Positions 1-64,000 of a DNA stretch of 64,000 nt are shown here, piece after piece (the first letter of the stretch is position 1; the number at the start of each line of letters is the position of its first letter). The notes beneath the pieces were generated by a model. It was not told the DNA's origin. It worked only from the letters and a program-made list of their open reading frames with translations, and did not search any database. This DNA is from Mariprofundus sp. NF. GTDB lineage: Bacteria; Pseudomonadota; Zetaproteobacteria; Mariprofundales; Mariprofundaceae. Position numbers and translations under genes: made by a program. The stretch is taken from NCBI RefSeq assembly GCF_013387455.1, contig NZ_VWNC01000006.1, forward strand, positions 1 through 64,000, written 5' to 3'.

Positions 1-60
1 CATATAATCGACTCAGGCCGCACCTCAGCCTGGGAATGAAAACACCCGAAGAGGTGCATA

Positions 61-100
61 AAAAAGCCGACTGCCATTGGCAGCCGGCTTGAATAAAAAA
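61..100 (-). terminator. Intrinsic terminator of thiO
   Basis: An inverted repeat at 64-90 (AAGCCG-CTGCC / GGCAG-CGGCTT, loop ATT) lies just beyond the thiO stop. Read on the minus strand it is followed by a run of six T, the classic Rho-independent layout. The plus strand has no T run after the hairpin, so it works leftward only. Confidence 0.8.
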
Positions 101-143
101 ACGTCAACGTATTTTAGGACGAGACAAGAGCTTCGAGCAGAGA

Positions 144-1313
144 TTACGCGGCGGCGGGGAAACCTACTTTTTCAAGATTAACCACTGTCCTGTCCACTCT
201 AAAATCAGAGAGATCCATTGATGGGATTTCACCCATGATCCAGCGGCTCATGATATCGGCTGTGCCGGGGGCAAGGGCTACGCCATTGCGGTAGTGACCG
301 GTGGCCACAAACAGGCCGGGATGGCCATCTACAGGGCCAAGGTATGGCATGCCGTCGGGACTGCCGGGACGGAAGCCCATCCACTGCTCAATAATCTCTG
401 CATCTTTAAGGCCCGGTGTAATGCGATAAGTTGCTTCGAGCAGGTTATTGACGACTGATTCGGTCGTGCCGGGTTTAAAGCCTACCCGCTCCATGCTGGC
501 ACCAACCAGTATATGACCATCCACACGTGGCACCAGATAGACATCGTCATGTTTGATGATGCTATTTACTTTGCCCGGTTTATCTTTGAGCAGCACAATC
601 TGCCCTTTAACTGGTTCGACTGGCAGCTCAAGACCAATCTGACGCGCCAGTTCACCGCTCCAGCTGCCTGCTGCCAGCAGTACGGCATCGACTTCAACGG
701 TTTCACCACCAGCAAGTGTTACCGATGAGACTTCACCCTCTCCGTTTTTACCAACGCCGATCACCTCGGCCTGTTCACGAATGGTGATGTTGCTGTTGGC
801 CAGTGCCTGTTTAACGGCGGCCAGCAGGCGTGGATTGCGTACCTGCCCAACTTCCGGCCACAACAGAGAGCCACTAACCTGCGGGCTCATGGTCGGCTCA
901 TGTTCACAACTCTGTTTCGAATCCAGCTCTTCAACCTTCCAGCCGAAGCGTTTGGACCAGTTCAATGCATCCTCTCGGTGGTGAATACGATCATCGGCAA
1001 ACATTGGAATCATCAGGCCACACGACTGCCACTGAGTCTTTAAGCCGCTTAACTCTTCCAGCATAGCATTCATTTCAGGGAACATGGAGAGGCTGGCATC
1101 TACCAGATGGGTGAAGCTGTCGGGATAGAGCCATGGGTGAATCGGGCAGAGAATACCGGCACCAGCCCAGCTCGATTCACGGCCTGTATTGCCTTTTTCA
1201 AGGATTATGGGATTTGCACCAAGGCGGTGCAGATAGAGCGCTGTCAGGCAGCCTATAACGCCACCACCGACCACGGCTACACGTTTACCACTATCCTGAC
1301 TGTATTTTGTCAC
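144..1313 (-). CDS. thiO: Glycine oxidase ThiO (FAD-dependent)
   Basis: A 389-residue FAD-dependent amine oxidase of the DAO family. The N-terminal Rossmann motif VAVVGGGVIG (residues 12-21) binds the ADP part of FAD. Near the C-terminus GFRPGSPDGMPYLGP and GHYRNGVALAPGTA match the substrate and flavin-binding ends of ThiO proteins. In the thiamin pathway ThiO oxidises glycine to iminoglycine for thiazole formation. The start is a GTG preceded by GGAGAGG. No other thiamin gene is in the window and no TPP riboswitch is seen upstream. A different glycine/D-amino-acid oxidase is possible but less likely given the length and C-terminal motif. Confidence 0.85.
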   Translation of the reverse strand: MTKYSQDSGKRVAVVGGGVIGCLTALYLHRLGANPIILEKGNTGRESSWAGAGILCPIHPWLYPDSFTHLVDASLSMFPEMNAMLEELSGLKTQWQSCGLMIPMFADDRIHHREDALNWSKRFGWKVEELDSKQSCEHEPTMSPQVSGSLLWPEVGQVRNPRLLAAVKQALANSNITIREQAEVIGVGKNGEGEVSSVTLAGGETVEVDAVLLAAGSWSGELARQIGLELPVEPVKGQIVLLKDKPGKVNSIIKHDDVYLVPRVDGHILVGASMERVGFKPGTTESVVNNLLEATYRITPGLKDAEIIEQWMGFRPGSPDGMPYLGPVDGHPGLFVATGHYRNGVALAPGTADIMSRWIMGEIPSMDLSDFRVDRTVVNLEKVGFPAAA

Positions 1314-1339
1314 AATCCTCTCCCCTTAGTCTGTTCAAG

Positions 1340-1440
1340 CGAACCACGAATGAACACGAATAGACACGAATTATATAAAACAGATTATCATTTCTGTTTT
1401 AGTAGTTTTCCTTTGCCTACCTTTGCGTTCTCAGTGGTCT
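1340..1440. repeat. Dispersed inverted-repeat element (ACCACGAA type), copy 1
   Basis: The thiO-hpnC gap holds a left arm with ACCACGAA followed by two more ACACGAA-like steps (1343-1370), a central perfect 8-bp hairpin AAAACAGA/TCTGTTTT (1377-1400), and a right arm TTTGCGTTCTCAGTGGT (1422-1438) that is the approximate reverse complement of the left arm. A second element with the same plan lies at 33164-33255. It carries no ORF and resembles short dispersed repeats common between bacterial genes. Confidence 0.6.
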
Positions 1441-1497
1441 CCATTGCCTCTGTACTGAATAGTTGCGGAATCACTGCTGCATTGCCACCATGCCGCT

Positions 1498-2412
1498 ATG
1501 TCGACCTCTACAGGCCAGCCCATGCAGCTAGCGCAAGCTTATCAACATTGTCTGGATATCGCACGGAACCACTATGAGAACTTCCCCACAGCATCCAAAC
1601 TGCTGAGGGCTGATCTGCGCCCGGCTGTAGCGGCGATCTACGCCTTTGCCCGTCACGCCGATGATCTGGCTGATGAGGGTGATGCGGCTCCTGAAACCAG
1701 AATCAAACAGATCGATGCCTGGGAGACGCTGCTGGAGCGCTGTGAAACCGATGCGAATATCGATCATCCGGTATTTATGGCGCTTGGTGATGCCATTCGC
1801 AGGCACAACCTGCCGGTTGAAGAGCTGTATAACCTGCTTATCGCATTTCGTATGGATGTCACCATCCACGCCTACTCAAGTTTTGATGAGCTACTCTTCT
1901 ACTGCAAACACTCCGCCAATCCGGTTGGACGATTGATGCTTGCCCTGCACGGGGTTCATGACGGTGAAGCGGTTCGCTGCTCAGATAGTATCTGCACTGC
2001 GCTGCAGCTGATCAATTTCTGGCAGGATCTGAGCATCGATCTGCCACGAGGGCGCTGTTATCTACCGCAAACATGGCTGCAGGAGTCAGCGTTGAGCAGC
2101 CAGATGATGCTCGATAGCCAGGTTAGTGATGAAATGCTGCAGCCTGTCCTCAACCACGCCCTGTTAACCACCAGCGAACTGCTTGAGTCAGGTGTTCCTC
2201 TGCTCTTAAAGCTGCCCTTCAGGTTGCGTCTGCAGATTGCTGCAACCATCCACGGTGGTCGCCGCATGCTTCATAAAATTGAGCAGAGTGAGCAACCGCT
2301 GCAGCAGAGGCCAAGTCTGGCCGGTGGTGAATGGAAAGTGATGCTGCTGCCTGTATTGAAAGACACCCTGTTTCCATCAACTGCACAAAGGAAAATAGAT
2401 CATGACACCTGA
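1498..2412 (+). CDS. hpnC: Hydroxysqualene synthase HpnC
   Basis: A 304-residue all-alpha squalene/phytoene synthase family protein. The first Asp-rich motif is DDLADE (residues 55-60) and the second is in NFWQDLSIDLPRGR (about residue 170). In the HpnC-HpnD-HpnE route, HpnC converts presqualene diphosphate to hydroxysqualene. It is the first gene of a tight hpnC-hpnD-hpnE run and overlaps hpnD by 11 bases. The start is uncertain: ATG at 1498 has no clear ribosome site and ATG at 1522 (MQLAQAY) is a good alternative. Assignment to HpnC rather than HpnD rests on gene order and the divergent second motif. Confidence 0.87.
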   Translation: MSTSTGQPMQLAQAYQHCLDIARNHYENFPTASKLLRADLRPAVAAIYAFARHADDLADEGDAAPETRIKQIDAWETLLERCETDANIDHPVFMALGDAIRRHNLPVEELYNLLIAFRMDVTIHAYSSFDELLFYCKHSANPVGRLMLALHGVHDGEAVRCSDSICTALQLINFWQDLSIDLPRGRCYLPQTWLQESALSSQMMLDSQVSDEMLQPVLNHALLTTSELLESGVPLLLKLPFRLRLQIAATIHGGRRMLHKIEQSEQPLQQRPSLAGGEWKVMLLPVLKDTLFPSTAQRKIDHDT

Positions 2413-3277
2413 ACAGTACTGCCGTGATCGAACCAGAGGTTCCGGCTCCTCATTTTTCTATGCCTTTCTATTTCTGGCTGAAGAGCAGCGCCGGGCCATG
2501 ATGGCGCTCTACGCCTTCTGTCGTGAAGTCGATGATATCGCCGATGAGGTGAAAGAGCAGGAGGTTGCCCTCTCCAAACTGGCCTTCTGGCGTGAAGAGC
2601 TAAACCGCGCATTTAAAGGCACAGCGCAGCACCCGGTGGGCAGAGAGCTGGCCTGGGCTGCTGAACACTTTCCTATTGATGAGGAGCTGCTGGTTGAGAT
2701 TATCGATGGCATGCTGATGGATGTGAAGCGCCAGCCTATCCTTAAACATGCCGATCTATCACTCTACGCCTACCGGGTTGCCGGTGCTGTAGGGCTGCTG
2801 ACTATTGAAGTGTTCGGTTACAAAAACCGTAAAAGCCGCGACTTTGCCACCTCTCTCGGTGAAGCACTGCAACTGACCAACATCCTGCGTGATGTCGCTA
2901 CCGATGCCAAAATGGGCCGCATCTATTTCCCTCAAGAGGAGCGCATCCGCTATCGGGTCAGCGATCAGGATTTTAAAGATGGCAATATGAGCGACGGCAT
3001 GCGCGCCCTGCTTAGTGACTATGCCGAACGCGCTGAAACGGCCTATCGCCAGGCCCTGGATAACCTACCTGATGAGGATCGTGAGAGCCTGCGGCCATCG
3101 ATTCTGATGGGTACGATCTACTACAACTATCTGCAGCGCCTGCGCGATGCCGATTTTGATATGTGGCAGAAGCCGATTCATATTCTGCCCCTGCGCAAGA
3201 TCTGGACGGCATGGAAAACATGGCGTTATGAAACCAGGGCAATAAAGAAAAACATGCCGCTAAAACTGGAGTTCTGA
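2402..3277 (+). CDS. hpnD: Presqualene diphosphate synthase HpnD
   Basis: A 291-residue trans-isoprenyl diphosphate synthase with both Asp-rich motifs intact: DDIADE (about residue 41) and NILRDVATDAKMGR (about residues 160-175). It condenses two farnesyl diphosphates to presqualene diphosphate at the start of squalene synthesis. The ATG is preceded by AAAGGA and lies inside the end of hpnC, so translation is probably coupled. The stop TGA at 3275-3277 is followed after one base by the proposed ATT start of hpnE. Confidence 0.9.
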   Translation: MTPEQYCRDRTRGSGSSFFYAFLFLAEEQRRAMMALYAFCREVDDIADEVKEQEVALSKLAFWREELNRAFKGTAQHPVGRELAWAAEHFPIDEELLVEIIDGMLMDVKRQPILKHADLSLYAYRVAGAVGLLTIEVFGYKNRKSRDFATSLGEALQLTNILRDVATDAKMGRIYFPQEERIRYRVSDQDFKDGNMSDGMRALLSDYAERAETAYRQALDNLPDEDRESLRPSILMGTIYYNYLQRLRDADFDMWQKPIHILPLRKIWTAWKTWRYETRAIKKNMPLKLEF

Positions 3278-3278
3278 G

Positions 3279-4538
3279 ATTAGCCGATCTGTTGCAGTCA
3301 TTGGTGGCGGCCTGTGCGGCCTCACCGCTGCAATCCGGCTGGCTGAGGCTGGTATTAAGGTTGAACTCTTTGAAGCCGCAGCCAAAGCGGGCGGCCGAAC
3401 CCGTTCATTTATTGATAAAACTACCGGAGAGCTCTGCGATAACGGCCCCCACCTTCTTATTGGTGCTTATGCGGCCACACAGCAGCTGCTAAGCGATTGC
3501 AGTGCAGCGGATAACGTGACATGGCAGCCATCACTCAAACTTTCGTTATGGGATGAGCAGCGCAAACTCTTCAACCTTCAACCTGCGCCTTACATGCCAT
3601 TTTCCATGGCGCTGCTTATCGCGGTTAAAGCACTGCCGGGTCATGACTGGCGTTCAGCAGCAGCGATGTTGCGACTGGCCCGCCTGCTGGATCAAAGCAA
3701 CCATCAACAGAGCACTGTTGCTGAGCTGTTCAGATTAGCCGCTATCCCCGAGAATTTACGCCGCGACATGCTTGAGCCGATCTGTCTGGGTGTGATGAAT
3801 GAGGATATAAGTACCGCCAGTGCTGCAACATTTAAACGGGTGTTGAAAGAGAGCTTTGCATCCAAAGCCTCGGCCAGACTTGGCTGGTTTAATGCACCAC
3901 TGGATAAGGCGCTGATTGCCCCTCTTGTAGAGAAAGCTGAACAACTGGGTGTAAGCATCAGAACTGGTTACCGCGTTCGCTCTGTTAAAGAGCAGGCAGG
4001 CGGTCTGGTTGAAGTGGATGGCAAACCATTTACAACAGCAGTTCTTGCGCTGCCTGCTTATGCAGCAGCTACCCTTTTAGGTCTGGAGAAGCGCTTTGAA
4101 ACGCGCTGCATCACCAATATTCATCTCTGGTATAAGGGGCACTGCGGCCTACCCGAGCCTCTGATCGGCGGCATCGGCACCTCCGGCGAGTGGTTTTTCG
4201 ATGTTTCACAGACCTTTGAAGAGAGCCCACCGTTAAGGCACCTCTGCGTCGTGATCAGTGCCGATGAGAGCAGGATCAGTGATGAGGTTTTGGTTGCGCA
4301 GATCAGCCATGAAATCAACCTTATCTGTGACGTTGAATCGGTACCCGTCCACCACCGTATAATCCGTGAAAAAAGGGCGACTGTGCTTGTACGTGAAAGT
4401 CAGCCGATGCTCACAGCCTCCTCCAGAATTCTCGATGCAACCGAGTCCCCTGCTCCGGGCCAACTGCCTGCCACCATTGAGTTTGCTGTATTACGTGGTG
4501 AAAAAGCTGCCTCACAAGCCCGAAAACTGCTTCAGTAA
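3279..4538 (+). CDS. hpnE: Hydroxysqualene dehydroxylase HpnE, probable ATT start
   Basis: A 419-residue FAD-dependent amine oxidase/desaturase family protein that would reduce hydroxysqualene to squalene. The dinucleotide-binding motif VAVIGGGLCGLTAA lies at the very N-terminus (codons from 3291) and is followed by FEAAAKAGGRTRS, typical of this family. The frame is closed by TAA at 3261. Between that stop and the Rossmann motif there is no ATG, GTG or TTG. ATT at 3279 has GGAG (3268-3271) at 7 bases, so it is the best start. The first conventional start, GTG at 3516, would delete the FAD site. A sequencing error near the hpnD stop is the main alternative. Confidence 0.83.
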   Translation: MSRSVAVIGGGLCGLTAAIRLAEAGIKVELFEAAAKAGGRTRSFIDKTTGELCDNGPHLLIGAYAATQQLLSDCSAADNVTWQPSLKLSLWDEQRKLFNLQPAPYMPFSMALLIAVKALPGHDWRSAAAMLRLARLLDQSNHQQSTVAELFRLAAIPENLRRDMLEPICLGVMNEDISTASAATFKRVLKESFASKASARLGWFNAPLDKALIAPLVEKAEQLGVSIRTGYRVRSVKEQAGGLVEVDGKPFTTAVLALPAYAAATLLGLEKRFETRCITNIHLWYKGHCGLPEPLIGGIGTSGEWFFDVSQTFEESPPLRHLCVVISADESRISDEVLVAQISHEINLICDVESVPVHHRIIREKRATVLVRESQPMLTASSRILDATESPAPGQLPATIEFAVLRGEKAASQARKLLQ

Positions 4539-4625
4539 TAGTTTTTATCCACTTGACGCGTGAGATTTTCCCTAAAAGTTCAACTTGCGGCCTTTCTTTC
4601 CGAACAAATCAAAACAATCATCTTA

Positions 4626-4668
4626 ACATGCTGAATAATAACAACTATTCATGATGCCTATTTTTTAA
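4626..4668 (+). terminator. Possible terminator of the hpn operon
   Basis: An AT-rich hairpin TGAATA (4632-4637) / TATTCA (4646-4651), extended by CAT/ATG, is followed by six T at 4661-4666. It lies about 90 bases after the hpnE stop. The stem is weak, so confidence is modest. Confidence 0.4.
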
Positions 4669-4720
4669 GCATGTCGACTGCGTGCCACAGAACTGTAATA
4701 AACAGAGGCCTCAAACCGGT

Positions 4721-4742
4721 TTCATCCACACAGTTATCCACA
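4721..4742. promoter_or_regulatory. Paired DnaA-box-like sites upstream of coq7
   Basis: TCATCCACA (4722-4730) and a perfect consensus DnaA box TTATCCACA (4734-4742) are spaced 12 bases start to start. They lie 50-70 bases before the coq7 start. A nearly identical pair occurs at 43411-43432 inside the end of lpxK. The function is not known; this is a sequence match only. Confidence 0.45.
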
Positions 4743-4791
4743 GGCTCTGTGGAGAGCGGCTGAAGGCGTTGAAAATAAAGGGATAAGACCT

Positions 4792-5493
4792 GTGTATATC
4801 CATTGTTGCGTTAAGGATTTAGAGATTTATGATTCATTCATGAACAAACCATTCCGTAATCCGACCATGGCAGATCAGTTTATTGGCGAGATCGATCGCG
4901 CCCTGAATAACATCTTTTGCAGGCAGGTCAGCTCCCGCACCTACCCCGCTTCCCAAGTAGAGAGTGAACCAGCACAACTCACTGCTGAAGAGAAGCGATT
5001 GGCTGCTGGTCTGATGCGGGTGAATCACTCCGGAGAGATGGCTGCGCAGGCCCTCTATCAGGGGCAGAGCCTGACAGCACGCGATCCCAAGCTGGTGGAC
5101 AAACTGCGTCACGCCTCGATTGAAGAGTCCGATCACCTGAATTGGTGTCGAAGTCGCCTGGATGAGCTGGGTGAACGTCCCAGTCTGTTTGATCCACTCT
5201 GGTATGCAGGTTCATTTGCCATCGGTATGGCAGCAGGCATTGCCGGTGACCGCTGGAATCTCGGGTTTCTGGCTGAAACAGAGCATCAGGTAGTGCGCCA
5301 CCTCAACTCCCATCTGGATAATCTACCTGCCAATGACAGCCGCAGCCGCGCGATTGTCGAGCAGATGAAGATTGATGAGCAGGGTCATGCCGAACTGGCT
5401 GAAGATCTCGGTGCTGCCGATCTGCCACAACCGATCAAACAGATGATGAAACTGACCTCCAAGGTGATGACTTCCGTCGCAGAAAAGATATAG
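4792..5493 (+). CDS. coq7: Demethoxyubiquinone hydroxylase Coq7
   Basis: A carboxylate-bridged diiron monooxygenase that hydroxylates the demethoxyquinone ring late in ubiquinone synthesis, at the membrane. Ligand motifs are visible in order: the Glu of NHSGEMAAQ, EESDHLNW, ETEHQVV and DEQGHAE. Two hydrophobic helices follow DPLWYAGSFAIGMAAGIAGD. The start is uncertain: GTG at 4792 has AAGGGA at about 9 bases and gives 233 residues, while ATG at 4840 or 4867 (MADQFIGEIDRAL) fits the usual N-terminus better but lacks a ribosome site. It stands alone after the hpn operon and shows that the host uses ubiquinone. Confidence 0.88.
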   Translation: MYIHCCVKDLEIYDSFMNKPFRNPTMADQFIGEIDRALNNIFCRQVSSRTYPASQVESEPAQLTAEEKRLAAGLMRVNHSGEMAAQALYQGQSLTARDPKLVDKLRHASIEESDHLNWCRSRLDELGERPSLFDPLWYAGSFAIGMAAGIAGDRWNLGFLAETEHQVVRHLNSHLDNLPANDSRSRAIVEQMKIDEQGHAELAEDLGAADLPQPIKQMMKLTSKVMTSVAEKI

Positions 5494-5502
5494 ATGGTTA
5501 TT

Positions 5503-5559
5503 CGTTAGGGGTAAGGCGTCAGGGGTGAGGATAATAATCGCCACACCTCACACCTAACG
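5503..5559. repeat. Intergenic direct and inverted repeat after coq7
   Basis: Two near-identical 14-base units (GTTAGGGGTAAGGC and GTCAGGGGTGAGGA, 5504-5531) are followed by an inverted partner CCTCACACCTAACG at 5546-5559. The outer arms CGTTAGG/CCTAACG can pair. No T run follows, so it is not an obvious intrinsic terminator; it looks like a dispersed palindromic repeat. Confidence 0.5.
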
Positions 5560-5618
5560 TTTCACACGCACTCCCCCCCTGTTATGGTACGCATAAGATA
5601 ATTCTGAGGGGATCTTTC

Positions 5619-5702
5619 ATGCCAGGACATCGTAAACGGTCCACGATTCAACACGCTGTGACAGTTATTAACGCCAATTCAGAACTGCGGATGAACCATT
5701 GA
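5619..5702 (+). CDS. 27-residue leader ORF before ruvC, possible yebC remnant
   Basis: ATG at 5619 with GAGGGG about 7 bases upstream opens a 27-codon frame whose TGA overlaps the TTG start of ruvC (TTGA). This suggests translational coupling. The N-terminus MPGHRKRSTIQH resembles the YebC start MAGHSKWANIKH (shared M, GH, K, I, H). YebC is the usual neighbour upstream of ruvC in many proteobacteria. The rest does not resemble YebC. It may be a decayed yebC kept as a leader, or a coincidental leader peptide. Confidence 0.4.
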   Translation: MPGHRKRSTIQHAVTVINANSELRMNH

Positions 5703-6187
5703 GAATTATCGGGGTTGATCCTGGATCAGTAAAAACAGGTGTAGGCATTATAGATGTGCAGGGCAATCGCCTTACACACGTGCACCATGCCGTGATTCGT
5801 ACCGGCAAAGGCGATTATGATGAGCGCCTGTTTGTTCTCTATTCAGGCCTGTCAAAGATTATTGCTGATTTCAAACCGGAGAGCGCTGCTATTGAGGATG
5901 TTTTTGTCTCCAAAAATGTCAGTTCAGCCCTGAAACTGGGTCAGGCACGCGGTGCTCTGGTGGCAGCCTGCGGCTTTCACGGACTGCGTGTAAGCCCCTA
6001 CTCTCCCACAGCGGTGAAGCAGGCCGTGGTCGGTTTTGGTCGTGCAGATAAGGATCAGGTCGGTCATATGATTCGTATGCTGCTGCATCCGCCTGAGCCG
6101 TGCCCTGAAGATGCTGCAGACGCCCTTGCCGTAGCCATCTGCCATGCGCATCATTCACCGATGCAGAAAATGGCGGGAAAGAAATGA
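5699..6187 (+). CDS. ruvC: Holliday junction resolvase RuvC
   Basis: A 162-residue RNase H-fold endonuclease that resolves Holliday junctions with RuvAB. The acidic catalytic residues are visible: Asp in IIGVDPGS (residue 7), Glu in AAIEDVF, and the Asp pair in EDAADALAVAICH near the C-terminus. The start is TTG, overlapping the stop of the upstream leader ORF. It is the first gene of ruvC-ruvA-ruvB-ybgC-tolQRA. Confidence 0.95.
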   Translation: MRIIGVDPGSVKTGVGIIDVQGNRLTHVHHAVIRTGKGDYDERLFVLYSGLSKIIADFKPESAAIEDVFVSKNVSSALKLGQARGALVAACGFHGLRVSPYSPTAVKQAVVGFGRADKDQVGHMIRMLLHPPEPCPEDAADALAVAICHAHHSPMQKMAGKK

Positions 6188-6223
6188 TCACTGCCACTCA
6201 AAACAGCTGCTGCGGGGGATAAA

Positions 6224-6793
6224 TTGATCGGTTGGTTATCAGGTACAGTTCGAGAACTCGATCCGGCAGGCCTTGTTATCGTAGAGACCGGCGGTGTCGG
6301 TTATGAAGTAGCACTCAGCCTGCAGACCCTCTGTAAACTTAAACAGGGTGGCAAAGCTGAACTCTCGATCCACACCTATGTGCGCGAAGACCAGATTACC
6401 CTGTTCGGTTTTGCCAATGGTGCTGAACGCACCCTGTTTCGCAAGTTGACCAGCGTATCCGGTATCGGGGCCCGTATGGGGCTGAATCTGATGAGTGGCA
6501 TGTCCACTGAAGAGCTGGTACTCGCTATTGAAAATGCTGATGATCTCTCCATCTCGCGCACGCCGGGTATCGGCAAAAAGACTGCGCAGCGACTCATTCT
6601 TGAGCTACAGGGCAAACTCGATGCAGGAGCTGTGAGCAGCGCAGGCGTTAGCATCAGCAACAGTCATGATGATGTGCGCTCAGCCCTTGCCAACCTCGGT
6701 TACAAACCCATCCAGATTGATGCCGCCCTGAAAAAGGTGGAACCGGCCGATTTTGAAACGATGTTCCGCAATACACTGAAGGCACTTGGATGA
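6224..6793 (+). CDS. ruvA: Holliday junction DNA helicase subunit RuvA
   Basis: A 189-residue junction-binding protein: an N-terminal OB fold, two helix-hairpin-helix motifs ([18 protein letters not shown] and [19 protein letters not shown], about residues 70-130) and a C-terminal RuvB-binding domain. It tetramerises on four-way junctions and loads RuvB. TTG start with GGGGGA just upstream. The last codons overlap ruvB by 4 bases. Confidence 0.95.
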
Positions 6794-7821
6794 GTGATTT
6801 AGAAGAGCAGCGCCTGATCGATGGCATCTCAACACCCACGGATAACTGGGATGCTGCCCTGCGTCCCAAAAGCCTTGATGAGTATGTGGGACAGGAGAAG
6901 ATCCGAGCCAATCTGAAGATCTATATTCAGGCGGCCAAAGCGCGCAGTGAATCACTTGATCATGTGCTACTCTATGGCCCGCCTGGACTGGGCAAAACTA
7001 CCCTGGCCAATATCATTGCCACCGAGATGGGTGTGAATATTCGCGCCACCTCCGGCCCTGTTATTGAGCGCCCCGGTGATCTGGCAGCCATGCTGACCAA
7101 TATTGAAGAGGGTGATGTACTCTTTATTGATGAGATTCACCGCTTAAGCCCGCAGGTGGAGGAGATTCTCTATCCGGCCATGGAAGATTTTCAGCTTGAT
7201 ATTGTGATTGGTCAGGGCCCTGCCGCCCGTTCGATCAAGATGGATATTCCCCGCTTTACCCTGATTGGTGCCACCACACGTGCAGGACTGCTGACCAATC
7301 CACTGCGTGATCGCTTCGGTGTCATTGAACGGCTGGAGTTCTATACGCATGAACAGCTGGCACGCATTGTCAGTCGCTCTGCCTCCCTGTTGGAGATCCA
7401 GACTGCCGCAGTCGGCTCACTGGAGATTGCCAAACGTTCACGTGGCACACCGCGTATCGCCAATCGCCTGTTGCGCCGTGTTCGCGATTTTGCCGAGATC
7501 GAACATGAAGGACTTATTGATCAGGCTGTTGCCGACTCATCACTGCAACGACTTGAGGTCGATCATCTCGGCCTTGATCATCAGGATCGACGCCTGTTGC
7601 TGGTGATTATTGATAAATACAGTGGTGGCCCGGTTGGTCTGGACACGCTGGCCGCCTCAATCTCAGAGGAGCGTGATACCATCGAGGATGTACTGGAGCC
7701 CTACCTGTTGCAGGAGGGGTTAATAGCCCGCACCCCGCGTGGCCGCACCGCCACACCGTTGGCCTACGCACACCTTAAACGTGAACTGCCGGGCACAGGT
7801 AAGCAGGAGTCACTGCTGTGA
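6790..7821 (+). CDS. ruvB: Holliday junction branch-migration ATPase RuvB
   Basis: A 343-residue AAA+ motor that pumps DNA through the RuvA-junction complex. Walker A is [10 protein letters not shown], Walker B is [10 protein letters not shown], sensor 1 is in [11 protein letters not shown] and the arginine-finger region is LRDRFG. The C-terminal winged helix ends in [12 protein letters not shown]. The length is typical. It starts inside the ruvA stop (ATGA) and ends inside the ybgC start (GTGA). Confidence 0.97.
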
Positions 7822-8255
7822 CCAGCTTCAGTGAATCGTGGCCCATCCGCGTCTATTATGAGGACACCGACCATGGTGGTGTTGTCTATTATGCCAACTA
7901 CCTCAAATATATGGAGCGTGCACGCAGTGAATTCCTGCGCTCTGCAGGCCTTGAACTTGATCTGATCGAAGCAGAGTTCGGCGTGATGTTTGCCGTGCGT
8001 CAGGCCAATGTCAGCTATCATGCCCCTGCCCGTTTCAATGAGTTGTTAAATGTTGAGAGCGCACTGATTGAGATGCGTGGTGCCCGCATCGCCTTTAAGC
8101 AGCATATCTATCGCCAGTCTGATGGCCTTCTGCTCACCGAAGGTGATATCCAGCTCGCCTGTATCAGCCGTGATGGTAGTGTTAGCCGCATTCCCAAAAT
8201 TGTAATTGAACGATTGAAAAGCCATTTAAACAGACCAGAGGAGATCTCTTCATGA
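7818..8255 (+). CDS. ybgC: Acyl-CoA thioesterase YbgC (Tol-Pal associated)
   Basis: A 145-residue single hotdog-fold thioesterase. [17 protein letters not shown] (residues 11-27) is the family signature, with the catalytic Asp in EDTD. YbgC hydrolyses acyl-CoA and is the classical first gene of tol-pal operons. GTG start overlaps the ruvB stop, and its TGA overlaps the tolQ ATG. Confidence 0.93.
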
Positions 8256-8941
8256 ATCAGGACCTATCGATTCTAACCCTTATCCTGAATGCCGGTTTTG
8301 TCGTGCAGGGGGTACTTATCCTGCTGATACTGCTGTCGCTTGTCTCATGGGCGATTATCTTTAATAAGTGGCGCCTCTACAGCAGAACGCGCCGTCAGGC
8401 AGAGTCCTTCTCCAAAACCTTCTGGAGCGGTACCGATATGGACACCGTACTGGCTGGCATTCCGCAGCAGTATCCCAACTCATCACTGCCCAATATCTTT
8501 CAGGCCGGTTACCGTGAGTTCATGCGTACCCGTCGCGATGCCAAGCAGAGTGAAGCGGGCAAAATTATTGCCGCCGGTGGTATGGACGGTATCCGGCGCG
8601 CCCTTGATGCCGCCTTCTCCAGAGAGATGGAACGCCTATCCCGCAACCTCGCCTTTCTCGCCACGGTAGGTTCTACCTCCCCATTCATCGGCCTGTTCGG
8701 CACCGTATGGGGCATCGTTAATGCATTCCAGAGCATCGCCCTTACCCAGAACACCTCATTGACCGCTGTTGCACCGGGCATTGCAGAAGCACTGGTGGCA
8801 ACCGCCTTCGGTCTGATTGCAGCGATTCCAGCTGTTGTCGCCTACAACAAGTTCACCGCTGATCTTAAGCGGCTGGCCTCGAACATGGAGCAGTTCAACT
8901 CCGAGTTCCTGAATATCATCTCCCGCCACATGAAAGGATAA
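8252..8941 (+). CDS. tolQ: Tol-Pal system proton channel TolQ
   Basis: A 229-residue inner-membrane protein of the MotA/TolQ/ExbB family. One membrane helix lies near residues 15-38 (VLILLILLSLVSWAII) and two more at about 135-195, including the conserved FIGLFGTVWGI and ATAFGLIAAIPAVVAYN. With TolR it uses the proton gradient to drive TolA. A ribosome site GAGGAGA precedes the ATG. Confidence 0.96.
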   Translation: MNQDLSILTLILNAGFVVQGVLILLILLSLVSWAIIFNKWRLYSRTRRQAESFSKTFWSGTDMDTVLAGIPQQYPNSSLPNIFQAGYREFMRTRRDAKQSEAGKIIAAGGMDGIRRALDAAFSREMERLSRNLAFLATVGSTSPFIGLFGTVWGIVNAFQSIALTQNTSLTAVAPGIAEALVATAFGLIAAIPAVVAYNKFTADLKRLASNMEQFNSEFLNIISRHMKG

Positions 8942-8952
8942 GGTAGCTAACC

Positions 8953-9375
8953 ATGTGGGCCGGACAGAGTAAATGGAGTAAAGAGAACGAGCCGATGGGT
9001 GAGATCAATGTCACACCACTGGTGGATGTGATGCTGGTGCTATTGATTATCTTTATGGTCACGGCTCCCCTGCTCACCCAGGGTGTAAATGTTGACCTGC
9101 CGGATGCTGAAGCGCCTGCCATGCAACAGAATATTGAACCGCTGGTTGTGACCATTCGCGCCAATGGTGATATTTTTATGCAGAAGCAGAAGCAGCCGAT
9201 CAGCATTAAACAGCTGGCCCCGCGTATCCAGGCGATGCGCCAGCAGAAACCGGGATTGCCCGTTTTCATCCGTGGCGATGCAAAAACACCCTATGGTCGT
9301 GTCGCTGAAGTGATGAGTCTTCTCGAAACAGCAGGCATCAGGAAAGTTGGTCTTGTCACTGAGCCGCGCCGTTAG
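8953..9375 (+). CDS. tolR: Tol-Pal system protein TolR
   Basis: A 140-residue ExbD/TolR-family protein with one membrane helix at about residues 22-43. It carries the channel aspartate in INVTPLVDVMLVLLIIF and a periplasmic C-terminal domain. It couples TolQ proton flow to TolA. The tolA start lies inside its last 30 bases, so translation is probably coupled. Confidence 0.95.
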   Translation: MWAGQSKWSKENEPMGEINVTPLVDVMLVLLIIFMVTAPLLTQGVNVDLPDAEAPAMQQNIEPLVVTIRANGDIFMQKQKQPISIKQLAPRIQAMRQQKPGLPVFIRGDAKTPYGRVAEVMSLLETAGIRKVGLVTEPRR

Positions 9376-10150
9376 ACGAGTCCCGGCCGAGGATCATTCA
9401 GCAGATCTGACCAAACTTGATCTGCTCTATGCGTTCCTGCTGCACGCTCTCATCCTGATTGTCGTGGTCACGCTCTCCTTCTGGCAGACCCAGAAAAAGG
9501 AGCAGCCGCTGCAACGCATTGAAGTGATGATGATCTCTGCCAAGCAGCTCTCAGCGATTGAACAGCAGTCGCGACGCAAGGTGAAGCCTGTAAAAAAGCA
9601 GGAGGCCAAGCCAAAGGCTGTTGAGAAGCCAAAACCCAAAATAAAACCAAAACTTGAACCTGTACTGAAGCTGGAAGAGAAGCCGAAACCCAAGGCAAAA
9701 ACAGAACCTAAAGTGGTGGCAAAACCGAAACCCAAAGCTGTGGCAAAAAAGGTAGAGGATGATTTCGATCCTTTCGCCCCTATCGGCTCTTCATCAGATC
9801 GCAGCAGCTCAACCAACAAAGCCTCCACGTCACGCCCCGATATCGCCAATATCGCTGGCCAGCAGCTCTCCAAGAATGAGATCGAGCGTTATGTCGCGCT
9901 GATGCAGGCGGCGGTTCAGGAGCAGTGGAAGGTGCCTGCCAGTAGCGACAGACTCACAGATCCTCTGGTTGAGATGGTGCTTGCCCCCAGTGGCGCAGTC
10001 GTTTCCGTGAAAGTCATTGAGAGTTCGGGTAACGACATGATGGATGCATCACTGATCCGAGCGATTCAGGCTGCTGCACCATTCCAGCTGCCCAAACAGC
10101 AGTTCGAGTATTTCCGTAACAACCGACTCCGTTTCCGTCCACTTAAGTAG
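9347..10150 (+). CDS. tolA: Tol-Pal system protein TolA
   Basis: A 267-residue envelope-spanning protein: one membrane helix (LLYAFLLHALILIVVVTLSF, about residues 27-46), a Lys/Pro/Ala-rich periplasmic stalk (about 75-135) and a C-terminal TonB-like domain (about 170-267) of the TolA/TonB_C type. The start is uncertain: TTG at 9347 or TTG at 9353, which is better spaced from AGGA. The stalk is shorter and richer in KPK repeats than the long helical stalk of enterobacterial TolA. tolB does not follow; it lies at the other end of the window. Confidence 0.9.
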   Translation: MVLSLSRAVRRVPAEDHSADLTKLDLLYAFLLHALILIVVVTLSFWQTQKKEQPLQRIEVMMISAKQLSAIEQQSRRKVKPVKKQEAKPKAVEKPKPKIKPKLEPVLKLEEKPKPKAKTEPKVVAKPKPKAVAKKVEDDFDPFAPIGSSSDRSSSTNKASTSRPDIANIAGQQLSKNEIERYVALMQAAVQEQWKVPASSDRLTDPLVEMVLAPSGAVVSVKVIESSGNDMMDASLIRAIQAAAPFQLPKQQFEYFRNNRLRFRPLK

Positions 10151-10225
10151 TCACATCCTGGTTTTATCCAACACCTGAATTATATTTTAGCAGTAAAAAT
10201 TCAAATAACAGCCATGCTCAGCACA

Positions 10226-10257
10226 AAAAAAAACCGCCCGATTGGGCGGCTTTTTGT
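10226..10257. terminator. Bidirectional terminator between tolA and the SH3b gene
   Basis: CCGCCC (10234-10239) and GGGCGG (10244-10249) form a 6-bp GC stem with loop GATT. A long A run precedes it and five T follow, so it can stop transcription from both sides. Confidence 0.85.
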
Positions 10258-10275
10258 GAGTTCAAATGTAAACAG

Positions 10276-10830
10276 TCAGAAAACTGAGCTATGTGCCCAA
10301 GCAGTTTTTCCGCTATCGAGCTTCACCTGATACCACCCCTTCTGCTCACCCGTTTTGGTGACGTAATCGCCCTTTTTCAGACGTGTGACGATGCTGCCTT
10401 TAGCCGTCGGCTGCTTACGAATATTAGCGAGTTGCACGCCAACCTGCAGTCGAGGAGAAAATACCGATCTGTGTACCCAGGCTGTGGTCTCACTATCCGT
10501 CTGTCTGATATGGAACCAACCATCTTTCTCTGCAAGCTTATAAACGGTTTCACCCATTTTAACGCGTGAGATCACCTTGCCACTGTTATCCGGAGTATCG
10601 CGTACATTGCCATAGTGGGCTGTTACCGTGATTTGTTCAGCACTGCTCTGATCCGATGCTGGCCACAGCCCCCATACTAGAACCAGTGAGCCAATCACTC
10701 CCAGGGCCAGCATCTGCTTTACAGACACGCGTTTCGCTTCAGTGATGCCATTGGCCTGTTTAATGCCGTAAGTGTCGAACTCTTCATCCAGATCCATCAC
10801 ATTTTCAACTTTACTGTCTGGTCTATTCAT
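10276..10830 (-). CDS. Membrane-anchored tandem SH3b protein (paralogue 1)
   Basis: A 184-residue protein with no recognised name. The cytoplasmic N-terminus (1-40) carries EFDTYGIKQANGI, a membrane helix spans about 41-57, and the periplasmic part is two bacterial SH3 domains (about 67-122 and 125-184) with the usual NVRDTPDNSGKVI and NIRKQPTAKGSIV openings and GWF/GWYQV ends. Bacterial SH3b domains often bind peptidoglycan peptides. GGGAGGTG precedes the ATG. It is followed by 11019-12230, which shares both the N-terminal motif and an almost identical last domain. A cell-wall or Tol-linked role is an inference from domain and neighbours. Confidence 0.8.
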   Translation of the reverse strand: MNRPDSKVENVMDLDEEFDTYGIKQANGITEAKRVSVKQMLALGVIGSLVLVWGLWPASDQSSAEQITVTAHYGNVRDTPDNSGKVISRVKMGETVYKLAEKDGWFHIRQTDSETTAWVHRSVFSPRLQVGVQLANIRKQPTAKGSIVTRLKKGDYVTKTGEQKGWYQVKLDSGKTAWAHSSVF

Positions 10831-10845
10831 ATGTCTGCACCTCCC

Positions 10846-10857
10846 GTCCCGCAGGAC
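10846..10857 (-). promoter_or_regulatory. Leader dyad shared by two SH3b genes, copy 1
   Basis: The 12-base sequence GTCCTGCGGGAC (minus strand; arms GTCC/GGAC) lies about 16 bases before the SH3b start, next to the ribosome site. The same 12 bases occur before the second SH3b gene at 12242-12253. It could be an operator, an RNA hairpin or a relic of duplication. Confidence 0.35.
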
Positions 10858-10968
10858 GATCTACTTATCAGTCGATAGTGCAGGCAGTGGTGAAATGAAA
10901 CTGTGATCCACACCATATGATGAGAAGATATTTATATACTTAGTGCCCCCCCCCGATCACCTGACCAA

Positions 10969-11000
10969 AAAAAACCGCCCAAATCGGACGGCTTTTTATA
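10969..11000 (-). terminator. Terminator of SH3b paralogue 2
   Basis: On the minus strand CCGTCC and GGGCGG pair (one G-U) around a five-base loop and are followed by eight T. The layout closely matches the terminator at 10226-10257. Confidence 0.75.
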
Positions 11001-11018
11001 ATTACAATATAGACTGAA

Positions 11019-12230
11019 TTAAAAGATCGAGCGGTGTGCCCAGGCTGTTTTACCGCTATCAAGTTTCACCTGATACCAACCCTTCTGCTCACCCGTTTTG
11101 GTGACGTAATCACCCTTTTTCAAACGAGTCACGATTTTACCTTTGCCAGTTGGTTGCGTACGAATATTACCAACATCCACACCCACCTTCAGACGTGGCG
11201 CAAACAGGGATTTATGTACCCATGCTGTTTTCTCATCGTCCAACCTGACCTGGAACCAGCCGTCTTTCTCATCCAGCTTATAAACTTCTTCACCCTTTTT
11301 AAGGCGTGAAACCACTTTGCCGCTGTTATCAGGAGCGCTACGCACGTTACCGAAATGAGCTGTTACCTTGATTTTTTCACCGGCAAACATCGGCTCAACA
11401 CTGGTCATCACTGTGTTGATGATGCTGTTCACAACCGTTTCAGGCTCTTTAGCAGCAACCTGCTTCTCTACTTTGGTTTTCTCGATCGGTTTAGCTACAG
11501 GATCTGCAGTGCTGATCTTTGTGTCAGCAACCGCTTTTGGTGGCGTTGCTTCTGTAACAGCCAACTCAGGCTTGCTCTCTTGAGGCATAACCTCTGTTGT
11601 AGTCACAACAATCGATGCATCTTCAACAGCTTTGAGTGCAGCCATCTCTTCGGCTTTCACAGCAGCAGTTTTATCAGTGACAACAGGTGCTACCTTTTCA
11701 GTGACTACAGGCTTCACGCTCTCAACCTTTGCCAGATCAACCGCATCATTAGCAACGTCATGATCCGCTGTTGGCCAGAACACCCACATCAGCGCCACTG
11801 CAATGGTGGCACCAATCAGACTCTGAATCACAGTCTCGCGAGGTGTGCGTTTACCCTCTCCTATGCCATTGGCTTGAGTGATACCGTAAGTACCAAACTC
11901 TTTTTCCAGGTTCATCACATCATCTTTGTTAAGTTCGAGATGTTCTGTTTCTGTCGGGGCTGTTGCGGCAAGGGCGGCTTCGACCGCCTCATCTTCGGCA
12001 GCTTCAGCTGCCGATGCATTCTCTCTCTCGATTTCGAGTATATAACCGTCAAAACGCTGCTGCAGGTTGGCCATAAACTGGTTCACCTCTGTTTGCAACT
12101 GACTCACCTCTGCAATTTTGTCGACGTCTGCGAAGAGATCCATCTCGCTGTTCACGATGGCATGCAGCTGCTCTCGCAGGTCTGCGCCCTGATGCTCTAT
12201 TTCACTACCTGATCTGCTCATATGATCCAT
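11019..12230 (-). CDS. Membrane-anchored tandem SH3b protein (paralogue 2)
   Basis: A 403-residue protein with no recognised name. Residues 1-105 are cytoplasmic, acidic and probably coiled-coil. EFGTYGITQANGI (111-123) repeats the motif of paralogue 1. A membrane helix spans about 134-152, a Val/Ala/Lys-rich periplasmic linker about 155-280, and two SH3b domains about 285-343 and 345-403. The last 40 residues differ from paralogue 1 at only a few positions (GWYQVKLDSGKTAWAH is identical). The start may be ATG 12230 or 12221. It looks like a longer sibling of its neighbour, probably an envelope protein. Confidence 0.8.
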   Translation of the reverse strand: MDHMSRSGSEIEHQGADLREQLHAIVNSEMDLFADVDKIAEVSQLQTEVNQFMANLQQRFDGYILEIERENASAAEAAEDEAVEAALAATAPTETEHLELNKDDVMNLEKEFGTYGITQANGIGEGKRTPRETVIQSLIGATIAVALMWVFWPTADHDVANDAVDLAKVESVKPVVTEKVAPVVTDKTAAVKAEEMAALKAVEDASIVVTTTEVMPQESKPELAVTEATPPKAVADTKISTADPVAKPIEKTKVEKQVAAKEPETVVNSIINTVMTSVEPMFAGEKIKVTAHFGNVRSAPDNSGKVVSRLKKGEEVYKLDEKDGWFQVRLDDEKTAWVHKSLFAPRLKVGVDVGNIRTQPTGKGKIVTRLKKGDYVTKTGEQKGWYQVKLDSGKTAWAHRSIF

Positions 12231-12241
12231 CTCATCCCATT

Positions 12242-12253
12242 GTCCCGCAGGAC
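12242..12253 (-). promoter_or_regulatory. Leader dyad shared by two SH3b genes, copy 2
   Basis: Same 12 bases as at 10846-10857 (GTCCTGCGGGAC on the minus strand), about 11 bases before the start of paralogue 2. Paralogue 3 has no copy. Confidence 0.35.
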
Positions 12254-12361
12254 TGCTTTATTTTCGGGAACACTATGGATGTGAGCAGATAGAAAATGTG
12301 ATCTACGCCATACTTGCGTAGAAAAGTTGTTATTTATTAAAAACTTCCGAACGGGTTCAAC

Positions 12362-12520
12362 CCGGACTATTCATAAATCGCTGTGATGATCACGCAGGGT
12401 CTTTGGTCGCAGCGTATTTCCTTGGAAGGAGTGCGTAGCCATGCTTACGGATGACTGACAAGGGCTCCGTTGCGGGCAAAGGAACAAGCGAGGGCGCGAC
12501 AGCATTTGTGAATAGTCCGG
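12362..12520. repeat. MITE-like element with 22-bp terminal inverted repeats
   Basis: The gap between SH3b paralogues 2 and 3 is filled by a 159-bp block bounded by near-perfect inverted repeats. The left end begins CCGGACTATTCATAAAT and continues CGCTGT; the reverse complement of the right end begins CCGGACTATTCACAAAT and continues GCTGT. Inner segments also pair partly (GTCGC/GCGAC, TTTCCTTG/CAAAGGAA). It has no ORF. This is the plan of a non-autonomous miniature transposable element. No clear target duplication was found. Confidence 0.65.
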
Positions 12521-12525
12521 ATTAG

Positions 12526-13560
12526 TCAGAATATTGATTGATGAGCCCACGCTTCAACACCGTTATCCAGGCGTACCTGATACCACTCTCCTTCAATATT
12601 AATACGTGTCACAGCAGTTCCCTGCTTCAACTTATAGAGAATCTGGCTTTTCGGATGCGGGTCCCTGCGAATATTGCCTACATTTACAGTCACCACCAAT
12701 AGTGTCGTTGCCGCAGATGCTGTAGTGACTACAGGTTTTTTAACCTCTGTCAGAACAGAGTGGTGAGCCCAGCCGCTCTGATCACCACTAAGGCGAATCT
12801 GGAACCAGTCACCCTGCTTGGCCACAACCAACACAGGCGTGTGACGTGGCAGCTTGGCCACAATTTTTGTGCCGGCTTGCGGGAGGGCACGCACATTGCC
12901 AAAACTGACCCCGATTTTCATTGTTTTATCTGAAACAGCAGGCATCTGCAGCTCGGTCTCTGCCGCAACTGTTTCGACAGCAATAGCTTTTTCTTCAATT
13001 ACCTTTTCAGCTGCCGGTTCAACAACAACATCCGCTATCACTGCGACTTCAGGTTCTGGTTCAACTACCACGGCTTCTGGCTTCACATTCATTACGGGAG
13101 GAGTCGGTTCCGCAACTACCGGCTCATGTTTGACGGCATACTGATTGACAGGACCTGATGGCCATACGAACCAGACAACAGCTACAACAAGTAACGCAGT
13201 TGTCGCCAATGCTCCTGAAATTAATTTGCCATAAGAGCCCCTGCCTGTAGCGGCATGGTCGGAACGTTGTGTTGATTCACCTTCAAAAGCAGCCATCTCT
13301 TCATCTGCAAACGGATCAAGATGAGACAATTCACTATCAACATCTTCCCCCGAACCAGCCTCATACTGTTGATCTATATCCTCAACAAAGTGATCGAGGT
13401 GATCCTGAACGGCCGCTTCTCCAGCCCCATCCGCGTCCAGAAGAAGCGACTCTTCCTGCTCCATGAATACATCAAGTTGCTGCTGGAATGTTCCGGTTTC
13501 ATTGTCTTTTTCAATATTACTTTTTTTACTGTCAGCAGTAGAATCACTCTTGTCGTTCAT
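12526..13560 (-). CDS. Membrane-anchored tandem SH3b protein (paralogue 3)
   Basis: A 344-residue relative of the two previous genes. The start at 13560 is chosen because GAGGTG directly precedes this ATG; a longer frame opens at 13623 without a ribosome site. It has an acidic cytoplasmic N-terminus (about 1-110), a membrane helix (about 113-133, LISGALATTALLVVAVVWFV), a Val/Glu/Pro-rich linker and two SH3b domains (about 215-270 and 285-344) with VSFGNVRALPQAG and VNVGNIRRDPHPKS openings. It lacks the QANGI motif and is the most divergent of the three. Function unknown. Confidence 0.78.
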   Translation of the reverse strand: MNDKSDSTADSKKSNIEKDNETGTFQQQLDVFMEQEESLLLDADGAGEAAVQDHLDHFVEDIDQQYEAGSGEDVDSELSHLDPFADEEMAAFEGESTQRSDHAATGRGSYGKLISGALATTALLVVAVVWFVWPSGPVNQYAVKHEPVVAEPTPPVMNVKPEAVVVEPEPEVAVIADVVVEPAAEKVIEEKAIAVETVAAETELQMPAVSDKTMKIGVSFGNVRALPQAGTKIVAKLPRHTPVLVVAKQGDWFQIRLSGDQSGWAHHSVLTEVKKPVVTTASAATTLLVVTVNVGNIRRDPHPKSQILYKLKQGTAVTRINIEGEWYQVRLDNGVEAWAHQSIF

Positions 13561-13681
13561 ATCACCTCTTGCACAGGAGAAACATCTCCAGCTCGAATTC
13601 AAATTGAACCTGACAGGCCCCATTCCTCTCCCGTGACTATAACCTCTTTTTCGGCTTCAGCCAATTGATGTAGAAAAGGGT

Positions 13682-13710
13682 TTGACACGTGCGCCTAAAT
13701 TCGCACACTT
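13682..13710 (+). promoter_or_regulatory. Possible tRNA-Lys promoter
   Basis: A perfect -35 TTGACA (13682-13687) is followed after 17 bases by CACACT (13705-13710), a weak -10, and then a GC-rich stretch, as often seen at stable-RNA promoters. The -10 is poor, so this is tentative. Confidence 0.35.
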
Positions 13711-13729
13711 CGCCGCGCTGCAAAGCGAT

Positions 13730-13805
13730 GCGCCTATAGCTCAGTTGGTAGAGTAGCGGACTTTTAATCCGTGGGCCGAAGGTTCGAGTCCTTCTGGGCG
13801 CACCA
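13730..13805 (+). tRNA. tRNA-Lys (anticodon TTT)
   Basis: A complete 76-base cloverleaf with encoded CCA. The acceptor arms are GCGCCTA and TGGGCGC, the anticodon loop is CTTTTAA and the T loop is GGTTCGAGTCC. Anticodon TTT reads lysine codons AAA/AAG. Confidence 0.96.
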
Positions 13806-13813
13806 TATGAAAC

Positions 13814-13850
13814 AAGGGATTCCGAGAGATCGGGGTCCCTTTTTCTTTTC
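13814..13850 (+). terminator. Terminator of tRNA-Lys
   Basis: AAGGGA (13814-13819) pairs with TCCCTT (13836-13841), with an inner CCG/CGG stem, followed by a T-rich tract. Confidence 0.85.
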
Positions 13851-13912
13851 CCCCTCTTCTTTTATGCATAAACATTCGTTGCGGCTTTGCTTCACACCTT
13901 TACAATCGGCAC

Positions 13913-14737
13913 ATGACTTATCGCCCCGTCCCTGACTACCACATGCATACCCCGCGCTGTAACCACGCTACAGGCACGGTGATGGAGTATGCTCAGGCTG
14001 CTATTGCTTCCGGACTAACTGAGATCGGCATGTCGGATCACTCCCCTATGCCTGATGATTTTGATAAACCCTGGCGCATGGATCGCAGCGAGATGCCCGG
14101 CTATCTGAAGGAAGTGGAACAGGTCCGTGATGCGCTGAAAGAGCAATTAACAGTGCGGATTGGACTGGAAGCTGACTTTCATCCGGGTACAGAGGCCTAT
14201 GTGGCTGAGATGATCAGTTCTTACAACTGGGATTATGTCATCGGCTCGGTGCACTACATCGGCGATTGGGGATTTGATAATCCCGACACCATCCAGATCT
14301 GGGACACATGGAAGATTGAAGATGCCTACTGCGCCTATTTCAGGCTGGTGCAGCAATCAGCTGAATCCGGCCTGTTCGATATTATCGGCCATCCCGACCT
14401 GATTAAGAAATTTGGACACAGGCCGCCTGCTGATTCTGTGGCTGTAAAAGAGGCTATAGAAGCGATGTTACAGGCTGTGAAAAAGGCTGATGTGACACTG
14501 GAAATCAGTTCAGCGGGTTTGCGTAAACCGGTGGCAGAGATCTATCCACACAAAGCGATTGTCAAACGTGCCGCTGAGTTGGGCATAACCTTCTCTTATG
14601 GCTCCGATGCACATGCTCCGGGTGAAGTCGGCCACGGCAGTGATGCGTGCCTGGCTCTGCTGGAATCCTTTGGTATCAATGAGATAGCCAGTTTTAAACA
14701 GCGCCAACGCACCATGCAGGCCATTACCCATGACTGA
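13913..14737 (+). CDS. PHP-domain histidinol-phosphatase (HisJ/HisK type)
   Basis: A 274-residue PHP-family metal-dependent phosphatase. Metal ligands are visible in DYHMHTPRCNHA (residues 8-19), in GMSDHSPMP, in GLEADFHPG, in GSVHYI, in GHPDLIKKF and in YGSDAHAPGEVG. The order and size match histidinol-phosphatases that release phosphate from histidinol phosphate in histidine synthesis. No other his gene is near, so another phosphorylated substrate cannot be excluded. It follows tRNA-Lys and overlaps the SDR gene by 8 bases. Confidence 0.82.
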   Translation: MTYRPVPDYHMHTPRCNHATGTVMEYAQAAIASGLTEIGMSDHSPMPDDFDKPWRMDRSEMPGYLKEVEQVRDALKEQLTVRIGLEADFHPGTEAYVAEMISSYNWDYVIGSVHYIGDWGFDNPDTIQIWDTWKIEDAYCAYFRLVQQSAESGLFDIIGHPDLIKKFGHRPPADSVAVKEAIEAMLQAVKKADVTLEISSAGLRKPVAEIYPHKAIVKRAAELGITFSYGSDAHAPGEVGHGSDACLALLESFGINEIASFKQRQRTMQAITHD

Positions 14738-15500
14738 GTCTGACGAGAGACAACCGGCAGTACTGATCACCGGAGCATCCGGTGGTTTCGGTCTGGAGTT
14801 CGCCAAACAGATTGAGCCGCAGGGGTACCGCTTGATTCTGCACGGGCGCGACCTGCCTCGTCTGAAAATGACACTGGCAGCCCTGAAACATCCCGAACGT
14901 CATCAACTTGTGCTGGCAGATATGACAGCTAAAACAGGCGTTGCCAGCTTGCTGGAAGCCGTTGCCAAGGAGAAGCTGGTCGGACTAGTCAATAATGCCG
15001 GTTTCGGCATCTGGGGCACCTTCGAGAGAACCGGTATCGTGCCACAGATCGATGTAATCAAAACCGATCTCAATGCCCCCATCGCCATCACCCATGCCCT
15101 GCTACCCTGCCTGCTAAGAAACAGCGGCTTTATCATCAATGTCTCATCACTGGCCGGTGAAGCGCCACTGCCCTACATGAGCACCTACGCTGCAGCAAAA
15201 ACCGGGCTGACCTACTGGAGTGAATCACTGCGCACAGAGTTGGCTGGCAAGCTGCGGATTGTAACACTCGCACCGGGGCCATCGCCTACCGGATTCCGTG
15301 AAGTTTCGGGAATGCCGTCAGGGACGGGCAGTTTCTTTCGCACTCCGATTCCGCTGATTGTGGAGGCATCACTGCATAGTCTTGCCAAAGGTGGTGGCTT
15401 CTGCGTCCCGGGATGGCGCCATAAAGTACTGTTTTTATTGCAAAAAGCAGTTCCTCGCTCGATAGCCCTGAAGATCATGGAGAGCCAGCTTCGCCCCTGA
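14730..15500 (+). CDS. Short-chain dehydrogenase/reductase
   Basis: A 256-residue classical SDR. The cofactor site TGASGGFGLEFA is at about residues 14-25, NNAGFGIWG follows, and the catalytic Ser and YAAAK (Tyr/Lys) are in NVSSLAGEAPLPYMSTYAAAK. It is NAD(P)H dependent; the substrate is unknown. The C-terminal end (FLLQKAVPRSIALKIME) resembles SDRs annotated as DltE-like. It overlaps the end of the phosphatase gene and is probably cotranscribed with it. Confidence 0.85.
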   Translation: MTESDERQPAVLITGASGGFGLEFAKQIEPQGYRLILHGRDLPRLKMTLAALKHPERHQLVLADMTAKTGVASLLEAVAKEKLVGLVNNAGFGIWGTFERTGIVPQIDVIKTDLNAPIAITHALLPCLLRNSGFIINVSSLAGEAPLPYMSTYAAAKTGLTYWSESLRTELAGKLRIVTLAPGPSPTGFREVSGMPSGTGSFFRTPIPLIVEASLHSLAKGGGFCVPGWRHKVLFLLQKAVPRSIALKIMESQLRP

Positions 15501-15540
15501 ACAGCGTCCTGTTTTTTTCAGCGCTGTTCCAGGTTGCAAT

Positions 15541-15563
15541 TAGAGTGGAGAATTCTCTCCACT
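15541..15563 (+). terminator. Hairpin after the SDR gene
   Basis: AGTGGAGA and TCTCCACT pair perfectly (8 bp, loop ATTC) at 15543-15562, 40 bases after the SDR stop. Only three T follow, so it may be a weak terminator or part of the gltB promoter region. Confidence 0.4.
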
Positions 15564-15625
15564 TTCGCTAGATTGCGCCCCCTTTTCGCTCCGGGGGGAG
15601 TGATACAAAGTTTGATTGAGGAATT

Positions 15626-15680
15626 CAGATTCAGACACGTCGTGCGTCCGGTTTTGCCGAGTGTTTTGAGTCTAAATCTG
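15626..15680 (+). promoter_or_regulatory. Structured 5' leader of gltB
   Basis: CAGATTCAGAC (15626-15636) and GTCTAAATCTG (15670-15680) pair over 11 bases with one mismatch; inside, ACAC/GTGT and CCGG/CCG can extend the fold. The hairpin ends directly before the TGAGGT ribosome site and 13 bases before the gltB ATG. It could affect translation initiation. It matches no riboswitch family that I recognise. Confidence 0.45.
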
Positions 15681-15693
15681 TGAGGTTAATAGA

Positions 15694-18600
15694 ATGAGTA
15701 ATTCACATACAAGTGTGAACAGAAAGCCTGTTAAGCAGGGTCTCTACGACCCAAGAAACGAACATGATGCATGTGGCGTTGGATTTGTCGCCCACATCAA
15801 AAATGAGAAAAGTCACGATATCGTTGAGAAAGGTCTGGAAATCCTTGAGCGCCTGACTCACCGTGGCGCTGCCGGTGCCGACCCTCGCGAAGGTGATGGT
15901 GCGGGCATTCTACTGCAGATTCCCCACCAGTTCTTTGAAGCGGTAACCGCTGATCTTGATTTTAATCTGCCCGCTACAGGTGACTACGGCGTTGGTATGG
16001 TCTTCTTCCCGCAGGATGAGACCTACCGCAAGCAGTGCCAGGAGATCTACGAAAAAGCCGTCACCAATGAAGGCCAGGTTATGCTTGGCTGGCGTGATGT
16101 ACCTACAGATGCGATCCGTGCAGATCTGCCGGAGAGTGTCACTGCCTGTGAGCCGGTTATTCGCCAGCTGTTTGTGGCTAAAGGTGAAAACTGTGCAGAT
16201 CAGGATACATTTGAGCGCAAACTGTATGTGATCCGTAAAGTAGCCAGCAATGCTGTCTCTGCACTGGGCAGTGATGATGCCGCCAACTTCTATACCGCAT
16301 CACTCTCCAGCCGCACCATTGTTTATAAAGGCATGTTCCACTCCCATCAGGTATCGCCCTATTACGAAGACCTGCGCGATGCACGCATGACCAGCGCTCT
16401 GGCTCTGGTACATCAGCGTTTCTCCACCAACACCTTCCCGTCATGGGAGCTGGCTCACCCCTTCCGCATGATGGCGCATAACGGTGAGATCAATACCGTA
16501 CGCGGTAACATCAACTGGATGAATGCGCGCCGTCAGTCGATGAAGTCTGAACTGCTGGGTTATGATCTGACCAAACTCTGGCCAATCAGCAAAGAGGGAC
16601 AGTCCGATACTGCATGTTTTGATAATGCACTGGAGCTGCTCGTCGCCGGTGGTTATTCACTGGCACACGCAGCCATGCTGATGATCCCTGAAGCGTGGGC
16701 CGGCAACAAACAGATGGATGAGCAGCGCAAGGCATTCTATGAGCATAATGCAGCCCTGATGGAGCCATGGGATGGCCCTGCCGCCGTAGCATTTACCGAT
16801 GGCCGCCAGATTGGTGCAACACTTGACCGTAACGGTCTGCGTCCTACCCGTTATCTGGTCACTGAAGATAATCTGGTACTCGGCGCATCCGAGATGGGTG
16901 TGCTTGATATCCCTGAAGAGAAGATCATCAAGAAGTGGCGCCTGCAGCCGGGCAAAATGCTGCTCATCGACCTTGAAGAGGGTCGTATTATTGATGATGA
17001 TGAGATTAAACAGCAGCTCTCTGCAGCCAAACCGTATAAAGAGTGGCTGGGTAAAACCCAGATTCAGCTGGAGAGCCTGCCACAGGAGGTTGCTCCGCAG
17101 GCTCCTGATCACGATACCATGCTGCATCGCCAGCAGTCCTTTGGTTACACACAGGAAGATATCAAGTTCCTGATGACACCTATGGCCGTTTCCGGCCAGG
17201 AAGGTACAGGTTCAATGGGTAATGACAGTCCGCTGACTGTGCTCTCTAACCGTGCCAAACCTCTGTATCACTATTTCCGTCAGCTCTTCGCACAGGTCAC
17301 AAATCCTCCGATCGATCCGATTCGTGAAGAGATGGTGATGAGTCTGACCACCATCATTGGTCCGCGCCCTAACCTGCTCGGCCTTGAAGAGAGTGAGCCA
17401 CAGCTGCGTCTTGAAGCGCATCAGCCAATTCTCTCCAATGTCGATGTGGAGAAGATTCGCCATATCGATCAGTACACTGATAACCGTTTCCGCACCATTA
17501 CCCTCTCATCCTGCTATGCAGTAGATCAGGGTGCAGCTGGCATGGAAACAGCTATTGCCAACCTCTGCAGACAGGCGGAAGAGGCAGTTCGTGATCGTTT
17601 CAACATTATTATTCTCTCTGATCGCAAGATGGATGCGCAGCACATTGCCATCCCTGCCCTGCTGGCTACCTCAGCAGTACATCATCACCTGATCCGTGAA
17701 GGGCTGCGCACAGAAACAGGCCTTGTGGTTGAAACTGGTTCAGCACGCGAAGTACACCACTTCGCCTGTCTGGCAGGTTTCGGTGCTGAGGCGATTAACC
17801 CGTATCTGGCCTTTGAAACACTGGTGGATATGAAACGTCAGGGACAACTGCCTGCAGACCTGAGTGCTGAAGAAGCCGAAAAGCGTTATATCAAAGCCAT
17901 TGGTAAGGGGCTGTTTAAGGTGATGTCCAAGATGGGTATCTCCACCTACCAGTCCTACTGTGGTGCACAAATCTTCGAAGCTGTGGGTCTGGCTTCTGAT
18001 TTCGTAGCCAAATACTTCACCGGCACGGCAACTCAGATTGAAGGTGCAGGCCTGACTGAGGTTGCACAGGAAGCTACCCAGCGTCATATCGATGCCTTCC
18101 GTGGTGTGATGATCTACAAAAATGCACTGGATGTCGGCGGCGAATATGCATGGCGTGCACGTGGTGAAGATCACACCCTGACACCGGGTGTTATTGCTAA
18201 AGTTCAACATGCAGTAAGAACATCTAACTACTCATTGTATAAAGAGTATGCCAATGAAATAAATGACCAGGCGGGCAAGCTTAAAACCCTGCGCGGCCTG
18301 TTCAAATTCAAAGCAAATGCGCCTGTTGCACTGGATGAGGTGGAACCGGCAACTGAGATTGTGAAACGCTTTGTGACCGGAGCGATGTCCTTCGGTTCGA
18401 TCTCTCACGAGGCCCACTCCACACTGGCGATTGCCATGAACCGACTTGGCGGTAAGTCCAATACAGGTGAAGGCGGCGAAGAGCCTGAACGTTTCAAACC
18501 AATGGCCAATGGCGATTCGATGCGTTCGGCCATTAAACAGGTCGCCTCAGGTCGTTTTGGTGTCACCACCGAATATCTGGCCAACGCTGATCAGATTCAG

Positions 18601-20352
18601 ATCAAAATGGCACAGGGAGCGAAACCGGGTGAAGGCGGACAGCTGCCAGGCCACAAGGTTGATAAACGAATCGGCCGTGTGCGCCACTCCACACCTGGTG
18701 TAGGACTGATCTCCCCGCCTCCGCATCACGATATCTACTCGATTGAGGATCTGGCACAGCTGATCTTTGATCTGAAAAACACCAACCCGGCTGCTGATAT
18801 ATCCGTAAAACTGGTTTCCGAAATCGGTGTAGGCACGGTTGCTGCCGGTGTGGTTAAAGCGCATGCCGATCACGTGGTGATTGCCGGCCATGATGGTGGT
18901 ACCGGTGCAAGCCCGATCACCTCGATTAAACATGCAGGTTCTGCATGGGAGTTAGGACTGGCTGAAACGCAGCAGACACTGGTACTCAACCGCCTGCGCG
19001 GTCGTACGATTCTGCAGGCCGATGGCCAGATGCGTACAGGTCGTGATGTTGTTATTGCCGCTCTGCTTGGTGCAGATGAGGTTGCATTTGGCACCATCGC
19101 ACTGATTGCTGAGGGTTGTATCATGATGCGTAAGTGTCATCTCAATACCTGCCCGGTCGGTGTTGCCACACAGGATCCTGAACTGCGCAAGAAGTTCGTA
19201 GGTAAACCTGAGGATGTGGTTAACTTCTTCATGTTCCTTGCTGAAGAAGCGCGCGAGCTTATGGCAGAACTTGGCTTCCGCACCTATGATGAGATGATCG
19301 GCCGCTCCGATATGCTCGATACCAACGATGCTCTAAGGCACTGGAAGTCGGAAGGACTCGATCTCTCACCTATCTTCCACCGCGTTGATCCCAACGGTTC
19401 TTCGGTCTACCACACTGAAACACAGGATCACGGCCTTGAGAAGCTCATCGACAATAAACTGATCGAACAGGCGAAAGAGGCACTGGAAAACAGAACGCCA
19501 GTCGTGATCGAAACACCAATCTGCAATGTCGATCGTAGCTTCGGTACCATGCTCGCAGGTGAAGTGGCCAAGCGTTATGGTCATGCAGGTCTGGCTGAAG
19601 ACACAATTGCTATCAAAGCCAAGGGTACTGCTGGTCAGTCTCTCGGTGCATGGCTGACGCGTGGTATATCCATCGATCTGGCCGGTGAAGGAAACGATTA
19701 CGTAGGTAAAGGCCTCTCCGGTGGCCGTATTGCTATCTACCCGCCTGCTGAATCCAGGCTTAAAGCCGAGGAGAACATCATTGTCGGCAATACCGTGCTG
19801 TTCGGTGCTATTGAAGGTGAATGTTATTTCAATGGTGTAGGTGGTGAGCGTTTTGCAGTACGTAACTCAGGCGCCGTTGCTGTTGTCGAAGGCGTTGGCG
19901 ATCACGGTTGTGAATATATGACCGGTGGCACCATTGTCGTACTCGGCAATACAGGCCGTAACTTTGCTGCTGGTATGTCTGGCGGTATCGCTTACGTACT
20001 GGATACCGATGACACCTTCGAGAGCCGCTGCAATATGGCGCAGGTCGCACTTGAACCTGTTGCCTCAGAAGCCGATGCACTGGAAGAGCTGGATCATCAG
20101 GGCCCGGATCTTGAAACGCATGGCCGTGTAAACATCAAACACACGCTCTCTCAGAATGATCAGAAGATTCTGCGCACGCTGATCCAGCGTCATGTGCACT
20201 ATACCAACTCAGCCGTTGGTAAGCGGATTCTTGAGAACTGGGCCGATTACCTTGGCCAGTTTGTTAAAGTGATACCGGTAGATTACCGCCGTGCACTGGA
20301 AGAGATGGAAGCGGAAAATGCAGAAGCTGCAAAGGAGAGTATCAATGGGTAA
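15694..20352 (+). CDS. gltB: Glutamate synthase, large (alpha) subunit
   Basis: A 1552-residue NADPH-GOGAT large subunit. After a short propeptide, [12 protein letters not shown] exposes the N-terminal nucleophile Cys of the glutaminase domain. The central and FMN-binding synthase domains follow, with [10 protein letters not shown] and [13 protein letters not shown], and the 3Fe-4S ligands are in [15 protein letters not shown]. The C-terminal glutamate-synthase beta-helix has repeated [10 protein letters not shown] type turns. It makes two glutamates from glutamine and 2-oxoglutarate. TGAGGT precedes the ATG. It overlaps gltD by 8 bases. Confidence 0.97.
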
Positions 20353-21781
20353 GGCAACCGGATTTAAAGAATTCGCTCGCGAAAACCTGAGCTATGCACC
20401 GGTCGCAGACCGTATTGTACACTTCAAAGAGTTTTCAAAACTGCCTGAAGATATGAGCACGCAGGGTGCGCGCTGCATGGATTGCGGCATCCCCTTCTGC
20501 CACAACGGCTGCCCGATCAACAACATCATCCCTGACTGGAATGATGCGGTTTATCACGGCAACTGGCGTGAAGCGCTGGATGTACTGCACTCCACCAATA
20601 ACTTCCCTGAGTTTACCGGTCGCATCTGTCCTGCTCCGTGTGAAGAGGCGTGTACTGTTGGCCTGATCGGTGATTCAGTTTCGATTAAAAATATCGAGCT
20701 ATCCGTTGTTGAAAAAGGTTGGGAGGAAGGCTGGATCACACCCCAGATTGCCGCGGTCAAAACCGGCAAGCGTGTAGCGGTTGTCGGCTCAGGCCCTGCA
20801 GGTATGGCGGCGGCTCAGCAGTTGGCCCGTGTCGGCCATGACGTGGTTGTATTTGAGAAGAATGACCGCATTGGCGGCCTGATGCGTTACGGCATCCCGA
20901 ACTTCAAGTTCGATAAGTCCGTGATTGATCGTCGCATGTCCCAGATGCGTGCAGAGGGTGTTGAATTCCGCGTCAACTCGACTGTCGGTGACAATGTCTC
21001 AGCATCTGACCTGCTTAACCGTTTTGATGCAGTGATCCTCTCCGGTGGTTCCGAAAAACCGCGTGACCTGCCTGTTCCGGGTCGTGAGCTCAATGGCGTT
21101 CATTTCGCCATGGAGTTCCTGACCAAAAACACCAAACGCGTTCTCGGTGATAAGATCCCTGATGATGAGTTCATCTCTGCTGCCGGTAAACATGTGGTAG
21201 TGATCGGTGGTGGTGATACCGGCTCTGACTGTATCGGCACCTCTGTCCGTCACGGTGCTGAATCAGTGACCCAGATCGAAATCCTGCCTAAACCTGAAGC
21301 AGTTCCGAATAAGCTGACCACATGGCCGAACTGGCCTATGAAGCTGCGCACCTCGACTTCTCAGGAAGAGGGTTGCGACCGTGACTGGGAAGTTTCCACC
21401 AAACGTTTCATCGGTGATGCTGATGGCAATCTGCAGGCTGTAGAGTGTGTTCGTGTTGAGTGGACACAGGAAGATGGTCAGTGGAAGCTGAACGAGATCG
21501 AAGGCTCTGAATTCGAACTGCCTGCACAGCTGGTCACTCTGGCTATGGGTTTTGTACATCCTGTACATGAAGGCATGCTCGAAGAGCTGGGCGTAGAGAA
21601 AGATGGTCGCGGTAACGTCACTGCTACTGATGTCGACTATGCAACCAGCATCGACAAGGTATTTGCTGCCGGTGATATGCGTCGTGGTCAGTCTCTTGTT
21701 GTCTGGGCAATACGCGAAGGCCGTCAGTGCGCTCGTTCTGTTGATGAGTTCCTGATGGGTTCAACCACCCTGCCCCGCTGA
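20345..21781 (+). CDS. gltD: Glutamate synthase, small (beta) subunit
   Basis: A 478-residue flavoprotein that passes electrons from NADPH to GltB. N-terminal 4Fe-4S cysteines are in [14 protein letters not shown] and [15 protein letters not shown]. The FAD motif is [18 protein letters not shown] and the NADPH motif is [15 protein letters not shown]. The start is set at ATG 20345 ([14 protein letters not shown]), inside the gltB end, with GGAGAG upstream; a longer frame exists but has no family support. Confidence 0.96.
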
Positions 21782-21800
21782 TTTCAAAACGTTCAAAGTA

Positions 21801-21832
21801 AAAAGGGTCGCATATGCGGCCCTTTCTTTTAT
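21801..21832 (+). terminator. Terminator of gltBD
   Basis: AAAGGG-CGCA pairs with TGCG-CCCTTT around 21802-21824 and is followed by CTTTT. It lies 20 bases after gltD. Confidence 0.85.
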
Positions 21833-21882
21833 CTGTCGCCTTTTTAAATCTTTGATCTTATAGTCAGGCCAGAGGATGTGAT

Positions 21883-22836
21883 ATGTCCCAAGTCAAGGAT
21901 ACCATTGAAAATGGAGTCTCGCAGCATCTCCACCTGCTAAACGATATGCAGGAGATCGCTCTGAAAGAGGCACTGGCAACTGAAGCGCACACGCTTTGGC
22001 GGATGGCCAACCCTTCGCCTGAAATGCTGGATCTTCTATCTCAGCGATTTGCGCTGGATGAGCTGCATATCAAGGATATCTGCAATCCTAATCACCCTCC
22101 CCACTTCACCCGGCTGGAAAACGGTGCCATGCACGTCATCCTGCGTTTTCCGGTTGAAAAAGAGACCGCAGATGAAATCAGTGAGGTGAGCAGCGTATCC
22201 ATTCTTGTAGACCGTGATATGTGTGCGCTGGTTTGGCCCGGCAAGCGATTTCACCACTTTACCAACTCGGACTTTATTGGGTTGGATGTCGATGCCTGTG
22301 CCAGCAAGATCATACATATGCTGGTGGATTACCTGCTTTCACGTGTTTATGTCCTGCGCGAAGAGATGGATGAGTTTGAAGAGGAGTGCCTGGCAGATGT
22401 GAACAAAGCTGATCTGGGCAGGCTACTCACTATGCGTAAAGAGATAGCCACACTGGCCCGGCATGCCAGAACCAACGGCATTGCCATTGAGAAACTGATG
22501 ATTGATCCTGTTTATAAGGGAAATTTACGGCTTATCGATGCACATGAGCATATGACCCGTGCCACCGCGATTGCCGAATCCAAAGCTGAACATGCCCTGA
22601 ATGTGATGCAGGCAGCCCAATCCCTGCTCAGCCAGAAATTGAATGAAGTCATGACCTTTCTCGCCGTGATTACAGTTGTGCTAACCCCGATGGGGATTAT
22701 TGCCGGCATCTTCGGCATGAACTTTACTCAGATGGAAGTGCTGACCAATCCCAACGGTTTTGCCCTCTCGGTGTGGGGCATGCTGATACTCGGTGCCATG
22801 CTTGCGGCCTTTTTCAAATTCAAAAAATGGTGGTGA
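21883..22836 (+). CDS. CorA-family magnesium/divalent metal transporter
   Basis: A 317-residue CorA-type channel. A long cytoplasmic domain with a helical stalk is followed by two membrane helices at the C-terminus (about 255-275 and 290-310), with the signature GMN in AGIFGMNFTQME in the loop between them, and a basic end KFKKWW. It transports Mg2+ or related divalent cations across the inner membrane. It starts a co-directional run with two MscS genes. The exact ion is not determined by sequence. Confidence 0.9.
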   Translation: MSQVKDTIENGVSQHLHLLNDMQEIALKEALATEAHTLWRMANPSPEMLDLLSQRFALDELHIKDICNPNHPPHFTRLENGAMHVILRFPVEKETADEISEVSSVSILVDRDMCALVWPGKRFHHFTNSDFIGLDVDACASKIIHMLVDYLLSRVYVLREEMDEFEEECLADVNKADLGRLLTMRKEIATLARHARTNGIAIEKLMIDPVYKGNLRLIDAHEHMTRATAIAESKAEHALNVMQAAQSLLSQKLNEVMTFLAVITVVLTPMGIIAGIFGMNFTQMEVLTNPNGFALSVWGMLILGAMLAAFFKFKKWW

Positions 22837-22843
22837 TAAAACC

Positions 22844-23830
22844 ATGGACATGAAGCAAATGGTAAAATCACTGTTTCTACCACGACCCTGGCTTGCCTGG
22901 GTGCTGCTTATCATTGCCGGATTGGGAATTGCGGTACTGGTAGGCAGTGAGCGCCTTCAGCCTGTGATTAACACCCTTGATTCAGAAGCTCTATCTTTCT
23001 CTGTTGGTGATGTGCGTCTGTCTGCATATCTGCTTGTCAAAGCGCTGTTTGTCATCCTTGTGCTATTCTGGTTGAGCAGCATTACACTCGGTTTTATTGA
23101 GAAAAAGGTTGTTGGCATACAATCGATCTCAAGCAGTAACAGGGCTCTGATTCTTAAGGCTATCCAGTTTATCGTCTATTTTTTCCTGATTCTCTTCTCA
23201 TTTAAGCTCATTGGTGTTGATCTTACTGCATTTGCAGTTGTCGGCGGTGCGATCGGCATCGGTATCGGTTTTGGATTGCAGAAAATCACCTCCAACTATA
23301 TCAGTGGTGTCATCCTGCTGATTGAGAAGACCATTGAGGATGGTGATCTGATTGAACTTGATGATGGAACATACGGGTTCATCCGACATAACGGTGCCAG
23401 ATATACATTGGTTGAAACATTTAATGGCAAAGAGATTATGGTGCCCAATGAAGATTTCATTACCAACAAGGTGGTTAACTGGACCTATAGCAATAAAAGA
23501 GGCCGTGTAGATATACCCATCGGGGTCTCCTACAAGTCAGATATTAAGAAAGCCCGTCAACTTGTTCTTGAGGCGGCGGCTGAACATCCCCGCTGTCTGA
23601 GTGAGCCTGCACCGGAGTGTTACCTGAGAGAGTACGGAGACAGTTCAGTGAATTTTCTACTGCTGTTCTGGGTGGACGATGTGATAGAAGGCAGGTACAA
23701 ACCACAGAGTGAAGTGATGTTCTCCATCTGGGATAAATTTAAAGAGAACGACATCTCGATCCCCTTCCCGCAAAGGGATCTGCATATCATTGATCAACCC
23801 CTGTTGAATAAACCGAATATACCAGTCTAA
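22844..23830 (+). CDS. MscS-family mechanosensitive channel 1
   Basis: A 328-residue small-conductance channel-family protein with about three or four membrane helices in residues 20-150. The TM3-like pore segment GGAIGIGIGFGLQKITSNYISG leads into the beta domain (DGDLIELDDGTYGFI) and a C-terminal alpha/beta domain ending FPQRDLHI. ATG 22844 is chosen 8 bases after the corA stop; a frame opening at 22793 would overlap corA. Such channels open under membrane tension to release osmolytes. Confidence 0.88.
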   Translation: MDMKQMVKSLFLPRPWLAWVLLIIAGLGIAVLVGSERLQPVINTLDSEALSFSVGDVRLSAYLLVKALFVILVLFWLSSITLGFIEKKVVGIQSISSSNRALILKAIQFIVYFFLILFSFKLIGVDLTAFAVVGGAIGIGIGFGLQKITSNYISGVILLIEKTIEDGDLIELDDGTYGFIRHNGARYTLVETFNGKEIMVPNEDFITNKVVNWTYSNKRGRVDIPIGVSYKSDIKKARQLVLEAAAEHPRCLSEPAPECYLREYGDSSVNFLLLFWVDDVIEGRYKPQSEVMFSIWDKFKENDISIPFPQRDLHIIDQPLLNKPNIPV

Positions 23831-23838
23831 GGAGTCTT

Positions 23839-25155
23839 ATGTTGGAAATGATCCGGAGCAATATCGACGCATGGATGGCACATGTCACCCAGGCTGACTT
23901 CTGGTTACAGCTGGCCGTTCTCTGCCTTGCCGTGGTATGCGCACTGCTTGTACAGAAAATGATGATCAAGCTGGTTGCCGAGCGTAACGATGAGCAATCC
24001 AGTCGCTTACGTAAAATGTCACTCAAAACCATTGAGCGCATCCAGTTTCCAATCTCCATGTTGGTGGTCACACTGATTGGCAAATCGGTTCTGCTTCATC
24101 TTGGCTTTGCAACGCCACTGCTGGCACTGGCAACACCACTGCTACTTTCGCTGGCAGCGATTCGCATTTTCATTTACATGTTACGCAAAGGGTTTTCACC
24201 CGGCCCATTGGTGAAAGCCTGGGAAAATATTATCAGCACCACCATCTGGATAATGGTTGCCCTGCATCTGCTGGGCTGGCTGCCTGATGTGCTCGCCGCA
24301 CTCGATGCGCTGGCGTTCTCTATTGGTGAGAAGCGCATTTCCTTGCTGCTGACGATAAAAGTCACCCTTACCGTCGTCCTGTTCTGGGTGATGGCACTCT
24401 GGCTAGCCAATTTTATTGAGCAGCGTTTAAATAACTTCGAGCATTTCAGTAAAAGCGCCAGGGTTGCACTGGCCAAAACCAGCAAATTCCTGCTCATTGC
24501 CATTGCCATGTTTGTCGGCCTTGATGCGGCAGGTGTAGATTTAACAGCGCTAACTGTTTTTGGTGGCGCTGTCGGCGTCGGCATCGGTTTTGGACTGCAG
24601 AAAATCACCTCCAACTTTATCAGCGGTTTTATTCTGCTCTTTGACCGCTCCATCAAACCCGGCGATGTGATTACCGTGCGCGATAAGTTCGGCTGGGTAC
24701 AGGAGTTGCGTGCTCGTTATATTGTAGTGCGTGACCGTGATGGTGTTGAAACACTCATTCCCAATGAGAACCTGGTCACCTCTGAGGTGATCAACTGGAG
24801 TTACACCGATCCTGATATTCGCATGAAACTGCGTGTACAGATCAGTTATAACGATGATCCTGAAGAGGCTATGAAGCTGATGCTTGAGTGCGCCAAGGCA
24901 TCATCTCGTGTGCAGGATAATCCTGTGCCACTGACCCGACTCATGGAGTTTGGTGATAACGGCATTGTGCTTGAACTGCGCATCTGGATCCTTGATCCTG
25001 AAAACGGCTTGGGCGGTGTGCGTTCGGAAGTAAATCTGGCGATCTGGCGTGCATTTAAGAAGGCTGGCATCACGATTCCCTTCCCACAGCGGGATATTCA
25101 CATCAAAGATGATCGTCTGACTCAGTCGATTAAAATGGGTGCTATTGATGAATAA
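23839..25155 (+). CDS. MscS-family mechanosensitive channel 2
   Basis: A 438-residue relative of the preceding gene with extra N-terminal membrane helices (about six in total). The pore helix GGAVGVGIGFGLQKITSNFISG is nearly the same as in channel 1, followed by PGDVITVRDKFGWVQEL and a C-terminal FPQRDIHIKD. The two genes look like a tandem duplication that diverged at the N-terminus. It overlaps the next gene by 8 bases. Confidence 0.88.
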   Translation: MLEMIRSNIDAWMAHVTQADFWLQLAVLCLAVVCALLVQKMMIKLVAERNDEQSSRLRKMSLKTIERIQFPISMLVVTLIGKSVLLHLGFATPLLALATPLLLSLAAIRIFIYMLRKGFSPGPLVKAWENIISTTIWIMVALHLLGWLPDVLAALDALAFSIGEKRISLLLTIKVTLTVVLFWVMALWLANFIEQRLNNFEHFSKSARVALAKTSKFLLIAIAMFVGLDAAGVDLTALTVFGGAVGVGIGFGLQKITSNFISGFILLFDRSIKPGDVITVRDKFGWVQELRARYIVVRDRDGVETLIPNENLVTSEVINWSYTDPDIRMKLRVQISYNDDPEEAMKLMLECAKASSRVQDNPVPLTRLMEFGDNGIVLELRIWILDPENGLGGVRSEVNLAIWRAFKKAGITIPFPQRDIHIKDDRLTQSIKMGAIDE

Positions 25156-25609
25156 GATACTACTGGGCTGGCGCGAATGGGTATGCCTGCCCGACTTGGG
25201 CATTGATGCAGTCAAAGCCAAGGTGGATACCGGTGCACGCAGCTCTGCACTGCACACCTTTAAACTGGAGACATTCAGTGAGGATGGTGTTGGTAAGGTG
25301 CGTTTCTGGATTCACCCCGACCAGCATGACCTCTCTATTGTAAAAGAGTGCACAGCAACACTGCTTGATGAGCGTAATGTCACAGATTCCGGCGGTCACA
25401 CCGAACTCAGACCCGTTATATCCACCCCGGTAAAACTGGGTGCGCTAACCAAACATATTGAGATGACTTTAACCAATCGAGAAAACATGAAATTCAGAAT
25501 GTTACTGGGGCGAACCGCGATGCTCGGTGACTGCATGGTGGATCCGGAAAAGTCTTATCTTCTGGGTAAACCCAATAAAACAGCGTCAAACACAAGGGAA
25601 GCATTATGA
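25148..25609 (+). CDS. RimB-like putative protease (PF05618 family)
   Basis: A 153-residue member of the family annotated as ATP-dependent zinc protease. [14 protein letters not shown] (about residues 20-33) has the Asp-Thr-Gly motif of retropepsin-like aspartic proteases, and [10 protein letters not shown] fits the second conserved strand, so an aspartic mechanism is plausible. In Pseudomonas RimB is encoded with RimK and modulates it; here it directly precedes a rimK-like gene with ATGA overlap, which supports the same partnership. ATG 25148 lies inside the end of the second mscS gene. Confidence 0.82.
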
Positions 25610-26511
25610 AAATAGCTATTATGTCACGCAATCCAAAACTCTATTCAACCAGACGGCTGGTTGAAGCTGCCAAAGAACGCGGCCATGAGGTAGAGGTATT
25701 CGACCACTTGCGTTGTTACATGAATATCACCTCGATGCGACCATCCATCCACTATAAAGGTAAAAAACTGGAGGGCTTTGATGCGGTGATTCCACGTATC
25801 GGTGCATCGGTTACCTTTTATGGTACAGCTGTGCTGCGCCAGTTTGAGATGATGGGTGTCTACCCGCTCAATGAATCTGTGGCCATCTCCCGCTCACGGG
25901 ACAAGCTGCGTTCTGTCCAGCTATTGGCACGCAAAGGCATTGGCCTTCCAGTCACCGGTTTTGCCCGCAATCCTGATGATATTGATGATCTTCTTACTTC
26001 AGTCGGTGGTACTAAATTTGTCATCAAACTGCTGGAGGGAACTCAGGGTATCGGCGTGGTACTGGCTGAGAACAAGAAAGCTGCAGAGAGTGTGATTGAG
26101 GCCTTTTTTGGTTTGAATGCCAATATTCTGGTGCAGGAGTTTATTGAAGAGGCCGGTGGTGCAGATATCCGCTGCCTTGTAGTTGATGGCAAGGTGGTCG
26201 CAGCAATGAAACGTCAGGGGAAAGAGGGTGAATTCCGCTCCAACCTGCATCGTGGCGGTTCTGCTGAAGTCGTTCGCATTACCCCTGAAGAGCGCTCTAC
26301 AGCAGTTCGTGCCGCCTCTATCATGGGACTGAATGTGGCTGGTGTAGACCTGCTGCGTTCCAATCATGGGCCCGTGGTCATGGAGGTGAACTCCTCGCCC
26401 GGTCTGGAAGGTATTGAGCGGGCAACAGGTAAGGATGTAGCAGGTCTGATCATCGCCTGCATCGAGAAAAATGCCAAATCCGGCCGCACCGGAACCAGAG
26501 GCAAAGGTTGA
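25606..26511 (+). CDS. rimK: RimK-type alpha-L-glutamate ligase (ATP-grasp)
   Basis: A 301-residue ATP-grasp ligase. The N-terminal domain runs to about residue 95; the ATP-binding part contains [18 protein letters not shown] and [19 protein letters not shown], and metal ligands lie in [14 protein letters not shown]. RimK adds glutamates to the C-terminus of ribosomal protein S6 and can make poly-glutamate. Length and motifs match RimK closely. It is flanked by the RimB-like protease and a zinc hydrolase, each overlapping by about 4 bases. Confidence 0.9.
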
Positions 26512-27551
26512 ACACTACCATGCTCATAGCGGGCAAAGAGGTTAAGCCGGGAAGTCACGAAATTATCGACTTTCCTCTCCCCCCTCTTTCGACGCATTCA
26601 GATTTGAATATGCCGATTCATGTAATAAACGGCAAAAAACCAGGCCCCTGTCTGCTGGTCTGTGCAGCGCTGCATGGTGATGAGATCAATGGCATTGAGA
26701 TCATCCGCCGTCTGGTTGGGCTGAAATCACTGGCAAACCTGCGTGGCACACTCATCGCGATTCCGATTGTTAATGTCTACGGTTTTATCCATATGAGCCG
26801 CTATCTTCCCGACCGGCGTGATCTTAACCGATCATTTCCCGGCTCGGAAAAAGGTTCTCTTGCTGCACGTCTGGCCAATCTGTTTATGCAGGAGATTGTC
26901 TCCAAAGCCACGCATGGTATCGATCTGCATACAGCAGCGATTCATCGCGATAATTTTCCTCAGATCAGGGGGAATCTGGAGTGTGAGGAAACACTAAGGC
27001 TGGCTGAAGCTTTTCGTGCCCCGCTGATTATCGATGCAGCACTACGTCCTGGCACGATCCGAGAGGCAGCGGTGGCCATGGGCATTCCATGGCTGGTGTA
27101 TGAAGCTGGTGAAGCTCTGCGCTTTGATGAGGTGAGTATTCGTGCCGGCGTGCGTGGCATTGTCAATGTGATGCGTGAGATCGGCATGTTGCGCAAAACC
27201 ACCAGTAAAAGAACTGTTATTCCTCGCACAGTCAAATCCAACTTCTGGATTCGCGCACCCCAGAGCGGCATTTTAAGGCTAACCGTCAAACTTGGCGCTT
27301 GTGTGAACAAAGATGATACCCTGGGCTGTGTTGCTGATCCTTATGGTGGCAATCAAACCTATATCGCTGCCCCGCATACAGGTATTATTATTGGCAGAAC
27401 GAATTTGCCACTGGTTCATGAAGGTGATGCCCTTGTGCATTTGGCCCGTTTCAGAAATACAGAGAATGCCTCTGAGGCCGTTGATATGTTCCAGTCTGAA
27501 CTTGATCCTGTAGAGATGGGTAGCATCTCCGGCTCAACCCCTATTATCTAA
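26508..27551 (+). CDS. Succinylglutamate desuccinylase/aspartoacylase-type zinc hydrolase
   Basis: A 347-residue M14-like metal hydrolase. Zinc ligands are in [11 protein letters not shown] (His-x-x-Glu, about residues 58-68) and GIDLHTA (third His); [11 protein letters not shown] binds the substrate carboxylate in this family. A C-terminal barrel (about 245-320) resembles a lipoyl/biotinyl-like fold with repeated APQSG, APHTG turns. Members act on N-acyl amino acids or trim C-terminal residues. The start is TTG 26508 (TTGA overlap with rimK, GAGG upstream) or ATG 26520. Being cotranscribed with rimK, it could remove glutamates; that is inference. Confidence 0.83.
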
Positions 27552-27567
27552 CCCTTAGACCATTTAG

Positions 27568-28569
27568 TTGATCCCTATGAACCAGAACCTTCTCGATATC
27601 GTTAAACAGGCTACAGGCGCAACTGATGCTACTCAGGGCGAAGTTATCCAGTCGCTGTGGAGCGGATACGGTGAGATTGTGCGCATTCAGCTAAAAGGCG
27701 CAGCAATGACAAGCGTGGTGCTTAAACATGTGCGCTTTCCTACCGAAGCGGATCATCCGCGAGGCTGGCACTCTGACCGCTCGCATGCACGCAAAGTAAA
27801 ATCCTACGATGTGGAGATGGCCTGGTATTCCGATTATGCCAATCGCTGCAGTGAGAATGCACGCGTTCCCCGCTGCTACTACTCTGCAACACTGGCAGAT
27901 GATGAACATGTGATGGTGCTTGAAGACCTTGATGCAGCGGGTTTTCCGCTACGCAGAGGCGAGATGGATCGCCCGACTGTTGAGCTCTGCCTGAAATGGC
28001 TGGCCAACTTTCACGCCACCTTTATGAGTGAAACACCTAATGAACTTTGGCAAACCGGCACCTACTGGCATCTGGCTACACGCCCGGATGAATTGGCAGT
28101 TACTGATGATCCCGCCCTGAAACAGGCTGCGGCCGCCATTGATGCCAAGCTGAACAACTGCCGTTTTAAAACCTTTGTGCATGGTGATGCTAAGATCGCC
28201 AACTTCTGCTTCTCAACCGATAGCAAGCAGGTCGCTGCGGTGGATTTTCAGTATGTCGGTGGCGGCTGCGGTATGAAGGATGTGATCTACTTCCTCGGCA
28301 GCTGCCTTGATGAATATCTGTGTGAAATATGGGAAGATGAACTTCTCGATGTTTACTTTAAGGCGTTGAAGCAAGCTATTGATATACAAGGGAAAAATAT
28401 TGACTGGAACGTATTGGAATCTGAGTGGCGCGCCCTCTTTCCCATCGCCTGGGTAGATTTCAACCGCTTCCTTGCCGGCTGGATGCCGGGCCACTGGAAG
28501 GTGAACAACTACAGTCGTCGACTCACTTCGGAAGTCATTTCCCGCCTGAGCTTAGAGCTGAATCGCTAA
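27568..28569 (+). CDS. Kinase-fold phosphotransferase (EcKL/APH-like)
   Basis: A 333-residue protein-kinase-like small-molecule phosphotransferase. The ATP-binding Lys is in VVLKHVRFP, the catalytic loop is [13 protein letters not shown] (HGDxKxxN, about residues 200-212) and the metal Asp is in [21 protein letters not shown]. The pattern fits the ecdysteroid-kinase-like/choline-kinase group rather than drug-resistance kinases. The substrate is unknown. Start: ATG 27577 (MNQNLL) is possible; TTG 27568 is the longest form. It is the last gene of the co-directional corA-mscS-rim run. Confidence 0.75.
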
Positions 28570-28588
28570 CATCCGAGTTGAGCATTAA

Positions 28589-29272
28589 TCACGGCTTGGG
28601 AATTTCCATATAGGTATCCAACGGCTTGTGACAGATCGGACAGGCATCTACAGGCAGCTCATGCACAGTAGCCCCGCAGTTCTGATTCACATAATAGACA
28701 CTCTCTTTTTCACGGAAGCGATCGAGCAGCACACTGAAAAAGAAACCCGTGCCACTCTGGATCTCCTTAATCAGTTCGCGATGCTGCCGCTCTGCCTCCC
28801 AGGCATAATTGATATACTCCACGGCTTGCGCGTGACTCTCCACCCCAACTCTCTGGATATAACGCGGGTACTCGTTGTCGATCTCGGAGAGTTCGACATG
28901 TGTCGCATATTTCAGGTTATCTTTTGTGCCTGAAGCTTTGATGGAACTGAGATCAATCTCATGCACCTCGGTATTAAGGCTCTGTAGAATGCGTTTAAAG
29001 TTTTTTGCATGTACCGCTTCTGAGGCGGCAATGGCTTTGAACATATGGGCGATATTGATATGACCATCGGCTTTGGCCCTGTCAGAATAGAGTTGATAGC
29101 GATAACCGGCTCGCACCTCATTGCCATATAACATCTGCAGTACGGCAATGGTCTCTGTGTAGTCTGGCTTCAGGCTCTCTTCAGTTTGTAGCGTGCTGAT
29201 GTTGCCGGTGATGGCAAACAGGGCCGCAAGAATCAAAGTCGTTGCAGCCAGGGGGTGCCGCGAACATTGCAT
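28589..29272 (-). CDS. Exported rubrerythrin-like diiron protein
   Basis: A 227-residue protein with an N-terminal signal or anchor (PLAATTLILAALFAITG, about residues 7-24). Ferritin-like diiron helices follow, with YGNEVRAGYRYQLY, SEAVHAKNF and EAERQHREL (E-x-x-H pairs). The C-terminal rubredoxin-like tail has CPICHKP but the first knuckle reads YVNQNCG, with Asn where the first Cys should be. Rubrerythrins reduce peroxide using iron. Periplasmic location and a three-Cys centre are unusual. It converges with the kinase-fold gene, with 19 bases between the two stops. Confidence 0.82.
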   Translation of the reverse strand: MQCSRHPLAATTLILAALFAITGNISTLQTEESLKPDYTETIAVLQMLYGNEVRAGYRYQLYSDRAKADGHINIAHMFKAIAASEAVHAKNFKRILQSLNTEVHEIDLSSIKASGTKDNLKYATHVELSEIDNEYPRYIQRVGVESHAQAVEYINYAWEAERQHRELIKEIQSGTGFFFSVLLDRFREKESVYYVNQNCGATVHELPVDACPICHKPLDTYMEIPKP

Positions 29273-29500
29273 ATGATTATTATAGGCCTTTGTTAAATTT
29301 TAATACAGTGCTCATTATCCCCCTCCAACAGGAGTGGCGCACTTTTTTTGACAAGCTAAAGCCATCAACCACACACGATGAAACTAAATACAAAATAATT
29401 TCACTTTTTTTCTAAAGTCGAACTCTTCTGAACCGATGTATAACTGTGCAAGAACTCTAACAGGTAAGGTTCTTAGTATTTGATCAGTTAAGGAGTGGTT

Positions 29501-29719
29501 GTGGCACTTACTATTTTGCCATCTGATGGATTCATTACGCGTCTGCTACAGCAGGCCCATCACACTGCGCCCAAAACCCCGGCAACCAGTAATCACCAGC
29601 AAGCCAAGCCGGATCAAATGTCGATATCCAGTGAAGCCCGTCAGGCAACAGAGACAACAGGTAATCATCGTCTCGAATCTAAACTGATGGATCTCTATAA
29701 CCAGAAAGGCAACGTCTAA
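29501..29719 (+). CDS. Small hypothetical protein
   Basis: A 72-residue protein that I do not recognise. GTG 29501 is chosen because AAGGAG (29490-29495) lies 5 bases upstream. The sequence is polar, rich in Ser, Thr, Gln and His in the middle. The C-terminal part, DQMSISSEARQ then ESKLMDLYNQKGN, looks like an amphipathic helix; the DxxxISSEAR pattern occurs in flagellar and secreted regulators, but this is not enough for a call. A hairpin AAGAAC/GTTCTT (29450-29474) lies in its leader. It stands alone. Confidence 0.6.
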   Translation: MALTILPSDGFITRLLQQAHHTAPKTPATSNHQQAKPDQMSISSEARQATETTGNHRLESKLMDLYNQKGNV

Positions 29720-29787
29720 GCTTCAAGTCATGAGTTAATACTATGGAGCCACAACAGTGCTTCGACAGTTGTTATTCAGAATAGCTT

Positions 29788-31215
29788 TTATGATTGGTGA
29801 AAAGAGAAACAGTTCTTACCACTGTTTTTTGCCTTGTACATCGCATTATCGGCAGCCGTAATCAGCGCATCGCGATTCATGCCATCATCAGGATAGAGGG
29901 CAATGCCCATACTCAGTGTCACCTTGAACTGTGCATCAATATGCTCATAGGGGGCTGAGATTGACTTAAGAAGTTTACTGGCAACCTGCTCAATACTTTT
30001 GCGGCTACTCACCTCATTGAGAATAATGGTGAATTCGTCACCGCCCATGCGAGCAACGGTATCCACTTCGCGCACATTGGCCGCCAGCCTGTGGGCAGCT
30101 TCGCTGAGTAGTACATCACCCGCTTTGTGGCCGAGGTTATCGTTCACGGCTTTAAAACCATCAAGATCGAGAAACAGAACGGCAAACCCCTGTTTGTGGC
30201 GCTTGGCCTGTGCCAGTGACTGATCAAGACGATCAAGAAACAGCGTTCTATTGGCCAGACCGGTCAGCTGATCAAAATGGGCCATCTGCAGCAGTTTCTT
30301 TTCAGACTCTTTACGCTCACTGATATCATGCACTACACCCTGCAGGTAGAGATCATGATCATGATCACGAACTGTCGCTGCGGCATCCTTCACCCAGATA
30401 TCTCTGCCAGATTTTGAACGAATCCGGTATTCGGAGTGGAACGGAAGATTCTCCTGCATACTCTCACGCACTTCAGAAAGCACCCGCTCCCGATCATCTT
30501 CATGGATCTGCTGAGCCCAGGTCTCCTGATTGGCCAGAAAATCATCCTGAGAGTAACCCAGAATATCCTCAACCTGAGGGCTGACAAAAAGAATACGCGT
30601 GCGATCAAGTGTGGCGATATAGGTGATGGCAGGAATCTGTTCTACCAGTGTGCGGTAGGTTGCCACTGATTTTTCCAGATCCTCCTCTACCCTGCGATTC
30701 TCAGCATGTTGAATGCTGTTATCAATTGCCACAGACATCATCGAAGCCAGAAGTTCAAGATGTGCACAATCCAGCCCATCGAGTTCAACCTTGTTACCAT
30801 CAAAGAGTAGTATGCAGGCAAGCAGATCATCCTCTTTACCTATCACCGGAACGGCGATGAATCGCTCTGCCTGCGCCAGAGCTGGTGCAAGATCCGCGTC
30901 AAAGACTGATGGTTCATCTAACTGATTAATCACACATGTTTTACGATGTTTAATCAGATCATCAATCCAGCCCACTTCACTGCCAAATCGGCAGGCATAA
31001 GACGTCCAGCTGACACCGTCACCATATTCAGAAAATGCCAGTTTATCATCAAGAAGCAGGCCGGTAGCAGCAGCCGATGCATCAACAAGCTGCATGGCGG
31101 TCAGTGAAGCAACGCGCATAATAGAGGGGATATCGGGAGATACATGCATGAGGTTACTGGCCTGGGCAAACAGCGCAACCAGTTCAGTATGGCTCTTTTG
31201 ATGAGCATCTGTCAT
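29788..31215 (-). CDS. GAF-PAS-GGDEF diguanylate cyclase
   Basis: A 475-residue soluble signalling protein: a GAF-like domain (about 10-160), a PAS domain with PAC (about 185-300) and a GGDEF domain (about 310-475). The active site GGDEF is intact at about residue 391 and the product-inhibition I-site RxxD (REVD) lies five residues before it. It makes cyclic di-GMP and no EAL domain is present. The start at 31215 (MTDAHQKS) is preceded by AGGAGGG; the longer frame at 31242 lacks a site. No membrane helix is seen. Confidence 0.92.
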   Translation of the reverse strand: MTDAHQKSHTELVALFAQASNLMHVSPDIPSIMRVASLTAMQLVDASAAATGLLLDDKLAFSEYGDGVSWTSYACRFGSEVGWIDDLIKHRKTCVINQLDEPSVFDADLAPALAQAERFIAVPVIGKEDDLLACILLFDGNKVELDGLDCAHLELLASMMSVAIDNSIQHAENRRVEEDLEKSVATYRTLVEQIPAITYIATLDRTRILFVSPQVEDILGYSQDDFLANQETWAQQIHEDDRERVLSEVRESMQENLPFHSEYRIRSKSGRDIWVKDAAATVRDHDHDLYLQGVVHDISERKESEKKLLQMAHFDQLTGLANRTLFLDRLDQSLAQAKRHKQGFAVLFLDLDGFKAVNDNLGHKAGDVLLSEAAHRLAANVREVDTVARMGGDEFTIILNEVSSRKSIEQVASKLLKSISAPYEHIDAQFKVTLSMGIALYPDDGMNRDALITAADNAMYKAKNSGKNCFSFHQS

Positions 31216-31464
31216 GCAACCCTCCTCAATTTTTATTCGCAAGCCAGCGTACCCGCTCTATCGAAGTGAATCCAGCGCTGCTATTCCGGTAAAGCAATTA
31301 TCGTTCCAAAACAGAGAATAAGCTGATAATCATCACTCACAGAGGGGGTAAACAGAGAGAATAACTGCTCCAAATGCAGGTAATGACCACTCTGAACAGA
31401 GAGGTGCACATAAAGTTGAAAATAATGGTTCATCCATAACCATTTTACCGTCAGGTTTCGCCTC

Positions 31465-32175
31465 ATGAGCCGCGATGCCATCTACACCTCAGAAATCCAC
31501 AGCAATGGTTTCACCTTTGATGACAAGGTGGCCTCTGTGTTTGCCGATATGATTGGCCGTTCCGTGCCCGGCTATGGTCAGACGTTGCAGATGGTTGAGC
31601 TATTAGCCCACCAGTATGCCCAGCATGGTTCTAACCTTTATGATCTGGGATGCTCTCTCGGTGCCGCTACCATGGCATTGAGTCGAGGTGCTAGCGGAAA
31701 ATCCTGTAGCATAATCGGAGTGGATAACTCCCCTGCTATGGTTGAGCGCTGTCAGGAGATGCTGAAAGAGGAAGCTGTGACGATCTGTTGCCAGGATATT
31801 CTCGAAACTGACATTAAAAACGGTTCCGTTGTGGTTTTGAACTTTGTACTACAGTTCGTGGACAAAAATGAACGGTTGAATCTGCTGAGAAGGATCTACC
31901 AGGGTTTAAACCCCGGTGGCGTGTTGATTCTCTCGGAGAAGATTGCTTTTGAAGATGCGGATGAAAACCTGCGTCAGATCGAACTGCATGAAGCATTTAA
32001 ACGAGCACAGGGTTATTCGGATATGGAGATCAGCCGCAAGCGCACTGCACTGGAGGATGTATTGATTCCCGAAACACTACAAGCGCACCATGCACGTCTG
32101 AAACAGGCTGGTTTCTCCTCATCACATACCTGGTTCCAGTGCTTTAACTTCGCCTCCATGATTGCCGTCAAATGA
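31465..32175 (+). CDS. cmoA: Carboxy-SAM synthase CmoA
   Basis: A 236-residue Rossmann methyltransferase-fold enzyme. LYDLGCSLGAATMAL binds SAM and IIGVDNSPAMVERC follows. CmoA converts SAM and prephenate to carboxy-SAM, used by CmoB to modify uridine 34 of tRNAs. The final ATGA overlaps cmoB. A weak hairpin ATGGTT/AACCAT (31425-31443) lies in the leader. Confidence 0.94.
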   Translation: MSRDAIYTSEIHSNGFTFDDKVASVFADMIGRSVPGYGQTLQMVELLAHQYAQHGSNLYDLGCSLGAATMALSRGASGKSCSIIGVDNSPAMVERCQEMLKEEAVTICCQDILETDIKNGSVVVLNFVLQFVDKNERLNLLRRIYQGLNPGGVLILSEKIAFEDADENLRQIELHEAFKRAQGYSDMEISRKRTALEDVLIPETLQAHHARLKQAGFSSSHTWFQCFNFASMIAVK

Positions 32176-33158
32176 AAGCATACAAGAATGCCGAAGGGCT
32201 GAAGTTACAAGAACATCTGACTCAATCCTCTTTGACTGCGTTTTCTGAGACTCTGATGGCACTACACGACAAGGGTTGGCACAAGATACTTAAACACGGC
32301 GACCTGGGCCGCTGGCAAGGCGGTTTTGATGCCCTGCCTGACATCATCCCTTCTATAGTCGATTTCAACGCCTCAGCGATCAAAATCGGCAGTGCTACTG
32401 ACACCACCTTGAGTCATGCAGAAATTGAGACTGCCTTGAAGCAGATGCATCCATGGCGCAAAGGCCCATTTGAAATATTCGGGGTCCATATCGATACCGA
32501 ATGGCACTCCGACTGGAAATGGGATCGTCTGAAGGATCACATCTCGCCACTGGCAGGCCGTACTATTCTCGATGTTGGTTGTGGCTCGGGGTATCACCTC
32601 TGGCGTATGCTGGCTGACGATGCCAAGCTGATTATCGGCATTGACCCAACCCCACTCTTCTCGATGCATTTTGCCACCATCAAACGTTACGTCACTAATG
32701 CTCCGGCATTTATTCTGCCGGTAGGTATCGAAGATATGCCTGAGAAGATGCAGTGCTTCGATACGGTATTCTCCATGGGTATCCTCTACCACCGCAAGTC
32801 ACCCATTGATCACCTGATTGAACTTAAAGAGCTGCTCAATGATGGCGGTGAACTGGTACTCGATACGTTGGTGATCGAAGGCGATGAGTCGCAATGTCTG
32901 ATGCCACACGGGCGTTATGCCAAGATGCGTAACGTCTGGTTCATCCCCTCTGTCGCCATGCTCAAACTGTGGCTGAAGCGAGCCGGTTATAAAACGGTTC
33001 AGGTCATTGATATCAGCCCGACAACCGTTAAAGAGCAGCGACCTACTGAGTGGATGACTTTCGAATCTCTGCCCCACTTCCTTGATCCGGTTGATGCAAG
33101 CCTGACCATCGAAGGTTATCCAGCCCCTATCCGTGCGGTTGTAACAGCAAAGAAATGA
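32172..33158 (+). CDS. cmoB: tRNA U34 carboxymethyltransferase CmoB
   Basis: A 328-residue methyltransferase-fold enzyme. WHSDWKWDRL and ILDVGCGSGYHLWRM are typical of CmoB, with GIDPTPLFSMHF and SMGILYHRKSP further on. It transfers the carboxymethyl group from carboxy-SAM to 5-hydroxyuridine 34, giving cmo5U. Its start overlaps the cmoA stop. Confidence 0.95.
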   Translation: MKAYKNAEGLKLQEHLTQSSLTAFSETLMALHDKGWHKILKHGDLGRWQGGFDALPDIIPSIVDFNASAIKIGSATDTTLSHAEIETALKQMHPWRKGPFEIFGVHIDTEWHSDWKWDRLKDHISPLAGRTILDVGCGSGYHLWRMLADDAKLIIGIDPTPLFSMHFATIKRYVTNAPAFILPVGIEDMPEKMQCFDTVFSMGILYHRKSPIDHLIELKELLNDGGELVLDTLVIEGDESQCLMPHGRYAKMRNVWFIPSVAMLKLWLKRAGYKTVQVIDISPTTVKEQRPTEWMTFESLPHFLDPVDASLTIEGYPAPIRAVVTAKK

Positions 33159-33163
33159 TTAAC

Positions 33164-33255
33164 TAACCACGAAGAGACGAAGAAAGACGTTAAACAGAGG
33201 TTCTCTGTCAAAATGACACGAAATTATTGCTCTTACTTCGTGTCCTCTGTGGTAA
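33164..33255. repeat. Dispersed inverted-repeat element (ACCACGAA type), copy 2
   Basis: Between the convergent cmoB and ppi genes, AACCACGAAGAGACGAAG (33165-33182) faces CTTCGTGTCCTCTGTGGT (33236-33253) as an imperfect inverted repeat, with a central hairpin ACAGAG-GTT-CTCTGT (33194-33208). Its plan matches the element at 1340-1440. It may also end transcription from both sides, but no T run is seen. Confidence 0.65.
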
Positions 33256-33266
33256 GTTGTAGTTGA

Positions 33267-33869
33267 TTATGGAAGAACGGAGACCTTGGTCATGACATCA
33301 CCCTGACGGATATCGTCAACGGTCTGCAAGCCTTCAATCACCTGACCAAAGATGGTGTACTGACCATCCAGATGTGGTGTATCACCATAACAGATATAGA
33401 ACTGACTACCTGCTGAATCGGGATTGGCAGAGCGCGCCATAGCAAGTGTGCCGCGCACATGTTTACGATCATTGAATTCAGCATCAATCTGATAACCCGG
33501 ACCGCCCATACCATTACCGTCAGGATCGCCACCCTGGGCCATAAAACCGGCAATCACACGGTGGAATGTCAGGCCATCGTAAAAACCTTTACCAGCAAGG
33601 AACTTGAAGTTGGCCACATGATTCGGTGCTGAATCCGGATAGAGCTCTATCAGGATATCGCCCTTCTCAGTCTCCATTTTAATGTGATTTCCTTCCGGAA
33701 TATCCTTGTTGCCCGCTTTCGGTGCTGATGTAAATAGTCCCACGCTACTCTCCTTTTCTGTTTTCTGGCTCTGCTCAGCATTGAACTGATTTAGAACAAG
33801 CAGTCCGACAAAGGCCAAGCCTAACATAATATAATTTCTCTTTTTTGTTTTTTCCAGATCTGCACTCAC
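33267..33869 (-). CDS. Membrane-anchored cyclophilin peptidyl-prolyl isomerase
   Basis: A 200-residue protein with an N-terminal anchor (YIMLGLAFVGLLVLNQF, about residues 13-29) and a cyclophilin domain (about 60-200). Active-site segments are TFHRVIAGFMAQGGDP (Arg, Phe, Gln), GTLAMARSANPDSAGSQFYI and HLDGQYTIFGQV. It speeds proline cis-trans isomerisation, probably in the periplasm. GTG start overlapping the truB stop (GTGA), so it closes the rimP-nusA-infB operon. Confidence 0.9.
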   Translation of the reverse strand: MSADLEKTKKRNYIMLGLAFVGLLVLNQFNAEQSQKTEKESSVGLFTSAPKAGNKDIPEGNHIKMETEKGDILIELYPDSAPNHVANFKFLAGKGFYDGLTFHRVIAGFMAQGGDPDGNGMGGPGYQIDAEFNDRKHVRGTLAMARSANPDSAGSQFYICYGDTPHLDGQYTIFGQVIEGLQTVDDIRQGDVMTKVSVLP

Positions 33870-34792
33870 CGGTATTTATCCTGTGCAGATGGCAAAATAC
33901 GGGCCGGATGCACGACCATATGCTTCATACCTGCCTTCAGGGTGCCTGTACCCAACAGTGTATCTCCTTCAAAAACAGCTACGTCCCGCTCATCCTCATT
34001 TTCGGATGTCGACATCAGTTGAATCCGCTGCCCCTGCAAAAAGCGTCTCGCCTCATCAACGCTCAATTGCAGTGGTGAAAGGTTGCGCAACCATGCTGCC
34101 AGTGGCAAGAGACACTGCTCTTTTTTCTCATGCAACTCCTGCTCTGTCACCATCATACTCTCAGGCCAGCCCCCGGTGGAGAGACGTCTGAGTTCAGTCA
34201 CACAACCACCCATATCAAGCCGGGCACCAATATCGCGGGCCAGCGAACGGATATAGGTACCTTTGGAGCAGTGTACTTCAAGAGTTACCAGCGGAAATTC
34301 GAACGACAGCAGCTTCAATTGATGAATCGTCACGCATCGTGATTTCATCTCCACCACGTCACCCTTACGGGCCAGTTCATGGGCACGTTTGCCATCAATG
34401 CGAATGGCAGAGTAGATCGGTGGTGTCTGATCAATCGGGCCAGAAAATAGAGGCATTATTTCCAGCAGTTGCTCTTCTGTGATGCTCTGATCGAAACGGG
34501 CTGTGACTTCCCCTTCCCGATCCAGCGTATCGCTCTGGCAACTGAGATCAAAGGTGACCCTGTAAGATTTATCAGCACCCAACCCCAGTTCAGCATAACG
34601 GGTCGCCTCACCAAGCAGGATCGGTAACATGCCTGTAGCCAGCGGATCGAGTGTACCGCCATGACCGGCTTTGATCCGTTTTTTCCCGGGTTCAGAGAAT
34701 AGGCGCATCACTTCATTAACCGCCTGGCGCGAACTCCAGCCCAGCGGTTTATCGAGAAAAATAATGCCTGAAACAGGTAAAGCAGAGATCAT
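33866..34792 (-). CDS. truB: tRNA pseudouridine-55 synthase TruB
   Basis: A 308-residue pseudouridine synthase. The N-terminal IIFLDKPLGWSSRQAVN and catalytic GHGGTLDPLATGMLPI (Asp nucleophile, about residue 48) are clear, followed by the C-terminal PUA-like domain. It makes pseudouridine 55 in tRNA T loops. It lies in the conserved operon after rbfA and nrnA. Confidence 0.96.
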   Translation of the reverse strand: MISALPVSGIIFLDKPLGWSSRQAVNEVMRLFSEPGKKRIKAGHGGTLDPLATGMLPILLGEATRYAELGLGADKSYRVTFDLSCQSDTLDREGEVTARFDQSITEEQLLEIMPLFSGPIDQTPPIYSAIRIDGKRAHELARKGDVVEMKSRCVTIHQLKLLSFEFPLVTLEVHCSKGTYIRSLARDIGARLDMGGCVTELRRLSTGGWPESMMVTEQELHEKKEQCLLPLAAWLRNLSPLQLSVDEARRFLQGQRIQLMSTSENEDERDVAVFEGDTLLGTGTLKAGMKHMVVHPARILPSAQDKYR

Positions 34793-34807
34793 TAAATCTG
34801 AAATAAA

Positions 34808-35809
34808 TTAAACAAGAAGCCCGGTGACGGCAGCTTGAACTTTGTCGCGAACCTCTTCAAAGCTGCCGCGCAACATGCATCCGGATGCATAGTGATGACC
34901 ACCACCACCCAGGGAGGCTGCCAGAGTACCCACATCAGCATCTGTTTTGGCTCTGAAGTTGACCTTCCATCGCTCAGGACCGGACTCATCACTGCGAATC
35001 AGTACAGCGACTTCAACGCCATGAATACTGCGTCCGTAATCGATCAACCCTTCTGAATCTTCTACATCGGCACCGGTTGCGTCATACATCTGCTGATTGA
35101 TAAACATCCAGGCAGAGCGCCCTTCATCACGAATCTCCAGTGTCTCCAGACATGCTGAGAGAATATGCAGACCGGCAAGCGGGCGACTCTCATAGACACC
35201 CATGCTAATCGGCCATGGTTTAGCTCCGGCATCCACCAGATCAGCTGCCATGCGATAAACACCGGCAGTCGTACTGGCGAGCCGGAAACTGGCTGTATCA
35301 GTCAAAATGGCGGTATAGATGGCACTGGCACTGGCCACAGTAAGCGGCTGCCCCAATGCAATCAGCAGATCAAAAACCATTGCACCGGTCGCACAATAAC
35401 GGCTATCAACCACATTATAATCACCAAAGCACTGGTTGCTGGCATGGTGATCAATATTGATCAGCGTGCGCCCTTCAAAAAAGCTCTCTGGAAGGCCCAG
35501 TCGGCCACGTGAACCACTATCGACACTGATAATAAGATCATCATGATGAGCCTCAGGATAGGGAGCGCCACGCTCGATATTCCAGGCATGTTCAAGAAAG
35601 CTGTAGATGCGCGGGATACCATCCCGATTAAACATGTGCACCTTTTTACCCATACGGGTAAAGGCATCGTAGAGCGCTAGCTCTGAACCGATACCGTCAC
35701 CATCCGGATTGCAGTGGGTAGTCAGGGTAATGGAGGAGGCCTGCTCAATCTGTTCAATGATCGGCTGCCAATCAATATCTGAAAGAAGCGGCTGCAACTT
35801 AATAGTCAA
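34808..35809 (-). CDS. nrnA: DHH/DHHA1 phosphoesterase NrnA
   Basis: A 333-residue bifunctional oligoribonuclease/pAp phosphatase type protein. The DHH domain has HCNPDGDGIGSELAL, ISVDSG and INIDHHASN; the C-terminal DHHA1 domain has GGGGHHYASGC. The start is TTG 35809, overlapping the rbfA stop (TTGA) with GAGG 7 bases upstream; a longer frame at 35875 lies inside rbfA. It degrades short RNAs to nucleotides. Confidence 0.9.
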   Translation of the reverse strand: MTIKLQPLLSDIDWQPIIEQIEQASSITLTTHCNPDGDGIGSELALYDAFTRMGKKVHMFNRDGIPRIYSFLEHAWNIERGAPYPEAHHDDLIISVDSGSRGRLGLPESFFEGRTLINIDHHASNQCFGDYNVVDSRYCATGAMVFDLLIALGQPLTVASASAIYTAILTDTASFRLASTTAGVYRMAADLVDAGAKPWPISMGVYESRPLAGLHILSACLETLEIRDEGRSAWMFINQQMYDATGADVEDSEGLIDYGRSIHGVEVAVLIRSDESGPERWKVNFRAKTDADVGTLAASLGGGGHHYASGCMLRGSFEEVRDKVQAAVTGLLV

Positions 35810-36153
35810 TCCGACGCCTCGAGTTTTTTCAACATCATCAGCACATCGCCACTCTTCTCGAAAGCCGAATCCCACTTGAATCTGAGTTTAGGCATGCGCC
35901 GCTTTGGCAGTGCACGCCTGAGTTCATGTTCGAAATGGGGTGTGATACGTTCAAGTGCCTTGATGACCGATTTATGGTCCTCTTCCTGGCCGCGAAACAC
36001 CCAGACATCCACCATCTGGCGGCCCGGTGACTCAACACGGGTAATGGAGATGTTAAACAGCCTTGGATCGGCAACATCGCGGAGAAGAAGTGTGGAGAGC
36101 AGGCGCTGAATATCAGTCAAAAAGCGCTGCTGTGCAGGAGGCATATGTCTCAT
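35806..36153 (-). CDS. rbfA: Ribosome-binding factor A
   Basis: A 115-residue KH-like protein with DPRLFNISITRVE and a C-terminal LRRALPKRRMPKLRFKWD, typical of RbfA. It assists 30S subunit maturation near the 5' end of 16S rRNA. It sits 6 bases after infB in the conserved order. Confidence 0.95.
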   Translation of the reverse strand: MRHMPPAQQRFLTDIQRLLSTLLLRDVADPRLFNISITRVESPGRQMVDVWVFRGQEEDHKSVIKALERITPHFEHELRRALPKRRMPKLRFKWDSAFEKSGDVLMMLKKLEASD

Positions 36154-36159
36154 AACGCT

Positions 36160-39100
36160 TTACAGCGTAGCCGCTACTTCCTCAATGATATAAAACTCGA
36201 AGCGATCCCCGACCTTCACATCATTGAACTTCTCAATACTCATACCGCACTCGTAGCCGCTCTTCACCTCTTTCACATCATCTTTGAAGCGACGCAGAGA
36301 AGCCAGCAGGCCATCGTAAATCATCACGCCTTCGCGCAGTACACGTACACGGGCACCACGCGTAACAATACCGTCGGTCATGTAGCAACCGGCAACAGCG
36401 CCGATCTTCGGAGAGACAAAGACATCACGAACTTCAGCCTCACCGGTAACTTTCTCAACCTTATTCGGTGAGAGAACACCGGCCATTGCAGCTTTGATCT
36501 CATCGATTGCTTCATAAATAATCTTGTAGAAACGGATATCTACGCCTTCAACTTCAGCTACCTTCTTGGCTTTGGCTTCAGGGCGCACATTAAAACCGAT
36601 AATAATCGCGTTGGCAGCGGATGCGAGCATCACATCAGATTCGGTGATACCACCGATACCCTTGTGTACAACCTTCACCTTCACCTCATCAGTGCCGGCC
36701 TTAGCCAGTGATTCTGCCATCGCTTCAACAGAACCGGTCACATCACCCTTGATCAGTACAGGAACTTCCTTGATACCGCTCTGCAGATCAGCAAATAGCT
36801 CATCAAGGCTGGCGCGTTTCTTGGCTTCTGCGCCCATCTCACGATCCTTGTCTTTACGGTAACGGACAATATCACGTGCCTGTTTCTCATTCTCAACGGC
36901 AAAGATCTGCTGTCCGGCTTCAGGTACAGAGTCAAGTCCCAGCAGCTCAAACGGAATGGATGGGCCGGCTGTACGGTGCTGAACTGAATTTTCATCAACA
37001 ATCGCACGCAAGCGTCCTGTTGCAGAGCCGACAACTACGGTATCACCCTGTCTGAATGTACCATTCTGAACCAGAACGGTAGCAACCGGGCCGCGACCAC
37101 GATCCAGACGCGACTCAACCACAATACCCTTACCACGACGCTCCGGATTAGCTTTGAGTTCGAGGATTTCAGTCTGCAGTGCCAGATTCTCAAGCAGTTC
37201 ATCCAGACCCTGACCTGTATGTGCAGAGACCTGTACAAACATGGTGTCGCCACCCCAATCTTCAGAGAGCACATTATGTTCGGCAAGCTGACGCATCACC
37301 TTCTCAGGATCAGCCCCCTCTTTATCCATCTTATTCACTGCAACAATAATTGGCACACCGGCTGCACGTGCATGATTCAGTGCTTCAACGGTCTGCGGCA
37401 TAACGCCATCATCTGCGGCTACAACCAGTACAGCCACGTCAGTCATGCTTGCACCACGTGCCCGCAGGCCGGTAAAGGCTTCATGACCAGGTGTGTCAAC
37501 AAAGACAACCCGCTCGCCACTTTCAAGTTTCACCATATAAGCACCGATATGCTGGGTGATGCCACCGGCTTCACCATCAGCCACATGCGCTTTGCGCAGG
37601 GCATCAAGTATCGAGGTTTTACCATGATCCACGTGACCCATCACTACGACGACAGGAGGACGAGGTACCAGATCCTCATCATTATCTTCAGAGGTATCCT
37701 CCACCAGCACATCTTCAACTGCGCCTGCATTGATGATCTTGGCTTTATGGCCGAACTCTTCAACAATCAGTACCGCTGTTTCAGCATCAATTGCTTCGTT
37801 AATCGTGGTTGTCATACCCATCTCAAAGAGTTTGCGCACAACCTGTGCACTCTTGAACGCCATACGACTGGCCAGTTCAGAAACCATAATCGGATCGGTG
37901 ACTTCAACGGTACGCACCACAAAGGCTTCATCGTCTTTGTTGACACCCAGGTCACGTCGCTTGGAGCCGCGAGCCAGTCGGGCCTGACGATCCTGCTGTT
38001 CAGGTGTTAGAACCTCATGACGTTTGGAAGCGTAATCCCTGCGTGCTGCCTTCTCTGCAGGTGAAAGCCTGCGTTGTGGCCTGCTGCCGCCGGGACCACC
38101 ACGGCGGCGCTGAGCACCTGGTGGCGGAGTTGTTGCAGCATCCGGAGAGACTGCAACAGATGGAGACCTGCGCGTTGCAGCCTGTTGTGCAGGTGTCGCA
38201 TTGCGATCAGGGCGATTCTGCGGCGCACTTCTGCGCTGTTGTGCCCGGTCATCTGAAATCTTCTTCTCAATCTGTTTAACCGAAGAGCTCGGTGCTTTTG
38301 ATGCAGCGATCTGGGCAGGCGTCAAACCACGACGAATGGTAGTGCGCGGCCCTTTATGGGTAGACTGATTCGGCTGTGTGCCCGGACGATTCTGCGGACG
38401 CTGGCCTTGTGGACGATCGCCAGGACGGCCTTGCGGACGCTGACCTTGTGGACGATCACCAGGACGGCCTTGCGGACGCTGACCTTGTGGGCGATCACCA
38501 GGACGGGCCTGTGGGCGCTCACCGGGACGGCCCTGTGGACGATTAACTGCAGGGGTTGCTGTTTTAGTCGCTGCAGCGGCGCGCTGGGCCGGTGTAGGGC
38601 CGGTCCTCTTCACAGCACTTGCTGGTGCAACAGCTGCAGCAGCCCGCTGGGCTGGTGTAGGACCGGTTCTCTTCACAGCACTTACTGGTGCCGCGGCAGC
38701 CGGCTTAGCAATGACTGGCTTTTTCACTTCAACTTTAACTTCGGCGCGTTTAGCAGCGGCTGCTGCGGCCTTTTCCTTGATATCATCAAGTTTCTTCTGC
38801 TCTACAGCTGCAGCGGCACGCTGAGCCGGAGCTAGAGGTTTACTCTCAACGGCTGGGGCCGGGGCGGCTTCAGGTGCTGGTTTTGCCACTGCTCCGGGTT
38901 TGGCAACCGGGGTATGTCGGCGACGAACCGCAACCTCAACAGTTCGGCCACGCCCCTCTACCTGAGCGCCGCTGCGCGATTGGCCTGCGACCATCGGGCG
39001 GTTGAGGGTAAGTGTTTTACCGCCACTCTTCTGGGCATCCGGTTGGGCTGCCTTTTTCATGGCGGAGCGAACCTTCGCCTGATCGTCGGCATCCAACGTA

Positions 39101-39204
39101 CTGGTGGGTCCGCTCACCACGATGTTGCACTGTACGGCAACTCGCTGAATATCAGACGCTTCCACGTTGAGTTCTTTTGCCAGATCGAGAATACGTTTAG
39201 CCAT
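36160..39204 (-). CDS. infB: Translation initiation factor IF-2
   Basis: A 1014-residue GTPase that brings fMet-tRNA to the ribosome. An N-terminal IF2_N domain is followed by a long Ala/Lys/Pro/Gln-rich linker (about 60-430) and a second IF2_N at about 440. G domain: G1 GHVDHGKTS, G3 VDTPGHEAF, G4 NKMD. Beta-barrel, IF2 and C-terminal domains follow. The linker holds a 39-bp tandem repeat and a duplicated SAVKRTGPTPAQRAAAA unit. Confidence 0.97.
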   Translation of the reverse strand: MAKRILDLAKELNVEASDIQRVAVQCNIVVSGPTSTLDADDQAKVRSAMKKAAQPDAQKSGGKTLTLNRPMVAGQSRSGAQVEGRGRTVEVAVRRRHTPVAKPGAVAKPAPEAAPAPAVESKPLAPAQRAAAAVEQKKLDDIKEKAAAAAAKRAEVKVEVKKPVIAKPAAAAPVSAVKRTGPTPAQRAAAAVAPASAVKRTGPTPAQRAAAATKTATPAVNRPQGRPGERPQARPGDRPQGQRPQGRPGDRPQGQRPQGRPGDRPQGQRPQNRPGTQPNQSTHKGPRTTIRRGLTPAQIAASKAPSSSVKQIEKKISDDRAQQRRSAPQNRPDRNATPAQQAATRRSPSVAVSPDAATTPPPGAQRRRGGPGGSRPQRRLSPAEKAARRDYASKRHEVLTPEQQDRQARLARGSKRRDLGVNKDDEAFVVRTVEVTDPIMVSELASRMAFKSAQVVRKLFEMGMTTTINEAIDAETAVLIVEEFGHKAKIINAGAVEDVLVEDTSEDNDEDLVPRPPVVVVMGHVDHGKTSILDALRKAHVADGEAGGITQHIGAYMVKLESGERVVFVDTPGHEAFTGLRARGASMTDVAVLVVAADDGVMPQTVEALNHARAAGVPIIVAVNKMDKEGADPEKVMRQLAEHNVLSEDWGGDTMFVQVSAHTGQGLDELLENLALQTEILELKANPERRGKGIVVESRLDRGRGPVATVLVQNGTFRQGDTVVVGSATGRLRAIVDENSVQHRTAGPSIPFELLGLDSVPEAGQQIFAVENEKQARDIVRYRKDKDREMGAEAKKRASLDELFADLQSGIKEVPVLIKGDVTGSVEAMAESLAKAGTDEVKVKVVHKGIGGITESDVMLASAANAIIIGFNVRPEAKAKKVAEVEGVDIRFYKIIYEAIDEIKAAMAGVLSPNKVEKVTGEAEVRDVFVSPKIGAVAGCYMTDGIVTRGARVRVLREGVMIYDGLLASLRRFKDDVKEVKSGYECGMSIEKFNDVKVGDRFEFYIIEEVAATL
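38384..38500. repeat. 39-bp tandem repeat within infB
   Basis: Three copies of a 39-bp unit (38384-38422, 38423-38461, 38462-38500), with a degenerate fourth, encode RPGDRPQGQRPQG in the flexible IF-2 linker. Copies two and three differ by about one base, so copy number may vary by slippage in steps of 13 residues. Confidence 0.85.
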
Positions 39205-39213
39205 GTTTACTAC

Positions 39214-39846
39214 TTACCCTATTGCCTTTAGTTGTCCGTACCAGACACAAAACTGGTGCAGCTTCCTGACGTTCGTCGCCATCATGCCGGAAGTTCCCAG
39301 TGCTGCAACTGCGACATCTTCCCGTCCAAGCATCTCGCCAAGCCACTGCTTGGAACCCACACTTAACAGACGCGATCGATGTCCTGCCTGCTCTCGTTTC
39401 TCTACAGCCGATTCAATCTGCCGAACCACTGCATCACCTGCATCCGAAGCTACGAGCAGTAGCATTGGCGCATTATTCCACAGACGATGCATCACTGCAT
39501 CCCTGCCAATCTCTGTTTTAACCCGCAGACGTGTAAACATCTGCAACAGCTGCTTATGAAGGATCACATGCAAACGCTCCTTCAACAGCGTCCATTGTGG
39601 AAAATCCACTTTGAACTTCGCCCGCAATGGCTGCAGACGCCTGTCACTCATGCCTGATAGACACTCGGCCTCCATACAGAGGTAGAGCCCCCTTCCCGGC
39701 AATTTATGCAACAGATCCGGCCATATCTGACCTTCGTCATCAACGATCAATCTGAGCATATCCTGCTTAGGCAGGCTGCTTCGACAGGCGACACAACGCC
39801 TCTCTGAGCCAGCATCCGACTTAGTCAAACCAGCCGGAAGCCTCAC
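39214..39846 (-). CDS. YlxR (DUF448) fused to an L7Ae/L30e-like domain
   Basis: A 210-residue two-domain protein. The N-terminal YlxR part has RRCVACRSSLPKQDMLRL and PGRGLYLC (about 16-65), a small RNA-binding fold usually encoded after nusA. The C-terminal part (about 95-205), with NAPMLLLVASDAGDAVVRQ, resembles the L7Ae/L30e RNA-binding fold, encoded separately as YlxQ in Firmicutes. The start is uncertain: GTG 39846 or TTG 39828, which overlaps the nusA end. Its place between nusA and infB is conserved. Confidence 0.85.
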   Translation of the reverse strand: MRLPAGLTKSDAGSERRCVACRSSLPKQDMLRLIVDDEGQIWPDLLHKLPGRGLYLCMEAECLSGMSDRRLQPLRAKFKVDFPQWTLLKERLHVILHKQLLQMFTRLRVKTEIGRDAVMHRLWNNAPMLLLVASDAGDAVVRQIESAVEKREQAGHRSRLLSVGSKQWLGEMLGREDVAVAALGTSGMMATNVRKLHQFCVWYGQLKAIG

Positions 39847-41296
39847 GGGCAGCGATAATCAGAGCATCAGCCTGTTCACGGCTAAGCCCTTCAATATCTT
39901 CAATCTCATCACCAGCCGCATCAGCCAGAGCTTGCACACTTACCATCTCACGTGCTGCCAACTGCTCGGCAACTTCACGCGTCATGCCAGGCAGATCCAG
40001 CAGTGAGACAGCTGTCTCACCCTCTTCTGCATTGACCTGTAGCGCCTGATCCAGCAGCACATTACGTGCACGCTTCTGCAGCTCCTGAGCCACCTCAGCA
40101 TCAAGACCACCGATGCCTGAGATATCTTCAATCGCGCAGTAGGCCAGATCTTCAAGACTGAAGAAACCTTCATCTACCAGTACGGCAGCGAAATCCTCAT
40201 CAACATCGAGCCCTTCCTGGAATACAACCTTGGCACTGGCGATCTCTTCAGAGCGACGCTCTTTCTCTTCGCCCGCACTCATCAGCTCAATACCCCAGCC
40301 GGTCAGCTCGGATGCCAGACGCACGTTCTGACCACGACGGCCAATGGCGATCGCCAGGTTCTCTTCGCTCACAGCTACTTCAATGGTGTTGGTCGCTTCA
40401 TCAACCAGTACACGTTCGATCTCTGCCGGAGCCAGTGCATTGACAACAAACACAGCCGGATCTTCAGTCCACTCGATAATATCGATCTTCTCGCCGTGCA
40501 GCTCATTAACAACAGCCTGCACACGGGCACCACGCATACCTACGCAGGCACCGACAGGGTCAACAGCCGCATCGGTAGAGATCACAGCAATCTTACTGCG
40601 TGAGCCGGGATCGCGAGCGATCGCCTGAATAGCGACTACACCATCTTCAATCTCAGGCACTTCCTGTTCAAATAGACGTAAGACCATGCCTGCATCAGAA
40701 CGGGAGATGAATACCAATGGTCCTTTGGTCTGGTTACGTACTTCGCGCAGATAGGCACGAACACGGTCGCCCTGACGGAAAGTTTCACGCGGCAGCAGAT
40801 CTTCACGGTACATCACAGCTTCGCCGCGACCCAGATCAACATAGACATTGCCACGCTCAACGCGCTTCACGATACCGGTAATCAACTCACCCACACGTGG
40901 CTCATACTCAGCGATCACACGATCACGCTCAGCCTCACGAATCTTCTGGTTAATGACCTGTTTGGCGGTCTGGGCAGCAATACGACCCAATTCAATCGGT
41001 GGAAGTGCTTCACGGAACTCAGTGCCGATCTCAGCAGCCGGATCAATCTCCTGACCCTGCTCAAGGGTAAGATGATTCTCTTCCTCTTCAAACTCTTCTT
41101 CTATCACAACGGTGCGAACGTGGAAGAGACGAATCTCGCCTGTCATGCGATCAATCTCCGCCAGCACTTCTTTGCCCGGATAGGTTCTACGCGCAGCGGT
41201 CTTAAGCGCCTGTTCCATCGCTTCAAGTACCAGCTCGCGCTCTACTGATTTTTCACGTGCGACTGCATCCGCAACTGCTAATATTTCTACATTCAT
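39821..41296 (-). CDS. nusA: Transcription termination/antitermination factor NusA
   Basis: A 491-residue protein with an N-terminal RNA polymerase-binding domain, an S1 domain (about 135-200), two KH domains (DPVGACVGMRGARVQAVVNEL and LAIAIGRRGQNVRLASELTGW) and two C-terminal helix-hairpin-helix repeats (ISGIGGLDAEVAQEL and IEGLSREQADALI). It controls pausing, termination and antitermination. It follows rimP by 31 bases. Confidence 0.97.
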   Translation of the reverse strand: MNVEILAVADAVAREKSVERELVLEAMEQALKTAARRTYPGKEVLAEIDRMTGEIRLFHVRTVVIEEEFEEEENHLTLEQGQEIDPAAEIGTEFREALPPIELGRIAAQTAKQVINQKIREAERDRVIAEYEPRVGELITGIVKRVERGNVYVDLGRGEAVMYREDLLPRETFRQGDRVRAYLREVRNQTKGPLVFISRSDAGMVLRLFEQEVPEIEDGVVAIQAIARDPGSRSKIAVISTDAAVDPVGACVGMRGARVQAVVNELHGEKIDIIEWTEDPAVFVVNALAPAEIERVLVDEATNTIEVAVSEENLAIAIGRRGQNVRLASELTGWGIELMSAGEEKERRSEEIASAKVVFQEGLDVDEDFAAVLVDEGFFSLEDLAYCAIEDISGIGGLDAEVAQELQKRARNVLLDQALQVNAEEGETAVSLLDLPGMTREVAEQLAAREMVSVQALADAAGDEIEDIEGLSREQADALIIAAREASGWFD

Positions 41297-41327
41297 GCTC
41301 GCATCTCACTCACTCACAATTCAGTCT

Positions 41328-41804
41328 TTATTTTCTACTGGAAACTTCTTTCCAGTTAATTGCCCGTACCACTTTGGTAATCTCATTCAAGAAGATCACC
41401 TCGTCATGCTTATCAGATGGACGTTTGCCCTCAACCTGCAGGGTAAAGCCATCTCCCGACGCCAGTGGGCCGAGGTTTCTGCCCTCAACCGTTCTGCCAT
41501 CGACAAAGTAGGCTTTCACCCAATTACCGTTATAACGTTCAAAGTCAGCCATTGTCTCAAAGGCGTAATCCAGCCCCGGAGATGTTACTTCAAGGCGGTA
41601 GGCACCCGGGATCAGATCCTCAGCATCAAGCTGCAGTGCAAGTCCCCTGCTAACCCGTGCCAGTATATCGGAGTCCACACCACCGGTCTGGTCCACCATC
41701 ACACGCAGCAACTGGTTACGGCCACTACCCAAGCTTATCTTGATAATATCAAGACCTAGCTCTTCGGTAATCGGCTCCAGCAACGCACGAATCACTTCTT
41801 CCAA
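41328..41804 (-). CDS. rimP: Ribosome maturation factor RimP
   Basis: A 158-residue protein. The family motif YRLEVTSPGLD (about 70-80) is present, with an N-terminal alpha/beta domain and a C-terminal SH3-like barrel. It is needed for 30S assembly. It is the first gene of the rimP-nusA-infB-rbfA-nrnA-truB operon. Confidence 0.95.
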   Translation of the reverse strand: MEEVIRALLEPITEELGLDIIKISLGSGRNQLLRVMVDQTGGVDSDILARVSRGLALQLDAEDLIPGAYRLEVTSPGLDYAFETMADFERYNGNWVKAYFVDGRTVEGRNLGPLASGDGFTLQVEGKRPSDKHDEVIFLNEITKVVRAINWKEVSSRK

Positions 41805-41859
41805 CGTTATACCACCTCTGGGACTGCTAACAGAAATTCTGATTGCAGACCCATTAAAA

Positions 41860-41888
41860 CAAAAAAAGCGGGCCGCGGCCCACTTTTA
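41860..41888 (-). terminator. Terminator of mntP
   Basis: A GC-rich stem (TGGGCC/GGCCCG core at about 41869-41882) is flanked by seven A on the left and four T on the right. Read leftward it ends in a T run, stopping mntP before rimP. It could also act rightward, but no rightward gene lies before it. Confidence 0.8.
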
Positions 41889-41959
41889 ACGACGCGAAGC
41901 ATAGCCCCGTTCTTAGAGATTGCAATGTTATTATATAGCGTGTGGAGAGTAACAACAGA

Positions 41960-42502
41960 TTAAAACAGTAGAATTTTCAGCCCGATCAGAATCAACACAA
42001 CACCACCAAACAGCTCCGCCCTGCTCTCCAGCCATGTACCACTGCGATAACCGATAAATACGCCCAGCCAGCTGAACAGAAATGTGGTCACGGCAATGAT
42101 CAGACAGGCGGAGAGTGCATTGACCTCCAGCAGTGTTAACGAAAAACCTGCAGCCATGGCATCGATACTGGTAGCGATGGCCAGCATCAGCATCACCCGG
42201 TTACTGGTTGAGGTGATCTCCTCCTCCACCCCTTCACAGAACGATTCATAGATCATCTTGCCGCCAATCAGCAGCAACAGGCCAAAAGCGATCCATGCGG
42301 CATAACCTTCAACCCAGCCCAACACACCCTTGCCACCGAGATAACCGATCAGTGGCATCAAGCCCTGAAACAGACCGAACCAGATACCCGCCTTAAGCGC
42401 CAGGGCTGCAAGCTTCTGCTTCTCCTCTTTCGAACCTAAACCGATAGAGACAGCAAATGCATCCATAGCGAGTGCAACAGCCAGAAACAGAACTTCAATC
42501 AA
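41960..42502 (-). CDS. mntP: Manganese efflux pump MntP
   Basis: A 180-residue six-helix membrane protein. [14 protein letters not shown] and the internal repeat [15 protein letters not shown] carry the paired Asp residues of the MntP family. It exports Mn2+ from the cytoplasm. TTG start with GGGAGAG upstream. No yybP-ykoY manganese riboswitch was found in the leader. Confidence 0.9.
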
Positions 42503-42663
42503 GGGGACTCTCCCGAAAATAAGATGGTCGCATTCTGCCTATGGAAGCGGATTTGAATAGACTAATAACAACCAGAGCAGCCGGTTCATCTATAGATTAA
42601 ACTTTAACCATTTATTTTATCATGCTGTTTTATAAATGTTTTTTACACTAAATGTAATCAACC

Positions 42664-42701
42664 AAAAAAAGGTGTGGCACTCATGATAAGTGCCACACCA
42701 T
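42664..42701 (-). terminator. Terminator of the ComEA-like gene
   Basis: A perfect 11-bp stem GGTGTGGCACT (42671-42681) / AGTGCCACACC (42689-42699) has seven A on its left, giving a T run on the minus strand. Confidence 0.88.
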
Positions 42702-42731
42702 AGCGCAGAAACATCTGTGGTTGATGATTCC

Positions 42732-43004
42732 CTACTTGCTACTTACCTCAATCGCATCCCTGATTGCATCGAGTCTCTTTTCACCAACACCTTTCACGTT
42801 GGTTAACTCATCGACAGATTTAAACGATCCATGTTCACTTCGGTACGCCTCAATGGCTGCTGCTGTACTAGGGCCAATCCCCGGTAACGCCTGCAGCTGC
42901 TCTATTGTTGCTGTATTCAAATTGATGCGATCGCCAGCAGTAACTGGCCCTGCAATCATGAACAAAGCAACAAACAGAGACAGTAGTAGATGTTTTATTT
43001 TCAT
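42732..43004 (-). CDS. ComEA-like exported helix-hairpin-helix protein
   Basis: A 90-residue protein with a signal peptide (LLLSLFVALFMIAGPVTAG, about residues 6-24) and a ComEA-type double helix-hairpin-helix DNA-binding domain (INLNTATIEQLQALPGIG and LTNVKGVGEKRLDAI). Such small periplasmic proteins bind incoming DNA during natural transformation. No other competence gene is nearby. Confidence 0.88.
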   Translation of the reverse strand: MKIKHLLLSLFVALFMIAGPVTAGDRINLNTATIEQLQALPGIGPSTAAAIEAYRSEHGSFKSVDELTNVKGVGEKRLDAIRDAIEVSSK

Positions 43005-43170
43005 ATCTATCCTCCTGTGTCGTATCTGTTGCCGGACTATCCTGTTCCAGACAATGAGTTACTATTATAGCAAACTATATCCGGATTGTAATAGTGGTTT
43101 ATAACCTGCTTAGAGAAAAAGAGTGTAAGCCTTTGGTAAGCAAATCCGGTAAGACTAAAGAGGTTGCGAA

Positions 43171-43368
43171 GTGAATCCTGAAAACCTGAGTACTGAAGCA
43201 CTGCACATATTCAACAACTTACCTTCTGAACTACAGCAGGAGGTTTTACAGCTGTGCGAACTGCACTCGGAAAATGAAGCGATCTATCTCACCGCCCTGC
43301 GCAACATGGATGAGCGCGAGAAGCGCAAATTCCTATTCCGCTTAAGCAGGATAAAACATGGACTTTAA
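43171..43368 (+). CDS. Small hypothetical protein
   Basis: A 65-residue protein that I do not recognise. GTG start with AGAGG about 8 bases upstream. It is largely helical and charged (FNNLPSELQQEVLQLCELH, NMDEREKRKFLFRLSRIK), without signal peptide, membrane helix or metal motif. It lies alone between the ComEA-like gene and lpxK. Confidence 0.55.
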   Translation: MNPENLSTEALHIFNNLPSELQQEVLQLCELHSENEAIYLTALRNMDEREKRKFLFRLSRIKHGL

Positions 43369-43395
43369 AGTTAATTGATTAAGAAGATTAGATAG

Positions 43396-44394
43396 TTATA
43401 AGCTCTTTTGTGATCCACACAGTTTATCCACAATGGCCTCTACAAGACCGCTCTGGGCTTCAATTTGCTGCTCCAGAACCCACAGAGGCTTGTCATCCGG
43501 CCAATACGGTTTGAGCTTCACCGCATCTTTGGCTGTGGTCACGATCGAAGCATGGTTTTGTAACAGTCTCTGAATATCCTGCGTTGAATAAGCGTGGTGA
43601 TCATCAAAACTCAGATGTTCGCCCACCTCATAACCCAGTGCTTTGAGATCCCTTAAGACCCGCCAGGACCTGGCAACACCCGTGACCAGACAAACCGGCC
43701 TGGAAGCTTCCAGCAGGAAATCGCCTTCGCTGTTCCAATCCCGAAGCAGGCCTGCTTTGGCCGACCAACTCCACTCTTTCTGCGTTGATAAAGGCCTGCA
43801 ATCGGACGGACCACTGCGCACAATAAGATCGGCCCGATCCAGCGCGGAGAGAGGCTCTCTTAATGGACCGGCAGGAAGCAGGCCTCCGTTGCCTACCCCC
43901 TCGGATGGCACCAGCACAATGTCGCAAACACGTTCCAGCTGCCGATACTGAAAGCCATCATCGAGAATAAGGATATCCCCATAATCTGCGGCCAGCGATG
44001 CGCCGCTCACACGGTCACGACCTGCAATCACCGGGCAACCACTTAAACGGTAGAGCAGCAGCGCTTCATCACCCACCTCATGGGCTTTGGAGTATTCAGA
44101 GATCAGGTGCGGCGTTTGATTGTTTGCCCCATCCCCTCGTGATAACAGCACAGGATTGAAGCCCTGTTTTTTCAGCTCATTAGCCAGCCACACCACAAAA
44201 GGTGTTTTACCACTGCCACCGACAGTGATATTTCCAACTGAAATCATAGGAATGGCAGGTTTAACAGCCTGTTTCAGCCGCTGCCTCTGAACCATGTTCG
44301 ACACCAGGGCATAAATCACAGAGATACCAGAGAGCACCGCATTAGGCTTTCGCCTGCTGTTCCACCACATATACTCAATACGCTGATGCAGCAT
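43396..44394 (-). CDS. lpxK: Tetraacyldisaccharide 4'-kinase LpxK
   Basis: A 332-residue membrane-associated P-loop kinase that phosphorylates the lipid A disaccharide. An N-terminal hydrophobic helix (about 22-33) is followed by Walker A SVGNITVGGSGKTPFV and ILDDGFQYRQL, the family signature. msbA, its common partner, is not upstream. The host therefore makes lipid A. Confidence 0.94.
   Translation of the reverse strand: MLHQRIEYMWWNSRRKPNAVLSGISVIYALVSNMVQRQRLKQAVKPAIPMISVGNITVGGSGKTPFVVWLANELKKQGFNPVLLSRGDGANNQTPHLISEYSKAHEVGDEALLLYRLSGCPVIAGRDRVSGASLAADYGDILILDDGFQYRQLERVCDIVLVPSEGVGNGGLLPAGPLREPLSALDRADLIVRSGPSDCRPLSTQKEWSWSAKAGLLRDWNSEGDFLLEASRPVCLVTGVARSWRVLRDLKALGYEVGEHLSFDDHHAYSTQDIQRLLQNHASIVTTAKDAVKLKPYWPDDKPLWVLEQQIEAQSGLVEAIVDKLCGSQKSL
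43411..43432. promoter_or_regulatory. DnaA-box-like pair inside the end of lpxK
   Basis: TGATCCACA (43411-43419) and a perfect TTATCCACA (43424-43432) repeat, with one extra base, the pair found at 4721-4742. They lie in the last codons of lpxK, so coding may explain them; the shared 19-base context is still notable. Confidence 0.35.
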
Positions 44395-44603
44395 TCACTC
44401 TCACCTCTATGAACCTGATGCCGAACCTAATCCTCACTCCTCCTTTCATCTACCTCCTCTTCGCAGCAAACCAAACAAATTATTTTGCTTTTACCTGCCA
44501 TTCAGGCAGTCCTGACCTATGCTATCTTATGAGACTGCAACAGCAGTGAAGAGAGATTCACTATTGCAGAAATGCGAATGCTAACTCATAGTGTCGTACT
44601 GGA

Positions 44604-44670
44604 TTAACAAACCTCCATAACTACTTGATAGGTTTCGTTAATTTGACCTGGTTTCGGCAACGGTTTTGCA
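44604..44670 (+). promoter_or_regulatory. Dyad and possible sigma-54 promoter before the ImmA/IrrE gene
   Basis: TTAACAAACCT (44604-44614) and AGGTTTCGTTAA (44630-44641) form an 11-bp inverted repeat with one bulged base. Just downstream, CGGCAACGGTTTTGCA (44655-44670) has GG and GC ten bases apart and a perfect TTGCA, as in sigma-54 promoters. A transcript would start near 44682, before the GGAGGG ribosome site. A single match of this kind can occur by chance. Confidence 0.35.
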
Positions 44671-44696
44671 CTGCCAGGAGGGTGTGGAGGGAGTAG

Positions 44697-45461
44697 ATGG
44701 GAAATTTTCAAATGGTCATTCAGGATGACTCCGCTGAATTAACTGATGCACTGCTCACAACCCGGCGCTATTCCGATAGCCAGATTGAGGCGCAGGCGAC
44801 TCAACTTCTCAGAGAGCTGTGGCAAAACAGAGAACAGATTTGGGGTTGGAGTCCAACTGACGCAACCATCGTTATTGATCCGGCCAAAGGGTTGGAACTG
44901 CTGGGTTATGACTTCTTTCTCGAAGAGGAGCTGGCCACCTACGATTCTGATCAGGGCCATGTTCAGGTTGCAGGTGTTATCAACAGAGACACCAAAAGAG
45001 TTCACCTCTCCAAGCGCTTTCCGATGAGTGTGCTCTCCTTCACCGCTGCCCATGAGTTGGGTCATGCTGTCTTACATGAGATTAGTGGATCACTACATCG
45101 CGACAGGCCTCTGAACGGGGAGTCGATAGCAAGAGATCCCATAGAGCGGGAAGCTGACAAGTTCGCCACCTTCTTTCTTATGCCAGCCAAATTGGTCAAA
45201 GCACGTTTTATTGAACTCTTTGGCACTGAAAGCTTCGTATTAACTGAAGATAGCGCTTTTGCACTGACCTGCGACTCGTTAAGCAAGCTGAAGAAAAAAC
45301 ATAAAACACGCCGTGATATCTCCCGACTGCTTGCCGGCACCAAAAGTTATGGCGGACGCAATGTCTATTCACTGGCAGATCAGTTCCGTGTCTCTGTTGA
45401 AGCCATCGCCATTCGCCTTGAGGAGTTATCCCTGATTCAGGACCCTGCAGCGCGCTCCTGA
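44697..45461 (+). CDS. ImmA/IrrE-family metallopeptidase (orphan)
   Basis: A 254-residue cytoplasmic zinc peptidase of the COG2856 type. The HExxH motif is in FTAAHELGHAVLHE (about residues 118-131) and the downstream Glu ligand is in IEREADKFATFFLMPA. The C-terminus has two helical segments, LADQFRVSVEAIAIRLEEL being HTH-like. Relatives cleave a partner XRE-type repressor, but none is encoded next to it. GGAGGGAG precedes the ATG. The target is unknown. Confidence 0.82.
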   Translation: MGNFQMVIQDDSAELTDALLTTRRYSDSQIEAQATQLLRELWQNREQIWGWSPTDATIVIDPAKGLELLGYDFFLEEELATYDSDQGHVQVAGVINRDTKRVHLSKRFPMSVLSFTAAHELGHAVLHEISGSLHRDRPLNGESIARDPIEREADKFATFFLMPAKLVKARFIELFGTESFVLTEDSAFALTCDSLSKLKKKHKTRRDISRLLAGTKSYGGRNVYSLADQFRVSVEAIAIRLEELSLIQDPAARS

Positions 45462-45502
45462 CGGGTCTCTCCCCTCTCTGCAAAATCCACTGAGATAACC
45501 GT

Positions 45503-45688
45503 TCAGCTCTCCGGAACCTCTTTTACAACAACATGTTTGGCGCCACAAACGGAGCAGTGAAAGCGATGCGCTTCTTTGGCAAGCGCTTCAACAGATTCAA
45601 ACGGCGTTCGCGGCAGTATCTTCGCCACGTCCTGCTGGAAATCACACGCTTTGCAGTATAAGAAATAGGTTGGTTGATTATCTGGCAT
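45503..45688 (-). CDS. Small zinc-ribbon protein
   Basis: A 61-residue protein with two cysteine pairs, YCKACDF and HCSVCGA, forming a likely zinc ribbon. ATG 45688 is chosen because GGAG lies 7 bases upstream and the preceding gene overlaps here; a longer frame opens at 45739. Function unknown. It is the second gene of a two-gene unit with 45678-45824. Confidence 0.6.
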   Translation of the reverse strand: MPDNQPTYFLYCKACDFQQDVAKILPRTPFESVEALAKEAHRFHCSVCGAKHVVVKEVPES

Positions 45689-45824
45689 CTTCTGACTCCA
45701 CAGTGACGATGTACTTTTCATCTGGGGCATAAGTTCCAAGCCATGTGCCCGTTTTGATCATCTCATTCGACGTCTGAATCGTAATAAACTCAGGTTCATC
45801 GGTGCTTTCATATCTGATTTCCAT
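45678..45824 (-). CDS. 48-residue hypothetical protein
   Basis: A short frame (MEIRYESTDEPEFITIQTS...) ending in TAA inside the start of the zinc-ribbon gene, with an 11-base overlap like that of hpnC/hpnD. The composition is acidic with no motif known to me. There is no strong ribosome site. The overlap and sensible protein-like composition support it as real, at moderate confidence. Confidence 0.45.
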   Translation of the reverse strand: MEIRYESTDEPEFITIQTSNEMIKTGTWLGTYAPDEKYIVTVESEDAR

Positions 45825-45998
45825 AGGCCGATTACTATAACGATTTTGACAAATTTTCTAAGCAAAAATCTTGAATCCACCTCAATTGGTACACAAATCT
45901 GCACGAGCAAGCAGTGGCGTTCCCGCTGCGCGTATATACAACTAACTATATTGATGCTGATATAGAGTCATTTTCTGTTTGGTGCGTGTTGTGATCTG

Positions 45999-46415
45999 AT
46001 GCTGGAGCTTCGAGGCCTGACCAGCCTCCCAAGCCCTGCTAAGGTTGCAGACTCACAGGAGTTGGAATTGGAAGAGAGACCGATTAAACATATTTGTGAC
46101 GCTATTGAAGTGGCGCATGCGAAGATTCAGAAGGATTTCGATCATATCAATCCCGTTGTCGGGTTGATTAACCGGATGCGCGAACACGGCATTCCGGCTG
46201 ATCTGATGACCATAGATTGTCTGAAGAGTGGCAAGCGCATTCTGGTTATGGTGCATGACAGCCAGCCGGAGATCGCCAACTACCAGTTCTGCCGCCGTGA
46301 TGAAGACCCCAGTGATGAATTTGTGAGCATTGCAATCAAAAGCCTGACCGCCCAAACGCTCTATGAGTGGATGAGGGAGACCTTTTCAACAGCAGATTCA
46401 GAGGAAAGCATCTAA
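45999..46415 (+). CDS. Hypothetical protein
   Basis: A 138-residue protein that I do not recognise. It has mixed alpha/beta composition (HAKIQKDFDHINPVVGLINRM, KSGKRILVMVHDSQPEIANY, AIKSLTAQTLYEWM), with no signal peptide, membrane helix or cysteine cluster. ATG 45999 has no clear ribosome site. A small inverted repeat CTATAT/ATATAG (around 45944-45976) lies in its upstream region. Confidence 0.6.
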   Translation: MLELRGLTSLPSPAKVADSQELELEERPIKHICDAIEVAHAKIQKDFDHINPVVGLINRMREHGIPADLMTIDCLKSGKRILVMVHDSQPEIANYQFCRRDEDPSDEFVSIAIKSLTAQTLYEWMRETFSTADSEESI

Positions 46416-46457
46416 AGGGTAGCGTCCCCTCTTAATTCAATCGGGTGGCCTTTTTTG

Positions 46458-46491
46458 GTTATGTGTCAAGTATAAGTCAAGTTATGTGTCA
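46458..46491. repeat. Direct repeat GTTATGTGTCA x2
   Basis: Two exact 11-base copies (46458-46468 and 46481-46491), 23 bases start to start, lie in the gap after the hypothetical gene, with a partly inverted CTGACATGTG about 20 bases later. No integrase or transposase is near. The rest of the 46416-46596 gap shows no gene. Confidence 0.5.
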
Positions 46492-46596
46492 GCCTTGCAC
46501 AGCATCACTCTGACATGTGTTGATTCCCGTACTAAAAACCAACAAAACTAAAGATACAAGGCCTATCTTTGTACCATTCGACCCGCATAAAAAGAA

Positions 46597-46625
46597 AAAG
46601 CACCCTGAAATTCAGAGTGCTTTAT
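46597..46625. terminator. Terminator at the end of serS
   Basis: AAAGCAC-CTGAA and TTCAG-GTGCTTT (one mismatch) form a hairpin at about 46598-46623, with A-rich sequence to the left and TTTATT to the right. It lies 36 bases after the serS stop and could act from both sides. Confidence 0.8.
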
Positions 46626-46658
46626 TACTTCAACGACCAGTCATAAAGGATGGTTTTA

Positions 46659-50533
<3,875 letters not shown>

Positions 50534-50629
50534 CTATTCAGCCTCGATATCTCTTTTTCGATTATTTTCTGTCTCTATCTTTCTATTGCGGCAAACTCTG
50601 ATCTGTTGTTCAGAGAATCCTATGTTAAA

Positions 50630-50706
50630 TGGTGCCCTCGACACGATTCGAACGTGTGGCCTGCCGCTTAGGAGGCGGCCGCTCTATCCAGCTGAGCTAC
50701 GAGGGC
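50630..50706 (-). tRNA. tRNA-Arg (anticodon CCT)
   Basis: A complete 77-base cloverleaf with encoded CCA on the minus strand. The acceptor arms are GCCCTCG and CGAGGGC, the anticodon loop is CTCCTAA and the T loop contains GTTCGAATC. It reads AGG. Confidence 0.95.
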
Positions 50707-50772
50707 GAAAATCGCGATGAATCATAGCGGTTTCGCAAGCGAACTGCACGGTCGAACATCACATAATCGGAG

Positions 50773-51299
50773 TTAATCGTAGCTGATCAGGCTATCCACT
50801 TTGACACTGTCCAGCGCACCCCTGCCATCAAGAAATCCGAGCTCAATGGCAAACAGACAGCTATCCACCTCAGCACCCAGTTTTCGCACCAGCTCAACCG
50901 TTGCCGCAGCGGTGCCACCAGTAGCCAGCAGATCATCGACGATGACCACTTTATGGCCGTGACTTAAGGCATCCCGATGAATCTCCAGCCGGTCCACACC
51001 ATACTCAAGCTCATACTCTACCGAGTGAATATCGGCAGGCAGCTTACCCGGTTTACGCACCGTCACCAGTCCGAGTCCAAGCTTAAAGGCCAGTGCAGCA
51101 CCAAAGATAAAACCTCTGGATTCAACACCGACAATAGCATCCACATCAGGCCCAACCCGCTCAGCCATCTGATCAATCACCTGCGCAAATGCAGCACCAT
51201 TGGCCAGCATCGGTGTGATATCCTTAAATATAATGCCCGGCTTGGGAAAGTCCGGCACATCACGAATACAATCCTGCCAGCTCATGACATCTTCACCCA

Positions 51300-51300
<1 letters not shown>
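50773..51300 (-). CDS. apt: Adenine phosphoribosyltransferase
   Basis: A 175-residue type I phosphoribosyltransferase. The PRPP-binding motif VVIVDDLLATGGTA (about 125-138) is clear, and FPKPGIIFKDITPML near the N-terminus is typical of Apt. It salvages adenine to AMP. ATG 51300 overlaps the rpoS stop (TGATG) with GAGGAG upstream; ATG 51285 is an alternative. Confidence 0.95.
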
Positions 51301-52145
<845 letters not shown>

Positions 52146-52219
52146 CGGCCTCTAACTCCTCTGAAAAGATAGGAAAATTACCTATTTGACTCCACATCAT
52201 CATCACAGCTTAGACTATC

Positions 52220-52981
52220 TCATCGACGTGGCAAATAGGCAAGCGGGTCAACCGGTGTACTGCCCTGACGCACCTCAAAATGGAGGTGCGGGCCACTGGC
52301 TCGGCCTGTACTGCCGACCCGGGCAATCGCATCACCAGCTTTCACCCTGGCACCCTTTTTCACCAGATTACGCTGATTATGGGCATAAGCGGTAAACAGG
52401 TTGCGGCCATGCCGTACAATCACCAGTTTACCGTAACCACTCAGTCTGGAGTCGGAATAGACCACCTCACCATCAGCAGCGGCACGGACTGGTGTGCCCG
52501 CCTTGCCGGAGATATCGATGCCATCATGCATACGACTGCCGCGCCGCCCGAAGCGACTGGTCACCTTACCATTGACCGGCCAGAGCAGCTTGCCCTTACC
52601 ATAACTACCGGCCTTGGCTTTATGGGTGGTTGTAGCTGGCTTACTGCTTCGCTTCACCACCTTTTTTATAACCGGCTTCTTTTTGTAACTGCGTTTGATA
52701 GCTGATGAAGGAAACTGCCGGGATCGCGGCGCGTAGCGGTCAATATAGAGCTGCTGTCCGACAAAGATTTTATAGGGCTTGCCGACATAGTTGCGTTTGG
52801 CGATGAGATGGTAATCAATGCCGAACTTTCTGCCGATGTTATAGAGGGTATCACTGGGGCGGACATAATAGACCACCGCTTTTTTATCTGCTCTGGAGAC
52901 TCCGGAGCCAGTGTGGGTAGAGAAACAGCCTGCCAGCGAAAGCAGCATAAGCAGAGCGAGAACTCTGATGGCTACAGCCAC
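52220..52981 (-). CDS. nlpD: Lipoprotein NlpD (LysM and M23 domains)
   Basis: A 253-residue outer-membrane-type lipoprotein. The lipobox is LSLAGC (Cys at about residue 19), then a LysM domain (VVYYVRPSDTLYNIGRKFGI) and a C-terminal M23/LytM domain. MHDGIDIS and GPHLHFEVR keep the His/Asp zinc ligands that are lost in E. coli NlpD, so it may hydrolyse peptidoglycan itself rather than only activate an amidase. GTG start overlapping the upstream gene end. Confidence 0.9.
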   Translation of the reverse strand: MAVAIRVLALLMLLSLAGCFSTHTGSGVSRADKKAVVYYVRPSDTLYNIGRKFGIDYHLIAKRNYVGKPYKIFVGQQLYIDRYAPRSRQFPSSAIKRSYKKKPVIKKVVKRSSKPATTTHKAKAGSYGKGKLLWPVNGKVTSRFGRRGSRMHDGIDISGKAGTPVRAAADGEVVYSDSRLSGYGKLVIVRHGRNLFTAYAHNQRNLVKKGARVKAGDAIARVGSTGRASGPHLHFEVRQGSTPVDPLAYLPRR

Positions 52982-53571
52982 AACAGGGCAAAGCCTCCGA
53001 TCACTGCAACTGCAACGACCGCTGTTAACAGCTGGAAATGTTTCTCGACAAAATTACGCAGCGGCTCACCACCCCAGTGCATGATCGCCGCCTCCAGATA
53101 GAAACGGGCCGCTCGCGCCAGTATGGCGGCGATAATAAACGGTAGAAACGCAAGATTAAAAGCGCCTGCTGCAATGGTGACAATCTTAAACGGGATGGGA
53201 GAGAAACCGGCAATGACCACGAACCAGACGCCCCACTGGTTAAATTTATCCTGCACCTGATTAAAGGTATCCACCGCGTGGTAGAACTCCAGCACCGGCT
53301 GGGCAATAGCAACAAAGAGAAACATGCCGATGCCATAACCGATCACAGCACCAACCGATGAACCTGCCGTGGTAATCGCGGCATAACGGAAAGCGTGATC
53401 AGGACGACTGATCGACATCAACAGCAGCAGCACATCAGGGGGAATCGGGAATACACTGGCCTCAACCACGGCTATCACGAACAGTGCCAAACCAGCCTTG
53501 GGATGCTCTGCCCAGGCCAGTGTCCAGTCATAGAGACGCCGCAACATTGAAGGGCGTTTTTCTGTGATCAC
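52972..53571 (-). CDS. DedA/YqaA-family membrane protein
   Basis: A 199-residue inner-membrane protein with about four to five helices. VVEASVFPIPPDVLLLLMSI and GFSPIPFKIVTIAAGAFNL carry the proline-containing motifs of the SNARE-associated (DedA/VTT) family, YqaA subgroup. Relatives act in phospholipid carrier recycling and membrane homeostasis. It lies between pcm and nlpD, overlapping both. Confidence 0.87.
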   Translation of the reverse strand: MITEKRPSMLRRLYDWTLAWAEHPKAGLALFVIAVVEASVFPIPPDVLLLLMSISRPDHAFRYAAITTAGSSVGAVIGYGIGMFLFVAIAQPVLEFYHAVDTFNQVQDKFNQWGVWFVVIAGFSPIPFKIVTIAAGAFNLAFLPFIIAAILARAARFYLEAAIMHWGGEPLRNFVEKHFQLLTAVVAVAVIGGFALLWL

Positions 53572-54230
53572 CGACTCAGCGATGACTCGACTCCTTCAAG
53601 TAGTGGAACAAAGGTACATGCATCAAAATACTCCTCGCTGTAACCATGGGCCATTTTGGTTCGTCTTACCAGTCTGTGTGCACCACCCTCACCTTCAGGC
53701 AAGAGCAGAACACCACCGGTCTTCAGCTGCGGTAACCATAACTCCGAGGCAAAGCCGCCTGCAGTGACAATAATCGCATCATAGGGCGCATAATCTTCCC
53801 AGCCCAGACGCCCATCCCCACATTTGAGCATCACATTGGCATGTCGTGCTGCCCTGAGATTCTGACGGGCCCGCTCATGCAGCGCTTGAATACGCTCAAT
53901 ACTGTAGACACGGCGACAGAGACGCGACAACACTGCAGTCTGATAACCACAGCCGGTTCCGATCTCCAGAACCCGCTCATGGCCCTGCAGGCCAAGCAGC
54001 TGAGTCATACGCGCTACCATGTAGGGTTGAGAGATAGTCTGACCACTGCCGATCGGCAGCGATGCATCCTGATAAGCGCGTGAGACAAGTGCCGGATCAA
54101 CAAACATATGACGGGGAACTGAGCCCATCGCAGCCAATACGCGCGCATCATCAACGCCACGTGCCTGCAGCTGATCGCTAACCATGCGCTGACGCGGCCG
54201 CTCATATGCGAGGTTTGCATGTAAGGGCAT
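53568..54230 (-). CDS. pcm: Protein-L-isoaspartate O-methyltransferase
   Basis: A 220-residue SAM-dependent methyltransferase that starts repair of isoaspartyl damage. Motifs: GSGQTISQPYMVARMTQLL, VLEIGTGCGYQTAVLSRL (SAM site) and DAIIVTAGG. surE, often upstream, is absent; a tRNA-Pro lies there instead. pcm-yqaA-nlpD-rpoS is a typical stress cluster. Confidence 0.95.
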   Translation of the reverse strand: MPLHANLAYERPRQRMVSDQLQARGVDDARVLAAMGSVPRHMFVDPALVSRAYQDASLPIGSGQTISQPYMVARMTQLLGLQGHERVLEIGTGCGYQTAVLSRLCRRVYSIERIQALHERARQNLRAARHANVMLKCGDGRLGWEDYAPYDAIIVTAGGFASELWLPQLKTGGVLLLPEGEGGAHRLVRRTKMAHGYSEEYFDACTFVPLLEGVESSLSR

Positions 54231-54282
54231 CAGTGCTGTGCCCCGAACTTCATCTCCATCAATGCAATAACCCCATAAGAAT

Positions 54283-54359
54283 TGGTCGGGACGAGAGGAT
54301 TCGAACCTCCGACCACACGGCCCCCAGCCGTGTGCGCTACCAGACTGCGCTACGTCCCG
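54283..54359 (-). tRNA. tRNA-Pro (anticodon GGG)
   Basis: A complete 77-base cloverleaf with encoded CCA on the minus strand. The acceptor arms are CGGGACG and CGTCCCG, the anticodon stem is CACGG/CCGTG with loop CTGGGGG, and the T loop has GTTCGAATC. It reads CCC/CCT. Confidence 0.95.
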
Positions 54360-54451
54360 TTGAATGGCGGTGAAGCATACTTAATTTGTATGATAATGTA
54401 AGAAAAAGAAGTGTTGTAAATCCCCTTGCTAGCAGGCGGCCAAGACGAAAC

Positions 54452-54657
54452 AGCAGGAGGGCTGATTTGGACGAGCTACAGCTCGGCCCTCAGGGTCAGG
54501 GGCACGGATGACCCAAATCAATGTAGCCTGCCGCGACCGATAAATAATTAATCCAAAAGTCTGGTGGTATAGGCAGTTTTCGTTCATTTCTTTTAATTCG
54601 AGCCATCATGGCCCTCTCCCTACGGGCGAGCTAAAGCTCGTCCAAACGGCTCCTGCC
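54452..54657. repeat. About 206-bp palindromic repeat element
   Basis: The 447-base gap between tRNA-Pro and the MerR gene has no ORF of merit. Its core is bounded by inverted repeats about 40 bases long: GCAGGAG ... TTTGGACGAGCT-AGCTCG on the left and the complement CGAGCT-AGCTCGTCCAAA ... CTCCTGCC on the right (arms at 54467-54486 and 54627-54646). Each arm holds its own CGAGCT/AGCTCG palindrome. A nested hairpin GATTTGG/CCAAATC and GGGTCA/TGACCC lies in the left half. The plan suggests a REP/BIME- or MITE-like element. Confidence 0.6.
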
Positions 54658-54806
54658 TTTTTGTACAGAAAAGAAAGGGGAACGCTCTGCACAAGCAGAG
54701 TGGAATCGCCTTATAATAAAGACAAGCTAAGAGCTATGCTCTTTCTTATTCTAGATATAAATATGTTTAAGATTATTAATGAATGGTCAGAAAACCAATC
54801 CAGTGA

Positions 54807-55178
54807 TCAGTCGAGAAGTTTGTTGATCTCCAGCAACTCCTGCTTGAGCTGACGCAGAACGGTCTGGCTATCTTTATGTTCGACAATATCTTCCAGATCA
54901 CCATTGAGCAGACGCTTCTTGGCACCACGAATGGTGAAATTAAGATCATAGAGAAGATGTTTAATCTGCAGCACCGCATAGACATCACGATGACGATAGA
55001 AACGGCGGTTACCGCTCTTCTTTACAGGTTTAATATGTTTGAACTCGGTTTCCCAGTAACGCAGCACATGCGGCTCAACACCACATACATCACTTACTTC
55101 GCGGATAGAAAAAAAGAGCTTATCAGAAAGCTCTGGAACCTGGAGACCTGCTTTGGCGAGAGCCTGCTTGGCGTTCAT
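54807..55178 (-). CDS. MerR-family transcriptional regulator (ihfA-linked)
   Basis: A 123-residue protein with an N-terminal winged helix of the MerR type: FFSIREVSDVCGVEPHVLRYWETEF (about 22-46) and RRFYRHRDVYAVLQIKHLLYD. It then has a short coiled-coil. No metal or ligand cysteines follow. A MerR-like gene next to ihfA is a conserved arrangement in proteobacteria, but its role is not known to me. It overlaps the ihfA stop by 4 bases. Confidence 0.88.
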   Translation of the reverse strand: MNAKQALAKAGLQVPELSDKLFFSIREVSDVCGVEPHVLRYWETEFKHIKPVKKSGNRRFYRHRDVYAVLQIKHLLYDLNFTIRGAKKRLLNGDLEDIVEHKDSQTVLRQLKQELLEINKLLD

Positions 55179-55462
55179 CGCTCACCCTCATCGAGTAACT
55201 TATTCTTGAGCAAAGGACTAGCACGGAATGTCACGACTGAACGTGGCTCGATAGTAATATCTGAACCTGTTTTCGGATTACGACCACGACGGGCATGTTT
55301 CTGACGAACAATAAAGTGGCCGAAACCTGAAAGCTTAACGTTATCGCCGTGCTCCAGCGACTGGCGAATTTCAGTGAGTACAGACTCAACGATCTGGGCA
55401 GACTCTTTCTTGGTCAACCCAACCCGTTCATGCACAGTTTTTGCGATCTCGGCTTTCGTCAC
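55175..55462 (-). CDS. ihfA: Integration host factor alpha subunit
   Basis: A 95-residue HU/IHF-family DNA-bending protein. LTKKESAQIVESVLTEI, KLSGFGHFIVRQKHARRGRNPKTG (DNA-binding arms) and IEPRSVVTFRAS match IhfA. It forms a heterodimer with IhfB. GTG start. pheT, its usual upstream neighbour, is absent. Confidence 0.93.
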   Translation of the reverse strand: MTKAEIAKTVHERVGLTKKESAQIVESVLTEIRQSLEHGDNVKLSGFGHFIVRQKHARRGRNPKTGSDITIEPRSVVTFRASPLLKNKLLDEGER

Positions 55463-55497
55463 GTTCCCTGGTCCCTATCCCCTTATAACAACAAAAC

Positions 55498-55513
55498 AAC
55501 AGATTCATCTGTT
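55498..55513. promoter_or_regulatory. Perfect dyad upstream of ihfA
   Basis: AACAGAT-TC-ATCTGTT is a perfect 16-base palindrome 36 bases before the ihfA start. A TATAAG-like -10 lies between it and the gene, so the dyad would cover the -35 region of a leftward promoter. It may be an operator, perhaps for the MerR partner; this is inference. Confidence 0.4.
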
Positions 55514-55604
55514 AGAATCGACTTATGAACGTTAGCAGAAGCTCTTGATCTGTCAAAGCTTTTTATTATTCAGAGCCGGTACAGAGTGATCGCCCTAAAA
55601 CAAC

Positions 55605-56288
55605 TCAGAAGGAGACCAACTGACCATCTGTTAACAACAGTGTCCGGTCACACGCCTTGGCCAATGCCTTGCTATGGGTCACCATAATCACCGCTGCCCG
55701 CTCCTGCCTGCAGAGCTGCTGCAGAAGATCAAACACCTCCTGGGCACTGTGCTCATCCAGATTGCCTGTCGGTTCATCAGCCAGAATCAGACAAGGACTT
55801 GCCGCCAGCGCTCTGGCCACCGCCACACGCTGGGCTTCACCGCCGGAGAGCTTGGCCGGCACATGTGTTGCGCGCTCACCAATATTCAAACGCTCCAGCA
55901 GCTCCATGCCACGCAGTTCAGCTTTAGCGAGATCCATGCCCTGCACCTGCAGTGGTAGACATACATTCTCCAGCGCAGTCAGCTCAGGAATAAGATGGTG
56001 GGCCTGATAGACAAAACCGATCTTGCGATTGCGCACATTGGCCTGATCACCCTCTTTGAGATTGAGCAGTGATTGCCCCTCAAGTGAAATCTCACCTGCA
56101 TCAGGTGACTCCAGCGTACCGAGAATCTGCAGCATGGTCGATTTGCCGCTGCCTGACTCCCCCACTACAGCAAGGAACTCACCTTCATGAAGGCTAAACT
56201 GCAGACCTTTAAGAATATCAAGACGACCGGCAGGTGCATCAAACCCCTTAAACAGACCTTTTACTTCAAACAGTGGTTGCTCACTCAT
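55605..56288 (-). CDS. lolD: Lipoprotein-releasing ABC transporter ATPase LolD
   Basis: A 227-residue ABC ATPase. Walker A is VVGESGSGKSTML, signature LSGGEAQRVAVARAL, Walker B LILADEPTGNLD. With LolC/E it extracts lipoproteins from the inner membrane for LolA. It overlaps lolC by 8 bases. Confidence 0.94.
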   Translation of the reverse strand: MSEQPLFEVKGLFKGFDAPAGRLDILKGLQFSLHEGEFLAVVGESGSGKSTMLQILGTLESPDAGEISLEGQSLLNLKEGDQANVRNRKIGFVYQAHHLIPELTALENVCLPLQVQGMDLAKAELRGMELLERLNIGERATHVPAKLSGGEAQRVAVARALAASPCLILADEPTGNLDEHSAQEVFDLLQQLCRQERAAVIMVTHSKALAKACDRTLLLTDGQLVSF

Positions 56289-57531
56289 ATCTCAGTGCCT
56301 CCGCAGGCGGCACGCTTGCCGCCCTCCATGCCGGGTAGAGGGTAGCAGCAATCCCCATAATCAGACTGATTCCGACAATGATGGCAACCGAAACCGGGTC
56401 CACCTTGGATGGGATATGATCGATAAAATAGACTTCGCCGGACATAAACTGGGCTCCGGTAAGGGTCTCAATCCAAGCCAGTAGCACATCAAGCTTCCAG
56501 GCCAGCAGCAGCCCCAAAAGTGCACCAACCAGTGTACCGATGCCGCTGAGCATGGTGCCCATCAACATCACAATACGCATCACCGAAATACGTGAGGCAC
56601 CAATGGTTTTAAGAATGGCGATCTCTTTGCGCCGCTCCATCACCACCATCACCAGAGAGGCCACCATATTAAATACAGCCACCATAATAATCAGCGATAG
56701 AATCACACCCATGGCCAGCCGCTCGGTTTTCAGGGCATTGAAAAAAGCGCGATTACGACGCTGCCAGTCAACAATCCATGCATTGGGTGGCAGCACAGCT
56801 TTTACCCTGCTGCTCATCTGACCGGCAATTTCACGATCATGCAGAAACAGCTCAATACCGGTCACTGCATCACCCATACGATTTAATTTTTGCACGGCAA
56901 CAAGTGGTGTAAGGACCACCCCCACATCATACTCATGAAAACCTGAATCAAAGATGCCAACCAGCTCAAAACCACGCATACGCGGTGCTGCACCGGATGG
57001 ACTTATACCACCGGATGGCGACATCAAACGCACCTGATCACCAAGGTCGAGCCCCAGTTTTCTGACCAGCGTTTTGCCCATCACCACCTGAAAAGGTGAT
57101 CCCTCATCATCGACAAAACGACCTCGAATAATGTGCTGGGCAATATCATCACTGCGGCTTACATCTACACCCTTAAGCAGTGCCCCGTAAGCACGCGACC
57201 CGTAAGAGGCCAATACCTGCCCCTGAATATAGGGCGCAGCCCGTTTCACTTCAGGCAGCGCCTCAACAGTGGTCAGCCAGCCCCGCCAGTCGACCAGGGT
57301 GTCACCGGGCCCCTGTACATCGATATGGGAGGAGAAACCGAGCATCTTATCGCGAATTTCAGCCGCCGCGCCATTCATCACCGACAACACCACAATCAGT
57401 GTCATCACACCAATAGCGATACCGATGCCTGAACTCCAGCTGATCAGCGAAACAAAGCGCTCACTGCGTCGGGAACGCAGGTAGCGACGCGCCAGCATCC
57501 ACTCATGTGGCTGGAACAAAAGCTGTTTCAA
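56281..57531 (-). CDS. lolC: Lipoprotein-releasing permease LolC/LolE family
   Basis: A 416-residue permease with one N-terminal and three C-terminal membrane helices (about 25-50, 270-300, 315-345, 375-400) and a periplasmic MacB-PCD domain between. The N-terminal ARRYLRSRRSERFVSLISWSSGIGIAIGVM and C-terminal TLYPAWRAASVPPAEALRYE are typical. Only one such gene is present, so it may act as a homodimer (LolF-like) with LolD. Confidence 0.92.
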   Translation of the reverse strand: MKQLLFQPHEWMLARRYLRSRRSERFVSLISWSSGIGIAIGVMTLIVVLSVMNGAAAEIRDKMLGFSSHIDVQGPGDTLVDWRGWLTTVEALPEVKRAAPYIQGQVLASYGSRAYGALLKGVDVSRSDDIAQHIIRGRFVDDEGSPFQVVMGKTLVRKLGLDLGDQVRLMSPSGGISPSGAAPRMRGFELVGIFDSGFHEYDVGVVLTPLVAVQKLNRMGDAVTGIELFLHDREIAGQMSSRVKAVLPPNAWIVDWQRRNRAFFNALKTERLAMGVILSLIIMVAVFNMVASLVMVVMERRKEIAILKTIGASRISVMRIVMLMGTMLSGIGTLVGALLGLLLAWKLDVLLAWIETLTGAQFMSGEVYFIDHIPSKVDPVSVAIIVGISLIMGIAATLYPAWRAASVPPAEALRYE

Positions 57532-57594
57532 AGACAGACCCCTCTATACGAAAATCGTAGTGACACATCTCCCCCTCTGGAAAAGCGTAATCTT

Positions 57595-58935
57595 TCAGGA
57601 CAAGTAGCGCAGATACAAGTAGATATGTGAAATAGCAATGGAGATCAGCATCAGGCCGAAGGCGTGTTTCATAAATACCAGAAAGATTATCGGGTGCCCT
57701 GCCCGCTGGGCAAAACCGGCGACGATCAGATTGGCAGATGCACCGATCAGTGAACCGTTACCACCAAGGCATGCGCCCAGTGCCAGTGCCCACCAGAGCG
57801 GTACAATGGCAGCCTCACCACCAAAGGTGGGCGCCATATTCTCAATCAACGGAATCATCGTGGCTACAAAGGGAATATTATCGATAAGCGCCGATGCAAT
57901 GGCTGAAACCCATAAAATCGCCCCGGCCGTGGCCACGAAATCACCGCCAGTCAGCTCAAGCGTTTGATGCGCCATCGCTTCAATCAGGCCTGTATGCTCA
58001 ACACCTGTGACGATAATAAACAGCCCGACAAAGAAGAAGATGGTGGTCCACTCCGTATCTGCCATCACCTTCTCATAGGCGTGATCCTTATCCTGCATAG
58101 GCAGGCCGAGTGTATGCAGAAAAAGCAGTACGGCTGCGCCAAACATGGCAATGGTTGCCGGCTCCAGACCTAAGCTGTGAGCAAAGGTGAACCCGATAAT
58201 CACCAGCGTCAGCACACTCAGACTCTTGATCAGAAGTGGAACATCCTTGATCGCCTGATCCTCGTCAAAGCGCATCACTTTAGCCTGATTCTCCTCTGTG
58301 GCACTGAGATCACGACCAAACATAAACCAGATAGCCAGCAGGGTAACGGCAAAAATCAACGGTGTGATCGGAGCAAGGTTAACCAGAAAATCGAGAAAAC
58401 TGAGATTAGCAGCAGAGCCGATCATGATGTTCGGCGGATCACCGATCAATGTAGCCGTGCCACCTATATTGGAGGCGAGAATCTGGGCAAAGAGATACGG
58501 GTATGGACGTACGCCCAGCGCATCAGTGATCAGCAGCGTCACCGGAGCTACAAGCAGCACAGTCGTTACATTATCGAGAAAGGCAGAGAAGACGGCTGTC
58601 ACCACCGAGAGCATCACCAGAATGCCCCACGGCTTACCTTTCACACTCTTGGCCGCTTTGATAGCCACATACTGGAACATGCCGGTCTTCTGACTGATCG
58701 CTACAATCACCATCATGCCGGTAAGCAGCCCGATGGTATTGAAATCTACACCGGCAATAGCCTGCTGCTGGGTAATCACACCACAGAGTATCATCAGACC
58801 CGCACCGAGCAGCGCCAGCACCGCACGGTTATAGCGCTCCATCATAATCACGCCATATACAACAAGCAGAATCGAAACAGCGACCCATGTTGGATCAAGC
58901 CCTAAGATAACGGATGCGGCTGTATGCTCACTCAT
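57595..58935 (-). CDS. NhaD/ArsB-family ion transporter
   Basis: A 446-residue membrane protein with about eleven to twelve helices, of the ion transporter superfamily. FSAFLDNVTTVLLVAPVTL, NIGGTATLIGDPPNIMIGSAANLSF (split here for reading: GGTATLIGDPPN) and ALIDNIPFVATMIPL are the paired signatures. These occur both in NhaD-type sodium/proton antiporters and in proteins annotated ArsB; no ars genes are near, so NhaD-like activity is preferred. It stands between lolC and lysS. Confidence 0.85.
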   Translation of the reverse strand: MSEHTAASVILGLDPTWVAVSILLVVYGVIMMERYNRAVLALLGAGLMILCGVITQQQAIAGVDFNTIGLLTGMMVIVAISQKTGMFQYVAIKAAKSVKGKPWGILVMLSVVTAVFSAFLDNVTTVLLVAPVTLLITDALGVRPYPYLFAQILASNIGGTATLIGDPPNIMIGSAANLSFLDFLVNLAPITPLIFAVTLLAIWFMFGRDLSATEENQAKVMRFDEDQAIKDVPLLIKSLSVLTLVIIGFTFAHSLGLEPATIAMFGAAVLLFLHTLGLPMQDKDHAYEKVMADTEWTTIFFFVGLFIIVTGVEHTGLIEAMAHQTLELTGGDFVATAGAILWVSAIASALIDNIPFVATMIPLIENMAPTFGGEAAIVPLWWALALGACLGGNGSLIGASANLIVAGFAQRAGHPIIFLVFMKHAFGLMLISIAISHIYLYLRYLS

Positions 58936-59011
58936 TATTTGTACCAGCTTTTATGCGGAAGATAGCCATAGAGAGGAAGTGTTATGAATTGTGCAGCAAG
59001 GGGCAAGAGAA

Positions 59012-59040
59012 ATGAAAAAGGCCCGCCAGAGGCGGGCCAG
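59012..59040 (-). terminator. Terminator of lysS
   Basis: A perfect 8-bp GC stem GGCCCGCC (59020-59027) / GGCGGGCC (59031-59038) with a three-base loop; five A on its left give a T run on the minus strand. Confidence 0.9.
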
Positions 59041-59049
59041 ACAGAGATA

Positions 59050-60576
59050 TTATTCCGGTCTCATATGCGGGAAGAGCAGTACATCACGGATCGAGTGCTG
59101 ACCTGTCAGCATCATCACCAGCCTGTCGACACCGATACCGACACCGGCAGCCGGGGGCATACCGAATTCAAGGGCGCGCAGATAATCCTCATCAATGCCG
59201 GCAGCTTCAAGATCACCGGCTGCTTTGGCCTGTGCCTGTGCCACAAAACGGCCACGCTGATCATCAGGATCATTCAACTCAGAGAAACCATTAGCAATTT
59301 CGCGTCCGGCAACAAACAGCTCAAAGCGATCGGTGACTGTCGGTTCATCATTGTTGCGACGTGCCAGCGGGGAAACATCAACAGGATAATGGGTGATAAA
59401 GGTCGGCTGATCCAGTTCAGGTTCAACAAACTCTTCAAACAGTGCCACCAGATAGTGACCCGCTTTCCAGGTGATTAACGGCTTGAAGTTGGGGATTACA
59501 CGCATGCAGACAGTCGCCAGCAGTGCTTTATCATTGGCATGCCCAGACACTTCGGGAAGCTTCTCAATGACCGACTCATCAAGGCGAAGGCGCCTGAAAG
59601 GTTGGGAGAGATCAATATCAACCCCTTCCCACTCTACCAGTGTTACGCCAAGGCCATCGGCAATACCGCGAATCAGCGCCTCAGTGGTATCCATCGCATC
59701 GGCAAAATCGGCATAGGCCTGATAAAACTCAACCATGGTGAATTCCGGATTATGGGTCGCATCCAGCCCCTCATTACGGAAGTTACGATTAATCTCGAAC
59801 ACACGCTCAAAACCGCCCACCAGCAGCCGTTTAAGATAGAGCTCCGGAGCGATACGCAGGAACAGCTCCATATCCAGAGCATTATGATGCGTTGTAAATG
59901 GTCGGGCAGCAGCGCCACCGGGTTGCGTCTGCAACATCGGTGTCTCCACTTCGATAAAATCGCGTGTCTCTAGACCCTGACGCAGCAGCGAGACAACTTT
60001 GGAACGTGTTCTGAATGTCTCCCGTGATTCCGGCGTCACCATTAGATCCACATAACGCTGACGATATCGGGTTTCAATATCGGCAAGTCCATGCCACTTC
60101 TCAGGCAGAGGACGCAGACATTTGGAGACCATCTCGATATGCGACACACGTACCGAAAGCTCATCAGATTTGGTTCTGAACAGAACACCCTCTGCACCCA
60201 CAATATCACCAAGATCCCACTTGCGGGTCGGATTATAGATATCAGGACCACCCAGCTCATCACGATTCAGGAAGAGCTGGATCTGACCGCTACCATCCTG
60301 AATTTTGACAAAGCTCGATTTCCCCATAACGCGGTGGGCCATAATACGACCGGCAATACGAACACGGTGAGAGACCTCATTAAGAAGTTCACTCTCCTGC
60401 TCTGCAAAGCGCTCAAAAATAGCAGCCACAGTGTGATCACTGCGCCATGTATTCGGATAGGCCTCGCCAGCCTCACGCATACGCGCAAGTTTTTCGCGAC
60501 GAACCTGAATCTGTTCTGAGCTCTGTGCTGTGGCCTGAGGCTTCGGATCAACCTGCCCCACTACGTTATCATTCAT
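59050..60576 (-). CDS. lysS: Lysyl-tRNA synthetase (class II)
   Basis: A 508-residue synthetase with an N-terminal OB anticodon-binding domain (about 65-170) and a class II core: motif 2 in FEINRNFRNEGLDATHNPEF and motif 3 in GVGIGVDRLVMML near the C-terminus. It charges tRNA-Lys, a copy of which is at 13730. It lies 8 bases after ndk. Confidence 0.97.
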   Translation of the reverse strand: MNDNVVGQVDPKPQATAQSSEQIQVRREKLARMREAGEAYPNTWRSDHTVAAIFERFAEQESELLNEVSHRVRIAGRIMAHRVMGKSSFVKIQDGSGQIQLFLNRDELGGPDIYNPTRKWDLGDIVGAEGVLFRTKSDELSVRVSHIEMVSKCLRPLPEKWHGLADIETRYRQRYVDLMVTPESRETFRTRSKVVSLLRQGLETRDFIEVETPMLQTQPGGAAARPFTTHHNALDMELFLRIAPELYLKRLLVGGFERVFEINRNFRNEGLDATHNPEFTMVEFYQAYADFADAMDTTEALIRGIADGLGVTLVEWEGVDIDLSQPFRRLRLDESVIEKLPEVSGHANDKALLATVCMRVIPNFKPLITWKAGHYLVALFEEFVEPELDQPTFITHYPVDVSPLARRNNDEPTVTDRFELFVAGREIANGFSELNDPDDQRGRFVAQAQAKAAGDLEAAGIDEDYLRALEFGMPPAAGVGIGVDRLVMMLTGQHSIRDVLLFPHMRPE

Positions 60577-60584
60577 GTTTTATA

Positions 60585-61013
60585 TTAACCGCGGCTATGC
60601 AAATCCAGATCAGAAAAGAAGAAAGCAACTTCAATTGCAGCATTCTCTTCGGAGTCGGAACCGTGAACAGCGTTGGCATCGATAGAGTCAGCATGGTCTG
60701 CACGGATAGTGCCGGCCTCAGCCTCTTTAGGGTTGGTTGCACCCATCAACTGACGATTAAGTGTAACTGCATTCTTACCTTCCAGAACCATGGCCAGGAT
60801 CGGGCCGGAGCTCATGAACGAGCAGAGGTCTGCGAAGAACGGACGCGCGGCATGAACGGCATAAAAACGGCCTGCTTCAGCTGCACTGAGATGCGTCAAA
60901 TTGGTTGCGATCACAGAGAGTCCGTTCTCTTCAAAACGGCGGATAATGTCACCGATAACATTCTTGGCTACAGCGTCCGGCTTAATAATTGATAGTGTAC
61001 GTTGAACTGGCAT
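60585..61013 (-). CDS. ndk: Nucleoside diphosphate kinase
   Basis: A 142-residue kinase that balances NTP pools. [12 protein letters not shown] at the N-terminus and the phosphohistidine site [18 protein letters not shown] (His at about residue 117) are canonical. A TATAAT-like sequence on the minus strand near 61110 may be part of its promoter. Confidence 0.96.
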
Positions 61014-61155
61014 TAGAGGCCCCCTTAATAAACCCGACAGCTTCCCACTGCGGGGTGCGGCACTCTAGAGGAGGTGCAGGCAACTTCCAAGGTTAAAAAG
61101 AGAAGATTATAATATTGAATTGTGAATAGAGCGATGATCTGCTGAGGCAGATAAT

Positions 61156-61836
61156 TCAGGAGTATGGTAACGGGTCAGCGCTGCCAAGCTCACTAAAGCC
61201 AAGCTGCCTGTAATAGCACGAGTCACAGTGCCCGCACGGCATACCATCAGGCAGTGGATCATAGCAGGAGCGCGTAAGACCATAATCAAGACCAAGTTCA
61301 AGCCCCATCGCGATAATTTCAGCTTTACCGAGCTTGATCAAAGGCGCTTCAATATCCAGTACGCCACCTTCACTGCCTGCCCGGGTACCGATATGGGCAC
61401 AGCGGGCAAAGGCTTCAAGAAACTCCGGACGACAGTCGGGATAACCGGAGTAATCAACGACATTGGCACCAATCACCAGTTTGGTCGCCTCTACTGTTTC
61501 GGCAAGACCCGCAGCCAGGGAGAGGAAAATAAGATTTCGAGCCGGCACATAGGTAGTCGGCACATCTGATCCACCGGCTTCATCCTTGGGCACAGGCATA
61601 TCTGAGGTTAACGATGAGTGGCCTATCATACGCATATCCACTTTAATCACACGGTGGTCTGCCACCCCGAAATAACGGGCTACATTTTCTGAGGCCTGCA
61701 GCTCAACACGGTGGCGCTGGCCATAGTCAAAGGCAACGGTATGGCACAACCAGCCCATTTTTTTAACAGCCCAGGCCAGTGCAGTACTGGAATCCAGTCC
61801 ACCCGAGAGCAGAACAACAGCTTTAGTTTGATTCAT
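61156..61836 (-). CDS. queC: 7-cyano-7-deazaguanine synthase QueC
   Basis: A 226-residue ATP-dependent enzyme that makes preQ0 for queuosine. The PP-loop LLSGGLDSSTALA is at residues 9-21 and the zinc-binding cysteines are in SCYDPLPDGMPCGHCDSC. It lies 8 bases after queE. A perfect hairpin ATCTGC/GCAGAT follows the stop (61137-61152) but has no T run. Confidence 0.95.
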   Translation of the reverse strand: MNQTKAVVLLSGGLDSSTALAWAVKKMGWLCHTVAFDYGQRHRVELQASENVARYFGVADHRVIKVDMRMIGHSSLTSDMPVPKDEAGGSDVPTTYVPARNLIFLSLAAGLAETVEATKLVIGANVVDYSGYPDCRPEFLEAFARCAHIGTRAGSEGGVLDIEAPLIKLGKAEIIAMGLELGLDYGLTRSCYDPLPDGMPCGHCDSCYYRQLGFSELGSADPLPYS

Positions 61837-61844
61837 ATTTTACC

Positions 61845-62507
61845 TTAGACACCTGAGGCCTCGGCACCCCAGATCACCTTATGTAGTTGTAGTTGCAGAC
61901 GCGCCGGCAACGCATCTTCCAGCATCCATGCACAGAGATCGCTGCTGGAGATCTCATTCCATGCAGCCGAGAGCAGGACTACGGCCCCCTCACCCAGCCT
62001 ATGGTTGCGGATAAAATCACGCGACCACTCGTAATCACTGCGACTGCAGATGACAAACTTGATCTCATCCCCGGCCCCAAGCCGTTGCATATTATCAAGT
62101 TGATTGCGCGCCACTTCACCACTATCGGGGGTTTTCACATCAACAATGCGGTGCACTCCATCAGGCACAGCGGCTACACTGTATGCACCTGAAGTCTCCA
62201 ACTGCACCTCAATGCCAAGTCCAAGCAGCCTGCTCAGTAGTTCACCGCAATTGCGCTGGGCAAGGGGCTCACCACCGGTCACCAGCACCAACGGGCGCGC
62301 CCTCTGACGCACATCTTCAATAATGGCATCAATATCCATCCAGCTACCACTATCGGTCGGAATGGCTTGTGTCGTATCACAATAGTTGCAGCGTAACGGA
62401 CAACCTGCCAGCCGGATAAAGGTGCACGGCATGCCCGCCAGTGTACTTTCACCCTGGATGCTGTCGTAAATCTCATGAATGCGAAGACGCGAGGCTGAAA
62501 CTGTTAT
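61845..62507 (-). CDS. queE: 7-carboxy-7-deazaguanine synthase QueE, probable ATA start
   Basis: A radical-SAM enzyme of the queuosine pathway. The substrate loop IHEIYDSIQGESTLAG precedes the cluster motif CPLRCNYC. The first ATG (62432) comes after the essential QGE segment and would truncate it. Upstream the frame stays open to a TGA inside cpoB, with no ATG, GTG or TTG. ATA at 62505-62507 overlaps the cpoB TAA (ATAA) and has GGAG 8 bases upstream; ATT at 62480 is a second, less supported option. With ATA the length is 220 residues, right for the family. A sequencing error must be considered. Confidence 0.85.
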   Translation of the reverse strand: MTVSASRLRIHEIYDSIQGESTLAGMPCTFIRLAGCPLRCNYCDTTQAIPTDSGSWMDIDAIIEDVRQRARPLVLVTGGEPLAQRNCGELLSRLLGLGIEVQLETSGAYSVAAVPDGVHRIVDVKTPDSGEVARNQLDNMQRLGAGDEIKFVICSRSDYEWSRDFIRNHRLGEGAVVLLSAAWNEISSSDLCAWMLEDALPARLQLQLHKVIWGAEASGV

Positions 62508-63340
62508 TGTTGCTGCTCCACACCGCTGCTCTGCTGCAGATCAACAAGGGCCTCACGCGCCTGCTCAGCCAGTGAAGATTCAGGATGTTGTTTGATCAGG
62601 CGACTGTAATACTCGATAGCAGCGCCATTTTTCTCTTCCATCTCAGAGAGCTGGCCAAGCTTCAGCAGTGCAGATGCGTGTTTAACACTTTCAGGATAGT
62701 GATCAGCTACATATTTAAAAGCGTTATGGGCATTGTCCAACGCCTGTTGCGCCAGTCGTGCTTCACCTAACCAGTACCAGGCCTGATCTGCATATTCACC
62801 TTGCGGGTAAGCATCAAGCTGCTCATTGAAACCCTTGGATGCTTCATCAAAACGACCACTTTTCAGTGCCAGATAGGCAGAGGTATAGGCATTCTTCTCT
62901 TCTTCAGCATGTGCTGCACGATTAATAACAACAGCGCGCTTAACAGCTACGGGTGGCAGTTCAGGCGCCTTCACCGGTGTAGTCCGATGTTGTGCAACCT
63001 GAGTTTCCACGGCGGCTTCTGGCTTCTTTTTCGCAACAGGTTTGGCTACAACTTTTCTCTTACGATGCAGCTTTTCAATACGGGCAGTCAGTGCATCAAT
63101 CTGAGCCTGCTGAGTACGATTAACCGTCTCCAGGTCTTTCAACTGCTTATTCAGTTTGATATGTTCGATTTGTGCTGTTGATTCAGCGATCTCCTGGGAT
63201 TTTGACAACGCCTTGATCGAATCAGCAACACTATCTTTATCCTCAGCCCAGCTGGGGCCAACACTCTCTTTTGCGCAACCGGCAAAGAGAAACGAGCACA
63301 ATGCAAGGACGGCCATTGGATAAACCAATGGCCGCCTCAC
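62504..63340 (-). CDS. cpoB: Cell division coordinator CpoB (YbgF)
   Basis: A lipoprotein or exported protein with signal MAVLALCSFLFAGC (lipobox), a short coiled-coil (about 35-80), a basic linker and C-terminal TPR repeats (about 150-265: AYLALKSGRFDEASKGF, YWLGEARLAQQAL, LKLGQLSEMEEKNG). CpoB links Tol-Pal to cell-wall synthesis during division. The start is uncertain: GTG 63340 is used here, TTG 63328 has GAGG well placed, and the longest frame (63469) overlaps pal by 110 bases and is unlikely. Confidence 0.88.
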   Translation of the reverse strand: MRRPLVYPMAVLALCSFLFAGCAKESVGPSWAEDKDSVADSIKALSKSQEIAESTAQIEHIKLNKQLKDLETVNRTQQAQIDALTARIEKLHRKRKVVAKPVAKKKPEAAVETQVAQHRTTPVKAPELPPVAVKRAVVINRAAHAEEEKNAYTSAYLALKSGRFDEASKGFNEQLDAYPQGEYADQAWYWLGEARLAQQALDNAHNAFKYVADHYPESVKHASALLKLGQLSEMEEKNGAAIEYYSRLIKQHPESSLAEQAREALVDLQQSSGVEQQQ

Positions 63341-63359
63341 TAATCCACTGTTGATGGTG

Positions 63360-63836
63360 TTAACGGGTGACAATGTCACCACGACGATTCTGAGCCCAGC
63401 ACGCTTCACCAGTACCCTTACATGCCGCACGCTCTTCACCGAATGATACAGTATCAATACGATCTGCACTTACGCCACGAGAGGAGAGGAAATCACGAAC
63501 TGCATCAGCACGACGCTGACCCAGAGCCAGGTTGTATTCACGGCTTCCGCGTTCATCAGCATTACCCTCAACGGTAACATTTGCACTACGGTTGGCATTC
63601 AACCATGCTGCATTCGCATCCAGAGTTGCCCTTGCTGCGGCATCCAGATCAGATTTATCAAAAGCAAAATAGACAGCATTTGATGATGGTTTAGCCACAC
63701 CTGAATCCACTGCACGCGTGGTCTCAGTTGGCTTATCGGTGGTCACTTCCACCTTCTTCTGACAGCCAGCAAACAGCAATCCAGCCGATGCGATAGCTAC
63801 CAGGAGGATCTGTTTTTTTGAACGATTGAAATTCAT
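63360..63836 (-). CDS. pal: Peptidoglycan-associated lipoprotein Pal
   Basis: A 158-residue outer-membrane lipoprotein. Lipobox LLFAGC (Cys at about residue 25) and OmpA-like peptidoglycan-binding domain with VYFAFDKSDLD, VEGNADERGSREYNLALGQRRADAV. It anchors the outer membrane to the wall and binds TolB. GGGAG precedes the ATG. It follows tolB. Confidence 0.96.
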   Translation of the reverse strand: MNFNRSKKQILLVAIASAGLLFAGCQKKVEVTTDKPTETTRAVDSGVAKPSSNAVYFAFDKSDLDAAARATLDANAAWLNANRSANVTVEGNADERGSREYNLALGQRRADAVRDFLSSRGVSADRIDTVSFGEERAACKGTGEACWAQNRRGDIVTR

Positions 63837-63962
63837 ATTTTTCTCCCTTAGCGCTTCTAGTTAGCGTATAGTGACATTCCCTTTTTACTAGTCAACCATC
63901 AAGCTGAATATTAAGCATTGATAGCATCAGGAATCCACATTTATTTAACTCACTGGCAACCA

Positions 63963-64000
63963 TCAATGGCGAGACCAGGCCGGGTCTGAAGCATCCACAG
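63963..64000 (-). CDS. tolB: TolB, C-terminal end only (cut by window edge)
   Basis: The last 38 bases, read leftward, encode VDASDPAWSRH followed by TGA. DPAWS near the end fits the C-terminus of TolB beta-propellers (E. coli ends in FPAWSPYL). Position directly upstream of pal is where tolB is expected. Only 12 codons are visible. Confidence 0.65.
   Translation of the reverse strand, partial: VDASDPAWSRH

Follow-up and report, generated by a model that had tools for sequence, protein, structure and literature searches.

Single-pass proteins of the inner membrane that grip the cell wall help to organise division and growth. An SH3b domain and one membrane anchor also occur together in the SH3_and_anchor (YgiM-type) proteins of TIGR04211, where an exported N-terminal SH3b domain is followed by a coiled coil and a C-terminal transmembrane segment. 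Among the bitopic SPOR proteins of E. coli (DamX, DedD and FtsN), DedD carries its SPOR domain on an unstructured linker and DamX has a cytoplasmic domain (PMC7642682). MapZ of Streptococcus has a cytoplasmic domain, one transmembrane segment and a C-terminal peptidoglycan-binding domain (PMC4931243). A literature search for Mariprofundus and SH3 domains returned only Sfz6 (PMC8250860), a different protein from those described here.

Three leftward open reading frames, A, B and C, lie on the minus strand of the window (the whole stretch of DNA analysed, 64,000 nucleotides from Mariprofundus sp. NF). They have the common architecture and the lengths (184, 403 and 344 residues) that the initial annotation gave them: an acidic N-terminus, one hydrophobic segment and two SH3b domains each, with a juxtamembrane motif, TYGI-x-QANGI, that A and B do share (Table 1). 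SH3_3 scores of 90.2, 96.3 and 69.0 bits for A, B and C, against a Pfam gathering score of 27, place them in the SH3b superfamily (SH3_3/SH3_4). The net charge of the N-terminus is -5 in A, -19 in B and -24 in C. In each protein a single strongly hydrophobic segment terminates in WxxWP and stands before the SH3b domains, as judged by Pfam and hydropathy, and we infer that all three are single-pass inner-membrane proteins with a cytoplasmic N-terminus. There is no long linker between the transmembrane helix and the SH3b pair of A. We place the start of C at 13560 and not at 13623; a ribosome-binding site is found there, and the orthologue in the genome of Mariprofundus sp. KV (KV below) begins with an identical MNxKxDS.

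Table 1. Positions, in the window, of the SH3b genes, their parts and neighbouring elements.
Feature	Coordinates	Strand	Basis or remark
tolQ-tolR-tolA, convergent neighbour of A	8252..10150	+	TIGRFAM/Pfam profile matches
Intrinsic terminator in the gap where A and tolA converge	10228..10255		both strands show it
Gene A (184 aa), with a short acidic N-terminus that contains TYGIKQANGI, a TM helix ending LWP at about residues 36-57, and two SH3b domains	10276..10830	-	Pfam SH3_3 E 9.7e-26, two stretches; KV orthologue
Tandem SH3b domains of A	10279..10635	-	Pfam; selection
CRP-like element TATGGTGTGGATCACA upstream of A	10902..10917	-	
Gene B, 403 aa: cytoplasmic helix, juxtamembrane TYGITQANGI, TM, linker, two SH3b domains	11019..12230	-	Pfam SH3_3 E 1.2e-27; 6 further Mariprofundus genomes have an orthologue
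Tandem SH3b domains of B, residues 283-403	11022..11384	-	Pfam; AlphaFold2; Foldseek to solved SH3b domains
Periplasmic linker of B, low-confidence (disordered), fast evolving	11385..11771	-	29% identity, omega 0.42; AlphaFold2
Transmembrane helix of B ending VFWP	11772..11840	-	hydropathy maximum; AlphaFold2 helix 131-151; invariant W
Juxtamembrane motif of B, residues 107-123, NLEKEFGTYGITQANGI	11862..11912	-	kept in all B orthologues; degenerate in paralogue E
Predicted long cytoplasmic helix of B, residues 7-90, LxxQL/LQxxVxxF repeats	11961..12212	-	AlphaFold2; alignment A1; selection
CRP-like element TATGGCGTAGATCACA upstream of B	12297..12312	-	
Gene C, 344 aa: LQxQLDxF helix motifs, TM ending VWP, linker, two SH3b domains	12526..13560	-	SH3_3 E 3.9e-19

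The claim that no named system has this layout was borne out: no whole-length Pfam or NCBIfam model reached its cutoff for A, B or C, and the only matches were to SH3b-type domain models. An AlphaFold2 model of B, built from a six-row alignment, shows the long N-terminal helix (pLDDT mostly 64-85 across the block), the transmembrane helix, a low-confidence stretch at residues 152-281 and then two SH3b folds; the model is confident only locally (pTM 0.24), and the relative placement of its domains carries no claim. The Foldseek matches of the SH3b pair of B are mostly to wall-acting proteins, including the NlpC/P60 endopeptidases 3npf and 4r0k, phage endolysins and the teichoic-acid-binding domain of SlpA, and comparison at the level of sequence likewise links the domains to solved SH3b domains. 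Linkers in the window proteins span at most about 130 residues, with almost none in A.

With B as query, we found its orthologues together with paralogues. The family has four main groups: A, B and C beside tolA/PHP, and E, with one SH3b domain, near gatCAB and purF. Further members lie at nhaA/CDF (genomes G002 and G009), at der (G013) and at other places. In an alignment of the N-terminal and transmembrane parts of family members (A1), a single column is invariant, the W of WxxWP, and the P is nearly so. LQxxLDxF repeats of the cytoplasmic helix occur in most members of A1 and are absent from A and from the E protein of G011. The initial annotation had called for a profile search of this region. 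Across the class, the A1 profile found members in 16 of the 23 Mariprofundus genomes, weakly in two of these, and in none of the 55 others; the count within the genus is partly by construction, many matched sequences being rows of A1, which does not affect the absence outside it. A, B, C and paralogue E of the window genome match at 2e-9 to 2e-43, and all four are rows of the profile. In a sample of 348 genomes of the phylum, the only match outside the genus was in G215 (E 7e-4). We do not consider it credible and rejected it as a member; it is an unrelated transmembrane protein with a helix end of WVFWP and no visible SH3b domain, so WxxWP alone is not diagnostic. Within the limits of the genomes searched, the family appears to be specific to Mariprofundus. 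Judged by sequence, it is an undescribed family, and the mechanism proposed for it below is of an ordinary kind.

Paralogue E of the window genome (C8:67295-68170; locus L047 7272-8207) encodes 311 amino acids, and its orthologues in several genomes of the genus have long repeat-rich C-terminal tails. Some members of the family (L054 3206-4135 and L051 6548-8437) have histidine-rich stretches right before the transmembrane helix, and a gene for a CDF metal transporter adjoins family genes in G020, G002 and G009; together these features could point to a possible link with metals. Elsewhere in the window genome, beside the pheST/thrS region (C2, about 15-18 kb), two related lipoprotein-like genes of 380 and 387 amino acids stand in tandem (L048 6110-7252 and 7977-9140), each with one SH3b domain near its end.

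Absent from the initial annotation were the cytoplasmic helix motif common to B and C, the WxxWP end of the membrane helix and the origin of A as a shortened duplicate of B. A is found only in the window genome and in KV, and over the SH3b pair it shares 76% identity with B. The duplicate either lost the cytoplasmic helix and linker or was made without them. C and B also stand side by side in G019, G016 and G020, and this pair is thus likely to be the older state. B alone occupies this place in G011 and G007. In G001, one family protein of 629 residues lies at the same PHP side (PHP-SDR-gltB genes), with tolA on another contig.

The selection pattern differs sharply between parts of these proteins. 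Omega was estimated by the Nei-Gojobori method between the window and KV genes, and single values are rough because synonymous divergence is high in several segments. Residues 1-70 of B have an omega of 0.05, against 0.07 in each of its SH3b domains and 0.42 in its linker. The SH3b domains of A give 0.03-0.06, and its N-terminus and transmembrane segment about 0.3; C gives 0.15 in its SH3b domains and 0.2-0.38 in most of the remainder. The cytoplasmic helix of B and all of the SH3b domains are under purifying selection and the linker of B drifts, a large contrast. The low values in its SH3b domains indicate that A is a maintained gene, mainly through that part. A and B of the same genome share 93-95% of their last 40 residues, which lie in the second SH3b domain, and this suggests that the two proteins may bind the same ligand. 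Gene conversion was rejected as the cause of this near-identity, since synonymous divergence there is about 1.1.

A and B are apparently transcribed as separate units and not as an operon, because a terminator-like GC stem and T run (about 10970-11000, read by eye) lies between them and each has its own upstream element. In an Rfam scan, the tRNA alone reached its gathering score. The upstream regions of A and B align on TATGGYRTRGATCACA, about 60-70 nt ahead of the start codon. A genome-wide search allowing 0-1 mismatch gave four matches, upstream of A, B and E (C8:67174) and one inside leuS. The element is kept in all seven B orthologues, both A genes and most E genes. C of the window has no such element; C in G020 and G016 has TGTGA-N6-TCAC(A/G) at a matching distance. 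The right half, TCACA, which agrees with the E. coli CRP consensus, is intact in A, B and E of the window genome, and the left half is degenerate there and intact in C of G020 and G016. The genome encodes three CRP/FNR-type proteins, one of them, at C2:297.7 kb, with STSRETISR in its recognition helix, that is, with the CRP-type residues R-E-xxx-R. Plain TGTGA-N6-TCACA sites also occur scattered in the genus. We think that each of A, B and the distant paralogue E probably forms a transcript of its own under this common element, and we hypothesise that a CRP-type protein would control them through it.

Two smaller features lie between the genes. A short hairpin, GTCCTGCGGGAC, occurs in the 5' leaders of A (10846-10857) and B (12242-12253), right before the ribosome-binding site; in the A leader of KV the stem is kept and the loop changed. 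The gap between B and C holds a MITE-like element of about 159 bp (12362-12520) with terminal inverted repeats (CCGGACTATTCAyAAAT...), and a second copy, 78% identical, is present at C2:344101-344246. The element is probably absent from KV, where the gap is only about 106 bp.

We propose, with a probability of roughly 0.6, that A, B and C are lineage-specific bitopic proteins of the inner membrane that serve as tethers or scaffolds to peptidoglycan. The acidic cytoplasmic N-terminus would form a long helix with LQxxLDxF repeats that probably self-associates. In A, B and E there is also a juxtamembrane YxIxxxN motif, and this N-terminal region could provide a docking surface for a cytoplasmic partner. 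One transmembrane helix ending in WxxWP would cross the inner membrane, a disordered linker whose length varies would span the periplasm, and the tandem SH3b domains would grip their putative ligand, peptidoglycan. The outcome would be a cytoplasmic partner fixed to the wall, or a wall-synthesis partner put in place, as with DamX/DedD/FtsN or MapZ. The pattern seen in B, with constrained helix and SH3b domains and a free linker, is the one expected of a tether that binds at both ends and is flexible in between.

The domain family and the fold matches make peptidoglycan the natural ligand to propose for the SH3b pair. SH3b ligands vary, however, and include peptide cross-bridges, teichoic acids and proteins, which counts against this proposal. 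No SH3b-peptidoglycan tether from a Gram-negative turned up in the literature searched. In A and one E member, which have no cytoplasmic helix, at most the juxtamembrane motif could recruit a partner. The tether model also leaves unexplained the need for several paralogues. The window genome has ten SPOR matches, so the family fills no obvious gap, and we rejected the idea that it replaces missing SPOR proteins. More tentatively, and with a good deal of doubt, we speculate that the paralogues form a genus-specific trans-envelope scaffold set under common CRP-type regulation, a wall-anchored organiser built on SH3b and not on SPOR domains, in which a single cytoplasmic assembly of helices would be held to the wall at varying sites or distances by paralogues that serve, through their different linkers, as molecular spacers. 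A further speculation is that the family might shed light on how the stalked, curved cells of Mariprofundus maintain their asymmetry.

The initial annotation proposed envelope sensing or scaffolding. The membrane-anchored, scaffold-like envelope layout upholds the second; the first is not supported. As sensors of envelope stress or wall state, the proteins would bind wall fragments or altered peptidoglycan through SH3b, and a change in the cytoplasmic helix would be relayed to a soluble partner. The transmembrane layout, the conserved helix and juxtamembrane motif, the differences between paralogues in their cytoplasmic parts and the probably regulated promoters would all suit such a role. However, Pfam and NCBIfam scans of A, B and C gave no kinase, HTH, cyclase or other output domain, and among the neighbours read there is no conserved adjacent regulator gene. 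We consider sensing unlikely.

It is still less probable that the SH3b domains bind an exported polysaccharide or the iron-stalk matrix instead of peptidoglycan, and so help to anchor surface structures of Mariprofundus. The SH3-CotH protein Sfz6 does belong to the stalk cluster (PMC8250860), and an open reading frame of 1532 amino acids with SH3b matches in the window genome (C1:513152-515272; L049 13057-17652) fits its description and is probably sfz6. Nevertheless, with inner-membrane tethering and the short linkers of the window proteins, the SH3b domains should stay in the periplasm, and the likeness to Sfz6 is at the level of SH3b only. Moreover, the published sfz cluster is found throughout the Zetaproteobacteria in stalk formers (PMC8250860), but the SH3b family in a single genus only. 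Downstream of the 1532-residue frame are an ADP/ATP-carrier-like gene and a mannose-1-phosphate guanylyltransferase-like gene.

The position beside TolA, from which the initial annotation argued a role, does not carry that argument, and the link to TolA is weak. The neighbours themselves match Tol-type profiles (tolQ, TIGR02796, 271 bits against a cutoff of 221; tolR, TIGR02801, 141.8 against 127.3; the TolA-like gene, TonB_2 E = 2e-11, and tolA_full 56.3 bits, slightly below its cutoff of 59.45). An operon with tolQRA was rejected, because A and tolA are convergent with a terminator between them. Whether the cluster stays beside tolA in relatives has a divided answer: family genes are near tolA in 5 of about 15 genomes with a readable region after it, and a fixed association was rejected on this count. 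That the proteins are Tol-Pal accessories working with TolQRA-Pal at constriction is very improbable: they are the nearest tolA neighbours in the window and KV, and in three further genomes no more than one gene separates them from tolA, and Tol-Pal acts at the envelope, but, besides the convergent arrangement, about 10 other genomes of the genus in which the region after tolA is readable have no family genes there, a CDF gene intervenes in G020 and a small membrane-protein gene in G011 and G007, and the remaining members are at unrelated loci such as gatCAB, nhaA/CDF and der. A TolB propeller match above cutoff lies at C6:63972-65168, at the far window end, some 54 kb away from tolQRA, and tolB thus does not form a single cluster with those genes here.

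How does a peptidoglycan tether of this kind compare with described systems? The SH3b domains of NlpC/P60 enzymes (3npf, 4r0k) and phage endolysins have the same fold but sit on peptidoglycan hydrolases, and A, B and C have no catalytic domain. Sfz6 shares the SH3b domain and the phylogenetic group with them; it is a long CotH protein with no N-terminal or transmembrane part in common. TIGR04211 proteins share an SH3b domain and one membrane anchor; A, B and C score 35.8-41.9 bits against a 65-bit cutoff and are not members, and their domain order is reversed, with the anchor first.

The closest parallels are in layout. With DamX, DedD and FtsN, the family has in common a cytoplasmic N-terminus, one transmembrane segment, a disordered periplasmic linker (as predicted, and almost lacking in A), a C-terminal domain predicted here to bind the wall, and the existence of several paralogues. 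In contrast, the wall end here is a tandem SH3b and theirs is SPOR; a Pfam scan found no SPOR domain in A, B or C, and we found no sequence relation. MapZ likewise combines a cytoplasmic domain, a single transmembrane segment, a linker outside the membrane and a C-terminal peptidoglycan-binding domain (putative in our proteins), but it is Gram-positive, with another wall-binding fold and a bi-modular extracellular part. By analogy, our best reading is that the SH3b family may work like the SPOR bitopic proteins and MapZ while being a member of neither. In these Gram-negative iron oxidisers SH3b appears to serve in such a layout, which has expanded within a single genus. Confirmation would offer an entry to the cell-envelope biology of Mariprofundus and would place an SH3b-based class alongside the SPOR, OmpA-like and LysM wall anchors already known.
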